From Microscilla marina ATCC 23134 (GTDB taxonomy: Bacteria > Bacteroidota > Bacteroidia > Cytophagales > Microscillaceae), in the NCBI RefSeq assembly GCF_000169175.1, contig NZ_AAWS01000070.1:1-38836 (forward strand): 38,836 nucleotides of DNA, given 5' to 3'. The first letter of the stretch is position 1. The number at the start of each line of letters is the position of its first letter. The position numbers and the translations under genes are program-made. The notes under the pieces were generated by a model. That model did not search any database. It saw only the letters and a program-made list of their open reading frames with translations, and had not been told where the DNA came from. Positions 1-38,836 of this stretch are shown here, piece after piece.

Positions 1-357
1 TCGTCGTCGCGCAAGCTTACCCGCGAAAACCGCCACTCCTTTGGGCTCGGCTGTGAACACGGGCGGGCCCCAACGCGCGGTTAGAAAGCTTCGGGTTGTG
101 GTCATGAAAGTGTTTTTGCCTGGTCGTCTCCCCGCTGGCTTACGCGCAGTGTTTGCGCCGCTTCACTTAGTCGTGCCTCCTGCGTTCATCTGCGCGCTCA
201 CTTTCCCAAACGCCCTGGGTAATTTTATTTTCTTCTGAAGATTATAAGTTGTATTTTTGGCTGCGCCCGTGGTTTTTGCGGGGCGACGTTCTTTGTTTTT
301 ATCGTGCATGAATGAATGCGGATTTTGACATTAGTTAGGAAATGAGAATGTACGTAA
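1..357. other. GC-rich gene-free stretch upstream of Rhs tip
   Basis: The first ~220 bases are about 60% G+C by my count, far above the ~30-45% of most of the window, and then the composition drops sharply after about 225. No convincing gene is present: the open frames here have no recognisable family and look like by-products of the high GC content. The region ends in an in-frame stop (355-357) directly before the Rhs-homologous frame. It may be a rearrangement scar or part of a repeat that extends beyond the window. Confidence 0.5.
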
Positions 358-423
358 CTATTTGATCTTAGGCTATTTAGGTGCGCAGAACTTAAAGACC
401 ACCTCACTAACGTCAGAAGTGTA

Positions 424-2067
424 GTGACGGATCAAAAACGTTATTTGGAGGACGGAGGAAGCTTTTTGGAGTACGCCAATGTTCGGACGTTTAAGAACTA
501 CTATCCGTTTGGGATGGAGCAGCCCGGCGACGAGATTGACCCGATGTTGATTCCGGTGGACTTGCCGGATGGTTGGGGTATTTATGAGATGACTGGATGG
601 ATGGGAAGCATTGGTCTGGAGACCGAACTTAAGGTCAGCCTGGACTACGAACCAGACTCCGCCAAATGGGTGTTTGGAAAGGATTACGCTTCTACACCTT
701 TGAAGACTTACGAGGTGAGCTTTGATGTTGCCCTGGATAGTTTGAGTTCGAGCGACAACGAACTGAAAGTAACGATCAAAGATGCCGCGACTGACCAAAT
801 CATTAAAGAAGAAGTTTACAAAACCGCTGGAAACTTCAAGCTTCGTTACCTTGCCACGGGTGATACTACCAAAATTTTATTTCACCTGAATGATCCGACG
901 CCGAATATCGGAAGTTCGTTGGAGGTTACCGGAATTGCTCTGAATAAGACTGATTTTGGGGACTATAGGTATGGATTTAACGGAAAGGAAAACGACCAGG
1001 AGTGGGGGAAACTGATTCAAGATTATGGTTTCCGTTTGTATAACCCGGCGATTGGAAAGTTTTTGAGTGTGGATCCTTTGGCGTCTGAATTCCCTTGGAA
1101 TAGTACGTATGCTTTTGCAGAGAATAAGCCAATCCACGGAATAGATTTGGAAGGAGCAGAGTTTTACATAAAAATTTACTCACAGCATTGGGGTAATTTA
1201 TATCAAGAAGCTCTTAATACAAAAGATACTGAAATTATCAAGAGTACCTTGGCTAGGATATTATCTCTTAGGGGTGTCAAAATACCCGATGGAGGTATTT
1301 CCTGGATGAAAAGAGATCTAATACGCACAAAGGGGAAAGAGAAATTTCTAGATATACAGGAAGAGTTTGATAAGTGGAAGACTGGTAACATTGCTAGTAT
1401 AAGTGTAACCGAGTTAGCCAAGTCTCGCTATCAAAATACCACTGTTGTAAAGTATCTTAAAAGAAGTAGCCATAATGGTGGGAATATTTGGGATGTTGGA
1501 TATGATGAGACTTTAACTTCTAAAAGGTTAACTCCTGATGCTATACCAACCGAACTACTAAGCCAGTTGGCTGTAAAACCTAGGGGATATGAATCAGTTG
1601 GAGAGTTTTTCTGGGATGTGGTTGATTTAGGTGGAAATAGTTTGCTATTTGTTTTGAATACTACAGCTACAGTTGCAAGTGTTGGTTTAACAGGAGTTTG
1701 GACTGGTACTGCAGCGTTAGTTACTGGTGATGCAGCACAATCCACTGCATACATTATGGTTGGTAAAATGCTAGGTCAATATAGAGACGGTGATCATAAT
1801 AGTTTTATTAGGTCAGCTTTTGAACATGGTGCAAAAGGTTTGGGTAAGAGCGAAAAAACTGGTTACTATACATATCAAGGCTTTAGTTTTGTTTTGGGAG
1901 CCAGTAGAGGAGTTGATGGTGGTCTTAAAGTAATGAGAGGGTTAAAAGCAGGAAAAGGTCTTAAAGATGTGGCGAAACCTTTAGCAGGGGCTAGTACCGT
2001 TACAGTATTAAAGGCTAAACAAGGTTACAAGGTTATAAAGGAGCTCATTGAAGGTAGCAAGAAATAA
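424..2067 (+). CDS. Displaced Rhs C-terminal tip: partial Rhs core plus variable toxin-like domain
   Basis: This is the C-terminal end of an Rhs/YD-repeat polymorphic toxin, not a complete one (full Rhs proteins exceed 1000 residues). The given start is a GTG, but recognisable Rhs core (AELKDHLTNVRSVV) is already encoded in frame upstream, from about 385, in a frame open from 358, so the gene looks 5'-truncated or is an orphan tip. Residues ~25-31 read YYPFGM. A beta-rich insert of about 150 residues follows. The hallmark YRYGFNGKE (~182), FRLYNPAIGKFLSVDP and GIDLEGAE (~241) close the core. After that comes ~300 residues of variable domain with a Gly/Ala-rich hydrophobic stretch at ~400-448, which could insert in a membrane. 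GC falls from ~50% in the core to ~35-40% in the tip, as is usual for exchangeable toxin tips. The toxic activity is not recognised. Confidence 0.85.
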   Translation: MTDQKRYLEDGGSFLEYANVRTFKNYYPFGMEQPGDEIDPMLIPVDLPDGWGIYEMTGWMGSIGLETELKVSLDYEPDSAKWVFGKDYASTPLKTYEVSFDVALDSLSSSDNELKVTIKDAATDQIIKEEVYKTAGNFKLRYLATGDTTKILFHLNDPTPNIGSSLEVTGIALNKTDFGDYRYGFNGKENDQEWGKLIQDYGFRLYNPAIGKFLSVDPLASEFPWNSTYAFAENKPIHGIDLEGAEFYIKIYSQHWGNLYQEALNTKDTEIIKSTLARILSLRGVKIPDGGISWMKRDLIRTKGKEKFLDIQEEFDKWKTGNIASISVTELAKSRYQNTTVVKYLKRSSHNGGNIWDVGYDETLTSKRLTPDAIPTELLSQLAVKPRGYESVGEFFWDVVDLGGNSLLFVLNTTATVASVGLTGVWTGTAALVTGDAAQSTAYIMVGKMLGQYRDGDHNSFIRSAFEHGAKGLGKSEKTGYYTYQGFSFVLGASRGVDGGLKVMRGLKAGKGLKDVAKPLAGASTVTVLKAKQGYKVIKELIEGSKK

Positions 2068-2075
2068 TAAGTAAT

Positions 2076-2501
2076 ATGAAAGGTTTTAAGATTAGTAACT
2101 GGAGATTCTTTTGGATACCTATCCTACTTCTTATCATTGGGGTTTTTTTATTTATTCTATTTGGAATATTTACAATCGATACTGCTTTTTATGTTAGTGT
2201 ATTTTTTCTCTTAATAATTTATGTTTTTAGCACTGCTGGTTATCTTACAATAATTATTGGTAGGAATGCTATCAAACTATTAAATCCACTAGTATTTTGG
2301 AAGTATGATATAACGATTTCATATAAAAAAATCCAAGAGGTCGAAATAACGGAATCATCATTAGTAAATAATTTGAAGGTGACATTGGTTTTACATAATG
2401 GAAGGTTTAAAGTTTTTGAGATGTCTCCAAAGTTTAGAGCTGATTTTGAAGAGATAATAAAACTTAATAAGGTAAAGTTAAGCGCCAATTATATATCTTG
2501 A
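2076..2501 (+). CDS. Candidate immunity protein: two membrane helices plus PH-like domain
   Basis: A 141-residue protein beginning 8 bases after the Rhs tip stop codon. Two strongly hydrophobic helices (~9-32 and ~37-62) are followed by a soluble domain of alternating short strands ending in a helix (ITISYKKIQEVEITES to FRADFEEIIKLN), which resembles the bacterial PH-like domain. Position directly behind an Rhs tip is the standard place for the cognate immunity gene, so that role is inferred from context. Its GC (~30%) is much lower than that of the Rhs core, consistent with the pair having been acquired together. If correct, an inner-membrane immunity protein suggests that the toxin acts on or at the membrane. 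The family is not recognised with certainty. Confidence 0.7.
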   Translation: MKGFKISNWRFFWIPILLLIIGVFLFILFGIFTIDTAFYVSVFFLLIIYVFSTAGYLTIIIGRNAIKLLNPLVFWKYDITISYKKIQEVEITESSLVNNLKVTLVLHNGRFKVFEMSPKFRADFEEIIKLNKVKLSANYIS

Positions 2502-2570
2502 CTTGTAGTGATTTAAGTACTTTTAAGCCTTTTGAAATAAACTAGAAAAGTTAAATAACACACCAAAACC

Positions 2571-2608
2571 AAAGCCTGATTCATTCATTTGAATCAGGCT
2601 TTTTTATT
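2571..2608 (+). terminator. Rho-independent terminator after Rhs tip/immunity pair
   Basis: A perfect 13-bp stem (AAAGCCTGATTCA at 2571-2583 with its complement at 2590-2602), 6-base loop and a T-run. It lies 70 bases after the immunity gene and closes the toxin-immunity unit. Confidence 0.9.
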
Positions 2609-3075
2609 TCTTATGAACTGAAAAAGAGGAGGTTATGAGTTGTAGAAGTTGATTTTTGTGTGTATTTTTGTAGCCTTGATGTACTTTGGATGGTCATCAA
2701 TAAAAAAGTAAACAAAACAAACCCTGTACTAATTTTTAGTATAGATTTTTTTTAATTACTAAAAAGCGTTTCGCCATATATTTGCCCATTAGTTGTATTT
2801 ACAGACAAAATTACTCTCGTGGAAAGGGTATCAGGTGCAGTTCATTTTGTATAGAATGTTATAAAGTTACACTTGACAAAACAAATGCTTGCTATATAAC
2901 GTGAGATAGTGTACCAACTTTAATTGAAAAAGAGAGTAAATTTATTGTTCTGAAAAAATGAAATATACTGAGTAAATGTTTGGTATTAGACCTTTTTTTA
3001 GGTGAAAACAGTATATTTAGTGTGATAAATCTACTCTCTATAAGTATTTGTTGTAGTGCATTTGTATCAGGTATT
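2609..3075. repeat. Gene-free AT-rich stretch with nested inverted repeats
   Basis: No gene is visible. At 2931-2945 and 3025-3039 there is a 14/15 inverted repeat (AGAGAGTAAATTTAT), with a second perfect 10-bp inverted repeat nested inside it (AAATATACTG at 2961-2970 and CAGTATATTT at 3009-3018). Together they could fold a ~109-base hairpin-like structure or mark a decayed small mobile element. Confidence 0.5.
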
Positions 3076-3107
3076 ATTGCTTTTTAGATATATAATATCT
3101 ATGTTTG
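3076..3107 (+). promoter_or_regulatory. Candidate Bacteroidota-type promoter of glutathione peroxidase gene
   Basis: TTG (3077-3079), a 20-base spacer and TATGTTTG (3100-3107) match the Bacteroidota -33/-7 pattern (TTG...TAnnTTTG). The predicted leader is about 80 bases and contains a further dyad: GTAGCA (3125-3130) and TAACC (3138-3142) pair with GGTTATGCTAC (3146-3156), leaving a 7-base bulge. Confidence 0.5.
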
Positions 3108-3195
3108 AAATACGAAATATTGAGGTAGCACTTCAATTAACCTAAGGTTATGCTACAATAAATACGCTGTTTTGTTTAACAAAAGCTGATTTAAA

Positions 3196-3816
3196 ATGAG
3201 ATTACTTACTGCTACTGCATTGTTGATATTGTCGTGGTTTACTTTTAGTTCTTACGACGATAAACAAGCAATGAAAAAAACAAAGGCTAGTAATAATACA
3301 AAGGAAAAACAACCAATAATTCAAGGAAGTATGACAGAAGCTAACATTGAAAGCTCGTTTTACAACTTCAAAATAAAAGCCCTAGATGGTAAAACATCCA
3401 TAGACTTCTCTAAATATAAAGGCAAAAAAATACTTATTGTAAATGTTGCATCCGAATGCGGCTTCACTCCACAATACAAACCCTTACAAGAACTTCACGA
3501 AAAACACGGCGACAAACTGGTAGTTTTGGGCTTTCCCGCAAACAATTTTGGTGCACAGGAACCCGGTAGTAATGAGCAGATTGCTAAATTTTGCCAAAAA
3601 AACTATGGAGTTTCTTTTCAAATGTTTACCAAAATATCTGTAAAAGGCAGCGATCAACACCCATTGTATCAGTGGTTGCAAAAAGAGTCGGGTAAAACAC
3701 CCAATTGGAACTTTTGCAAATACCTGGTAGATGAAAAAGGGAAAGTGATAAAGTTTTACCCATCATCGGTTGATCCTATGGGCAAAGAGTTGTTGGGAGC
3801 AATTGAAGCCAAATAA
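3196..3816 (+). CDS. Glutathione peroxidase family thiol peroxidase, exported
   Basis: Reduces hydrogen peroxide or organic hydroperoxides through an active-site cysteine. The family signatures are clear: NVASECGFTPQY with peroxidatic Cys88, GFPANNFGAQEPG with the catalytic Gln at ~120, and WNFCKYLVD with the conserved Trp-Asn. A second cysteine at ~133 (IAKFC) sits where yeast Gpx3 carries its resolving cysteine, so recycling by a thioredoxin-like partner is likelier than by glutathione; that is inferred from family knowledge. The protein (206 residues) is ~45 residues longer than the bare GPx fold because of an N-terminal hydrophobic segment (LLTATALLILSWFTF) and a Lys-rich linker, which suggests export or anchoring to the cell envelope. 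It has its own promoter candidate and terminator, so it is probably monocistronic. Confidence 0.93.
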   Translation: MRLLTATALLILSWFTFSSYDDKQAMKKTKASNNTKEKQPIIQGSMTEANIESSFYNFKIKALDGKTSIDFSKYKGKKILIVNVASECGFTPQYKPLQELHEKHGDKLVVLGFPANNFGAQEPGSNEQIAKFCQKNYGVSFQMFTKISVKGSDQHPLYQWLQKESGKTPNWNFCKYLVDEKGKVIKFYPSSVDPMGKELLGAIEAK

Positions 3817-3851
3817 CCCGATTGATAACAAAAAACAGCATAAAATACGAC

Positions 3852-3900
3852 AATGCCAACAGATTGCTTTTTGAAGCCATCTGATTGGCATTTTTACTTT
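3852..3900 (+). terminator. Terminator after glutathione peroxidase gene
   Basis: A 13-bp stem with a one-base bulge (AATGCCAACAGAT at 3852-3864 against 3879-3892) followed by a T-run. The hairpin overlaps the earliest possible ATG of the next gene (3853), which is why a later start at 3910 is preferred for menA. Confidence 0.75.
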
Positions 3901-3909
3901 ATATACAAA

Positions 3910-4800
3910 ATGATAAAGCACTGGATTTCAGCATTTCGCCTGCGCACCTTGCCTTTGGCGCTGGCAAGCATAGGTATGGGGAGTTTTTTGGCAGGAGCCT
4001 ATCAGCTTTTTAGCCTTAAAATATTTTTGCTGGCAGCATTTACTACCATTTTTTTGCAAATACTCTCTAACCTTGCCAACGACTACGGAGATAGTATTCA
4101 TGGAGCAGACAGTGTTGACCGTGAAGGCCCCAAAAGAGCCGTACAATCGGGCAAAATATCGCGACAAGCAATGTTTAGGGCAATGGTTGTGTTGGGTATT
4201 TTATCTCTTGTATGTGGGGTATGGTTGTTATACGTTGCCATCAATTCTATGCAAACCTTTTTATTTTTTTTGGGTTTAGGAGTCTTGTCTATCATTGCTG
4301 CGGTAACCTATACCGCAGGCAAAAAGCCTTATGGTTATGCGGGTTTAGGCGATATCTCAGTCATTATATTTTTTGGTTGGGTGGCAGTGTTAGGCACGTT
4401 TTATTTACACGCCCAACAGTTTCAATGGCAACTTTTGTTGCCTGCCACCAGTTGTGGTCTTTTTGCTACTGCCGTGTTAAACGTAAACAACATCAGAGAC
4501 ATTGAATCGGATAAAAAAGCCGGTAAAAAATCTATTCCAGTGCGTATTGGCAGGCAAAAAGCCGTGGTTTATCATTGGGGTTTGCTTATTACTGGAGTAG
4601 GGTGCTCGCTGGCGTATGTGTTGATGTACTACCAAAGTGCTTACCAGCTTATATTTCTTATCATATTGCCCCTTTTGTTTATCAACGCCAAGGCCGTATA
4701 TCAAAAAAAAGAAGCTGCCCAATTAGACCCATATCTCAAACAAATGGCACTCACTACCCTTATTTTTGTACTTACCTTTGGCATAGGCCAATTGCTCTAA
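3910..4800 (+). CDS. menA: 1,4-dihydroxy-2-naphthoate polyprenyltransferase (MenA)
   Basis: An integral membrane UbiA-superfamily prenyltransferase that attaches the polyprenyl tail to 1,4-dihydroxy-2-naphthoate, giving demethylmenaquinone. Both Mg-binding aspartate-rich motifs are present: NDYGDSIHGAD early, and NNIRDIESDKKAGKKSIPVR after the middle of the protein, the second being typical of MenA. About eight hydrophobic helices are visible, and the length (296 residues) is normal. The ATG at 3910 (MIKHWISAFRLRTLPLALAS) is chosen because the frame upstream runs through the preceding gene's terminator and its residues do not look like part of the family. Neighbouring genes are unrelated, so the other menaquinone genes must lie elsewhere. 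Confidence 0.92.
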   Translation: MIKHWISAFRLRTLPLALASIGMGSFLAGAYQLFSLKIFLLAAFTTIFLQILSNLANDYGDSIHGADSVDREGPKRAVQSGKISRQAMFRAMVVLGILSLVCGVWLLYVAINSMQTFLFFLGLGVLSIIAAVTYTAGKKPYGYAGLGDISVIIFFGWVAVLGTFYLHAQQFQWQLLLPATSCGLFATAVLNVNNIRDIESDKKAGKKSIPVRIGRQKAVVYHWGLLITGVGCSLAYVLMYYQSAYQLIFLIILPLLFINAKAVYQKKEAAQLDPYLKQMALTTLIFVLTFGIGQLL

Positions 4801-4878
4801 AAACTATGATTTTTTTAGCAATAATCCATAATAAAACACCACGAATCAGTCAACTCAATTAATTCATTATGAGTAGGT

Positions 4879-4920
4879 TAGCCCTGATTTTGGCTAATAA
4901 CTCAGGGCTTGTTATTACTT
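4879..4920 (+). terminator. Probable terminator after menA
   Basis: AGCCCTGA (4880-4887) pairs with TCAGGGCT (4902-4909), with a 14-base loop followed by a T-rich stretch. It is moderate in strength and correctly placed behind menA. Confidence 0.6.
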
Positions 4921-5019
4921 ACCTGATAAAAATCATACATACGTATTCATATTTTTAATACCTTTACCAATAAAAATTATTTGTAAATCAAAATTACATT
5001 ACCAAAATAAGTAAAGCTC

Positions 5020-5859
5020 ATGAAGAAAATACTTGTGCCAACCGATTTCTCCGAGCAGGCAAAAAACGCTTTATTAGTAGCTAACCAAATAGCGCATAAG
5101 TCTGGTTGTGAAATTATTTTAATGACTGTAATTGACCCTCCAAAGTCTTTCCAACCCACCATTGGTCAGAACGATGACGAAAACATAGAGCAAAAATATG
5201 TACAATACCTTATTGAGAATGCCGAAGGTAGAATGCGTAAATTGGTAAGTGATATTGAATTTGCAAATACTGACCGTCGTACCAAAGTAGTATTGGGCAA
5301 CATTTACAAATGCATTAGCGAAACTGTAGTAAAAGAACAGATTGACCTGGTAGTGATGGGAACTCAGGGAGCTAGTGGTTTAGATGAGATATTGATTGGT
5401 TCAAACACTGAAAAAATTGTACGTACCGCTACTTGTCCAGTGCTTACTGTGCGTAGCCACTCTGATAGGTTTCAGGGCAACAACATTGTGTTTGCTACTA
5501 GTCTTAAGGAAGAACAACTTCTTTCTATTAACAAGTTGCAGGCATTTCAAAAAGTATTTGACGCCCATATTCACTTGTTGTACGTGATTACTCCTTCGGT
5601 ATTTGCTACTACCCGCGAGATTGAGGCATTGAAAAACAACTTTGTAGAAAAAGCCCAACTTAAAAATTATACTTTCCACACCTATTCTGAAGCCAACGAA
5701 GAGTCGGGCATCTTACACTTTGCCGAAGACTTTGGAGCAGATATGATAGCGGTTGCTACTCATCAGCGGAAGGGGTGGAGACACTTTTTCTCTGGTAGTA
5801 TTGCCGAAAATATTGTAAACCACGCCAAACAACCTGTATTGGCTTTTAGTATCAAATAG
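5020..5859 (+). CDS. Tandem universal stress protein (UspA family)
   Basis: A cytoplasmic stress-associated protein of 279 residues made of two Usp domains. Domain 1 (~1-145) begins MKKILVPTDFSEQAKNALL and ends with the nucleotide-binding signature G-x2-G-x9-GS (GTQGASGLDEILIGSNTEKI), followed by CPVLTV, so ATP binding is likely. Domain 2 (~150-279) ends GSIAENIVNHAKQPVLAFSI and has a less perfect binding motif (ATHQRKGWRHFFSGS). Tandem Usp proteins of this kind are very common in Bacteroidota. It is a single gene, convergent with the permease downstream and sharing its terminator. The precise role is unknown. Confidence 0.93.
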   Translation: MKKILVPTDFSEQAKNALLVANQIAHKSGCEIILMTVIDPPKSFQPTIGQNDDENIEQKYVQYLIENAEGRMRKLVSDIEFANTDRRTKVVLGNIYKCISETVVKEQIDLVVMGTQGASGLDEILIGSNTEKIVRTATCPVLTVRSHSDRFQGNNIVFATSLKEEQLLSINKLQAFQKVFDAHIHLLYVITPSVFATTREIEALKNNFVEKAQLKNYTFHTYSEANEESGILHFAEDFGADMIAVATHQRKGWRHFFSGSIAENIVNHAKQPVLAFSIK

Positions 5860-5954
5860 ATAAATCAGTAACGAGTAGCTTTTGCATAAACTATAAGCAC
5901 GATTAAGTTACTCATAATAAGTGAATTGCAATTATTTGTTGCCACTAAAAGTTT

Positions 5955-5997
5955 AAAACTAAAAAAGCCACCCTTTGAGGATGGCTTTTTTAGTTTT
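5955..5997. terminator. Bidirectional terminator between uspA-like gene and permease
   Basis: A 16-bp stem (AAAACTAAAAAAGCCA at 5955-5970 with its complement at 5982-5997) flanked by A-run and T-run, so it can stop transcription from both converging genes. Confidence 0.9.
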
Positions 5998-6018
5998 ATG
6001 TAGTAATGTTTGAGTATT

Positions 6019-7521
6019 TTATTCAAATATACGGGCAGGGCGGTTGTCTTCTTCCTTGTTCTGACGATTGCTCTTATCTATAAAATAAATGATAAGTCCC
6101 AACGCCACCGTAGCCAGTGCTATGAGCGATCCCTGGGTTCTTTGGGTTAATAAGTAGTACATGGTCCAACCAGTGGCCATCAAAAATATAAAAGGAGTAA
6201 CAGGATACCCCCAGGTGCTATAAGTAGGAGCTACAATGCCTTGTTTTTCTATGAGTTCTGTTTCTAATACACGCTGGTCTTCATTACTTAAGTTGTTGTC
6301 TTGAAGCAACGCTTTGATCTGACTAATTCTGGCGCGTATTTTACCACGGCGCGAACGCATAACAAATATGCCCAATACAGTAGAAAAAGTGAAAATATCG
6401 AGCGTAAAGGCGATATAAAATAATACTGTATTAAACGAAGCGGTAAGAATAAGAATGAGCGAAATGGTAGACTGCAATGAAATGGCCAATACAGGAATGC
6501 CTTTTTTGTTTCTTATGGCTAGTTTTTTTAGCAATGGCAAATCTTCGCCCATTACCTGAGTTACTCTAGGTCCGGCAAATATCATGGCGCTGATAGAAGA
6601 AATAAGTAATAAGGCAATCATCAAACCCATTGTTTTGCCTATGGCAGTACCAAATATTTTATCTGCCGACAAATAACCTACTTCTAGTGGTGTATTGAAA
6701 TCAGCCATTTGTTTGGCAGCCAGTTCGCCTACTGGCACAGTGTATAAGAAGATATAGTTAAGCAATATATAAGCTACTGTTACTGCAAGGGTACCCAAAA
6801 GCAACGAACGAGGAACGTTTCGTTTGGGGTTTACAATTTCGTTAGACAAATAAGCCGAGGCGTTCCATCCAGAGTAAGAAAACGATACAAAGGCAAGGTT
6901 AATGGCAAAGGCAGAACCAAAAATCATTGTCCAGTCGCCTTCTTTAGGGATAATACTAATTTTTTCGGGGGAGGGGGTGATGAAAAAACCACCAAAAATA
7001 AATCCTACAATCAAAATTACTTTGACTACAGTAGACACCCGTTGAAACAAACTCCCGGTTTTGACATCGTAAGAGTGGACTGCTGTAATGAGTAAGAGCA
7101 CCCCAATGGCCACTACAGTACCATTGACCCCTGGAAGCACGCTTTCTACGTATTTGCCCAGTGCCATACAGGCAAGTGCTACTGGAGCCGAAAATCCTAC
7201 TGTAGCCGATACCCAACCAGATAAAAAACCAAAGGAGGGGTGATATATTTTAGATAAGTAGTTGTATTCGCCACCAGAGCGGGGAAACATAGCGGCAAGT
7301 TCGCCATAGCTTAAGGCTCCACACAAGGCTACAATACCGCCTACCAACCACAGCATTAATATAGGAAAGTAAGGCGCAAACTCAGCACCTTTTGCGGTGG
7401 CAAATTTAAATCCGGCTGCTTGAAAACCAATACTGGTAAAAACTCCGGCACCTACCATATTGGCCACTACAATGGCCATGGCAGTATAAAAACTTACTGA
7501 TCTTATCTGATTTTTCGACAT
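6019..7521 (-). CDS. APC superfamily amino acid permease
   Basis: A 500-residue inner membrane transporter of the amino acid-polyamine-organocation superfamily. The N-terminus carries the broken first helix signature (AMAIVVANMVGAGVFTSIGF), then LSYGELAAMFPRSGGEYNYL, another family hallmark. I can follow about 12 hydrophobic helices, with a charged cytoplasmic loop at ~395-430 and a charged C-terminal tail (DKSNRQNKEEDN). The substrate cannot be read from sequence; amino acid uptake or exchange is the family expectation. It is transcribed alone, away from the M23 gene's terminator. Confidence 0.9.
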   Translation of the reverse strand: MSKNQIRSVSFYTAMAIVVANMVGAGVFTSIGFQAAGFKFATAKGAEFAPYFPILMLWLVGGIVALCGALSYGELAAMFPRSGGEYNYLSKIYHPSFGFLSGWVSATVGFSAPVALACMALGKYVESVLPGVNGTVVAIGVLLLITAVHSYDVKTGSLFQRVSTVVKVILIVGFIFGGFFITPSPEKISIIPKEGDWTMIFGSAFAINLAFVSFSYSGWNASAYLSNEIVNPKRNVPRSLLLGTLAVTVAYILLNYIFLYTVPVGELAAKQMADFNTPLEVGYLSADKIFGTAIGKTMGLMIALLLISSISAMIFAGPRVTQVMGEDLPLLKKLAIRNKKGIPVLAISLQSTISLILILTASFNTVLFYIAFTLDIFTFSTVLGIFVMRSRRGKIRARISQIKALLQDNNLSNEDQRVLETELIEKQGIVAPTYSTWGYPVTPFIFLMATGWTMYYLLTQRTQGSLIALATVALGLIIYFIDKSNRQNKEEDNRPARIFE

Positions 7522-7561
7522 AAGATGCTTCTGAAAAGTAGTTTCGATAAATTACAAAAAA

Positions 7562-7586
7562 AAGTAAGCGAAAAACTCGCTTACTT
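7562..7586 (-). terminator. Terminator after M23 peptidase gene
   Basis: A perfect 10-bp stem (AAGTAAGCGA at 7562-7571, complement at 7577-7586), 5-base loop, and on the minus strand an immediately following run of T residues. Confidence 0.88.
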
Positions 7587-7644
7587 AAGTATTAGAATAA
7601 AAAATAGTTTCGCGTCGTGAATTTCTAAAAACTTTGTGTAAAAC

Positions 7645-8625
7645 CTATGATAAAGACTGATTTTTTATAGAGGCAAGTTTTAAAATCTTTTCGTACTCTT
7701 CTGGAGTCAAGTCATTGAAGAAGAAATATACCGGATCTATTTGCTTGTTGTTTTTCAATACTTCATAATGAACGTGTGGCGCGGTAGAAAAACCTGTGCT
7801 GCCCACATAACCTATGCATTGTCCACGTTTTACCTTTTCGCCAGGTCTTACCTTAAAGCTGGCCATATGCGCGTAGCGGGTTACGTAGTTATAACCGTGG
7901 TCTATGTCTACCGTGTTGCCATAACCACCCATATATTCCGAGCGTTTTACTACGCCATCGGCAGTAGCATAAATAGGAGTGTTATAAGGGGCAGCAAAGT
8001 CGATACCAGGGTGAAAGTGTGCCACCTTATACAAAGGGTGCATACGGGTACCAAAACCTGAAGTAAGACGGGTAAGTTGTTTGTTGGAGATGGGTTGAAT
8101 CGCTGGCAGGTGCGATAACATTTTAGATTTGTCTTTGACCATTTTTATGATTTCGTCATAAGACTTGGTTTGTACATACATCTTTCTTTTGAGTTGATTT
8201 ACCCGTTTGAAAGTGTTGGAAATGAGGGATTTTTTGTCTTTGGCAAGCCCCGATTTTAAGATCTTTTCGTAACTCTTGTCATTTTTTACCCCCGCCATTC
8301 TCACCGAATTAGGAATAGGGTTGGCTTCAAAAATAAGGCGGTATACGTTGTTGTCTCTGGTTTGCAACGATGTAAGCGTTTTGTCTACTTGCTCGAGGCG
8401 GTTATTGAGGATGGCGTAAAACTCTTTGAGTTTCTCGTTTTCACTTTGTAGTACCTTTTCCTGGTCGCTTTTGTAGTATTGCCCATAAATGGCAGTAAAG
8501 CCAATGGCAATTAATACAGAAAAAGTAAGGAAACCCAAAAGGTTTAAAATAATGTCGGTAGTTTTTACCTTTACCCGCTCATACTTGCAGGTATCAGTAT
8601 CATAATAGTATTTTACTCTAGCCAT
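7645..8625 (-). CDS. M23-family zinc metallopeptidase, membrane-anchored
   Basis: A peptidoglycan cross-link endopeptidase (LytM/M23 fold) of 326 residues. The short cytoplasmic N-terminus is Lys-rich (MARVKYYYDTDTCKYERVKV), followed by one membrane helix (~24-48) and a coiled coil (~50-110). The catalytic domain (~190-310) has all zinc and catalytic residues: TSGFGTRMHP, HFHPGIDFAAP (HxxxD) and HVHYEV (HxH). It should act on the periplasmic cell wall. The all-helical linker with an intact M23 domain resembles cell-division and elongation endopeptidases of the MepM type, although the specific role is not shown. It is divergent from alaS and has its own terminator. Confidence 0.92.
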   Translation of the reverse strand: MARVKYYYDTDTCKYERVKVKTTDIILNLLGFLTFSVLIAIGFTAIYGQYYKSDQEKVLQSENEKLKEFYAILNNRLEQVDKTLTSLQTRDNNVYRLIFEANPIPNSVRMAGVKNDKSYEKILKSGLAKDKKSLISNTFKRVNQLKRKMYVQTKSYDEIIKMVKDKSKMLSHLPAIQPISNKQLTRLTSGFGTRMHPLYKVAHFHPGIDFAAPYNTPIYATADGVVKRSEYMGGYGNTVDIDHGYNYVTRYAHMASFKVRPGEKVKRGQCIGYVGSTGFSTAPHVHYEVLKNNKQIDPVYFFFNDLTPEEYEKILKLASIKNQSLS

Positions 8626-8873
8626 TCTATTTCTAAATTTGTCTGTTTAAGAAGCTTTGAGAGCCATTACCTTAAAATGCAAAGTTTTTTCTGTTTATAA
8701 AAAGATGTTAGTCTAAATTTGTTTTTAACTTTGCATCTTACAATTTGCAATTGAATCAAAACTTGCAAAAAACAATCCATTTTGACAAAGATTATATTGT
8801 CAAACCCTGCAAATATATCAATTGTGTAGGAATATAAATAATATTAAAATATTAAATTCAAGTTATACTTCGG
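8626..8873. promoter_or_regulatory. Divergent promoter region between M23 gene and alaS
   Basis: This is AT-rich and gene-free, and it must hold the promoters of both flanking genes. A dyad (TTTGACA at 8781-8787 and TGTCAAA at 8798-8804) lies 70-93 bases before alaS. TAAATTTG at 8714-8721 matches the Bacteroidota -7 element on the plus strand, but I see no good -33 partner. Confidence 0.4.
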
Positions 8874-11525
8874 ATGGACTCCAAAACCATAAGACAAAAG
8901 TTTCTGGATTTTTTCAGAGAAAAGCAGCATCAAATTGTTGATTCGGCTCCTTTAGTAGTAAAAAACGACCCAACTCTGATGTTTACCAATGCTGGTATGA
9001 ACCAGTTCAAAGACTTCTTTTTAGGCACCAAAACTGCCGAAAACCGACGTGTGGCCGACACCCAGAAATGTTTGAGGGTATCGGGCAAACATAATGACCT
9101 GGAAGAGGTAGGACACGACACCTACCACCACACTATGTTCGAAATGTTGGGCAACTGGTCGTTTGGCGACTACTTTAAGAAAGAAGCCATTGCCTGGGCG
9201 TGGGAGCTGCTAACCGAAGTATTTGAATTGCCCAAAGATCGTTTGTATGTAACAGTGTTTGAAGGCGACAAAGGAGACAGCCTGGAGCCCGATCAGGAGG
9301 CTTTTGATATTTGGAAAAAATATATCAACGAAGACCGCATCATTTACGCCTCCAAGGAAGATAACTTCTGGGAGATGGGCGAAACTGGTCCTTGTGGTCC
9401 TTGCTCTGAGATTCACATAGACTTGCGCGACGCCAACGAGATAGCTAAAACACCAGGCAAAGGGCTGGTAAACCAAGACGACCCGCAAGTAGTTGAAATC
9501 TGGAACCTGGTATTTATTCAGTTCAACCGCATGGCAAATAAGTCGCTGCAAAACTTGCCCGATAAACACGTAGATACAGGAATGGGCTTTGAACGCTTGG
9601 CAATGGCTATTCAGGGTAAAAAATCAAACTACGACACTGACGTGTTTCAGCCAATGATTCAGTATTTGGCTAAAGTGGCAGGCACCCAATACGGCAAAGA
9701 AGAAAAGATTGATATTGCACTAAGGGTAATAGCTGACCACATTCGCGCCATTTCTTTTGCCATTACCGATGGGCAGTTGCCCGGCAACAATGGGGCAGGG
9801 TATGTGATCCGCCGTATTTTGCGCCGAGCAGTACGTTATGGCTACTCTTACTTAGGCTTCAATGAGCCATTCTTACATACTCTAGTGCCTATGCTAAGCG
9901 AGCAATTCGCCGAGGTTTTCCCAGAGCTGAAGCAGCAACAAGCGCATGTAAGTAATATTATTATACAAGAAGAAAAAAGTTTTTTGCGTACCCTTGCCAA
10001 TGGTTTGAAACTATTGGATGAAGTAGTAGCGAAGACCAAAGAAAAGCAGCAAAAAGAAATTGCCGGAATCGATGTGTTCACTTTGTCTGATCGTTATGGC
10101 TTTCCGTCTGATTTGACCAACCTGGTAGCAAGCGAAAATGGTTTGGGTATAGACGAAGCTGGCTTTAAAGAAGAATTAAAGAAACAAAAATTACGTTCTC
10201 AGCAAGATGCCCAAAAGTCTACTGGAGACTGGATTGTGCTCAACAGCGGCGAGTCGGAGTTTATCGGCTATGACGAAACTTCCAGCTTTACTAAAGTATT
10301 GCGTTACCGCGAAATAGAAGTAAAGAAGAAAAAACAATACGAAATTGTATTGGAAACCACGCCATTTTATGCCGAAAGTGGAGGACAAGTAGGAGATACT
10401 GGTTCGCTTGAGTTTAGGGCAGAAGCAGGTACGGTAACTGTACCTGTGATTGATACCAAGAAAGAAAACGACTTGATTATCCATTACAGTCCTAAGAATG
10501 ATTTTACCAAAATAGCTGACTTGGCTCAGGTAGAGGTGTTTGCTCAAGTAAAAGAACAACGCCGTCGCCTGACCGAAAACAACCACAGTGCGACTCACTT
10601 GGTACACTCGGCGTTGCGTCAGGTATTGGGGCAACACGTAGAGCAACGTGGGTCGTTGGTAAACGACGTTATTTTACGCTTTGACTTTTCGCACAACGCT
10701 AAAATGACCGATGAGGAAATAGCAGAAGTAGAGCGCATTGTCAATGAGAAAATTCGTGAAAATATTGCCCTGGACGAAAGACGTGCTGTACCTTATAAAG
10801 AGGCCATCGAGAGTTTAGGAGCTACAGGTTTGTTTGGCGAAAAATACGGCGATACGGTAAGGGTCATTACTTTTGACGAAAACTACTCGCGTGAATTATG
10901 CGGTGGTTGTCACGTGCCAAGTACCGGGGTGATTGGTTTCTTTAAGATTATTACTGAGGCTTCAGTGGCTTCAGGGGTGCGACGCATAGAGGCAGTAACT
11001 GCTACCAAGGCAGAAGAATATGTGCAAAACCAGGTGGCTTTGGTAAATCAGGTAAAAGACTTGTTGAAAAACCCTAAAGATTTGCCTAAAGCAATAGAAA
11101 GCCTTATCAAAGAAAAAACAGACTTGAGCAAACAAATAGAGGTATTGGAAAACCAACAAGTACAGGCGCTCAAGCAAGGCTTGCTCGATACTGTGAAACA
11201 AACCAACGGCATCAACTTTATTGCCCAAAAGGTGAGTTTACCTTCTGCTGATGCCTTGAAAAACCTGGCGTTTGACGTACGTAAAAACCAGGATAACTTA
11301 TTTATGGTGCTGGCTTCCGATATTAAGGGCAAACCCCAAATCGCCGTAATGATTTCTGACAACCTGGTAGAAGAAAAGTCGCTTAATGCGGGCAAAATCG
11401 TCAAAGAACTTGCTCGTGAGATCAAAGGCGGTGGTGGTGGACAAGCTTTCTTTGCAACTGCTGGAGGCAAAGATGCGACCGGACTCGATAAAGTAGTGGA
11501 ACGTGCCGAAGAGTTTGTGGCGTAG
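8874..11525 (+). CDS. alaS: Alanyl-tRNA synthetase
   Basis: Charges tRNA-Ala and hydrolyses mischarged Ser/Gly-tRNA. At 883 residues it has normal full length. The N-terminal class II catalytic domain starts MDSKTIRQKFLDFF and contains TLMFTNAGMNQFKD. The editing domain has both zinc/hydrolysis motifs, HSATH at ~571 and CGGCH at ~676-680. A coiled coil at ~730-770 and the C-Ala domain, ending in the Gly-rich KGGGGGQAFFATAGGKD segment, complete the protein. The ATG at 8874 fits the family N-terminus. The gene stands alone with its own terminator. Confidence 0.98.
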   Translation: MDSKTIRQKFLDFFREKQHQIVDSAPLVVKNDPTLMFTNAGMNQFKDFFLGTKTAENRRVADTQKCLRVSGKHNDLEEVGHDTYHHTMFEMLGNWSFGDYFKKEAIAWAWELLTEVFELPKDRLYVTVFEGDKGDSLEPDQEAFDIWKKYINEDRIIYASKEDNFWEMGETGPCGPCSEIHIDLRDANEIAKTPGKGLVNQDDPQVVEIWNLVFIQFNRMANKSLQNLPDKHVDTGMGFERLAMAIQGKKSNYDTDVFQPMIQYLAKVAGTQYGKEEKIDIALRVIADHIRAISFAITDGQLPGNNGAGYVIRRILRRAVRYGYSYLGFNEPFLHTLVPMLSEQFAEVFPELKQQQAHVSNIIIQEEKSFLRTLANGLKLLDEVVAKTKEKQQKEIAGIDVFTLSDRYGFPSDLTNLVASENGLGIDEAGFKEELKKQKLRSQQDAQKSTGDWIVLNSGESEFIGYDETSSFTKVLRYREIEVKKKKQYEIVLETTPFYAESGGQVGDTGSLEFRAEAGTVTVPVIDTKKENDLIIHYSPKNDFTKIADLAQVEVFAQVKEQRRRLTENNHSATHLVHSALRQVLGQHVEQRGSLVNDVILRFDFSHNAKMTDEEIAEVERIVNEKIRENIALDERRAVPYKEAIESLGATGLFGEKYGDTVRVITFDENYSRELCGGCHVPSTGVIGFFKIITEASVASGVRRIEAVTATKAEEYVQNQVALVNQVKDLLKNPKDLPKAIESLIKEKTDLSKQIEVLENQQVQALKQGLLDTVKQTNGINFIAQKVSLPSADALKNLAFDVRKNQDNLFMVLASDIKGKPQIAVMISDNLVEEKSLNAGKIVKELAREIKGGGGGQAFFATAGGKDATGLDKVVERAEEFVA

Positions 11526-11553
11526 TTTCTCAAATTTAGAAGTAACCAATAGA

Positions 11554-11625
11554 GGGGTTTAAGAGGTCAAGCTATTCAAGTAATTTTTTTCTTGAGTAAA
11601 CAGACCTCCTAAAGCCCTTTTTTTA
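11554..11625 (+). terminator. Terminator after alaS
   Basis: A long imperfect stem: GGGGTTTAAGAGGTC (11554-11568) pairs with GACCTCCTAAAGCCC (11603-11617), with a smaller CAAG/CTTG stem in the loop, and is followed by TTTTTTTT. Confidence 0.85.
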
Positions 11626-11749
11626 TAAGCATTTGAGCAACATTATTGGGGCATAACTTCGTTTTAACTGGAAACCGACAACCTACCTTTTAGATTAGTT
11701 TATTTTCAAACCCTCGTTATTCAACTTTTATTTTAGTAATGGTTGAAAA

Positions 11750-11935
11750 ATAAAATATTCATTTGGAGATAGAAATTTGCTACCAAGACGAGGCATTTAG
11801 CCTTTGGTAAAGCTCAGCACAGCGAAGCCGTAGCTATCGGTTTTTGCGTTCGTAGCAGTGCTACGGACAATAAAAACTCACAGTTCCGGCGAACTGCCGG
11901 GGTAACGAAGCATTGGTGGTAAAGATCATTTCCTA
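11750..11935. repeat. Palindrome-rich intergenic block
   Basis: No gene is present. It contains a perfect 15-bp palindrome CGTAGCAGTGCTACG (11851-11865) and a hairpin CCGGC-GAACT-GCCGG (11886-11900) within a segment richer in GC than its surroundings. It resembles other intergenic repeat matter in the window, for example GCGCTACGGCAAG near 22765, but I cannot define ends. Confidence 0.45.
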
Positions 11936-11960
11936 AATAGAGAAGTTATTTTTTGTCCGT

Positions 11961-12133
11961 TACTTAGTACATTGTAAAATAAGTAAGTTGTCATTTAGTT
12001 CGAGTTTATTTTGTTTGCTGGCGATCTTTACAAATAGAGCATAGCCAAAGCTACGCGATTTTTGTAAAGAGAAGTCAGAGGGCAAAAGAAGCCGAAAAAA
12101 GCATAAGATATTTATTTTACAGTGTACTTAGTA
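11961..12133 (+). repeat. Hairpin repeat (family B), copy 1, with terminal inverted repeats
   Basis: A 173-bp element bounded by 22-base terminal inverted repeats matching at 20/22 (11961-11982 and 12112-12133; core TACTTAGTACATTGTAAAAT). Inside is the family core GCATAGCCAAAGCTACGC (12039-12056), flanked by complementary arms CTTTACAAAT (12026-12035) and ATTTTTGTAAAG (12058-12069). Copies 2 to 4 of the family lie at 27719, 29735 and 37679. It has the form of a MITE, with no coding capacity. Confidence 0.75.
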
Positions 12134-12178
12134 TTATTAATTGACTGAAAAATCATTACAGGAATCCAAAACTGTCTG

Positions 12179-12186
12179 TATATTTG
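12179..12186 (+). promoter_or_regulatory. Candidate -7 element for response regulator gene
   Basis: TATATTTG matches TAnnTTTG exactly, 30 bases before the start codon. No clear -33 TTTG is seen at the expected distance. Confidence 0.35.
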
Positions 12187-12215
12187 AGGTCAACGATTGA
12201 TAAAGAACACTTAAT

Positions 12216-12611
12216 ATGGGAAACACCATTACAAATCAACCAAAAGTATTGATCATAGAGGATGACGCAATCAATGCCTTTGTTCTACAAAAATTTATTG
12301 AAAAAAAATATACAGCAGTGCTGGCAAAAAACGGACATGAAGCATTGAGTTTGGTAAAGGACGCCTTATTTGACGTGATTTTGATGGATATTAACCTGGG
12401 CGACGAAAACCTGGATGGGGTACACCTGCTCCAAAAAATCAGGGCAATTACCGGCTATGCCAATGCCAACATATTTGCAGTCACTAGTTTTGCCATGCGT
12501 GGCGATAAGGAATCATTTTTGGCGGCAGGTTTTAACCGTTATTTTTCTAAACCCATTGAGCATTCTGTCATAATGAAAGCTATAGATGAAGCCGTAAGCA
12601 GCGAGACATAA
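12216..12611 (+). CDS. Stand-alone response regulator receiver domain (CheY-like)
   Basis: A 131-residue single-domain phosphoreceiver. The acidic pair is at Asp16-Asp17 (IIEDDAINAF), the phosphoacceptor Asp58 in VILMDINLG, the conserved Thr/Ser in FAVTSFAM and Lys in YFSKPI, so all catalytic residues are present. There is no output domain, so it should act through protein contacts or as a phosphorelay intermediate. No kinase gene is adjacent. It converges on the MscS-like gene with only 32 bases between stops and no evident terminator, so antisense overlap of the transcripts is possible. Confidence 0.93.
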   Translation: MGNTITNQPKVLIIEDDAINAFVLQKFIEKKYTAVLAKNGHEALSLVKDALFDVILMDINLGDENLDGVHLLQKIRAITGYANANIFAVTSFAMRGDKESFLAAGFNRYFSKPIEHSVIMKAIDEAVSSET

Positions 12612-12643
12612 GGTTTGATGCTGTTTTGTCCTGTGTAGCCCAT

Positions 12644-13384
12644 TTATACGAGCTTTTTACTCCACTTTTGTAAGTAGGTTTCCGTTTTTTGGAAATAGCG
12701 TGGATGCAAACTGTAAATAATGATTTCAAACGTATAACACACCTCATTCTCCTTGCTTAGCTTAATGTATGGTTTTTTAGTCACCGAAGCCCAGGGGGTG
12801 TTCAAAATAAGTTCCCGTAATTTATCAATACTTTCGGTAGGGGTATACCTCTTGGGTAGGTCAAGCTGAAAAGAGTGATTTTTAATTGCCTCGCTCGATT
12901 TGGGTTGCACCCTGGTTACCCCCGAAACTGTATGATAGGGTATACTGATAATTTCTCCACGAAAATTTTCTAGTTTTACACCAAAATACCCCAACTCTTT
13001 TACTCTACCCTCCAGGGCTTGTACCTTGATGCGTTCGCCTATAGTAAAAGCTCCTTCGAGCTTAAGTACTACTCCGGCTATAAAGTCACGAATGGCAAAC
13101 CACGACAAAGCCACAATAATGACCAGCATAATACCCAGTATAATGAGGGTGTACACCAATTTGTTGTTAAACATGCCTTGCACGCCCCATATTACCCAGC
13201 TAAACCACACAATGCCCTCTACTACAGGCAATAAACGCTCAAATTTTAGTTGTCGGTTTTTTTGCTCTGGTACCCAATAATTGACCAATTGCTTGATAAA
13301 ACGAAATAACAGAAATATACCTATCCCCAGCAATATAAACCAGATCACTGAGTAATACGAAATGTTAAAATTTATATCTTTCAT
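12644..13384 (-). CDS. MscS-like mechanosensitive ion channel
   Basis: A small-conductance mechanosensitive channel family member of 246 residues, releasing solutes upon membrane tension. Three hydrophobic helices (~10-30, ~48-72, ~76-107) lead into the MscS beta domain: SWFAIRDFIAGVVLKLEG, then FTIGERIKVQALEGRVKELG and GEIISIPYHTVSG, which correspond to the pore-lining helix and the family's G-D/E-R-V...G-V...-G pattern. The C-terminal cytoplasmic domain (~170-246) is short but complete. It lies 109 bases downstream of the giant transporter gene on the same strand, which fits a shared role in osmotic or ionic balance (inference). Confidence 0.9.
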   Translation of the reverse strand: MKDINFNISYYSVIWFILLGIGIFLLFRFIKQLVNYWVPEQKNRQLKFERLLPVVEGIVWFSWVIWGVQGMFNNKLVYTLIILGIMLVIIVALSWFAIRDFIAGVVLKLEGAFTIGERIKVQALEGRVKELGYFGVKLENFRGEIISIPYHTVSGVTRVQPKSSEAIKNHSFQLDLPKRYTPTESIDKLRELILNTPWASVTKKPYIKLSKENEVCYTFEIIIYSLHPRYFQKTETYLQKWSKKLV

Positions 13385-13493
13385 TTATTAGTTTTAAGTT
13401 GGTACTTGACAAGAGCAAGCCCTTAAATACTGATGTGCACCCGCTCCGTGGTTGATTAGTACTCTTACTTTTAGATGTTGGTTACTCCCCAAC

Positions 13494-16400
13494 TCAAATC
13501 ACCCCCATCTTTGTCAATTCCTGAAGCAAGTGGTGCTCCAGGTAAGGGTTAATCTTAAGTACATTGTTGTTTGTTTCTTTCACAATTCCGGCACGCTTAA
13601 GCACCTTTACTCTATTGTATACCACTCGTTCGTCTTCCATCGTTATTCTTAGCAAACGATCCAGGGTAAGGTGTTTATGCAAGATAAACTGTACAATCCA
13701 TACCAACCAATCTTCAGGCAATTGCCCCAATATCTCTGTGTTTGGTTTTGAGGGTTCTCTAATGACCAATACCTCACCATCCACCTTTTCGATGTGCGAA
13801 ATCCACACCTGTAGCGCAATGCCCACATTGCCTTGCGAATAATCAAAATACTTGCTCATCAAACGGGCATACTTCCACTCTGTCATATCTTTCTCAGCGG
13901 TGCCTTTCCATTCAAACGTAATAGGGCTGGAGCGGTGACGAAACAATATGATGTCTTTGAGTGCCTCGGCATTAAACGGAGCACAGTTGATGGTAGTCAA
14001 GAAATAATTCTCAATTTTCTTTACCATATTAATAAAGCGGAGCGAGTACTGGTTGATATTTAAAATAAAAAAGCACTGCTCACTGTAGGTATCCAGCAAG
14101 TCGAGCAACATCTCTAATACCTGCCAGCCATTGGGGCTACGTTCCCACCAAAGCTCCAAATCGTTGAAAACCAGTACTGTATTGAACGAAAGCTCGGCAA
14201 ATATCTCAGGGTATTCTCCTTCAATGCCTACCCCATTTTCAAAAGCACGTTTAAAATCAGTTACATCGATAGAGCCATACGCTGGTGGGGCAATATAATG
14301 AACAAAGCGTTTGGAAAAGTACTGTTCGGCAATGTGTTGCGATAAAAACGTGCGCCCAGAGTTATAGTCACCTGTGATCATGAGTGCTCCTCCAAACCCA
14401 TCTTTAAATCGATTAATGGCCTTTTGAGCTTGTTCCAGTTCAGATTTTCTACCCACCCAAAAATCATCACCAAACGTGTTTTTATGGGTAAACAACTGGT
14501 GATAATACACAGGCAAGGCTTCAATTACTTCAGGTTTGGGTGAAATGGCTTCTACCAAATTCAATACACCCTCTACCTTTGAGTCTTCTTTTTTATTGAT
14601 CGATTGGAGTTGTTGGGCTGCCAATATGCCCTCACTGCGGCGATACCACAAGCGGGTAATACTGTTTTTGATGCGTGATTGTACCCTCAACAAACTTACC
14701 CCACCTACCCGCGACAATCGGGTTTTGTTTTCCCTGCTGCGAATGTACTGTTCGGCGTTATCGGCCGACCTGCTAATAACATAAGGGCTAAGTTTTACTA
14801 CGGTATTGCGAAACATATCTGCCATGCTACTAGATACCTGCTGCTGGATATTTTCAATTTCTTTGCGTTCCTTGTCGATTTGCTGCTTTTCTTCGGCAAG
14901 CAAAGTTTTGACCTGTACTTTTATTTCTTTTTGCTTGACATCGGTCGCATTTTGTAGTTGATTGATATGAAAAGACAGCATGCGTTTTACCTCATTTGCC
15001 ATATTACTGGCACGTTGAAACTTACGCGGCAAATCGTTGGTATAATCTACCAAAGGCTCAATCAGGTTGAACTGAACAAAATAGTCCAGCAAACGATTGA
15101 CAGACACTGACATAGACTCCAGCTCCTCCAGTTCTTCAGTTTCCAGGCTACTCAACGACTCCTCGTGAATCATATCAATGGTTTCGGAGTAGCTCGCCAT
15201 CAAATCTTTTAGTTTGCTCAAAAACTTATCTACCGATTGTTTGAAATACCCCTCCATATTTACCGCATATTGGGTACGCACAATCCAGGTTTTGTATTGT
15301 GCCTCATCGTTGATATCAAAGTTGTCAATAAAACGCTCCAATACGTTCAGTGGTTTATTGATATTCTTTCCTATCAGGCGATTGAGGTCATTTTCCAACC
15401 CACTGAGCAAGCCTGCCAGTTGTTTTCTAAACGAAAGCAAACGTGCCTCTATCAAAGTGGTCTTGGTTACCAAAGCCTGGTTGTGTTTCCACAAATCGGG
15501 CAACTCTTCTATACTTGCCCTTAGTTTGCGGGCTTTTTTAAACTCTTTTCGTCCTTTGCGTAATAACTGATTAGTTTCCAGGGCGTCAAAGTTTTGACTG
15601 ATTTCTTGTATTTCGCGATGAGTTTCATACAGCAAAATATGGTTGTATTTGTATACCTTTTCACGTTGCCCATTGGTAATTTCAAGAATAAAATTTTTGA
15701 GCTGGTCATATTCTTCATCTATCTTTTCGGTCAACTTGGTAGCGTGTGCTTCTATATCAGTTGCCTCTGGTTGGTCACGTTCAGCCCTGAGCAAGTTCAA
15801 CTCTTTTTCTATCAGGTCAAAACTGTGGGCGGTTTTGCGCAGTAACTCCTGAATGCGGGTATTGTAGGCTATATTAGACCGGTCAAAGTCGCGGTACAAC
15901 TCCGAAAAGGTCTTTTGCCCCATTGTTTGTACATAAAACTGGAGCACCTTGTGGTGTTTAAACTTATAACTTAAGGGTTTTTTAGAAAATCTGTATTTCA
16001 GCCTGTTTTGCCAATTGAGGTTGCGTATTTTTTCCTTATTGGCCTCATTTTTTTCAAAATACGCTTGGTCGTACTTAATCGTAATAGTCGCTGGGTTTTG
16101 ACCAATCACTTGGGTAATTTGTTTGTATAACCACTCAGACCCTTCTACCAGGTTGTCATACTTCTCAGCAAGTTGATTGTCAATAAAGTTATTAATCAGT
16201 TCTCCGCTTTGCTGCATAAAGTGCAAGTGAATACCTAATACTTGTTGGTCTTCGTTAGCATCACCTATTTTATCTACTTGTGCCTTTAGTTGATCAAAGC
16301 TCTGTTTGATCAGTTTGCGTAAAGCTTGAGTAAGTTTTTTGTCGATGGCATAGTTAGGGTTAATATATTGGTGGCTATAGTCCAGCAACACATTACGCAA

Positions 16401-18959
16401 ATCTTTGTGCAGTTGAGTGATAATGTCCGCCAGTTCTTCTTTTTGGGGCAATACCAACTCTGGAATCCGGTATTCGGCAATGTCAGCTTCTTGCTTGGGT
16501 AGTGCATCACTTTCGTTGGTAAGCTCAAGCAAGTTATTAGAAGCAGTCTCAAAATAAGACGACGACTTGGCCATTACCACTGTTTTATCAATTTGGCTAA
16601 TGAGTTGATTGGTATTTTCATAAAACTCAAAATCCAGTTTAGATTTGATTTCAGGCAAACCCAGTATTACCAAGTCAGTATTTGTCGATTCAGCATTGAT
16701 TATTTCCTGATAAGGGCGCTGTTGTACCTCATTGCTAATCACCTTTACCTCAGCTTCAATCCGCATCTCTTCCAACATCAGGGTAATGTTCTTATAAATA
16801 CGGTTTTGGTTCAGGTTATCTTCGCTCACTATCAGGCAGCGTATTTTGGCCTTGCGCCAATCGTCTGACGACTGGATAAACTTGAGCAAGGTCAAGGTAA
16901 GGTTTACATTAAAACTCTTGCCTCTCCACCAAATGTCTATAGCCTCTTGTTTGCCAAATCCATGTGCCTGGTTGTACTGCATCAACAATATATTGTAATC
17001 GAGCTTGACCAGGTTATGCACAAACGAGATAAACTTGGTAGGGTCTTTGGCTTGCCTGCCCCAACCCATGAGTATGGTGTTGGGGTCAAGCCCCGAAAAC
17101 CCATAAGTTTTGGCAATGTTTTCCATTCCATCATATAAGTCGATACAATCGAGCTTACGGGTAAAAAATCCCATAGACGACCCGGTAACCAACGCTCCAT
17201 TGTCTTGTACAAACTGCTGCGGCTTAGAAAACACTACCTCCGACGATTTGCGTTCAACCAGGTGAAAGTCAGACAAAAAACCCAAGCGTCCTACCAGCGT
17301 TTTGCCGAACTGTACCAAATGGGGGCGTGCTTCTTCGCCTCCACTAAACATCACAATGTTAGGTCGCCAGTTGCGTTGTTTGGTTTCTTTGCTTACTATA
17401 GTATAAAGTCCCCTGCGTACTACCGACGCCCACACGCCCTCCCAGACATCGCCAAAGCCCAGTGATATTTGCTTGCGTATCAGGTAAAGAAAAATAGCCC
17501 CAATGATCACAAAAGCTACTACCATAGAGGTAAGGTCCAGGGCAATCATTACAAACAATGTAAAACCAAACCCTGTGAGACTCACAAACTTGGGTATTTT
17601 AAATGTGGGGCGAAAATCGGGACTTGCCCAGCTCTCTAAGAAACATGACAAGTTGATAAAACCATAAGCCGCTAGATAAAACATAGATACTACCTGGGCA
17701 ATGGCATTCAGTTCTCCAATAAGCACTCCGGCTTCGGCAATTACAAAAGTAAGAAGCAAAGCATTGCGTGGTTCATTATTTTTGCCCACTCCTTTGCCAA
17801 AGAGCTTTGGGGTGATCTTGTCTACCGACATGGCCTGCAAAATGCGGGGTGCCCCCAAAATGCCGCCCAACGCTGATGATAAAGTAGCTCCCCAAATACC
17901 TGCCAATACAAAGGCAGGAGAAATAAAAGCAATTTCTTTGAGAATGTTGCTATTGTTACGCAAAATGTGGGGGTCTATAGTATAGGCAAGAAAAATAGAC
18001 AGCACAATGTATACTACCAGTCCTACTACAATAGATGCCATTGTACCCACTGGAATAGTGCGTTTAGGGTTTTTGAGGTCGCCCGACATAGCTACCCCTG
18101 CAGTAAACCCGGTAACCGCTGGAAAAAACACGCCAAATATCACCCCTAACGATGCGTCTGGGCTAGGTGCCAGAGTAGGCGTTTTGGGAGCAAACTCCCG
18201 GCTTCCCATAAAAATGGCCACCAGCGACAACGCAATGGCTGCCATAATAAAAAACTGGGTTTTAAGGGCAAATGAGGTGCTTATAAAAGCAATGGTAGTA
18301 ACAAATATAACGGTGGCAGTGCCCGCCAAACGGAGGTCGTTGACTGTAACAGCCCGCGAATTCGCTAAAATGACCCCTTGGATGGTAGAAAATTGTTGTT
18401 CAGCCACTTGCTCTTTAAGGGCGAGCTTTAGAGCATTGATAAAGGCTTCTTTGTTATGGAATACCACCTGAAGCGCATCACTGTTTTTGAGTGGTACCAA
18501 AATATCATCTATGCTGCCCACTTGTAAGGTTTTAAGCATAGGAGCCGTAATGCTCTGTTTGATGGCAATGAGTGCATTTTCGTTGATTTGGTGCCCTGAT
18601 GCCATCCCGATAAAATCGAGAAAACTTTCAGAAAAACCAATGGCATACAAGGCTATGCTCAAGGCAGTACCCACAAACAGGGTAATGCCAATGGCACCTC
18701 CAATGGGTAAGCCCAGGCTCCGGGAAAGAATGTAGTACAACCCGCCCGCCTGTACCTTTTTATCGGTAGAAATAGACGATACGCTCAACCCGGTAGATAC
18801 TGAAATAACGTGGGCAATTAATACAATAATAATGGTCCAAAATAAGCCGGCTTGCCCAACAACCCATCCCAAACGCAGGTACATGATTACCCCCAGAATA
18901 GTAAGTACTGAGGGGGTAAACACTCCTGTAAATGCCCCAAATTTTTTAGATTTTGCCAT
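13494..18959 (-). CDS. SLC12-type cation-chloride cotransporter fused to coiled coil, P-loop NTPase and winged helix
   Basis: An 1821-residue fusion. Residues ~1-540 are an APC-fold membrane transporter of the SLC12 (Na-K-Cl cotransporter) type: FTGVFTPSVLTILGVIMYLR, GGLYYILSRSLGLPIGGAIG, GVFFPAVTGFTAGVAMSGDL and LGGILGAPRILQA are all characteristic. Residues ~545-800 match the SLC12 cytosolic region (NIVMFSGGEEARP, GLDPNTILMGWGR). Then ~600 residues are charged and helical with long coiled coils (~840-1460). Residues ~1500-1740 form a P-loop domain: GDYNSGRT (Walker A with Arg in place of Lys, ~1530), VLVFNDLELWW (Walker B, ~1595), FILNIN (sensor) and an ORC/AAA-like NAEALKDIILFRHR. The last ~70 residues look like a winged helix (LLRITMEDERVVYNRVKVLKRAG). 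Typical bacterial members lack the last 1000 residues. The reading frame is intact. Confidence 0.9.
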   Translation of the reverse strand: MAKSKKFGAFTGVFTPSVLTILGVIMYLRLGWVVGQAGLFWTIIIVLIAHVISVSTGLSVSSISTDKKVQAGGLYYILSRSLGLPIGGAIGITLFVGTALSIALYAIGFSESFLDFIGMASGHQINENALIAIKQSITAPMLKTLQVGSIDDILVPLKNSDALQVVFHNKEAFINALKLALKEQVAEQQFSTIQGVILANSRAVTVNDLRLAGTATVIFVTTIAFISTSFALKTQFFIMAAIALSLVAIFMGSREFAPKTPTLAPSPDASLGVIFGVFFPAVTGFTAGVAMSGDLKNPKRTIPVGTMASIVVGLVVYIVLSIFLAYTIDPHILRNNSNILKEIAFISPAFVLAGIWGATLSSALGGILGAPRILQAMSVDKITPKLFGKGVGKNNEPRNALLLTFVIAEAGVLIGELNAIAQVVSMFYLAAYGFINLSCFLESWASPDFRPTFKIPKFVSLTGFGFTLFVMIALDLTSMVVAFVIIGAIFLYLIRKQISLGFGDVWEGVWASVVRRGLYTIVSKETKQRNWRPNIVMFSGGEEARPHLVQFGKTLVGRLGFLSDFHLVERKSSEVVFSKPQQFVQDNGALVTGSSMGFFTRKLDCIDLYDGMENIAKTYGFSGLDPNTILMGWGRQAKDPTKFISFVHNLVKLDYNILLMQYNQAHGFGKQEAIDIWWRGKSFNVNLTLTLLKFIQSSDDWRKAKIRCLIVSEDNLNQNRIYKNITLMLEEMRIEAEVKVISNEVQQRPYQEIINAESTNTDLVILGLPEIKSKLDFEFYENTNQLISQIDKTVVMAKSSSYFETASNNLLELTNESDALPKQEADIAEYRIPELVLPQKEELADIITQLHKDLRNVLLDYSHQYINPNYAIDKKLTQALRKLIKQSFDQLKAQVDKIGDANEDQQVLGIHLHFMQQSGELINNFIDNQLAEKYDNLVEGSEWLYKQITQVIGQNPATITIKYDQAYFEKNEANKEKIRNLNWQNRLKYRFSKKPLSYKFKHHKVLQFYVQTMGQKTFSELYRDFDRSNIAYNTRIQELLRKTAHSFDLIEKELNLLRAERDQPEATDIEAHATKLTEKIDEEYDQLKNFILEITNGQREKVYKYNHILLYETHREIQEISQNFDALETNQLLRKGRKEFKKARKLRASIEELPDLWKHNQALVTKTTLIEARLLSFRKQLAGLLSGLENDLNRLIGKNINKPLNVLERFIDNFDINDEAQYKTWIVRTQYAVNMEGYFKQSVDKFLSKLKDLMASYSETIDMIHEESLSSLETEELEELESMSVSVNRLLDYFVQFNLIEPLVDYTNDLPRKFQRASNMANEVKRMLSFHINQLQNATDVKQKEIKVQVKTLLAEEKQQIDKERKEIENIQQQVSSSMADMFRNTVVKLSPYVISRSADNAEQYIRSRENKTRLSRVGGVSLLRVQSRIKNSITRLWYRRSEGILAAQQLQSINKKEDSKVEGVLNLVEAISPKPEVIEALPVYYHQLFTHKNTFGDDFWVGRKSELEQAQKAINRFKDGFGGALMITGDYNSGRTFLSQHIAEQYFSKRFVHYIAPPAYGSIDVTDFKRAFENGVGIEGEYPEIFAELSFNTVLVFNDLELWWERSPNGWQVLEMLLDLLDTYSEQCFFILNINQYSLRFINMVKKIENYFLTTINCAPFNAEALKDIILFRHRSSPITFEWKGTAEKDMTEWKYARLMSKYFDYSQGNVGIALQVWISHIEKVDGEVLVIREPSKPNTEILGQLPEDWLVWIVQFILHKHLTLDRLLRITMEDERVVYNRVKVLKRAGIVKETNNNVLKINPYLEHHLLQELTKMGVI

Positions 18960-18978
18960 ATATCAACTAACTGACTTA

Positions 18979-18995
18979 CACTGCTTCAGGCAGTG
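18979..18995. promoter_or_regulatory. 17-bp palindrome upstream of transporter-NTPase gene
   Basis: CACTGC-TTCAG-GCAGTG lies 20-36 bases before the start codon of the minus-strand giant gene. It could be an operator or a leader hairpin. There is no U-run, so it is not a terminator. Confidence 0.4.
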
Positions 18996-19187
18996 AGCAA
19001 CAAATGCGAAACAAGAAAACGTCTAATTTGTTAGACAGTTTAAAACTTGTTGCAAATAAAATAAATTGCAATATAAAAAAGAATTCAACTTTAGCATCTT
19101 ATTTAATCAATTGCTTCTTTGAACAGAAGCCTTGCACATTCAATAATTTCTTGTATTTTTACGTATTATTTATAATCAGTCTAAATA

Positions 19188-19814
19188 ATGAAAGTTGACT
19201 TTATGCAAACTCAAACAGATATACAAACCCCGTTCAATATAGACGAAATCAACCGCCTGATGCGCGAACGCCGTTCGGTTTTCCCCAAACAGTTTTCGGG
19301 CAAGGCAATTCCCCGCGAAATCATAGAACAAATACTGGAAAATGCCAACTGGGCGCCTAACCACGGCAAAACCGAGCCTTGGCGGTTTGTGGTGTTTACA
19401 GGTGAAGGCTTGAAAGAATTGGCACGCTTTCAGTCTGAGCTATACAAACGGATTACCCCAGCCGACCAGTTTGATCAAAAAAAGTTTGACAAACTTGCCA
19501 ACAAACCCTTGATGGCATCGCATGTAATAGCCATAGGTATGAGTCGTCAGGTATCAGAAAAAATACCCGAAATAGAAGAGATAGAAGCCGTAGCCTGTGC
19601 TGTGCAAAATATTTACTTGACTGCCACTGCCTATGGGGTAGGGGGCTATTGGGGCAGTGGTGGGGTTACCTATCGCGAAGAAGCTAAAGACTTTTTTGGG
19701 CTCGACCCACAAGACAAATTGTTGGGCTTCTTTTATTTGGGTTACCCCGAAAAAACTCCCAAAGCAGGCACCCGTGGCGACATAAAAGACAAAGTGGTAT
19801 GGGTAGAAGAGTAG
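19188..19814 (+). CDS. Nitroreductase family FMN oxidoreductase
   Basis: An FMN-dependent NAD(P)H oxidoreductase of 208 residues. RERRSVFPKQFSGKAIP with LENANWAPNHGKTEPWRFVV forms the classic FMN-binding N-terminal region, while YLTATAYGVGGYWGSGG and LLGFFYLGYPEKTP are the conserved C-terminal motifs. The compact form resembles the YdjA/putative NAD(P)H nitroreductase subgroup. The natural substrate is unknown (nitroaromatics or quinones in relatives). The start could equally be the ATG at 19203 (MQTQTDIQTPF), which removes five residues. It is divergent from the transporter gene and has its own terminator. Confidence 0.92.
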   Translation: MKVDFMQTQTDIQTPFNIDEINRLMRERRSVFPKQFSGKAIPREIIEQILENANWAPNHGKTEPWRFVVFTGEGLKELARFQSELYKRITPADQFDQKKFDKLANKPLMASHVIAIGMSRQVSEKIPEIEEIEAVACAVQNIYLTATAYGVGGYWGSGGVTYREEAKDFFGLDPQDKLLGFFYLGYPEKTPKAGTRGDIKDKVVWVEE

Positions 19815-19833
19815 AAGCTTGCCCATAAACAAT

Positions 19834-19873
19834 AAAAACCCTCCTCTGTGCTTGTATACAGAGGAGGGTTTTT
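19834..19873. terminator. Bidirectional terminator between nitroreductase and ABC-F genes
   Basis: A perfect 16-bp stem (AAAAACCCTCCTCTGT at 19834-19849 with its complement at 19858-19873), with an 8-base loop and A/T runs on both sides. The two genes converge here. Confidence 0.95.
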
Positions 19874-19912
19874 GTTGAATTGATTATTTTCTTTCCCAAG
19901 GCTTATAGAAAT

Positions 19913-21841
19913 CTAAAGCTGTGCTTCCAGTTCATCTATTTTCATTACCAGTTCTTCCCAAGCATCATTGGCGGCAGCCAATTCCTCTTGTACTTTGGCA
20001 AATTCCTGTTGGGTTTTTTCTAGTTTTTCAGGATCGTTATAAATAGTGTTGTCAGCAAGCTTGAGCTCTATCTCCTCTTGCTTTTTTTCTGATTTAGTGA
20101 CCTTTGCTTCAGCTTTTTCGAGCGCCATTTTGGTTTCTCGTATTTCACGCTTAATTGCCTTTATTTCGGGCGAGTCTTGTGGCTTTGGCTTTTTTTCCTT
20201 CTTTTTCTTCTCTTGAGGAGCCGCTGCTTGCGCCATTTTTTTTGCCAGTTGTTTTTGGTACCAATCGTTGTACTCGGCAAAAGTGCCCAGATATTCTTTA
20301 ATTTCTTCGTCTTCGATGTACCAAATCTTATTGGCCACCTGCGAAATAAAGTGACGGTCGTGCGATACTACTACAAAAGTACCTTCGTATTGATCGAGTG
20401 CCTGCATCAATATATTGACCGATTGAATGTCTAGGTGGTTGGTAGGCTCATCGAGTAGCAGAAAGTTGGCTTCAGAGATCAGCACCTTGGCTAGAGCCAC
20501 CCTTGACTTTTCTCCTCCCGAAAGAATTTTAATTTTCTTAAATACGTCGTCATCCTTAAACAAAAAGCAACCCAATACGCTTCGTAGTTCCGTTTCTGTT
20601 TTTGCCGAGCCCGCTTGTTTGAGTTCCTCTAGTATTTCGTTTTCTACTACCAACGACTCGAGCTGGTGCTGGGCAAAAAACGAGAACAACACATTGTGCC
20701 CTAGTTTGCGTTCGCCCTTTATTTGTTCGGTACCTGCAATAATGCGCAACAGAGTAGACTTACCCTTTCCGTTGGCACCCACCAATGCTATTTTATCGCC
20801 TCGTTCTATGCGTGCTGTGGTGTTTTTCAAGATAGTAAGGTCGCCGTAAGCCTTGCCTATATTGTCGAGCTCCATTACCTGACGCCCCGACTTTTGCCCA
20901 AAGTTAAACTTAAAATTTACCTTGGCAGTTTCGTCAATTACCTCATCAATCAAGTCCATTTTTTCCAGTGCCTTTACTCTTGATTGTACCTGGCGTGCTT
21001 TGGTAGATTTAGATCGAAAACGCTCAATAAAACGTTCAGTTTGACGTATTTTGTCTTGTTGGTTTTCGTAGGCAGATTGTTGTATTTCCTGACGGAGCTC
21101 GCGTTCTTTCAGATAAAAAGAATAATTGCCCGCATAAATATTTAGCTTTGCCTGTGACACCTCTACCGTGGTTTTTACAGCATTGTCCAAAAACTGGCGG
21201 TCGTGCGATACTACTATAATGGCGCCTTCGTAGCTATGAATGTAGTTTTCTATCCACTGAATAGACGGTAAATCTAAGTGATTGGTAGGTTCATCGAGCA
21301 TCAGCAAGGCGGGCTTTTGCAATAGCAATTTGGCAAGCATTACCCGCATACGCCATCCTCCCGAAAATTCCTGCAAAGGGCGTTGCAAATCAGCAGTTTT
21401 GAAGCCCAAACCTTCAAGAATTTCTTCGGCTTTTGCTTGCATAGAGTAGCCTCCCAACATCTCGAAACGTTCTTGTAATTTGGCAAGTTTGTCTACCAAC
21501 GAGTCGGTATAATTTACCTCCATCTCGTGCAAGGTTTTATCAATTTGCTCCTGGAGTTGATTTTGTTCTTCAAAAGCCTGCATGGCCACCTCCAGAATAC
21601 TCTCGTTGGTAAGGTAAGAAAGCAAGTCTTGGTTAAGAAAGCCAATCGTACAATCTTTTGCCTTAGAAATGGTGCCCTCGTCGGGAGCATATTCACCTGA
21701 AATAAGTCTTAACAGGGTAGATTTTCCAGTACCATTGGCTCCAATGAGTCCTATCCGGTCTTTGGGTTTGATATGAAGGTTGGCATCTTTGTACAACGGT
21801 CGGCTACCGAAATAAAACGACATGTTACTAATGGCGAGCAT
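19913..21841 (-). CDS. ABC-F family ATPase
   Basis: A soluble protein of 642 residues with two fused ABC domains and no membrane segment. Domain 1 has GANGTGKST (34-42), the signature EFSGGWRMR and MLDEPTNHLDL; domain 2 has GANGKGKST, LSGGEKSRV and LLDEPTNHLDI. Between them is the linker (P-site tRNA interaction motif region, ~240-310), rich in Arg/Gln. The C-terminal ~110 residues are a Lys/Glu coiled coil. ABC-F proteins bind the ribosomal E site and modulate translation. The arrangement is that of the housekeeping YheS/Uup-like group, and I see no specific sign of an antibiotic-resistance member. It is transcribed alone. Confidence 0.95.
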   Translation of the reverse strand: MLAISNMSFYFGSRPLYKDANLHIKPKDRIGLIGANGTGKSTLLRLISGEYAPDEGTISKAKDCTIGFLNQDLLSYLTNESILEVAMQAFEEQNQLQEQIDKTLHEMEVNYTDSLVDKLAKLQERFEMLGGYSMQAKAEEILEGLGFKTADLQRPLQEFSGGWRMRVMLAKLLLQKPALLMLDEPTNHLDLPSIQWIENYIHSYEGAIIVVSHDRQFLDNAVKTTVEVSQAKLNIYAGNYSFYLKERELRQEIQQSAYENQQDKIRQTERFIERFRSKSTKARQVQSRVKALEKMDLIDEVIDETAKVNFKFNFGQKSGRQVMELDNIGKAYGDLTILKNTTARIERGDKIALVGANGKGKSTLLRIIAGTEQIKGERKLGHNVLFSFFAQHQLESLVVENEILEELKQAGSAKTETELRSVLGCFLFKDDDVFKKIKILSGGEKSRVALAKVLISEANFLLLDEPTNHLDIQSVNILMQALDQYEGTFVVVSHDRHFISQVANKIWYIEDEEIKEYLGTFAEYNDWYQKQLAKKMAQAAAPQEKKKKEKKPKPQDSPEIKAIKREIRETKMALEKAEAKVTKSEKKQEEIELKLADNTIYNDPEKLEKTQQEFAKVQEELAAANDAWEELVMKIDELEAQL

Positions 21842-21880
21842 AAGTAAAATATATTCAGGTTATCAATTAAGTTCAAACCA

Positions 21881-21912
21881 CAAAGCTACGAACAAAGTAC
21901 AGGGATTTGCAA
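21881..21912 (-). promoter_or_regulatory. Candidate promoter of the ABC-F gene
   Basis: On the minus strand, TTG (21912-21910), a 21-base spacer and TAGCTTTG (21888-21881) match the Bacteroidota consensus, 40 bases before the start codon. Confidence 0.45.
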
Positions 21913-22184
21913 TTTAATGGGAAAGTTATTAGACTTTGGAGGAGGTGAGGGTTGGATATTGCAGTTTTGGCAGGTGTTTAGAATAAATATTAAGCGCAAA
22001 GTTTTCCCGCAAGCCTTGTTGTTTTCAAAGCAAGCTCAGTCAGCAAAAGGAGAGGGCGACCACGAGGGAGCCGCCCAATGAACCCTTTAACTACGATTTT
22101 ATACCTCGCTAAAAATCAACGTAATAGAAAAATAGTAGCTACCCATAGAACAGGCTGTACCTAACACCTAGAACCTTATTTTTA
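21913..22184. repeat. Gene-free stretch with short copy of repeat A
   Basis: There is no gene here. At 22149-22178 the sequence GAACAGGCTGTACC followed by CACCTAGAACCTT matches the two ends of repeat A (31906-31993) with the middle missing. Around 22025-22050 AGTCAGCAAAAGGAG resembles the tail of repeat family B. The rest shows nothing recognisable. Confidence 0.5.
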
Positions 22185-22418
22185 CTATCCACCAAACCCG
22201 ATAGATTTACTATTTTCGTTTTTATTGCTTGCTACTCTAAAGGTCACCATTATATGCGTATCGGTTTGACTAATGGCTATAGAGCGGTAATCAATGTCTA
22301 CTTCGCCAATTTCTTTCTTTATTTGCTCAATGTCCAGTGTGTTCACACTGTTGCCATTGCTGTCGAAAGTAAGCGGTATTTTTTTTGTGAAAAACTTAAG
22401 TTCCTTGATTTTTTCCAT
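22185..22418 (-). CDS. Small hypothetical protein, 77 residues
   Basis: I do not recognise the family. The protein is hydrophilic, with predicted strand-helix-strand character: MEKIKELKFFTKKIPLTFDS, then a helix (IEQIKKEIGEVD), then IAISQTDTHIMVTFRVAS and a Gly-rich end. Codon use and amino acid balance look like those of a real gene, and the ATG is well placed. The organisation distantly recalls small proteins that end in a strand such as MVTFRV, but no function can be given. Confidence 0.6.
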   Translation of the reverse strand: MEKIKELKFFTKKIPLTFDSNGNSVNTLDIEQIKKEIGEVDIDYRSIAISQTDTHIMVTFRVASNKNENSKSIGFGG

Positions 22419-22582
22419 TGTGAGATTGTTTTAATGAGTAGTCCCAGCCAATAAACAAGTGAACAGACTTGGGTCAATGGTTTAACTTTGTCATACACTT
22501 TGTACATTGGCTAAACCTCACCAAAAATAGAGAAAAAAATGAGGAATCCAGTTTTTGGAGCAACAAAACAAAGCATAAAAAA

Positions 22583-22608
22583 AGACTCACCAAGGTAATT
22601 GGGAGTCT
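22583..22608. terminator. Possible weak terminator
   Basis: AGACTC (22583-22588) pairs with GAGTCT (22603-22608), extended by CC/GG around a bulged A, and flanked by an A-run on one side and TTATTTTT on the other. It lies 235 bases beyond the STAS-like gene's stop codon on the minus strand. Confidence 0.45.
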
Positions 22609-22656
22609 CTTATTTTTAATATATGAAAACAATTTTTGATTGATGCTAAAAACTTA

Positions 22657-22842
22657 GGAATGGTGTAAAAATAAAGTTCTATAGTAACGCCAAAATATTT
22701 TGTTGGCAGGAGAGGCAATATCCAGTGAATGTTGAGCCCGCCCTGCGGGACGGCGTCATAGCAGCGCTACGGCAAGTTTTTTTAACGAATTCTGTCAGCG
22801 AAAGATGACGTTAAAAATGTAAATTTATTTTGGTACTATTCC
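22657..22842. repeat. Diverged intergenic element with imperfect terminal inverted repeats
   Basis: Imperfect inverted ends (GGAATGGTGTAAAAATAAAG at 22657 and the complement of 22821-22842) enclose sequence with the same order of motifs as family B (CATAGCAGCGCTACG, a T-run, CTGTCAGCGAAAG). One end abuts the stop codon of the STAS-like gene. Its relation to family B is likely but not certain. Confidence 0.45.
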
Positions 22843-23271
22843 TTAGAGTTGCTCGGCAAATTGGCTGGCAAGCAACAAAGCTTCGTCCAGGTCGGGTACC
22901 TTGGGCATGAGCATTTCTGTATTACGGCTCAAGTCGCCCCCCAACATCAGACTCACCGATGCCCTGGCAAGAATATCGGTTGGTTCTATCCATATTTCTA
23001 CTTTTAGGCCATGTTTGGAGGCTTCTTTATAGTACCAATCTTCCAGTAGTTCCTGCAGGTCAAGTGTTACCATTTGCAAAGTAGAATGGTCTGATACCAT
23101 AATTTGAGTATGATGATCACGAAAGTGATCCAAGGTTTGTTGCAATAGTTCTTTGTGGTACTCTTCTACGCCCCAGTGTCCCTTCCAAGAAACCAAAATG
23201 GCACAGGGTATATAAGGGCTAAGATCAAAGATATCTAAATGCTCCGAGGTAAATAATGTTCTATAGTTCAT
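22843..23271 (-). CDS. Small STAS/SpoIIAA-like protein
   Basis: A 142-residue cytoplasmic protein beginning MNYRTLFTSEHLDIFDLSPY. The frame is open to 23334, but only with a TTG start and an odd hydrophobic leader, so the ATG at 23271 is preferred. It has alternating strands and helices (AILVSWKGHW, HHTQIMVSDHS, KVEIWIEPTD) with a central helix containing DLQELLEDWYYKEA. This order of elements, with a Trp-containing helix after the middle strand, recalls STAS/SpoIIAA-like proteins abundant in Cytophagales and resembles the gene at 31249-31671. No catalytic residues are evident and the function is unknown. It is on the same strand as the RNA-repair pair, 127 bases from its end. Confidence 0.65.
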   Translation of the reverse strand: MNYRTLFTSEHLDIFDLSPYIPCAILVSWKGHWGVEEYHKELLQQTLDHFRDHHTQIMVSDHSTLQMVTLDLQELLEDWYYKEASKHGLKVEIWIEPTDILARASVSLMLGGDLSRNTEMLMPKVPDLDEALLLASQFAEQL

Positions 23272-23398
23272 AATTCGTAAGACATGTGTGGTTTCATAAA
23301 CTACTAAAAATGTAATAAAAAGTTTTGTGAACAAGGTTTATATTTGTAAGAAAACTGGTTGAAACATAATAATTTGACGAAAAAATCCTTCATATCTA

Positions 23399-24532
23399 CT
23401 ACTCCACCACCCACAAACGGTGCGCCTCGGCAATGGTGGGTGGTTCAAGCCTGCCCAAAAAATTATAGATTACCTTTTCCTTAATGACTACTTCTCGTTC
23501 ACGGTTTTGCTTGAGCACTACCGACAAAGGTTTGGGTAAATACACAATGGTAGTGCTGCCCCGGTATTGACTAAATAAGTCAATGAGCTTTTTTCGGTTT
23601 TGGCGGGTAATATTGGTGGCATTCCACACAAATGACTGCTGTTTACGCAAACATTCTTTTGCTTTTTCTTGCGCAGCTTGTATTACCTTGCCTTGGTTGT
23701 CTTTAAACGACACCCCCAATTCTTGTCGGAGCTTGTCTAACGATACTACAGGTAAATCTGTTGCGTATGTGTCAATCCAAGTGTCTTTGCCAGCGCCTGG
23801 CAGCCCACAAAGTAAAAATACCTCTACACAAGTATTGTCATAAATAGGGGCATCGGGGTATACTTCGGACTTTTGAAAATACAAAAAACGAGTATGTGGA
23901 CTGGCAAAATGTCGTGCGGCTCCAAAACAGTGTTGCTCACGGCAAAACTCAGCAAAGAATTCAATTCGCTCCAGCCACTCTTCCTGGGTATCACTTATTC
24001 GCCCCCTTAGATCTGCCTCCGCCACCCAAGCAAGCCATTCGGTATTTACACTTAGGCTTGCCTGAATTACGGTTTTTTCGGGATGAGTTTTAGACAAAAA
24101 CCAAATAGGCAAACCATGAAAACGTACCAATTGGCAAATCTGCTCTTTTACCCAATGGCTCCAGGGTAAATCTGCCAACACCTGTCTGGCTCGTTTTTCA
24201 CCCTTTTTGGCGTGGCGCGGCGAAGTAATTCTTACTTGGTCGGTACCTTCTATGGGCTCTATCACGGTGCATTCGGGTTTGGCAATGTCGTGCAGCAAAC
24301 AGGCGGTAAACAAAATGGTACGAGTTTGGGCGTCTGCTTGTTGCCATCCTTGCAGCTCAAACAAAGCCTCTACTACCATGCGGGTGTGAATGCCTACATT
24401 GCCTTCAGCGTGGTATATCGGGTCTTGTGGACAATCGTACAAGGCTTGCAGCCAATCAAAATGTGTTGTAAGCAAGTCCCAATCGTAGGGAATTTCAAAC
24501 GATAATAGTTGTTCGGTTTTATAGCGTGTCAT
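23399..24532 (-). CDS. HD-Pnk: HD phosphoesterase fused to polynucleotide 5'-kinase
   Basis: A 377-residue RNA/DNA end-healing enzyme. Residues ~30-215 are an HD phosphohydrolase with the full ligand set: GIHTRM, LLHDIAKP, RHAKKGEKRA, RFHGLPIWF and EADLRGR. Residues ~240-377 are a P-loop kinase: LLCGLPGAGKDTW (~245), VVSLDKLRQELG, WNATNITRQNRKK and the family ending RLEPPTIAEAHRLWVV. This is the architecture characterised in Runella slithyformis HD-Pnk, which removes 2',3'-cyclic phosphate and phosphorylates 5'-OH ends; assignment here rests on that match in architecture. The start at 24532 is chosen because it overlaps the ligase stop as ATGA. An ATG at 24568 would add 12 residues. Confidence 0.9.
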   Translation of the reverse strand: MTRYKTEQLLSFEIPYDWDLLTTHFDWLQALYDCPQDPIYHAEGNVGIHTRMVVEALFELQGWQQADAQTRTILFTACLLHDIAKPECTVIEPIEGTDQVRITSPRHAKKGEKRARQVLADLPWSHWVKEQICQLVRFHGLPIWFLSKTHPEKTVIQASLSVNTEWLAWVAEADLRGRISDTQEEWLERIEFFAEFCREQHCFGAARHFASPHTRFLYFQKSEVYPDAPIYDNTCVEVFLLCGLPGAGKDTWIDTYATDLPVVSLDKLRQELGVSFKDNQGKVIQAAQEKAKECLRKQQSFVWNATNITRQNRKKLIDLFSQYRGSTTIVYLPKPLSVVLKQNREREVVIKEKVIYNFLGRLEPPTIAEAHRLWVVE

Positions 24533-25233
24533 GTGCGGTTGTTTTTTTTCAATTGTTGTTGTATCCATTCGTGTTCAAGCGGGGCACGTTTCCAGTTTCT
24601 GGTCCAGTGCTCATCAGTTTGCACGTGGTTGGCTCTTACCCATTTAAAAACACTTTGGTCAAAATCGTCTGACTCAAAAGCAGTGGCTAAACGCACTACC
24701 GCCCCTTCTTTGGGTACTTCAATACCCAGCTCCAGGCTTTCAAACTCACTGGGTTCGCGCAAAACCCCATCAATCAATGCCTTAAGTTCGGCTTCGTTTT
24801 GCACGGTTCCTTCAAACAACACTGGCGCCAGAGGTAGGTCTAGCAAGTCGGCATACATAACCACTTCTTCCCAGGGAAGCCATACCGTGCCCTGACGCAT
24901 GCCAAACACATAGAAATATTGCTGTAACCCTGTATAAGTAATAGAGTGAATCGCAAACAGACTTTCGCCAAAAACCTCTAGCTCGTCTAGTTGATAGTGT
25001 ATGCGGGTGTGAATATCCCACAGGTAGCTTGACCAAGGGTTTTGGGTAGGCGCAGCATGGGAGCGGGCAAATACACCGTGTTGATTCAAGCAAGTATTTT
25101 CGCCATCCAGTTTTTCGGTAATGATGATGGGTTGCCCAATGGCTTGGTCTATAAAAGCCGCAATCTTATCGTCAGAAGTAGCCCCAGGCGACCAGGGCAA
25201 GTGATAAGTACGGGGGTATTTTTTTGAGTTCAT
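24529..25233 (-). CDS. RNA ligase family protein (end sealing)
   Basis: A 234-residue ATP-dependent RNA ligase, joining 3'-OH and 5'-phosphate ends through a lysyl-AMP intermediate. The nucleotidyltransferase motifs are present in order: motif I EKLDGENT (adenylated Lys at ~41), motif III-like ELEVFGESLFAIHSI, motif IV PKEGAVVRLA and motif V VFKWVR. It lacks any additional domain, being little more than the catalytic module, and is close to the Rnl2-like RNA_ligase family. It overlaps the downstream HD-Pnk start by 4 bases (ATGA), so the two are almost certainly translated together and act in one pathway: HD-Pnk heals ends, the ligase seals them. Confidence 0.9.
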   Translation of the reverse strand: MNSKKYPRTYHLPWSPGATSDDKIAAFIDQAIGQPIIITEKLDGENTCLNQHGVFARSHAAPTQNPWSSYLWDIHTRIHYQLDELEVFGESLFAIHSITYTGLQQYFYVFGMRQGTVWLPWEEVVMYADLLDLPLAPVLFEGTVQNEAELKALIDGVLREPSEFESLELGIEVPKEGAVVRLATAFESDDFDQSVFKWVRANHVQTDEHWTRNWKRAPLEHEWIQQQLKKNNRT

Positions 25234-25559
25234 AACAGTAGTAAGGTAAGCTACCAGCTACAGCAAGCTTAAACGTTATTGTATACCGTAATAGCAAGTA
25301 ATTGGCGATAGGTTACAAGTAAAGGTAACTTGCGCTATGGCTGTAGCGTCACGTAGAAAAAATAAAATGTATTAAAAAAAGAAAGGTGTAGTTAATCAGG
25401 TAGCTCTGAGGTGTTTAGAAATGCTTATAGCAATGCCCTCTTATGGAATTTTTTTGCAAATGTGAGCATTCAAAAAAAAATCAACAATGGGCAGGCTCGC
25501 TGCAAAACTACCAATGATATATTAAAAACTACATAATGATGAAAATGGAGAAGTTGAGT
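25234..25559. other. Gene-free stretch upstream of the ligase/HD-Pnk operon
   Basis: It should hold the promoter of the minus-strand ligase gene, but no convincing TTG/TAnnTTTG pair is seen. The sequence GCGCTATGGCTGTAGCGTC at ~25332 is a partial dyad reminiscent of other intergenic repeats in the window. Nothing else is recognisable. Confidence 0.3.
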
Positions 25560-27572
25560 TTATTGGGATTCAGCTTCAGGGTTTAACTTTTGTTCAGGAA
25601 ATATTACGGTAAAACAGCTGCCAAGGTTTTTCTTACTGTGTACTTTTATGTCGCCACCCATCAATTCTACAATCTTTTTGGCAATGGCAAGTCCTAGCCC
25701 ACTGCCCTGAAAACGTCGTTCCATGCCTGTACTCTCTTGCTTGAAAGGCTCAAATATTTCTTTCAAAAAATGTTCTTCTATGCCTATGCCAGTGTCTATT
25801 ACCTCTATCGTCAGGCAATTGTTTTCATCGTTTAACCTCAGGGTTACCCCACCTCTTTCGGTAAACTTAATGGCGTTGCCCAGCAAGTTATTCAATACCT
25901 GTTCAAGCAAATAAGGGTCGATAAGTACTTGCTTTTGGGCGAGGTTAAATTCAATGTTCAGGTAAATATTGCGACTATTGGCGAGTACTTCCAGCGATTG
26001 TACCAAGGCACTGACTAACTCTATAATGTTTACTTGTTCCCACGATACTTCGGCTCGGTTGGCTTCTATCCGCGACAAATCCAGTATGCCATTAATAGTG
26101 TTGAGCAATCGTTGGCCGCTTTGCCCAATCAAGTGGGCGTAATGCAGCATTGTTTCATTGTCTGACTCTATTTCAATCAATTGCACCACCCCTAAAATAC
26201 CATTGAGGGGAGTTCTTATTTCATGGCTCATATTGGCCAAAAAGTTAGATTTAAGGCGATTGGCTTCTTCAGCTTTGTCTTTGGCAACAATGAGTTGTTT
26301 TTCAGCGTTTTTGCGCTCTGTAATATCAAAGCGGATAAATAGGTACTTGTAAGGGTCGTGTCCTTCGTCTTTGTACAAAAAAGGCACAATGGTTACATCT
26401 ACCCAATAAAAAGTCCCGTCTTTTGCCCGGTTATGAATCTCTCCCCGCCAAAGCATTCCTTTACGAACAGTGCCCCACATGTCCTTAAAAAAACTGCGTG
26501 GATGATATCCCGAGTTTACCAGGCTATGTTTTTGCCCCAACAATTCGTGTTCTTCGTATTTAGACACCCGGCAAAAAGCTTCGTTGGCGTGGGTAATGTA
26601 ACCGTTGCGGTCGGTAATGGTGATAAGTGCGGCTTGATCAATGGCAAACTGTTGATGTTGTAGTTCGTTGATCAACTGCGACAGGTATTTTTCGTGTGCC
26701 TTATATTCCGTAGTGTTGGTGTGTATGCTGAGGTATTTCTTTTGGTGGGCGGCAGTATCATACATTACCCTTATGGTGAGCTTGTTCCAATAAGGTAAGC
26801 CATCCTTACGGCGGTTTTGTAATTCTTCTTCTACAATTTCATTTTTCTCTATTTTAGCCTCAATACGTTTGATTGCCTCCTTATTCAAGTCTTTTTGTTG
26901 CAAAAACTTTGTCAGTGGTACCCCTTCAATCTCCCTTAGCTCATATCCAGTTACTTTGTTAAAACTATCGTTTACCCATTCTATTTGCCCGTGCTCATTG
27001 GTCACTATTACAAAATCGTTGATGTGTTTGACTACAAACGACAAGCGGTCAAGGGTGCGTTCACGCTGAAAACGCTTTGTGATGTCTTCAAAGGTGAGCA
27101 TCAAGTATGTGGATTGTCCATTGTTGCCAATAAACCTGGTCTTCACGTCCAGCACAGTTTCCTGCGCATTGTTGTGCCAATGCAATACATCTTCAAAAGC
27201 TTTTTGTTTGATAAAAGCGTGTTTAATCAAAGTTAACAAGTGCCACCATTCGCGCGAGGCACTGCTCCACAAATGCTGTAAGTTGGCCTGGTTTACTACT
27301 TCAGGCGTGGTTTGCCACCATTGGCAATAAGTTTCATTGGCAAGCAATACGTTCATTTCGGTATTGATGACCAACACCGCCAAGCGCGTATCCTGCATGA
27401 CAGATTTGCCCAATAATAAAGTGATTTCGTCTGTGTTGATGGGGTTTTGACGAAGGTCAGCAGTAGGTTGATGAATGGATTCTCCCTCTTTAATTTGAGC
27501 CAGGTAAGGAAATAAATCTACGCCCGAAGCTTTAGAAAGTTTTTCTATCAGGGAATGTATGTCAGCATCCAT
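25560..27572 (-). CDS. Soluble multi-PAS sensor histidine kinase
   Basis: A 670-residue kinase without membrane segments, so it senses a cytoplasmic or diffusible signal. Three PAS domains follow an N-terminal helical stretch: ~60-165, ~170-290 (FVIVTNEHGQIEWVNDSFNKVTGYEL) and ~305-425 (ITITDRNGYITHANEAFCRVSKYEEHELLG), each ending in a PAC segment (DITKR, NTTEYK, DITERK). The HisKA domain has FLANMSHEIRTPLNGILG with phospho-accepting His at ~449. The HATPase has NLLGNAIKFTE, IDTGIGIEE, FEPFKQ and GSGLGLAIAKKI. There is no receiver domain. No response regulator is adjacent, so the partner is unknown; the stand-alone receiver at 12216 is a remote possibility only. Confidence 0.95.
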   Translation of the reverse strand: MDADIHSLIEKLSKASGVDLFPYLAQIKEGESIHQPTADLRQNPINTDEITLLLGKSVMQDTRLAVLVINTEMNVLLANETYCQWWQTTPEVVNQANLQHLWSSASREWWHLLTLIKHAFIKQKAFEDVLHWHNNAQETVLDVKTRFIGNNGQSTYLMLTFEDITKRFQRERTLDRLSFVVKHINDFVIVTNEHGQIEWVNDSFNKVTGYELREIEGVPLTKFLQQKDLNKEAIKRIEAKIEKNEIVEEELQNRRKDGLPYWNKLTIRVMYDTAAHQKKYLSIHTNTTEYKAHEKYLSQLINELQHQQFAIDQAALITITDRNGYITHANEAFCRVSKYEEHELLGQKHSLVNSGYHPRSFFKDMWGTVRKGMLWRGEIHNRAKDGTFYWVDVTIVPFLYKDEGHDPYKYLFIRFDITERKNAEKQLIVAKDKAEEANRLKSNFLANMSHEIRTPLNGILGVVQLIEIESDNETMLHYAHLIGQSGQRLLNTINGILDLSRIEANRAEVSWEQVNIIELVSALVQSLEVLANSRNIYLNIEFNLAQKQVLIDPYLLEQVLNNLLGNAIKFTERGGVTLRLNDENNCLTIEVIDTGIGIEEHFLKEIFEPFKQESTGMERRFQGSGLGLAIAKKIVELMGGDIKVHSKKNLGSCFTVIFPEQKLNPEAESQ

Positions 27573-27599
27573 TTGAGAAGTATTATTTATTATGAGTAT

Positions 27600-27982
27600 A
27601 TAACTACCCAGTTTAGTTTGTTCAATGCCTTAGAGTATGAATGACGCATTTTGTTTGCTGCCTGTAGAACAGGGTTTACCTAGTGGAGGTTATGCCGACA
27701 TCCCGCTTGCGGGGCACTTAGTGCACTAGGGATTTAATAAATACGCTATTTATTCGAGACTATTTTGTTTGCTGACGCACTTCAAAAAGTGCGCATAGCC
27801 AAAGCTACGCAAACTTTTTTAAGTAAAGTCAGCAGGCTAAAGACTCCGAAGAACCGAGCCTACAGCTCTGCTGTGGCGAGCTCTGCGAAGCTAATGTAGT
27901 AGGAATTTAGTCCCTAGTGCACTAGAACCTTTTCGGGGCTTTTAACTCTACAAACAAGTGCAGGTGTAAACTGGGTAGTCAT
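27600..27982. repeat. Composite repeat region: outer inverted repeat, repeat A and inserted element
   Basis: The whole gap between the kinase and aminopeptidase genes is enclosed by an inverted repeat, ATAACTACCCAGTTTA (27600-27615) against TAAACTGGGTAGTCAT (27967-27982), 15/16 matching. Inside lies repeat A (27668-27946), with its hairpin CCCGCTTGCGGG at 27702-27713, interrupted by hairpin repeat B copy 2. No gene is present. Confidence 0.65.
27719..27924 (+). repeat. Hairpin repeat (family B), copy 2, nested in repeat A
   Basis: Bounded by TAGTGCACTAGGGATTTAAT (27719-27738) and TTTAGTCCCTAGTGCACTA (27906-27924), inverted to each other. It has the same 18-base core as copy 1, GCATAGCCAAAGCTACGC (27793-27810), with arms AAAAAGT/ACTTTTT (27784-27790, 27813-27819) and outer GCTGAC/GTCAGC (27771-27776, 27828-27833). 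Confidence 0.75.
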
Positions 27983-27989
27983 ACCATAT

Positions 27990-29057
27990 TTACTTAAAGT
28001 ACCTAAAGTCGTGGTTGTTGGGCAATTGCACCAAAAACTCATACATGAGGTCAATTACTTGTTCTACATCATCTTTCGACACCGTTTCTACTGTAGTGTG
28101 CATATATTTTAGAGGTAGCGAAATTAGTGCCGATGCTACTCCTGCGTTAGAATAAGCAAAGGCGTCAGTATCGGTACCAGTACCACGCGAAGAAGCCGTT
28201 CGTTGAAAAGGAATGTCTTTTTCTTCGGCTACTTTAATCACCATATCCAATACATTGAACTGTACTGATGGAGCGTAGCTCAATACGGGTCCTTTTCCGC
28301 AACTCAAGTCACCTTCTTTTACTTTGTTGTACAGCGGCGACTGGGTGTCGTGGCAAACATCGGTTACCAAGGCAAGGTCAGGTTTTATACGGTTGGCAAT
28401 CATTTGTGCCCCACGCAAACCTATTTCTTCTTGTACACTATTGGTAATATACAAACCAAACTCAGGCCGTACCCCGTTCTCGTGCAGTTTGCGTGCCACT
28501 TGAGCAATCATATAACCTCCAATACGATTATCGAGCGCGCGCCCCACATAGTATTTATTATTTAACTCGGTCAGTTCGTCTTCAAAAGTAACTACTGAGC
28601 CTACATGTACTCCTAGCTCTTCTACTTCTTCTTTGGTACTACAGCCACAATCGAGCACCAGGTTTTTTATTTCGGCTTTGGGTTCATTTTTTTCGCCCAT
28701 TCGTGTATGAATCGCCGGCCAACCAAATACGCCTTTTACGATGCCTTTTTTGGTGTGAATGTTTACCCGCATCGAGGGAGCTATCACTGGGTCAGAGCCA
28801 CCATTGCGAATTACATAAATGTAGCCATTTTCGGTAATGTAATTTACATACCACGAAATTTCGTCAGCGTGTGCTTCTATTACTACTTTGTATTTTGCCT
28901 CTGGGTTAATCACCCCTGCTACCGAACCATAAGTGTCTACTATATAGTCGTCTACATAAGGCTTGATGTAGTCTAACCATATTTTTTGTCCTGAACTCTC
29001 AAATCCAGTGGGTGAAGCATTGTTTAAATATTTCTCTAAAAACTCTTGTTGTGTCAT
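27990..29057 (-). CDS. M42 family metallo-aminopeptidase (glutamyl aminopeptidase/endoglucanase type)
   Basis: A cytoplasmic di-metal aminopeptidase of 355 residues, normally assembling as a large tetrahedral dodecamer. The metal ligands and catalytic residues are visible in order: His in VVIEAHADEI, Asp in GRALDNRIGG, the catalytic Glu-Glu in SVQEEIGLRGA, Asp in LVTDVCHD and His in KYMHTTVE. The PDZ-like insert region (~70-165) is present, and the C-terminus is complete. The substrate is peptides, with specificity not predictable. It is on the same strand as the histidine kinase but separated by repeats, so joint transcription is uncertain. Confidence 0.95.
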   Translation of the reverse strand: MTQQEFLEKYLNNASPTGFESSGQKIWLDYIKPYVDDYIVDTYGSVAGVINPEAKYKVVIEAHADEISWYVNYITENGYIYVIRNGGSDPVIAPSMRVNIHTKKGIVKGVFGWPAIHTRMGEKNEPKAEIKNLVLDCGCSTKEEVEELGVHVGSVVTFEDELTELNNKYYVGRALDNRIGGYMIAQVARKLHENGVRPEFGLYITNSVQEEIGLRGAQMIANRIKPDLALVTDVCHDTQSPLYNKVKEGDLSCGKGPVLSYAPSVQFNVLDMVIKVAEEKDIPFQRTASSRGTGTDTDAFAYSNAGVASALISLPLKYMHTTVETVSKDDVEQVIDLMYEFLVQLPNNHDFRYFK

Positions 29058-29920
29058 TAAACTAAAAGATTAGATAATACAATATATAAAAGTTGTTTTG
29101 TGTTTCTTTATTGATACCAATGGACACACGCCAGCAATGCCTATGTCTATGAAATATGAGACTACTTTAAGCCCTGATTAAAAATAGACTAACCAGCAAA
29201 TATAAATAACTTCAGCATATCCTTGGGGTTTCATCTTAAAAAAGCCAATCAAAAAAACTGATAGGCGACAATGCAGTAAGTATGGGCAAATATTGAGATA
29301 AAAATTCTGAAAATATGTCCGCAAACTATGTCATGAAGAGTATGTATAATTGCATAAAGAGGGAGCCGTTAGGTTCATTAACAACTCATTAAGAGATGTT
29401 TATAAATATTTAACACCGCTCTATAATACAAAGTGGTAAATTTATCGTTAATTTTGTAACATAATGATTGATACTTAGGAATAAAACCAGGAGTGAAACT
29501 CTTTTCTTTGTTTTTAGTAGGCATTACAAAAAAACGAAATGAGTTTTAGCGTATGTTTATTCCTTGGTAATCATTAAAAAAATAAAATGTATAGAGTAAT
29601 TATTAACTACGCATAAACAACGGACAAGGAGTTGACAAACAGTTAGTTGCTTTTGTTCGTTTGTTGCACTTAATTTTGACCAAATTTCTTAAGTGATCTG
29701 GAAAAAATAAGATGTGCCAATTTAAGAAAATATATTGTTCTCAGACGATTCAAAAAAAACGGTGCATAGCCAAAGCTATGAGGCTTTTTTTTTGAGAAGA
29801 ATGAGGGCAATAGATACACTTTAATGGCTCAAATTATTTATGAAAGATCACTAATAATTACTTGAATAAAGTATTATGTTATTTTTTAGTATGATTACTT
29901 ATCTACAAACCCAAGTTTTT
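29058..29920. other. Long gene-free stretch upstream of DUF1573 gene
   Basis: AT-rich with no gene-like frame. It carries hairpin repeat B copy 3 at 29735-29812 and presumably the promoters of the flanking M42 and DUF1573 genes. Nothing else is identified. Confidence 0.5.
29735..29812 (+). repeat. Hairpin repeat (family B), copy 3
   Basis: The core GCATAGCCAAAGCTATG (29764-29780) forms CATAGC-CAAA-GCTATG. The arms are TCAAAAAAAA (29750-29759) and TTTTTTTTGA (29786-29795), different in sequence from copies 1 and 2 yet still complementary. I could not find clear terminal repeats for this copy. Confidence 0.65.
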
Positions 29921-31075
29921 ATGAAAAGATTATTGCCAATAGGGCTATCGTTTATTTTTGCATTGGTTGCTACGGTAGCCTATGCCCAGCCAAAGATTCA
30001 GTTTAATAAAACCAAGCATGCATTTGGCACCATCAAAGAGGATGGCGGACTTGCTCAGGTAACCTTTAGTTTCAAGAATACAGGAAACCAAACGCTCAAA
30101 CTAACCAATGTGAAGGCGTCTTGTGGGTGTACTACCCCTACCTGGACCAAAGCCGAAATAAAGCCGGGTGGTTCAGGCGTAGTAAAAGCTGCTTTTAACC
30201 CTATGGGTAGAGTAGGCGCATTTAACAAAAGTATTACTGTGCGAAGTAATGCGCAACCTGCTGTAAGCATTTTACAAATTTCGGGAAAGGTAACCCCTCG
30301 CAAAAAAGGACCAAAAGATTGGTATCCGGTAGCTTTGGGTAACCTTAGGTTTAAATCAAACACGGTGTGGTTTGGTGACATTATGCACGACAGCAAAAAT
30401 ACCGAAAAGTCTACTTTTATTTATAACGATGGCAACGACCCCATCACGCTTAACTTAGCGGCTACCAAACTACCTAAACACGTACAGATTGTATCGGTGT
30501 TTGAAGCAAAGGTAGGGGAGACCAAAGTAAAAAAAGCCAAGCGTAAGAAGAAAAAAGAGGTCACCATTAAGCCTAAACAGGCAATAGGGCTTACGTTTGC
30601 TTATAATGCTACCGAGAAAAAAGACTGGGACTATGTATATGATAGTTTTATGCTGATCACTGATGACAAAATCCAAGCTAAAAAACGTATGAGTGTGGGT
30701 GGATACATCAAAGAAAAATTTTCTAAAAAAGCCCTTTTAACCCCCCCAGCAGCCAAATTTGACAAAACCACGCACAGCTTTGGTACGATGAAGCAAAATG
30801 CGCGGGCATCTGCCACCTTTAAAATAAGCAACGAAGGCAAAAGCACTTTGTATATTCGCAAAACCAAGGCATCTTGTGGTTGTACAGCTACCAAGCCTAA
30901 GAAAAAAGTATTGGCACCTGGCGAGTCTACTACCATTGGTGTAACTTATTCAAGTGGCACATCTAAAGGGCGTATCAATAAGAGTGTAACGGTGATTACC
31001 AATGACCCTAAAAAGCCTAAAACAGTATTGAGCATTACGGCTGATGTAAGCCCAAGTGCTAAGCCTAAAAAGTAG
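29921..31075 (+). CDS. Exported protein with two DUF1573 domains
   Basis: A 384-residue secreted or periplasmic protein. The ATG at 29921 is chosen because it begins a textbook signal peptide (MKRLLPIGLSFIFALVATVA, cleavage after AYA); an earlier ATG at 29876 would bury it. Two ASPM/Hydin-like Ig domains of the DUF1573 type follow, at ~22-125 and ~275-380. Each opens with F-x-x-T-x-H-x-FGT (KHAFGTIKEDGG, THSFGTMKQNAR) and carries the conserved KASCGCT. A basic Lys/Arg-rich loop lies at ~200-215, and the middle ~130 residues are a diverged third repeat (NDPITLNLAATKLPKHVQI). DUF1573 proteins are very common in Bacteroidota; their function is unknown and a structural or binding role is assumed. 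Confidence 0.93.
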   Translation: MKRLLPIGLSFIFALVATVAYAQPKIQFNKTKHAFGTIKEDGGLAQVTFSFKNTGNQTLKLTNVKASCGCTTPTWTKAEIKPGGSGVVKAAFNPMGRVGAFNKSITVRSNAQPAVSILQISGKVTPRKKGPKDWYPVALGNLRFKSNTVWFGDIMHDSKNTEKSTFIYNDGNDPITLNLAATKLPKHVQIVSVFEAKVGETKVKKAKRKKKKEVTIKPKQAIGLTFAYNATEKKDWDYVYDSFMLITDDKIQAKKRMSVGGYIKEKFSKKALLTPPAAKFDKTTHSFGTMKQNARASATFKISNEGKSTLYIRKTKASCGCTATKPKKKVLAPGESTTIGVTYSSGTSKGRINKSVTVITNDPKKPKTVLSITADVSPSAKPKK

Positions 31076-31101
31076 TTTTAAACTACAAGTGAATCAATTT
31101 A

Positions 31102-31139
31102 AAAACCCTGCTTGTCAATCAAAAGATAAGCAGGGTTTT
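31102..31139 (+). terminator. Terminator after DUF1573 gene
   Basis: AAAACCCTGCTT (31102-31113) pairs perfectly with 31128-31139 around a 14-base loop, with T-rich sequence after it. Confidence 0.88.
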
Positions 31140-31175
31140 GTTGTATCTGGGCTAAATAAGTATTCCTAAAGCAGT

Positions 31176-31207
31176 AAAGTCAAGCCTTGTACACAAGACT
31201 TGACTTT
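31176..31207 (-). terminator. Probable terminator after STAS-like gene
   Basis: AAAGTCAAG (31176-31184) pairs with CTTGACTTT (31199-31207), with an inner CTTGT/ACAAG stem. It lies 40 bases past the stop codon of the minus-strand gene. The T-tract is short. Confidence 0.6.
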
Positions 31208-31248
31208 TGAAAATATAACATATAAACTTAGCTTACGAATTTTTCTAC

Positions 31249-31671
31249 TTAACCGTTGGCTAACCAGTGATGGGCAGCTTTCATGTCTTTAAAAGACTTG
31301 GCAGCAATGGCGTACCTTACTGCTTGGTTTACATTTTCTTTCAATGTATTGATCGCTACTTCGCCAAAAATATTGTCGGCATTGATGATGGCAAGTTTTT
31401 TCATGCCTGCTTTATACATTTGCAGATTCCAGGTATCTCTCAGCCAGTCTTGCTCTGCTTTTTTTACTGCGCCTAGTTTTTCGGTGTTTAACACCACTCC
31501 TGTGTTGGGCTGAACAGCCGTTGTATAAAGTTTATAGCCGTTTTCGAATAGTTTAATAAGCTGTGGACTTGTCAAAAATCCATGAATATTTATTGTAAGA
31601 CATTGGTTAGACGCACTATATTCTACAGTTGCGTTCTTTTCTTTGTAAAGGACTTGGTTACTATTGCTCAT
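31249..31671 (-). CDS. Small STAS/SpoIIAA-like protein
   Basis: A 140-residue cytoplasmic protein starting MSNSNQVLYKEKNATVEYSA. It alternates strand and helix: QCLTINIHGFLTSPQLIKLF, GVVLNTEKLG, a Trp-bearing helix (QDWLRDTWNLQMYKAG), then KKLAIINADN and a C-terminal helix with HHWLANG. This matches the pattern of STAS-like proteins that are numerous in Cytophagales, and it is broadly similar to the gene at 22843-23271. No phosphorylatable Ser in a clear STAS motif can be assigned. The role is unknown; regulatory protein contacts are the family expectation. Confidence 0.75.
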   Translation of the reverse strand: MSNSNQVLYKEKNATVEYSASNQCLTINIHGFLTSPQLIKLFENGYKLYTTAVQPNTGVVLNTEKLGAVKKAEQDWLRDTWNLQMYKAGMKKLAIINADNIFGEVAINTLKENVNQAVRYAIAAKSFKDMKAAHHWLANG

Positions 31672-32077
31672 GGTTTGTTTTCAAAAAAAAATTAAATTTT
31701 GATAATACAAAGTAACTTACTTTTGCCCATACATGTAAACTCAATTTATATGTAAACTCTACCCATGTAATAATTTATAAATGTTTATGAATGCACCAGA
31801 CGTAAAAACTCAAAAAAATAGGTGATCTCTAACTAATAAACTTATAACTTACTGAAAATAAGTATGCCATGAATTTGTTAGCTACCTATGAACTCAACGC
31901 AGTTAAACAGGGTGTACCTAGTGGAGGCTATGCCGACATCCCGCTTGCGGGGCACCTGGCACCTAGTCGCTAGAACCTTGTTGGGGCTTCTAAGGTGACC
32001 TCTTCCATCAAAATAGTACCAAAACGGTGTAAGTTATATACAACATTTGCTCAGATATTTACTCGTTTTTTGATAGT
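31672..32077. repeat. Gene-free stretch with uninterrupted copy of repeat A
   Basis: Repeat A occupies 31906-31993: AACAGGGTGTACCTAGTGGA, then TGCCGACATCCCGCTTGCGG with the hairpin CCCGCTTGCGGG (31940-31951), and CTAGAACCTT near the right end. It is colinear with the copy at 27668-27946 but lacks the inserted element. The rest is AT-rich and holds the promoter region of the STAS-like gene. Confidence 0.7.
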
Positions 32078-35000
32078 TTAATCCAATAGGTATTTATCTA
32101 TTTGCTTAAAGAATTGCTGAAGCAATGCCTCGTTCAAAGCTTTTTGGTAATCAGGGTCTTCTATTTTTATCCCATACGCCTTATCTCTAAACATTTTGGG
32201 CTCGTAATTACGACGGGCTTTTTGGTCTTGAAAACTAGTCCGGCGAAAAACGTTTTCGGGGCGTTTATACTTCTCCAACCCTTGGGGCAATACTGCCATC
32301 AGGTATTTTTGCTGTGACCCCGATTTGGCGGTAAAGTGGTGTACTCCACCTTCGTTTTTGAAATATAAATAAGGCAACGTTCCCTTAAACTCGATCTCTA
32401 TCCCAATCAGGTTTTGTGGCTCAGGATTTTTTCGTTTGTCATAGGGTTGCCGCTGGTAAATTCTGCGCCTAACAACCGGCTTTTTTTCTTTGCCATTCTG
32501 GTTATCTTCCTCCACTTCTTCGTTCAACACTTCTGTTTCTTCGCTTATTTCTTCTTCTGGTTTGGTCTTCGCGTTGGTTTCCATGACATTGCCCTCCAGG
32601 TAGCCATGTTTGTTGTGCCAAAGGGTGTACATTTCTACCGACAAGTTGTGGGCTTTGGCAAACTCTATGTAAAGATCGGTAATGGTAAACAAAGACAAAC
32701 GTGCACCATAAATACCCATAGAACAAACTGAAAACTCAGGATTTTCCAATGATACCAGGTGTGCCTTAAGTGTCATAAAGTTTTGCGCCCATAGTTTAAA
32801 CTGGGCATGCAGGGCTATTTCATCCTTTTTTTCTTCTACTCCATTCAAAATCAAGAAGTTGTCCGACTCTATCTCCTCTATTTCTTCAAATGATGATTCA
32901 AATTTTTTGCGCAAATTAATCAATTCATAATAATACTTGCGTTGCTCCTCATTTTTCCAGAAATCGTTTTCTTTCTTGCGCTTTTTGGCTTTTTGGAGCT
33001 TACGTTCCAGTTGGTCTATTTTGCTCAGAAAGCGGGCAAAGTAACTGCCTCGGTCTATAGTATTGGTTTCGCGGCGGTAGCGGGTAATAAGCGTAATAAA
33101 ATCTATAAACTTAAGTTTTTCGCTTTCGCTGATCACCTTTTGGGTAATTTGAATGTCATCGCGGCGTTGAATCTCAAATACTATAGTGGCAGTTTGGGCA
33201 CCATTGTCTACATTGGCCACATAGGTTTTTACCCCTTTGTTATCTTTACTTTTTTTGGTGGGCTTCTCAAGCGGTTTTTTCAAAAACACATCCACCTGCA
33301 AAGGTTGTAAAAAATCGTACTCGTTCAATGCCTGCGACAAAGGTACAATGAGTTGGGTCTGTAGTGTTCGCTGTAGAAAACGGGCGCCATAGTTGGCATT
33401 GTACCCCTTTTTGCCCAGATAATCGAGCACATTTTGCCCTATGTTTACTTCCAGGTTGCGCCCTTTGATACCCTCCCGTTTTTTAACCAAATCTATTTCA
33501 CGATCAATAATTTTACGCACAATGGGCTTATCCAAAGGAGCAAAAGCAATGACTCTGTCTAAACGGTTGAACAGTTCAGGACGGAAGTAGGCTTGTACTT
33601 CTGACTTAAAGTGAGCCGCTGCCGCCTCGGCTTCGTTTTTGGTTTCTACAAAACCAATCGACCCCGTTTGGAACGAGCGTGCCCCAATGTTGGAGGTCAT
33701 AATAATGATAGTACTACAAAAATCTGCCACCCTGCCCCTGGCGTCAGTCAGGCGTCCTTCGCCCAATATCTGCAGGAGCAAATCATAAAAAGAAGGGTGC
33801 ACTTTTTCGAGTTCATCAAACAATAATACCGAAAAAGGATCTTGCCGTATCGACGAAGTAAGCAAACCCTCGCCGCTGGTACCGTCTCCAGTCAGGCGCA
33901 TAATAGCGCGGGTATCGGTATATTCGCTCATGTCAAAACGAATCATCTTGTTGCGGTTGCCAAACATAAACTGGGCAAGCACTTTAGCCATTTCGGTTTT
34001 ACCCACCCCGGTGGGCCCCACAAAAAGTAGCGAAGCCAACGGCTTGCCCCGGCGTACTACCGCCGCCTTAATGGCCACCAAAAGGTCTGATACGGTATGA
34101 ATGGCCTCATTTTGCCCATAGATATTGGTCTGGAAATAATGCTGCATTTTGTCTACCTCCAAGGCTATTTCGGGATTAATCATAAATTCGGGCATCCCCG
34201 TTTCCTGACAGAAGCGCTCAAAAATGGCCGGCTTGTCTATGATCTTAATTTCCTTTTTCTCTTTGTCAGAAACAATAGAGGCTAAAAAATGGATTGTTTT
34301 GCCGGGCAGTTCAGAGTAGGGTGTGTACCACTGTTGCAAGCGCAGTATTTCTTGAATGGCTTCTTCTTCTACGGCACAATTTTTTTGGGTGGCAATGTAG
34401 TTTACCTTCTTGGTGACAATTTCCAACACCTGCTCATCAGACATATCTTCTATGTTGATGGTGTTCAATAAACCCAAATAGCCAGGCGAGCGCATTTCTA
34501 TCCGAGAAGCTTCCTCAGGAGTACATTCGCTAATGATGGTTATTTCTCCCCTGGAAATATAATCACGCAGATAGTCTGCCATCGACATATTGTTGCCCAC
34601 ATACTGCCCTACTTCAAACAATTCAGAGAAATTGCTCACGTACAAAATGTCGCCCGACTTGCGCAGTTCACGGCACACATCGGCCAAGTACTCTTCCCAA
34701 CTACCCAGGCCAGTAAGACGGTGGAGCAATTGAGCGGCTGATACCTCCCACACCGAAACATCACTTAACCCGTGTTGACCTTTTACCCGGCAAAACTCTT
34801 TGATGAGGGCAGTTTTTCCCTTGCCCGATCCTCCCACAACGAGCACACTATTTCGGTGCTTGGCTTTCATAGTAGTAAGCAACTGGTCATACTCTTTGGT
34901 CAAGCCAAACAGCTCTACTTCGTTTGCGCTAAGGCGATGGGCTATTTGGGGCAAGATAGACTCTTGGTCGCGTTGCTGAATATCTTCTTGCTCTGATAGG

Positions 35001-35512
35001 GTATAGAAGTTAAACTCAGTGGGCACGGTGTGTATTTTTATGTTCGAAAACCACTGAGTAGTAAGCAATGACGTAGGCGATTTGAGGCGTTTTTTGCGAA
35101 TAAACTCCAGTTGAATGTTGTCTTTGAGGTTCTCTTTGAGTTCTTCTAGGCTGTTTCCCGCAGATTGTACGCCCAAAGTAGGCACAAAACCCAAGAATTG
35201 TTGGTGGTGATTTTCCAGGTAAAAAAGTTCGTAACTAAGGGTAAGTTTAGGAAAAAACTTTTGTTTGGACGCCTCCAGTTCTATCTCTATAGTTTCCTGA
35301 ATCAATGGTTGGTCCAGCACATATTTTAGCAATGGATGATACTGCCCTTGAGTGAGCAGGTTTTTATGAATTGCCTTGTAAAGCTGACGTGCTACTCCTA
35401 TTTCCGAAACATTGAGGCGCACGATGTCATTAAAATGCAGAGGTGAGGTAACAGTTACTCCCGACTGGTGGGTGACTTCACTTATTAATAGGTTTAATTT
35501 GATCTTTTTCAA
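32078..35512 (-). CDS. ClpB-like AAA+ ATPase fused to a release-factor-2-like domain
   Basis: A 1144-residue protein. Residues ~1-190 are strand-rich, with a HicB-like stretch (FVPTLGVQSAGNSLEELKEN). AAA domain 1 has Walker A GGSGKGKT (~227), but the expected Walker B reads LYVSNFSELFE, without the acidic pair. AAA domain 2 is a canonical ClpA/B module: VGPTGVGKTEM (~500), LLFDELEKVHPSFYDLLLQI (~565), IIMTSNIGARSF (~607) and a small C-terminal domain. After a long basic coiled coil, residues ~850-1100 resemble class I release factors: DFWKNEEQRKYYYELINL (helical domain), GARLSLFTITDLYIEFAKAH (PCRF) and EIEFKGTLPYLYFKNEGGVH. No GGQ domain is present. The start is TTG; the next Met is ~210 residues in, and an upstream stop leaves no ATG. 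No protease-docking loop can be assigned. It may act on stalled ribosomes (speculative). Confidence 0.88.
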   Translation of the reverse strand: MKKIKLNLLISEVTHQSGVTVTSPLHFNDIVRLNVSEIGVARQLYKAIHKNLLTQGQYHPLLKYVLDQPLIQETIEIELEASKQKFFPKLTLSYELFYLENHHQQFLGFVPTLGVQSAGNSLEELKENLKDNIQLEFIRKKRLKSPTSLLTTQWFSNIKIHTVPTEFNFYTLSEQEDIQQRDQESILPQIAHRLSANEVELFGLTKEYDQLLTTMKAKHRNSVLVVGGSGKGKTALIKEFCRVKGQHGLSDVSVWEVSAAQLLHRLTGLGSWEEYLADVCRELRKSGDILYVSNFSELFEVGQYVGNNMSMADYLRDYISRGEITIISECTPEEASRIEMRSPGYLGLLNTINIEDMSDEQVLEIVTKKVNYIATQKNCAVEEEAIQEILRLQQWYTPYSELPGKTIHFLASIVSDKEKKEIKIIDKPAIFERFCQETGMPEFMINPEIALEVDKMQHYFQTNIYGQNEAIHTVSDLLVAIKAAVVRRGKPLASLLFVGPTGVGKTEMAKVLAQFMFGNRNKMIRFDMSEYTDTRAIMRLTGDGTSGEGLLTSSIRQDPFSVLLFDELEKVHPSFYDLLLQILGEGRLTDARGRVADFCSTIIIMTSNIGARSFQTGSIGFVETKNEAEAAAAHFKSEVQAYFRPELFNRLDRVIAFAPLDKPIVRKIIDREIDLVKKREGIKGRNLEVNIGQNVLDYLGKKGYNANYGARFLQRTLQTQLIVPLSQALNEYDFLQPLQVDVFLKKPLEKPTKKSKDNKGVKTYVANVDNGAQTATIVFEIQRRDDIQITQKVISESEKLKFIDFITLITRYRRETNTIDRGSYFARFLSKIDQLERKLQKAKKRKKENDFWKNEEQRKYYYELINLRKKFESSFEEIEEIESDNFLILNGVEEKKDEIALHAQFKLWAQNFMTLKAHLVSLENPEFSVCSMGIYGARLSLFTITDLYIEFAKAHNLSVEMYTLWHNKHGYLEGNVMETNAKTKPEEEISEETEVLNEEVEEDNQNGKEKKPVVRRRIYQRQPYDKRKNPEPQNLIGIEIEFKGTLPYLYFKNEGGVHHFTAKSGSQQKYLMAVLPQGLEKYKRPENVFRRTSFQDQKARRNYEPKMFRDKAYGIKIEDPDYQKALNEALLQQFFKQIDKYLLD

Positions 35513-35923
35513 AGTGTAAAGTTTTACTTAAGTAATGATCTGATATAAGTTTCTGATAATGGTGTGATAACAATTTGCAAAATAATCAAATTAGCGAAAC
35601 CACAAAAACCCAGGCGAGTGTTCTCGGGCTAAAAACTTGGCAAGTTCGGCTCACCGCTCCTCCAAATTCAAGTTTGGAGCAGGCAAGCTTGTTCCTGAAG
35701 GATTTTCAGCTGAGGGCCAATAAGCTAAGGCGAACTGAAATATTTAGCTATTTAATTATTGTTTGAAACCTTTGATTACCAGTAGGTTGTGTATTTTTGC
35801 TTAATGTTCAAAGTTAATAAATCTTTGCATCAATAGGCAGGTTAGCATTCCCATATTTTGCAAATCATCAAGCCATTAAACCCAAGGTTTTCGAATAAAG
35901 CACTCAATCATTGTTCAAAATAA
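35513..35923. other. Gene-free stretch between AAA+ gene and hydrolase promoter
   Basis: Contains a GC-richer part (35630-35730) with a hairpin CTCCAAATTCAAGTTTGGAG (CCAAA/TTTGG arms near 35665-35685), and AT-rich sequence otherwise. The open frame at 35575-35766 has no gene-like features. The promoter of the minus-strand AAA+ gene must be here, but I cannot point to it. Confidence 0.35.
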
Positions 35924-35954
35924 TTTGTTTTATAACAATCGGTCTATATATTTG
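35924..35954 (+). promoter_or_regulatory. Promoter of the MBL-fold hydrolase gene
   Basis: TTTG (35924-35927), exactly 19 bases, then TATATTTG (35947-35954), a full match to the Bacteroidota sigma-A consensus TTTG-N19-TAnnTTTG. Operator copy 1 fills the spacer. Confidence 0.75.
35930..35946. promoter_or_regulatory. TetR-type operator, copy 1
   Basis: TTATAACAATCGGTCTA, located between the -33 and -7 elements. The reverse strand reads TAGACCGATTG, close to the LmrA/YxaF box TAGACCRGTC, and the gene at 36946 encodes a regulator of that subfamily. Confidence 0.7.
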
Positions 35955-35960
35955 TAATAA

Positions 35961-35977
35961 TTATAACAATCGGTCTA
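35961..35977. promoter_or_regulatory. TetR-type operator, copy 2
   Basis: Identical over 17 bases to copy 1, shifted by 31 bp (about three helical turns), placing both sites on one face of the DNA. It covers the predicted transcription start region. Confidence 0.7.
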
Positions 35978-35998
35978 CATAAATAAAATTGTAAAACA

Positions 35999-36664
35999 AT
36001 GAGAGAAATAGCTTCTAACGTGTATCAAATAAGTGTAATGCCCCGCCAAGCAATCAATACGTATTTGATAGGTGATGTGTTGGTTGATTCGGGCTCCCGT
36101 CAGTCGTTTAAAAAAATAGCCAAAGCACTTAAAAACCGTAAAATTTCGGGGCATACGCTTACCCATGCGCACCCTGACCATCAGGGGTCAAGTAAACAGG
36201 TTTGTGAAACTTATAAGGTACCGTTGTGGTGTGGTAGCAAAGATGCGGTGGCAATGGAAACGGGAGATTATACGGGTTTTATTCCTGAAAACGCCATTAG
36301 TAATTTTGTAGATAAACGCTTTCGTGGTCCCGAACACCCCGTAGACCGTCGCTTGGAAGAAGGGGATGAAGTGGCAGGGTTCACTGTAATTGATGTACCG
36401 GGGCACTCGCCAGGGCATGTAGCTTATTGGCGCGAAAAAGATGGAGTATTAATTTTGGGCGATGTGCTGCGGAATATGAACTATGCTACTACGTTGGCGT
36501 ATCTTGCCGAACCTCCCAAGGTATTTACGCCTGACCCGGCAATGAACCGAAAATCTATTCTGAAGATTGCAGAACTAAAACCCAAACTGATTACTTTTGG
36601 GCATGGGGCACCTTTGACCAATATGGATAAGTTGTATAGGTTGGTAGACAGAATTAGTTCGTAA
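35999..36664 (+). CDS. Metallo-beta-lactamase-fold hydrolase
   Basis: A cytoplasmic zinc hydrolase of 221 residues with no signal peptide. The metal-binding HxHxDH motif is THAHPDHQGSS (~60), with the third His and Asp in DVPGHSPGHVAYW and VLILGDVLR, and the last His in TFGHGAPLT. The fold family includes glyoxalase II and lactonases; here it is close to the short generic MBL hydrolases often annotated as Zn-dependent hydrolase, with the substrate unknown. It sits under a consensus promoter overlapped by twin TetR operators and is followed, after 281 bases, by the TetR gene. It is therefore probably induced by the ligand of that regulator. Confidence 0.92.
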   Translation: MREIASNVYQISVMPRQAINTYLIGDVLVDSGSRQSFKKIAKALKNRKISGHTLTHAHPDHQGSSKQVCETYKVPLWCGSKDAVAMETGDYTGFIPENAISNFVDKRFRGPEHPVDRRLEEGDEVAGFTVIDVPGHSPGHVAYWREKDGVLILGDVLRNMNYATTLAYLAEPPKVFTPDPAMNRKSILKIAELKPKLITFGHGAPLTNMDKLYRLVDRISS

Positions 36665-36768
36665 TACCCACAGGTCTTTGGCTGATTTTTATCTATTGCT
36701 TGGTTTGACTTTTCTTAAACACGGTTTTCTTATAAAAAATGAGAATATTACTTCTTGTACTGACAAAA

Positions 36769-36824
36769 AAGCCTCTCTTCTCCGAAGAACTGAGATCAAT
36801 TGTCCAGTGGATGTAGGGAGGCTT
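36769..36824 (+). other. Hairpin in MBL-tetR intergenic region
   Basis: AAGCCTC (36769-36775) pairs with GAGGCTT (36818-36824), enclosing a small CTTC-TCC-GAAG hairpin. It has no T-run, so termination is unlikely; it may be a processing or leader structure for the tetR transcript. The rest of 36665-36945 holds no gene. Confidence 0.35.
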
Positions 36825-36945
36825 AAACATAGTATGATAAACTGCAAAATGTTGCTTGTTAAGCACACATGTTTTTATTGAGTTTTATAAGAAAGCCTTG
36901 TTTTTTTAATATTGTATTTGCAAATATGAGATTCAACTAAAAAAT

Positions 36946-37518
36946 ATGGCAAAAAAAAAACCTAAACAAGTATTGCTTGAGGCTACGGTGAGCCTGATGG
37001 GTGAAAAGGGATATTTTGGTACGGGACTGAGCGAGGTACTGAGCTTGAGCCAGGCGCCTAAGGGCTCATTATATTATTATTTTCCACAGGGCAAAAACCA
37101 GTTGATGATAGAGGCTATTCAGTTGGCAGGAACCCAGGTAAATGATGTTTTGCGGCAAATGTTGGTGCCTCAAAATGACCTTAAAGTGGCTCTGCAACAG
37201 ATTTTCAGCTTTTTTGCCCAACAACTTCTGTCGTCCGATTTCAAAAAATCTTGTCCAGTGGCTACTGTAGCGGCTGAGAGTGCTTCGCTTGCCGAAGAGG
37301 TACGACTTGCTTGCGAGCAAGTGTATGCCAGTTGGCACACAAGCATTCAGCAGTTTCTGGAACAAAAAGGATTATCGAATACGCTTGCTGAAAAATACGC
37401 CAGGTTTTCGCTCAACCTTATAGAAGGCAACTTGCTGATGAGCCGGGTTTTTAAAGATACCAAACATTTGGAACAAGGACTTGAGGTATTGCTGGAGGTG
37501 ATGGGTAGTAAAGAGTAG
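36946..37518 (+). CDS. TetR family repressor, LmrA/YxaF subfamily
   Basis: A 190-residue DNA-binding repressor. The N-terminal helix-turn-helix is at ~8-45 (LLEATVSLMGEKGYFGTGLS, APKGSLYYYFPQGKNQL), with the subfamily pattern APKGSLYYYFP-GK seen in Bacillus LmrA/YxaF. The ligand domain has the related SCPVATVAAESASLAEEVR and the ending LIEGNLLMSRVFKDTK. The operators of that subfamily resemble the twin sites before the MBL gene, so it likely represses that gene. Codons 2-5 contain a run of ten A residues, a potential slippage site. Its stop codon (TAG, 37516-37518) overlaps the first bases of a repeat element. Confidence 0.92.
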   Translation: MAKKKPKQVLLEATVSLMGEKGYFGTGLSEVLSLSQAPKGSLYYYFPQGKNQLMIEAIQLAGTQVNDVLRQMLVPQNDLKVALQQIFSFFAQQLLSSDFKKSCPVATVAAESASLAEEVRLACEQVYASWHTSIQQFLEQKGLSNTLAEKYARFSLNLIEGNLLMSRVFKDTKHLEQGLEVLLEVMGSKE

Positions 37519-37676
37519 TGCATTAGGTACTAAGTTATTCACATATTATTTGGCGACTTTTGCCCTTCACAAAAAATAGGGCAAGGAAAAAATATGCAAA
37601 TTGTACTTTTTTTATCCATAGAAATCGTAGTTAATTCATCCAAATTAATAGGCAACTTATTTAATCCCTAATGCAC
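37518..37676. repeat. Small element with inverted ends, tandem to the next
   Basis: GTGCATTAGGTACTAA (37518-37533) is inverted at TTAATCCCTAATGCAC (37661-37676), 13/16 matching. The left ~35 bases are a direct match to the start of the adjacent element at 37679, while the interior is different, with a GCCCT/AGGGC hairpin. It abuts the tetR stop. Confidence 0.6.
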
Positions 37677-37678
37677 TG

Positions 37679-37871
37679 GTGCATTGGGTACTAAACCCTT
37701 TGCACATATTTCGGTCTCTTTTGCCTGCTGACTTTACCTAAAAAAACTAACGTAGCTACAGTTCCGATATGCATCGGAATTCAGAAAACGAACTCTGATT
37801 GTTTTTTGGAGGTTCGACAGCCGCCAAAATAAACTCGAACTAGTGTATAAATTACTTAGTTCCCAAAGCAC
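37679..37871 (-). repeat. Hairpin repeat (family B), copy 4, reverse orientation
   Basis: Inverted ends GTGCATTGGGTACTAA (37679-37694) and TTAGTTCCCAAAGCAC (37856-37871), 14/16 matching. Read on the minus strand, the tail TAAAGTCAGCAGGC and a GTAGCTAC-containing core match copies 1 and 2. The arms ACCTAAAAAAAC (37736-37747) and GTTTTTTGGAGGT (37801-37813) pair. An extra hairpin (TTCCGATGCATATCGGAA) replaces the loop. Confidence 0.7.
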
Positions 37872-38426
37872 TAAGCATTTTGGTGGGCACCTTGGCTTGG
37901 AGCGGGTTCAAACAAAGAAAATGAGTGAGCAATAGGGGGAATACATCACTGGGCACTCTTATGTTTGTAGCTTTTCAAAAAACACCTCATTACAGGTTTT
38001 CATACAATTAGTCGGATAAATAAGTGCTCCTTTGTTTTATGGGAGCAAAAGTATTGCCCATGGGGTAGTTTTACAAACTGTCGCATGGTGCTGATTATAT
38101 GGTATATTTATCAAGCTTAGAGCTTGTTTAAAGTGGTCGTTTACAGGAATTTTTAGATTAGATACGTCAAATCGAGCTTTAGCGAGCTCTGTTTCACCTT
38201 TGAAAATTAGCATTTAAACTAATTTTGAAGACGACAACATCTGGTAGATGTTGGGCGAGCCCCGTGTGATGGTGGCTATTGCTGATAAGTTTGACAATAT
38301 ATAATCCGAAAAGTAGCGTAAAAGACCTAGTCAATGAATCGAGCTGCAGGCGAGTTTCTAAATCCCGAACTTGTCTTCGGGGCTCTGCCTTTTGGCTAAT
38401 TTTAAACAAGCCTTAATTTATTCGTT
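37872..38426. repeat. Gene-free stretch with 293-bp inverted-repeat-bounded block
   Basis: GGCTTGTTTAAA-like ends (AGCTTGTTTAAA at 38120-38131 and TTTAAACAAGCC at 38401-38412) bound a block ending 14 bases before the next start codon. Inside are a palindrome AAAATTAG/CTAATTTT (38203-38210, 38219-38226) and two related segments beginning AATCGAGCT (near 38169 and 38337). No gene is seen. Confidence 0.5.
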
Positions 38427-38836
38427 ATGAAAACTAAACTATCCCTCATTCTTTTTATTTTTTTTAGTATAACAGGTGTTGCCCAAGAGCGTACCATTAC
38501 CGGACAGGTGACCGACGTGAACAAGGAAACCTTACCAGGTGTAAATGTAATAGTCAAAGGTACAACCCTGGGTGCTGTCACCGATGTTGAAGGAAGGTAT
38601 ACAATATCGATACCGTCTACTGCTCAAGTATTGGTTTTTTCTTTTGTAGGCTTCCAAAACAAGGAGGTACAGCTAAAGGGGCAATCAGTGGTGAATGTAG
38701 TGCTGAAAGAAGAAGGAGGTCTTTCGGAAGTGGTAGTGACTGCATTGGGGGTACAAACCAAAACATGTAAGGTAAGCCAGGTTTTGAGTCGCAAAAAGGT
38801 GGGCAGTACCAAAGCCAAAGAAGCCAAAACCTGGAA
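38427..38836 (+). CDS. N-terminus of a CarboxypepD_reg/SusC-like outer-envelope protein, cut by window end
   Basis: An open frame of 136 codons running off the window. It begins with a signal peptide (MKTKLSLILFIFFSITGVAQ), followed by a carboxypeptidase-regulatory-like domain: RTITGQVTDVNKETLPGVNV, GTTLGAVTDVEGRYTISIP, LVFSFVGFQNKEVQL and VVLKEEGGLSEVVVTALGV. The last motif is the TonB-box-like junction seen in SusC/RagA receptors. After it, however, the sequence turns Lys-rich (SRKKVGSTKAKEAKTW) rather than into the usual plug domain start, so it could instead be one of the Bacteroidota proteins that put this N-terminus on a different body, such as von Willebrand factor proteins. The remainder is needed to decide. 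Confidence 0.8.
   Translation, partial: MKTKLSLILFIFFSITGVAQERTITGQVTDVNKETLPGVNVIVKGTTLGAVTDVEGRYTISIPSTAQVLVFSFVGFQNKEVQLKGQSVVNVVLKEEGGLSEVVVTALGVQTKTCKVSQVLSRKKVGSTKAKEAKTW

Follow-up and report, generated by a model that had tools for sequence, protein, structure and literature searches.

The window analysed here, that is, the whole stretch of 38,836 nucleotides of contig NZ_AAWS01000070.1 from Microscilla marina ATCC 23134, carries on its reverse strand a gene that we call A (Table 1). In the relatives L025, L026 and L027, the methionine at the start position chosen for A is the first residue of the open frame itself. No Clp_N domain was found at the N terminus of A among the best 25 of 34 Pfam matches. 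The acidic insert in the domain 2-like region differs in length between aligned relatives, and the domain 4-like part follows directly after the domain 2-like region, at the place that the GGQ domain occupies in release factors (RFs).

Table 1. Gene A and the parts of its product, with positions in the window.
Feature	Position	Strand	Basis
Gene A (1,144-aa Hsp100-type ATPase with a C terminus very probably derived from a release factor)	32078..35512	-	TTG start; family alignments
N-terminal domain, residues ~1-185	34958..35512	-	Conserved in 7 A proteins; not a recognised Clp_N
AAA domain D1, residues ~186-430	34223..34957	-	Aligned with E. coli ClpA/ClpB
AAA domain D2, residues ~445-734	33311..34180	-	Pfam AAA_2 and ClpB_D2-small; motif alignment
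Beta linker, residues ~735-801	33110..33310	-	AlphaFold2 secondary structure
RF domain 1-like helical region with RF2-type DFW motif, residues ~802-928	32729..33109	-	hhalign to RF2, model, Foldseek
RF domain 2-like region containing GTLPYLYFKNEGGVH, residues ~929-1075	32288..32728	-	hhalign, model, Foldseek, loop alignment
Acidic insert in the domain 2-like region, residues ~971-1012	32477..32602	-	pLDDT <50; alignment
RF domain 4-like C terminus, residues ~1085-1144	32081..32260	-	hhalign to RF2 without domain 3 aligns to the end

Pfam placed AAA_2 at residues 490-653 and ClpB_D2-small at residues 660-732, phmmer matched residues 201-746 to solved ClpA across both AAA domains, and a test for Hsp100 architecture found two AAA domains together with D2-small. 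Among the best 25 of 43 NCBIfam matches, the curated cut-off of no named subfamily (ClpA, ClpB, ClpG, ClpK or TssH) was reached, the best match being ClpA at 315 bits versus a cut-off of 993. D1 keeps its Walker A motif and has lost both the acidic pair of Walker B and, at the aligned position, the Arg finger. Across the family, the two Walker B acids of D1 occur together in none of the 18 A rows and in 0/34 rows of A and its paralogues B and C (alignment with E. coli ClpA/ClpB; the A protein of L064 was left out of the motif alignments and the tree), and the Arg finger is missing at the aligned position among the ten A, B and C rows listed. The B protein of L066 has RRF three residues before that position. 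D2 of A retains Walker A, Walker B, Arg finger and sensor 2, with both Walker motifs kept in 34/34 rows. The GYVG pore loop of D2 is deleted throughout (18/18 A, 9/9 B and 7/7 C), whereas it is present in three further Clp proteins encoded by this genome. As judged from these motifs, A is an Hsp100-type ATPase with intact D2 ATPase motifs and without the Walker B acids of D1. The first-pass annotation had called the AAA module canonical, which does not hold for the D1 Walker B acids and the D2 pore loop, and had called the protein an unfoldase, a term that the deletion of this loop in all 34 rows makes doubtful in the classical threading sense.

A profile of 19 A C termini aligned with one of 21 RF2s by hhalign at a probability of 95.9% and a score of 72.1, versus scores of at most 23.3 (probability at most 1.4%) for 150 column-shuffled RF2 profiles, 15.6-19.6 for reversed profiles and at most 24.2 for nine other segments of A, B and C proteins. 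An AlphaFold2 model of the C terminus, built from an 18-row alignment that held no release factor, reached a mean pLDDT of 80.6 and gave 31 Foldseek matches in the PDB at E ≤ 0.001, 27 of them release factors by title; in the other 4, the ribosome-complex entries 4v63, 4v4s, 8akn and 9d7r, the matched chain is presumably a release factor, in part to judge by its length. TM-scores for A were low (0.18-0.41) and rmsds high, and identity to RFs was 9-16% in the top matches of the A and B models. With HMMER, the last 410 residues of A matched no Pfam family at E ≤ 10, no A or B locus was among the PF03462 (PCRF) matches at E ≤ 10 in the 20 A-positive genomes, and the C terminus alone had no match in PHROGs. 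The RF/PCRF resemblance announced by the first-pass annotation was thus recovered by hhalign with RF2 but not by HMMER with PF03462. Within the arm (that is, the RF-like C terminus), 4 columns are invariant and 7 nearly so, and its net charge is not clearly that of an RNA-binding protein. In L064 the A gene is broken into two frames that overlap, and its pieces were used separately and unmended, the N-terminal frame in the family alignment and the C-terminal frame in the RF2 profile comparison and conservation count; L075 has no clean A frame. From sequence comparison and predicted fold, it is very probable that A joins an Hsp100-type ATPase to domains 1, 2 and 4 of a class-I release factor, the GGQ domain having no counterpart.

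The absence of the GGQ domain, as claimed at first pass, was confirmed by an RF domain-3 profile that scored a probability of at most 0.5 against A and B. RF2 without domain 3 aligned through to the C-terminal end of A, domain 4 included, and because RF domain 4 is matched by the tail as well, only the GGQ domain appears to have been cut out (6 of 51 release factors, on which the cutting pattern failed, were left out of the domain-cut comparison). The strings DFWKNEEQ, GARLSLFTITDLYIEFAKAH and EIEFKGTLPYLYFKNEGGVH, on which the first-pass reading was built, do occur in that order. The bare string GGQ is found in two A arms, between the domain 2- and 4-like regions in L070 and within the domain 2-like region in L072, where relatives of these arms have other residues. 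The loop that reads the codon spans 30 residues in RF1 and RF2 of this genome versus 22-25 in 19 A rows (counted in alignment columns); the loop of A itself is 7 residues shorter than that of RF1/RF2 and has neither SPF nor PxT. In B, the proline at the end of the strand is residue 23 in 5/8 rows, where the length given is set by the search pattern. Given this shortening of the stop-codon-reading loop, any ribosome binding would be codon-independent. A scan for GGQ in open reading frames near the cassette found one real RF only, in L065, roughly 8 kb away on the opposite strand and probably that genome's own prfB, and a GGQ protein acting in trans from beside the cassette was rejected accordingly.

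A is one of three related ATPase paralogues, A, B and C, each forming one clade with 100% bootstrap. Ordered A-B-C cassettes occur in several phyla, with identical gene order in L062, L066, L069, L072, L074 and L025, and the ends of A and B touch or overlap in L066, L069, L072 and L074 (starts taken as the first possible). A is rare and scattered over phyla; B is present in 19/20 and C in 18/20 A-positive genomes, versus 0/36 A-negative genomes for both. By the same kinds of comparison, the C terminus of B is also a GGQ-less release factor, whereas C is without an arm. The B arm scored 40.5 against RF1 in hhalign (shuffle maximum 21.6), with probabilities of 49.0% for RF1 and 8.1% for RF2, and its model, built from 6 sequences and of moderate pLDDT (66.8), gave 26 Foldseek matches at E ≤ 0.001 (best E 2.5e-7), of which 24 are RFs by title and 2 presumably so. 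The B protein of L075, the C terminus of which looks frame-shifted, was left out of the domain-cut hhalign and later B comparisons. The retention of domains 1, 2 and 4 by both arms over divergent phyla suggests that the RF shape is important in its entirety. The central proposal of the first-pass annotation, a ClpB-like ATPase with an RF2-like C terminus lacking GGQ, is borne out by hhalign with its controls, the predicted fold and the arm of B; the domain 4 match, the short codon loop and the paralogues B and C had been overlooked.

Gene context gives no ribosome hint, since all-against-all blastp of neighbours (161 non-A/B/C open reading frames of at least 120 aa at 19 loci) found recurrence only within widespread families (SDR, kinase-type) or between loci and genomes that are closely related. 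By tblastn, no place in 2,281 plasmid or 152 phage records covered 80% of A, the similarity being to Clp AAA domains only; the C terminus alone had no match on plasmids, and of 100 stretches of viral contigs that fit a pattern, 0 were confirmed. Carriage of A on plasmids or phages was rejected for the records searched. PF03462 was over cut-off in 20/20 A-positive genomes, at two places in 18 (split in G336 and with a fragment in G338) and at one in the MAGs G325 and G326, and tmRNA in 18/20. Since most of these genomes retain their ordinary RFs and tmRNA, we rejected the idea that A replaces normal termination or rescue.

Compared with RF1 and RF2 (prfA and prfB), A shares the order of domains 1, 2 and 4, the predicted fold and RF2-like DFW and E.GvH motifs, but differs in lacking GGQ domain 3, in its shortened loop and in the fused 730-residue Hsp100 motor. 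With ClpA, ClpB and ClpC it shares two AAA domains, the D2 Walker motifs, Arg finger and sensor 2, and D2-small, yet it differs in D1 Walker B, in the GYVG loop and in its N-domain, and the three co-occurring paralogues with RF arms on A and B set A-B-C apart. To our knowledge, a fusion of an Hsp100 motor with a translation factor has not been described, nor do we know of a system of which three Hsp100 paralogues, two of them with release-factor arms, would be a variant; among the literature matches listed, no title describes such a fusion. The aeRF1 superfamily to which Balon belongs has a fold different from that of RF1/RF2, PrfB3 is not known to have an ATPase, and torsins have a single AAA domain. 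Analogies in function can nevertheless be envisioned. Balon, which is related to aeRF1 but lacks NIKS and GGQ, binds the A site (PMC10901736); it is comparable with the arms as an RF relative devoid of codon-reading and GGQ motifs, and has no ATPase. Vms1, which has an eRF1-like domain and acts with the AAA+ protein Cdc48 in ribosome-associated quality control (RQC) (PMC5989216), offers a comparable coupling of motor and RF-like domain in eukaryotes; in Cdc48/p97 and Vms1/ANKZF1, unlike in A, these are separate proteins, the fold is eRF1-like and the catalytic Gln is kept. PrfB3 of land-plant chloroplasts, derived from RF2, has lost SPF and GGQ as the A arm has, and binds the 3' UTR of petB mRNA (PMC5897788). 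Torsins, which are related to Hsp100, lack aromatic pore loops as A does, but reside in the ER and perinuclear space and use cofactors such as LAP1 (PMC5425593).

We tentatively favour a model in which a mixed Hsp100 ring acts as a remodelling machine and its arms attach it to the A site of the ribosome, a reading that, taken as a whole chain, is plausible and somewhat short of an even bet. In this model, D2 would drive a single ring assembled from A, B and C together, and the RF arms would dock the ring at the A site or factor-binding centre with neither codon reading nor peptide release. ATP hydrolysis would then pull or pry at whatever is bound there, be it a complex that has stalled or hibernates, a factor that is trapped or a nascent chain, and would remodel it in this way instead of by classical aromatic-loop threading. 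A-site targeting, as proposed at first pass, can fairly be inferred from the RF ancestry of the arms, and the rescue or quality-control role suggested alongside it may be one of several options. Less probable, but possible, is a fuller version in which an A/B/C hetero-oligomer, with one armless subunit and two that bear different GGQ-less arms, would serve as a bacterial AAA+-driven ribosome quality-control or hibernation machine. It would dock independently of the codon, and its D2 hydrolysis would clear blocked ribosomes, split them or return them to activity, the peptide staying unreleased. Counted against the favoured model were the few conserved arm columns, the absence of ribosome-linked neighbours, the arm charge, the low TM-scores, the moderate confidence of the B model and low hhalign probabilities of B, and that B and C are not both in every A-positive genome.

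RF arms need not bind ribosomes. RFs reach the decoding and peptidyl-transferase centres with their codon-reading loop and GGQ domain, and as these are the parts lost in A, the remaining scaffold may be reused elsewhere, whether as RNA or protein adaptors that choose substrates for A-B-C or for holding the ring together. The 3' UTR binding of PrfB3 and the scarcity of conserved arm residues favour such reuse, but two paralogous arms have retained domains 1, 2 and 4 over divergent phyla, and we consider it rather unlikely. If the arms do dock on ribosomes, A-B-C would be a dedicated ATP-driven bacterial ribosome-remodelling machine with a logic parallel to that of eukaryotic Cdc48-Vms1; if they do not, a release factor stripped of both functional parts yet kept in two paralogues would be a striking case, and both outcomes can be tested in hosts that are in culture, Xanthocytophaga and Variovorax among them.

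A ribosome-targeted complex could also feed ClpP with nascent chains or ribosomal factors, given that A (IGF in D2 of A itself) and C keep an IGF-type loop where ClpP would dock; a hydrophobic-G-aromatic tripeptide occupies the site of the E. coli ClpA IGL in 12/18 A, 3/9 B and 7/7 C proteins, but 6/18 A proteins carry TGF, ISW, IGM, MGL or IGL there and the pore loop is missing from all three families, which leaves this role distinctly unlikely. The rare, scattered distribution of A, together with PADLOC matches to DolB and PDC-M37B, would suit an accessory defence system acting in phage infection, with arms that mimic or guard translation termination. We judge this very unlikely: PADLOC similarity above a bare hint is limited to the AAA part (a CARF match further on has E 0.066), 0/10 proteins flanking the cassettes of L062, L066, L069, L072 and L074 match PADLOC at E ≤ 0.001, and neither viral contigs nor plasmids yielded a relative or a C terminus, respectively. 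That A serves a contractile injection system, as ClpV serves the T6SS, is highly improbable; A of L063 has an eCIS tape-measure protein immediately upstream (CIS_TMP, E 7.9e-67), but CIS_TMP matches at E ≤ 0.001 in only 8/18 A-locus genomes and finds no match in the Hahella, two Variovorax, Albitalea and Xanthocytophaga genomes, and with 7/18 over cut-off an eCIS link was rejected as a general rule. Chance or coiled-coil similarity unrelated to release factors, to which the PF03462 null and the low identity would point, is hardly credible, as shuffles and decoys scored far lower and two predicted folds hit release-factor chains at E ≤ 0.001.

Encoded within the window is a protein, A, that joins an Hsp100-type ATPase to a C-terminal arm that is, on profile comparison and a predicted structure, a release factor (RF) without its catalytic domain. 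The first-pass annotation had proposed this RF2-like C-terminus lacking the GGQ domain (RF domain 3), and had named profile searches without an RF or PF03462 match as counting against it. Plain HMMER gave that outcome: the last 410 residues of A had no Pfam match at E ≤ 10, and PF03462 searched over 20 A-positive genomes listed genuine RFs with neither A nor B loci among them (B and C are the paralogues of A). The more sensitive profile–profile comparison overturned that verdict. In hhalign, a profile of 19 A C-termini matched one of 21 RF2s over 188 columns (95.9%, score 72.1) and one of 30 RF1s at 53.7%; in the controls, 150 column-shuffled RF2 profiles did not exceed a score of 23.3 or 1.4%, reversed profiles scored 15.6–19.6, and nine segments taken from elsewhere in A, B and C scored ≤24.2. 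With the GGQ domain excised from 17 RF2s, the alignment covered 219 columns (96.2%) and continued via domain 4 to the protein end, and a profile of the GGQ domain alone gave 0.5% or less against the arms of A and B. An AlphaFold2 model of A (18 input sequences, none of them an RF; pLDDT 80.6), in which the RF-like part is mostly above pLDDT 90 except for an acidic insert, upheld the proposal in Foldseek, with 31 PDB matches at E ≤ 0.001 (best 8.8e-7). Release factor appears in the titles of 27; the other four (4v63, 4v4s, 8akn and 9d7r) are titled as ribosome complexes, and we take their matched chains, in part by length, to be release factors. TM-scores were low (0.18–0.41) and rmsds high, which limits the structural comparison and is expected with one domain missing and a different arrangement.

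The stop-codon-reading loop, measured from the glutamate of E.GvH as far as the proline at the strand end, has 30 residues in Microscilla marina's own RF1 and RF2 and 23 in A (22–25 residues across 19 A rows, judged by alignment columns), and the SPF/PxT stop-codon motif is absent from the loop of A. In B the length itself is set by the search pattern, but 5 of 8 rows have their strand-end Pro at residue 23. The A protein of locus L070 carries a GGQ string (FYGGQPRRVY) between its domain 2- and 4-like regions, which looks like chance because relatives have other residues there.

Features and their coordinates in the window and at loci of other genomes
Feature	Location	Strand	Description
A	window 32078-35512	-	1144-aa ORF, TTG start
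ORF 3' of A	window 31249-31671	-	140 aa; no Pfam or PHROGs match
Same ORF, sister genome	L060:5553-5969		also adjoins A
ABC-F type protein	window 19913-21841	-	ABC_tran x2, ABC_tran_Xtn, ABC_tran_CTD
1821-aa protein	window 13494-18959	-	amino-acid permease/SLC12 part, then long C-terminal part
CIS_TMP (PF19268)	L063:6924-9937		contractile-injection tape-measure protein in two frames, immediately upstream of A
A with GGQ string	L070:9992-13225		
ORF pair	L070:15290-18213		409 and 410 aa, downstream of A
Split A, Cytophagales MAG Prado042	L064:2636-5912		two overlapping frames

The TTG start of A is supported by relatives at three loci (L025, L026 and L027), whose open frame itself begins with Met at that position. 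Pfam recognises AAA_2 (490-653) and ClpB_D2-small (660-732) in A, and among the best 25 of 43 NCBIfam matches every Clp model fell below its cut-off (ClpA, 315 versus 993 bits). B (1152-aa frame, contig C2) and C (750-aa frame, contig C35, ending after the second AAA domain, D2) lie elsewhere in the 9.77-Mb host assembly. The arm of B is, by the same two approaches, of the same kind: it matched RF1 (score 40.5, 49.0%; shuffles at most 21.6 and 0.8%) and RF2 at just 30.4 and 8.1%, all eight B rows hold the E.G.H and [TS]DLR.G motifs, and its model (6 sequences, pLDDT 66.8) gave 26 PDB matches at E ≤ 0.001 (best 2.5e-7), 24 titled release factor and two (8akn and 4v4s) presumed to be so. In a midpoint-rooted tree, A, B and C each form a single clade (100% bootstrap), separated by a long branch from five ClpA/B/C-type rows, and the individual A, B and C trees are broadly congruent.

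Aligned with E. coli ClpA and ClpB and three Microscilla marina Clp proteins, 18 A, 9 B and 7 C rows (those of L025 and L062 being near-copies) indicate an unusual motor. All 34 have Walker A in both AAA domains and the D2 Walker B DE, none has both Walker B acids of the first domain (D1), and all lack the D2 GYVG loop. The 10 A/B/C rows compared retain the Arg finger and sensor 2 of D2 and lack the D1 Arg finger where it would align, although B of L066 carries an RRF three residues before that point; D2 is the likely active ATPase. A D1 pore loop (KYLGE/KFLGE) occurs in 7/7 C rows and not in A or B, and the ClpP-docking position holds a hydrophobic-G-aromatic tripeptide in 12/18 A, 3/9 B and 7/7 C.

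The system is rare. A occurs in 6 of 57 relatives' genomes and 7 of 291 of the host's order (own genome included in both), in 1 of 395 of a phylum sample (solely its own) and in 1 of 399 of the order of Albitalea (the Albitalea genome itself). A contig scan matched 201 stretches and confirmed 18 as A loci, a lower bound because the scan was built on two peptide patterns. These lie in Microscillaceae, Xanthocytophaga, Cytophagales and Saprospiraceae MAGs and other Bacteroidetes MAGs, and in a Planctomycetota MAG, Candidatus Uabimicrobium (which we take to be Planctomycetota), a gammaproteobacterial MAG, Hahella, Albitalea and two Variovorax; the closest A found in the public collection is from an uncultured Microscilla sp. 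(97% identity across the first 437 residues). Across 56 genomes, B (E ≤ 1e-20) was found in 19/20 A-positive and 0/36 A-negative genomes, and C in 18/20 and 0/36; the weak C matches in G325 (= G117, an incomplete MAG, 72% complete) and G338 seem to represent A itself. The three genes are adjacent in the order A-B-C at L062, L066, L069, L072, L074 and L025, with A and B abutting or overlapping at L066, L069, L072 and L074 if the first possible start is assumed, and lie on different contigs in Microscilla and several further genomes. The split A of Prado042 reflects a mistake in assembly or a disrupted gene. We know of no Hsp100–release factor system of this kind; no title among the matches listed in a search of open-licence literature describes such a protein, and a text search of a survey of release-factor evolution (PMC6514570) found no 'Clp' in its main text.

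How might three paralogues, two bearing RF arms without release and codon-reading parts, work together? We suggest that A, B and C form a mixed ring, that the arms would dock it on the A site or factor-binding centre of the ribosome, and that the ring may exert force by means other than aromatic-loop threading. Balon (PMC10901736), Cdc48 with the eRF1-like Vms1 (PMC5989216) and Torsins (PMC5425593) serve here as analogies, with no claim of shared membership. The main rival is that the RF scaffold has been reused for a different ligand, for which PrfB3 (PMC5897788) is the analogue. A role for A-B-C in replacing RFs or tmRNA is ruled out by the retention of tmRNA and ordinary RFs in most A-positive genomes, which makes the system accessory to them.

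A comparison of 161 other ORFs (≥120 aa) from 19 loci showed that recurrent neighbours of A, B and C belong to common families (SDR, kinase-type) or closely related genomes, and ten proteins flanking the cassette gave no PADLOC match at E ≤ 0.001. ABC-F proteins often act on ribosomes; the one in the window bears no sign of belonging with A. A general link to contractile injection was rejected, CIS_TMP exceeding its cut-off in just 7/18 genomes. The 1821-aa protein of the window has a weak BrxC/AAA_16-type match at about residues 1499-1554, in its C-terminal part. The ORF pair at L070 shares its first 50 residues and is, by sequence, a probable duplication.
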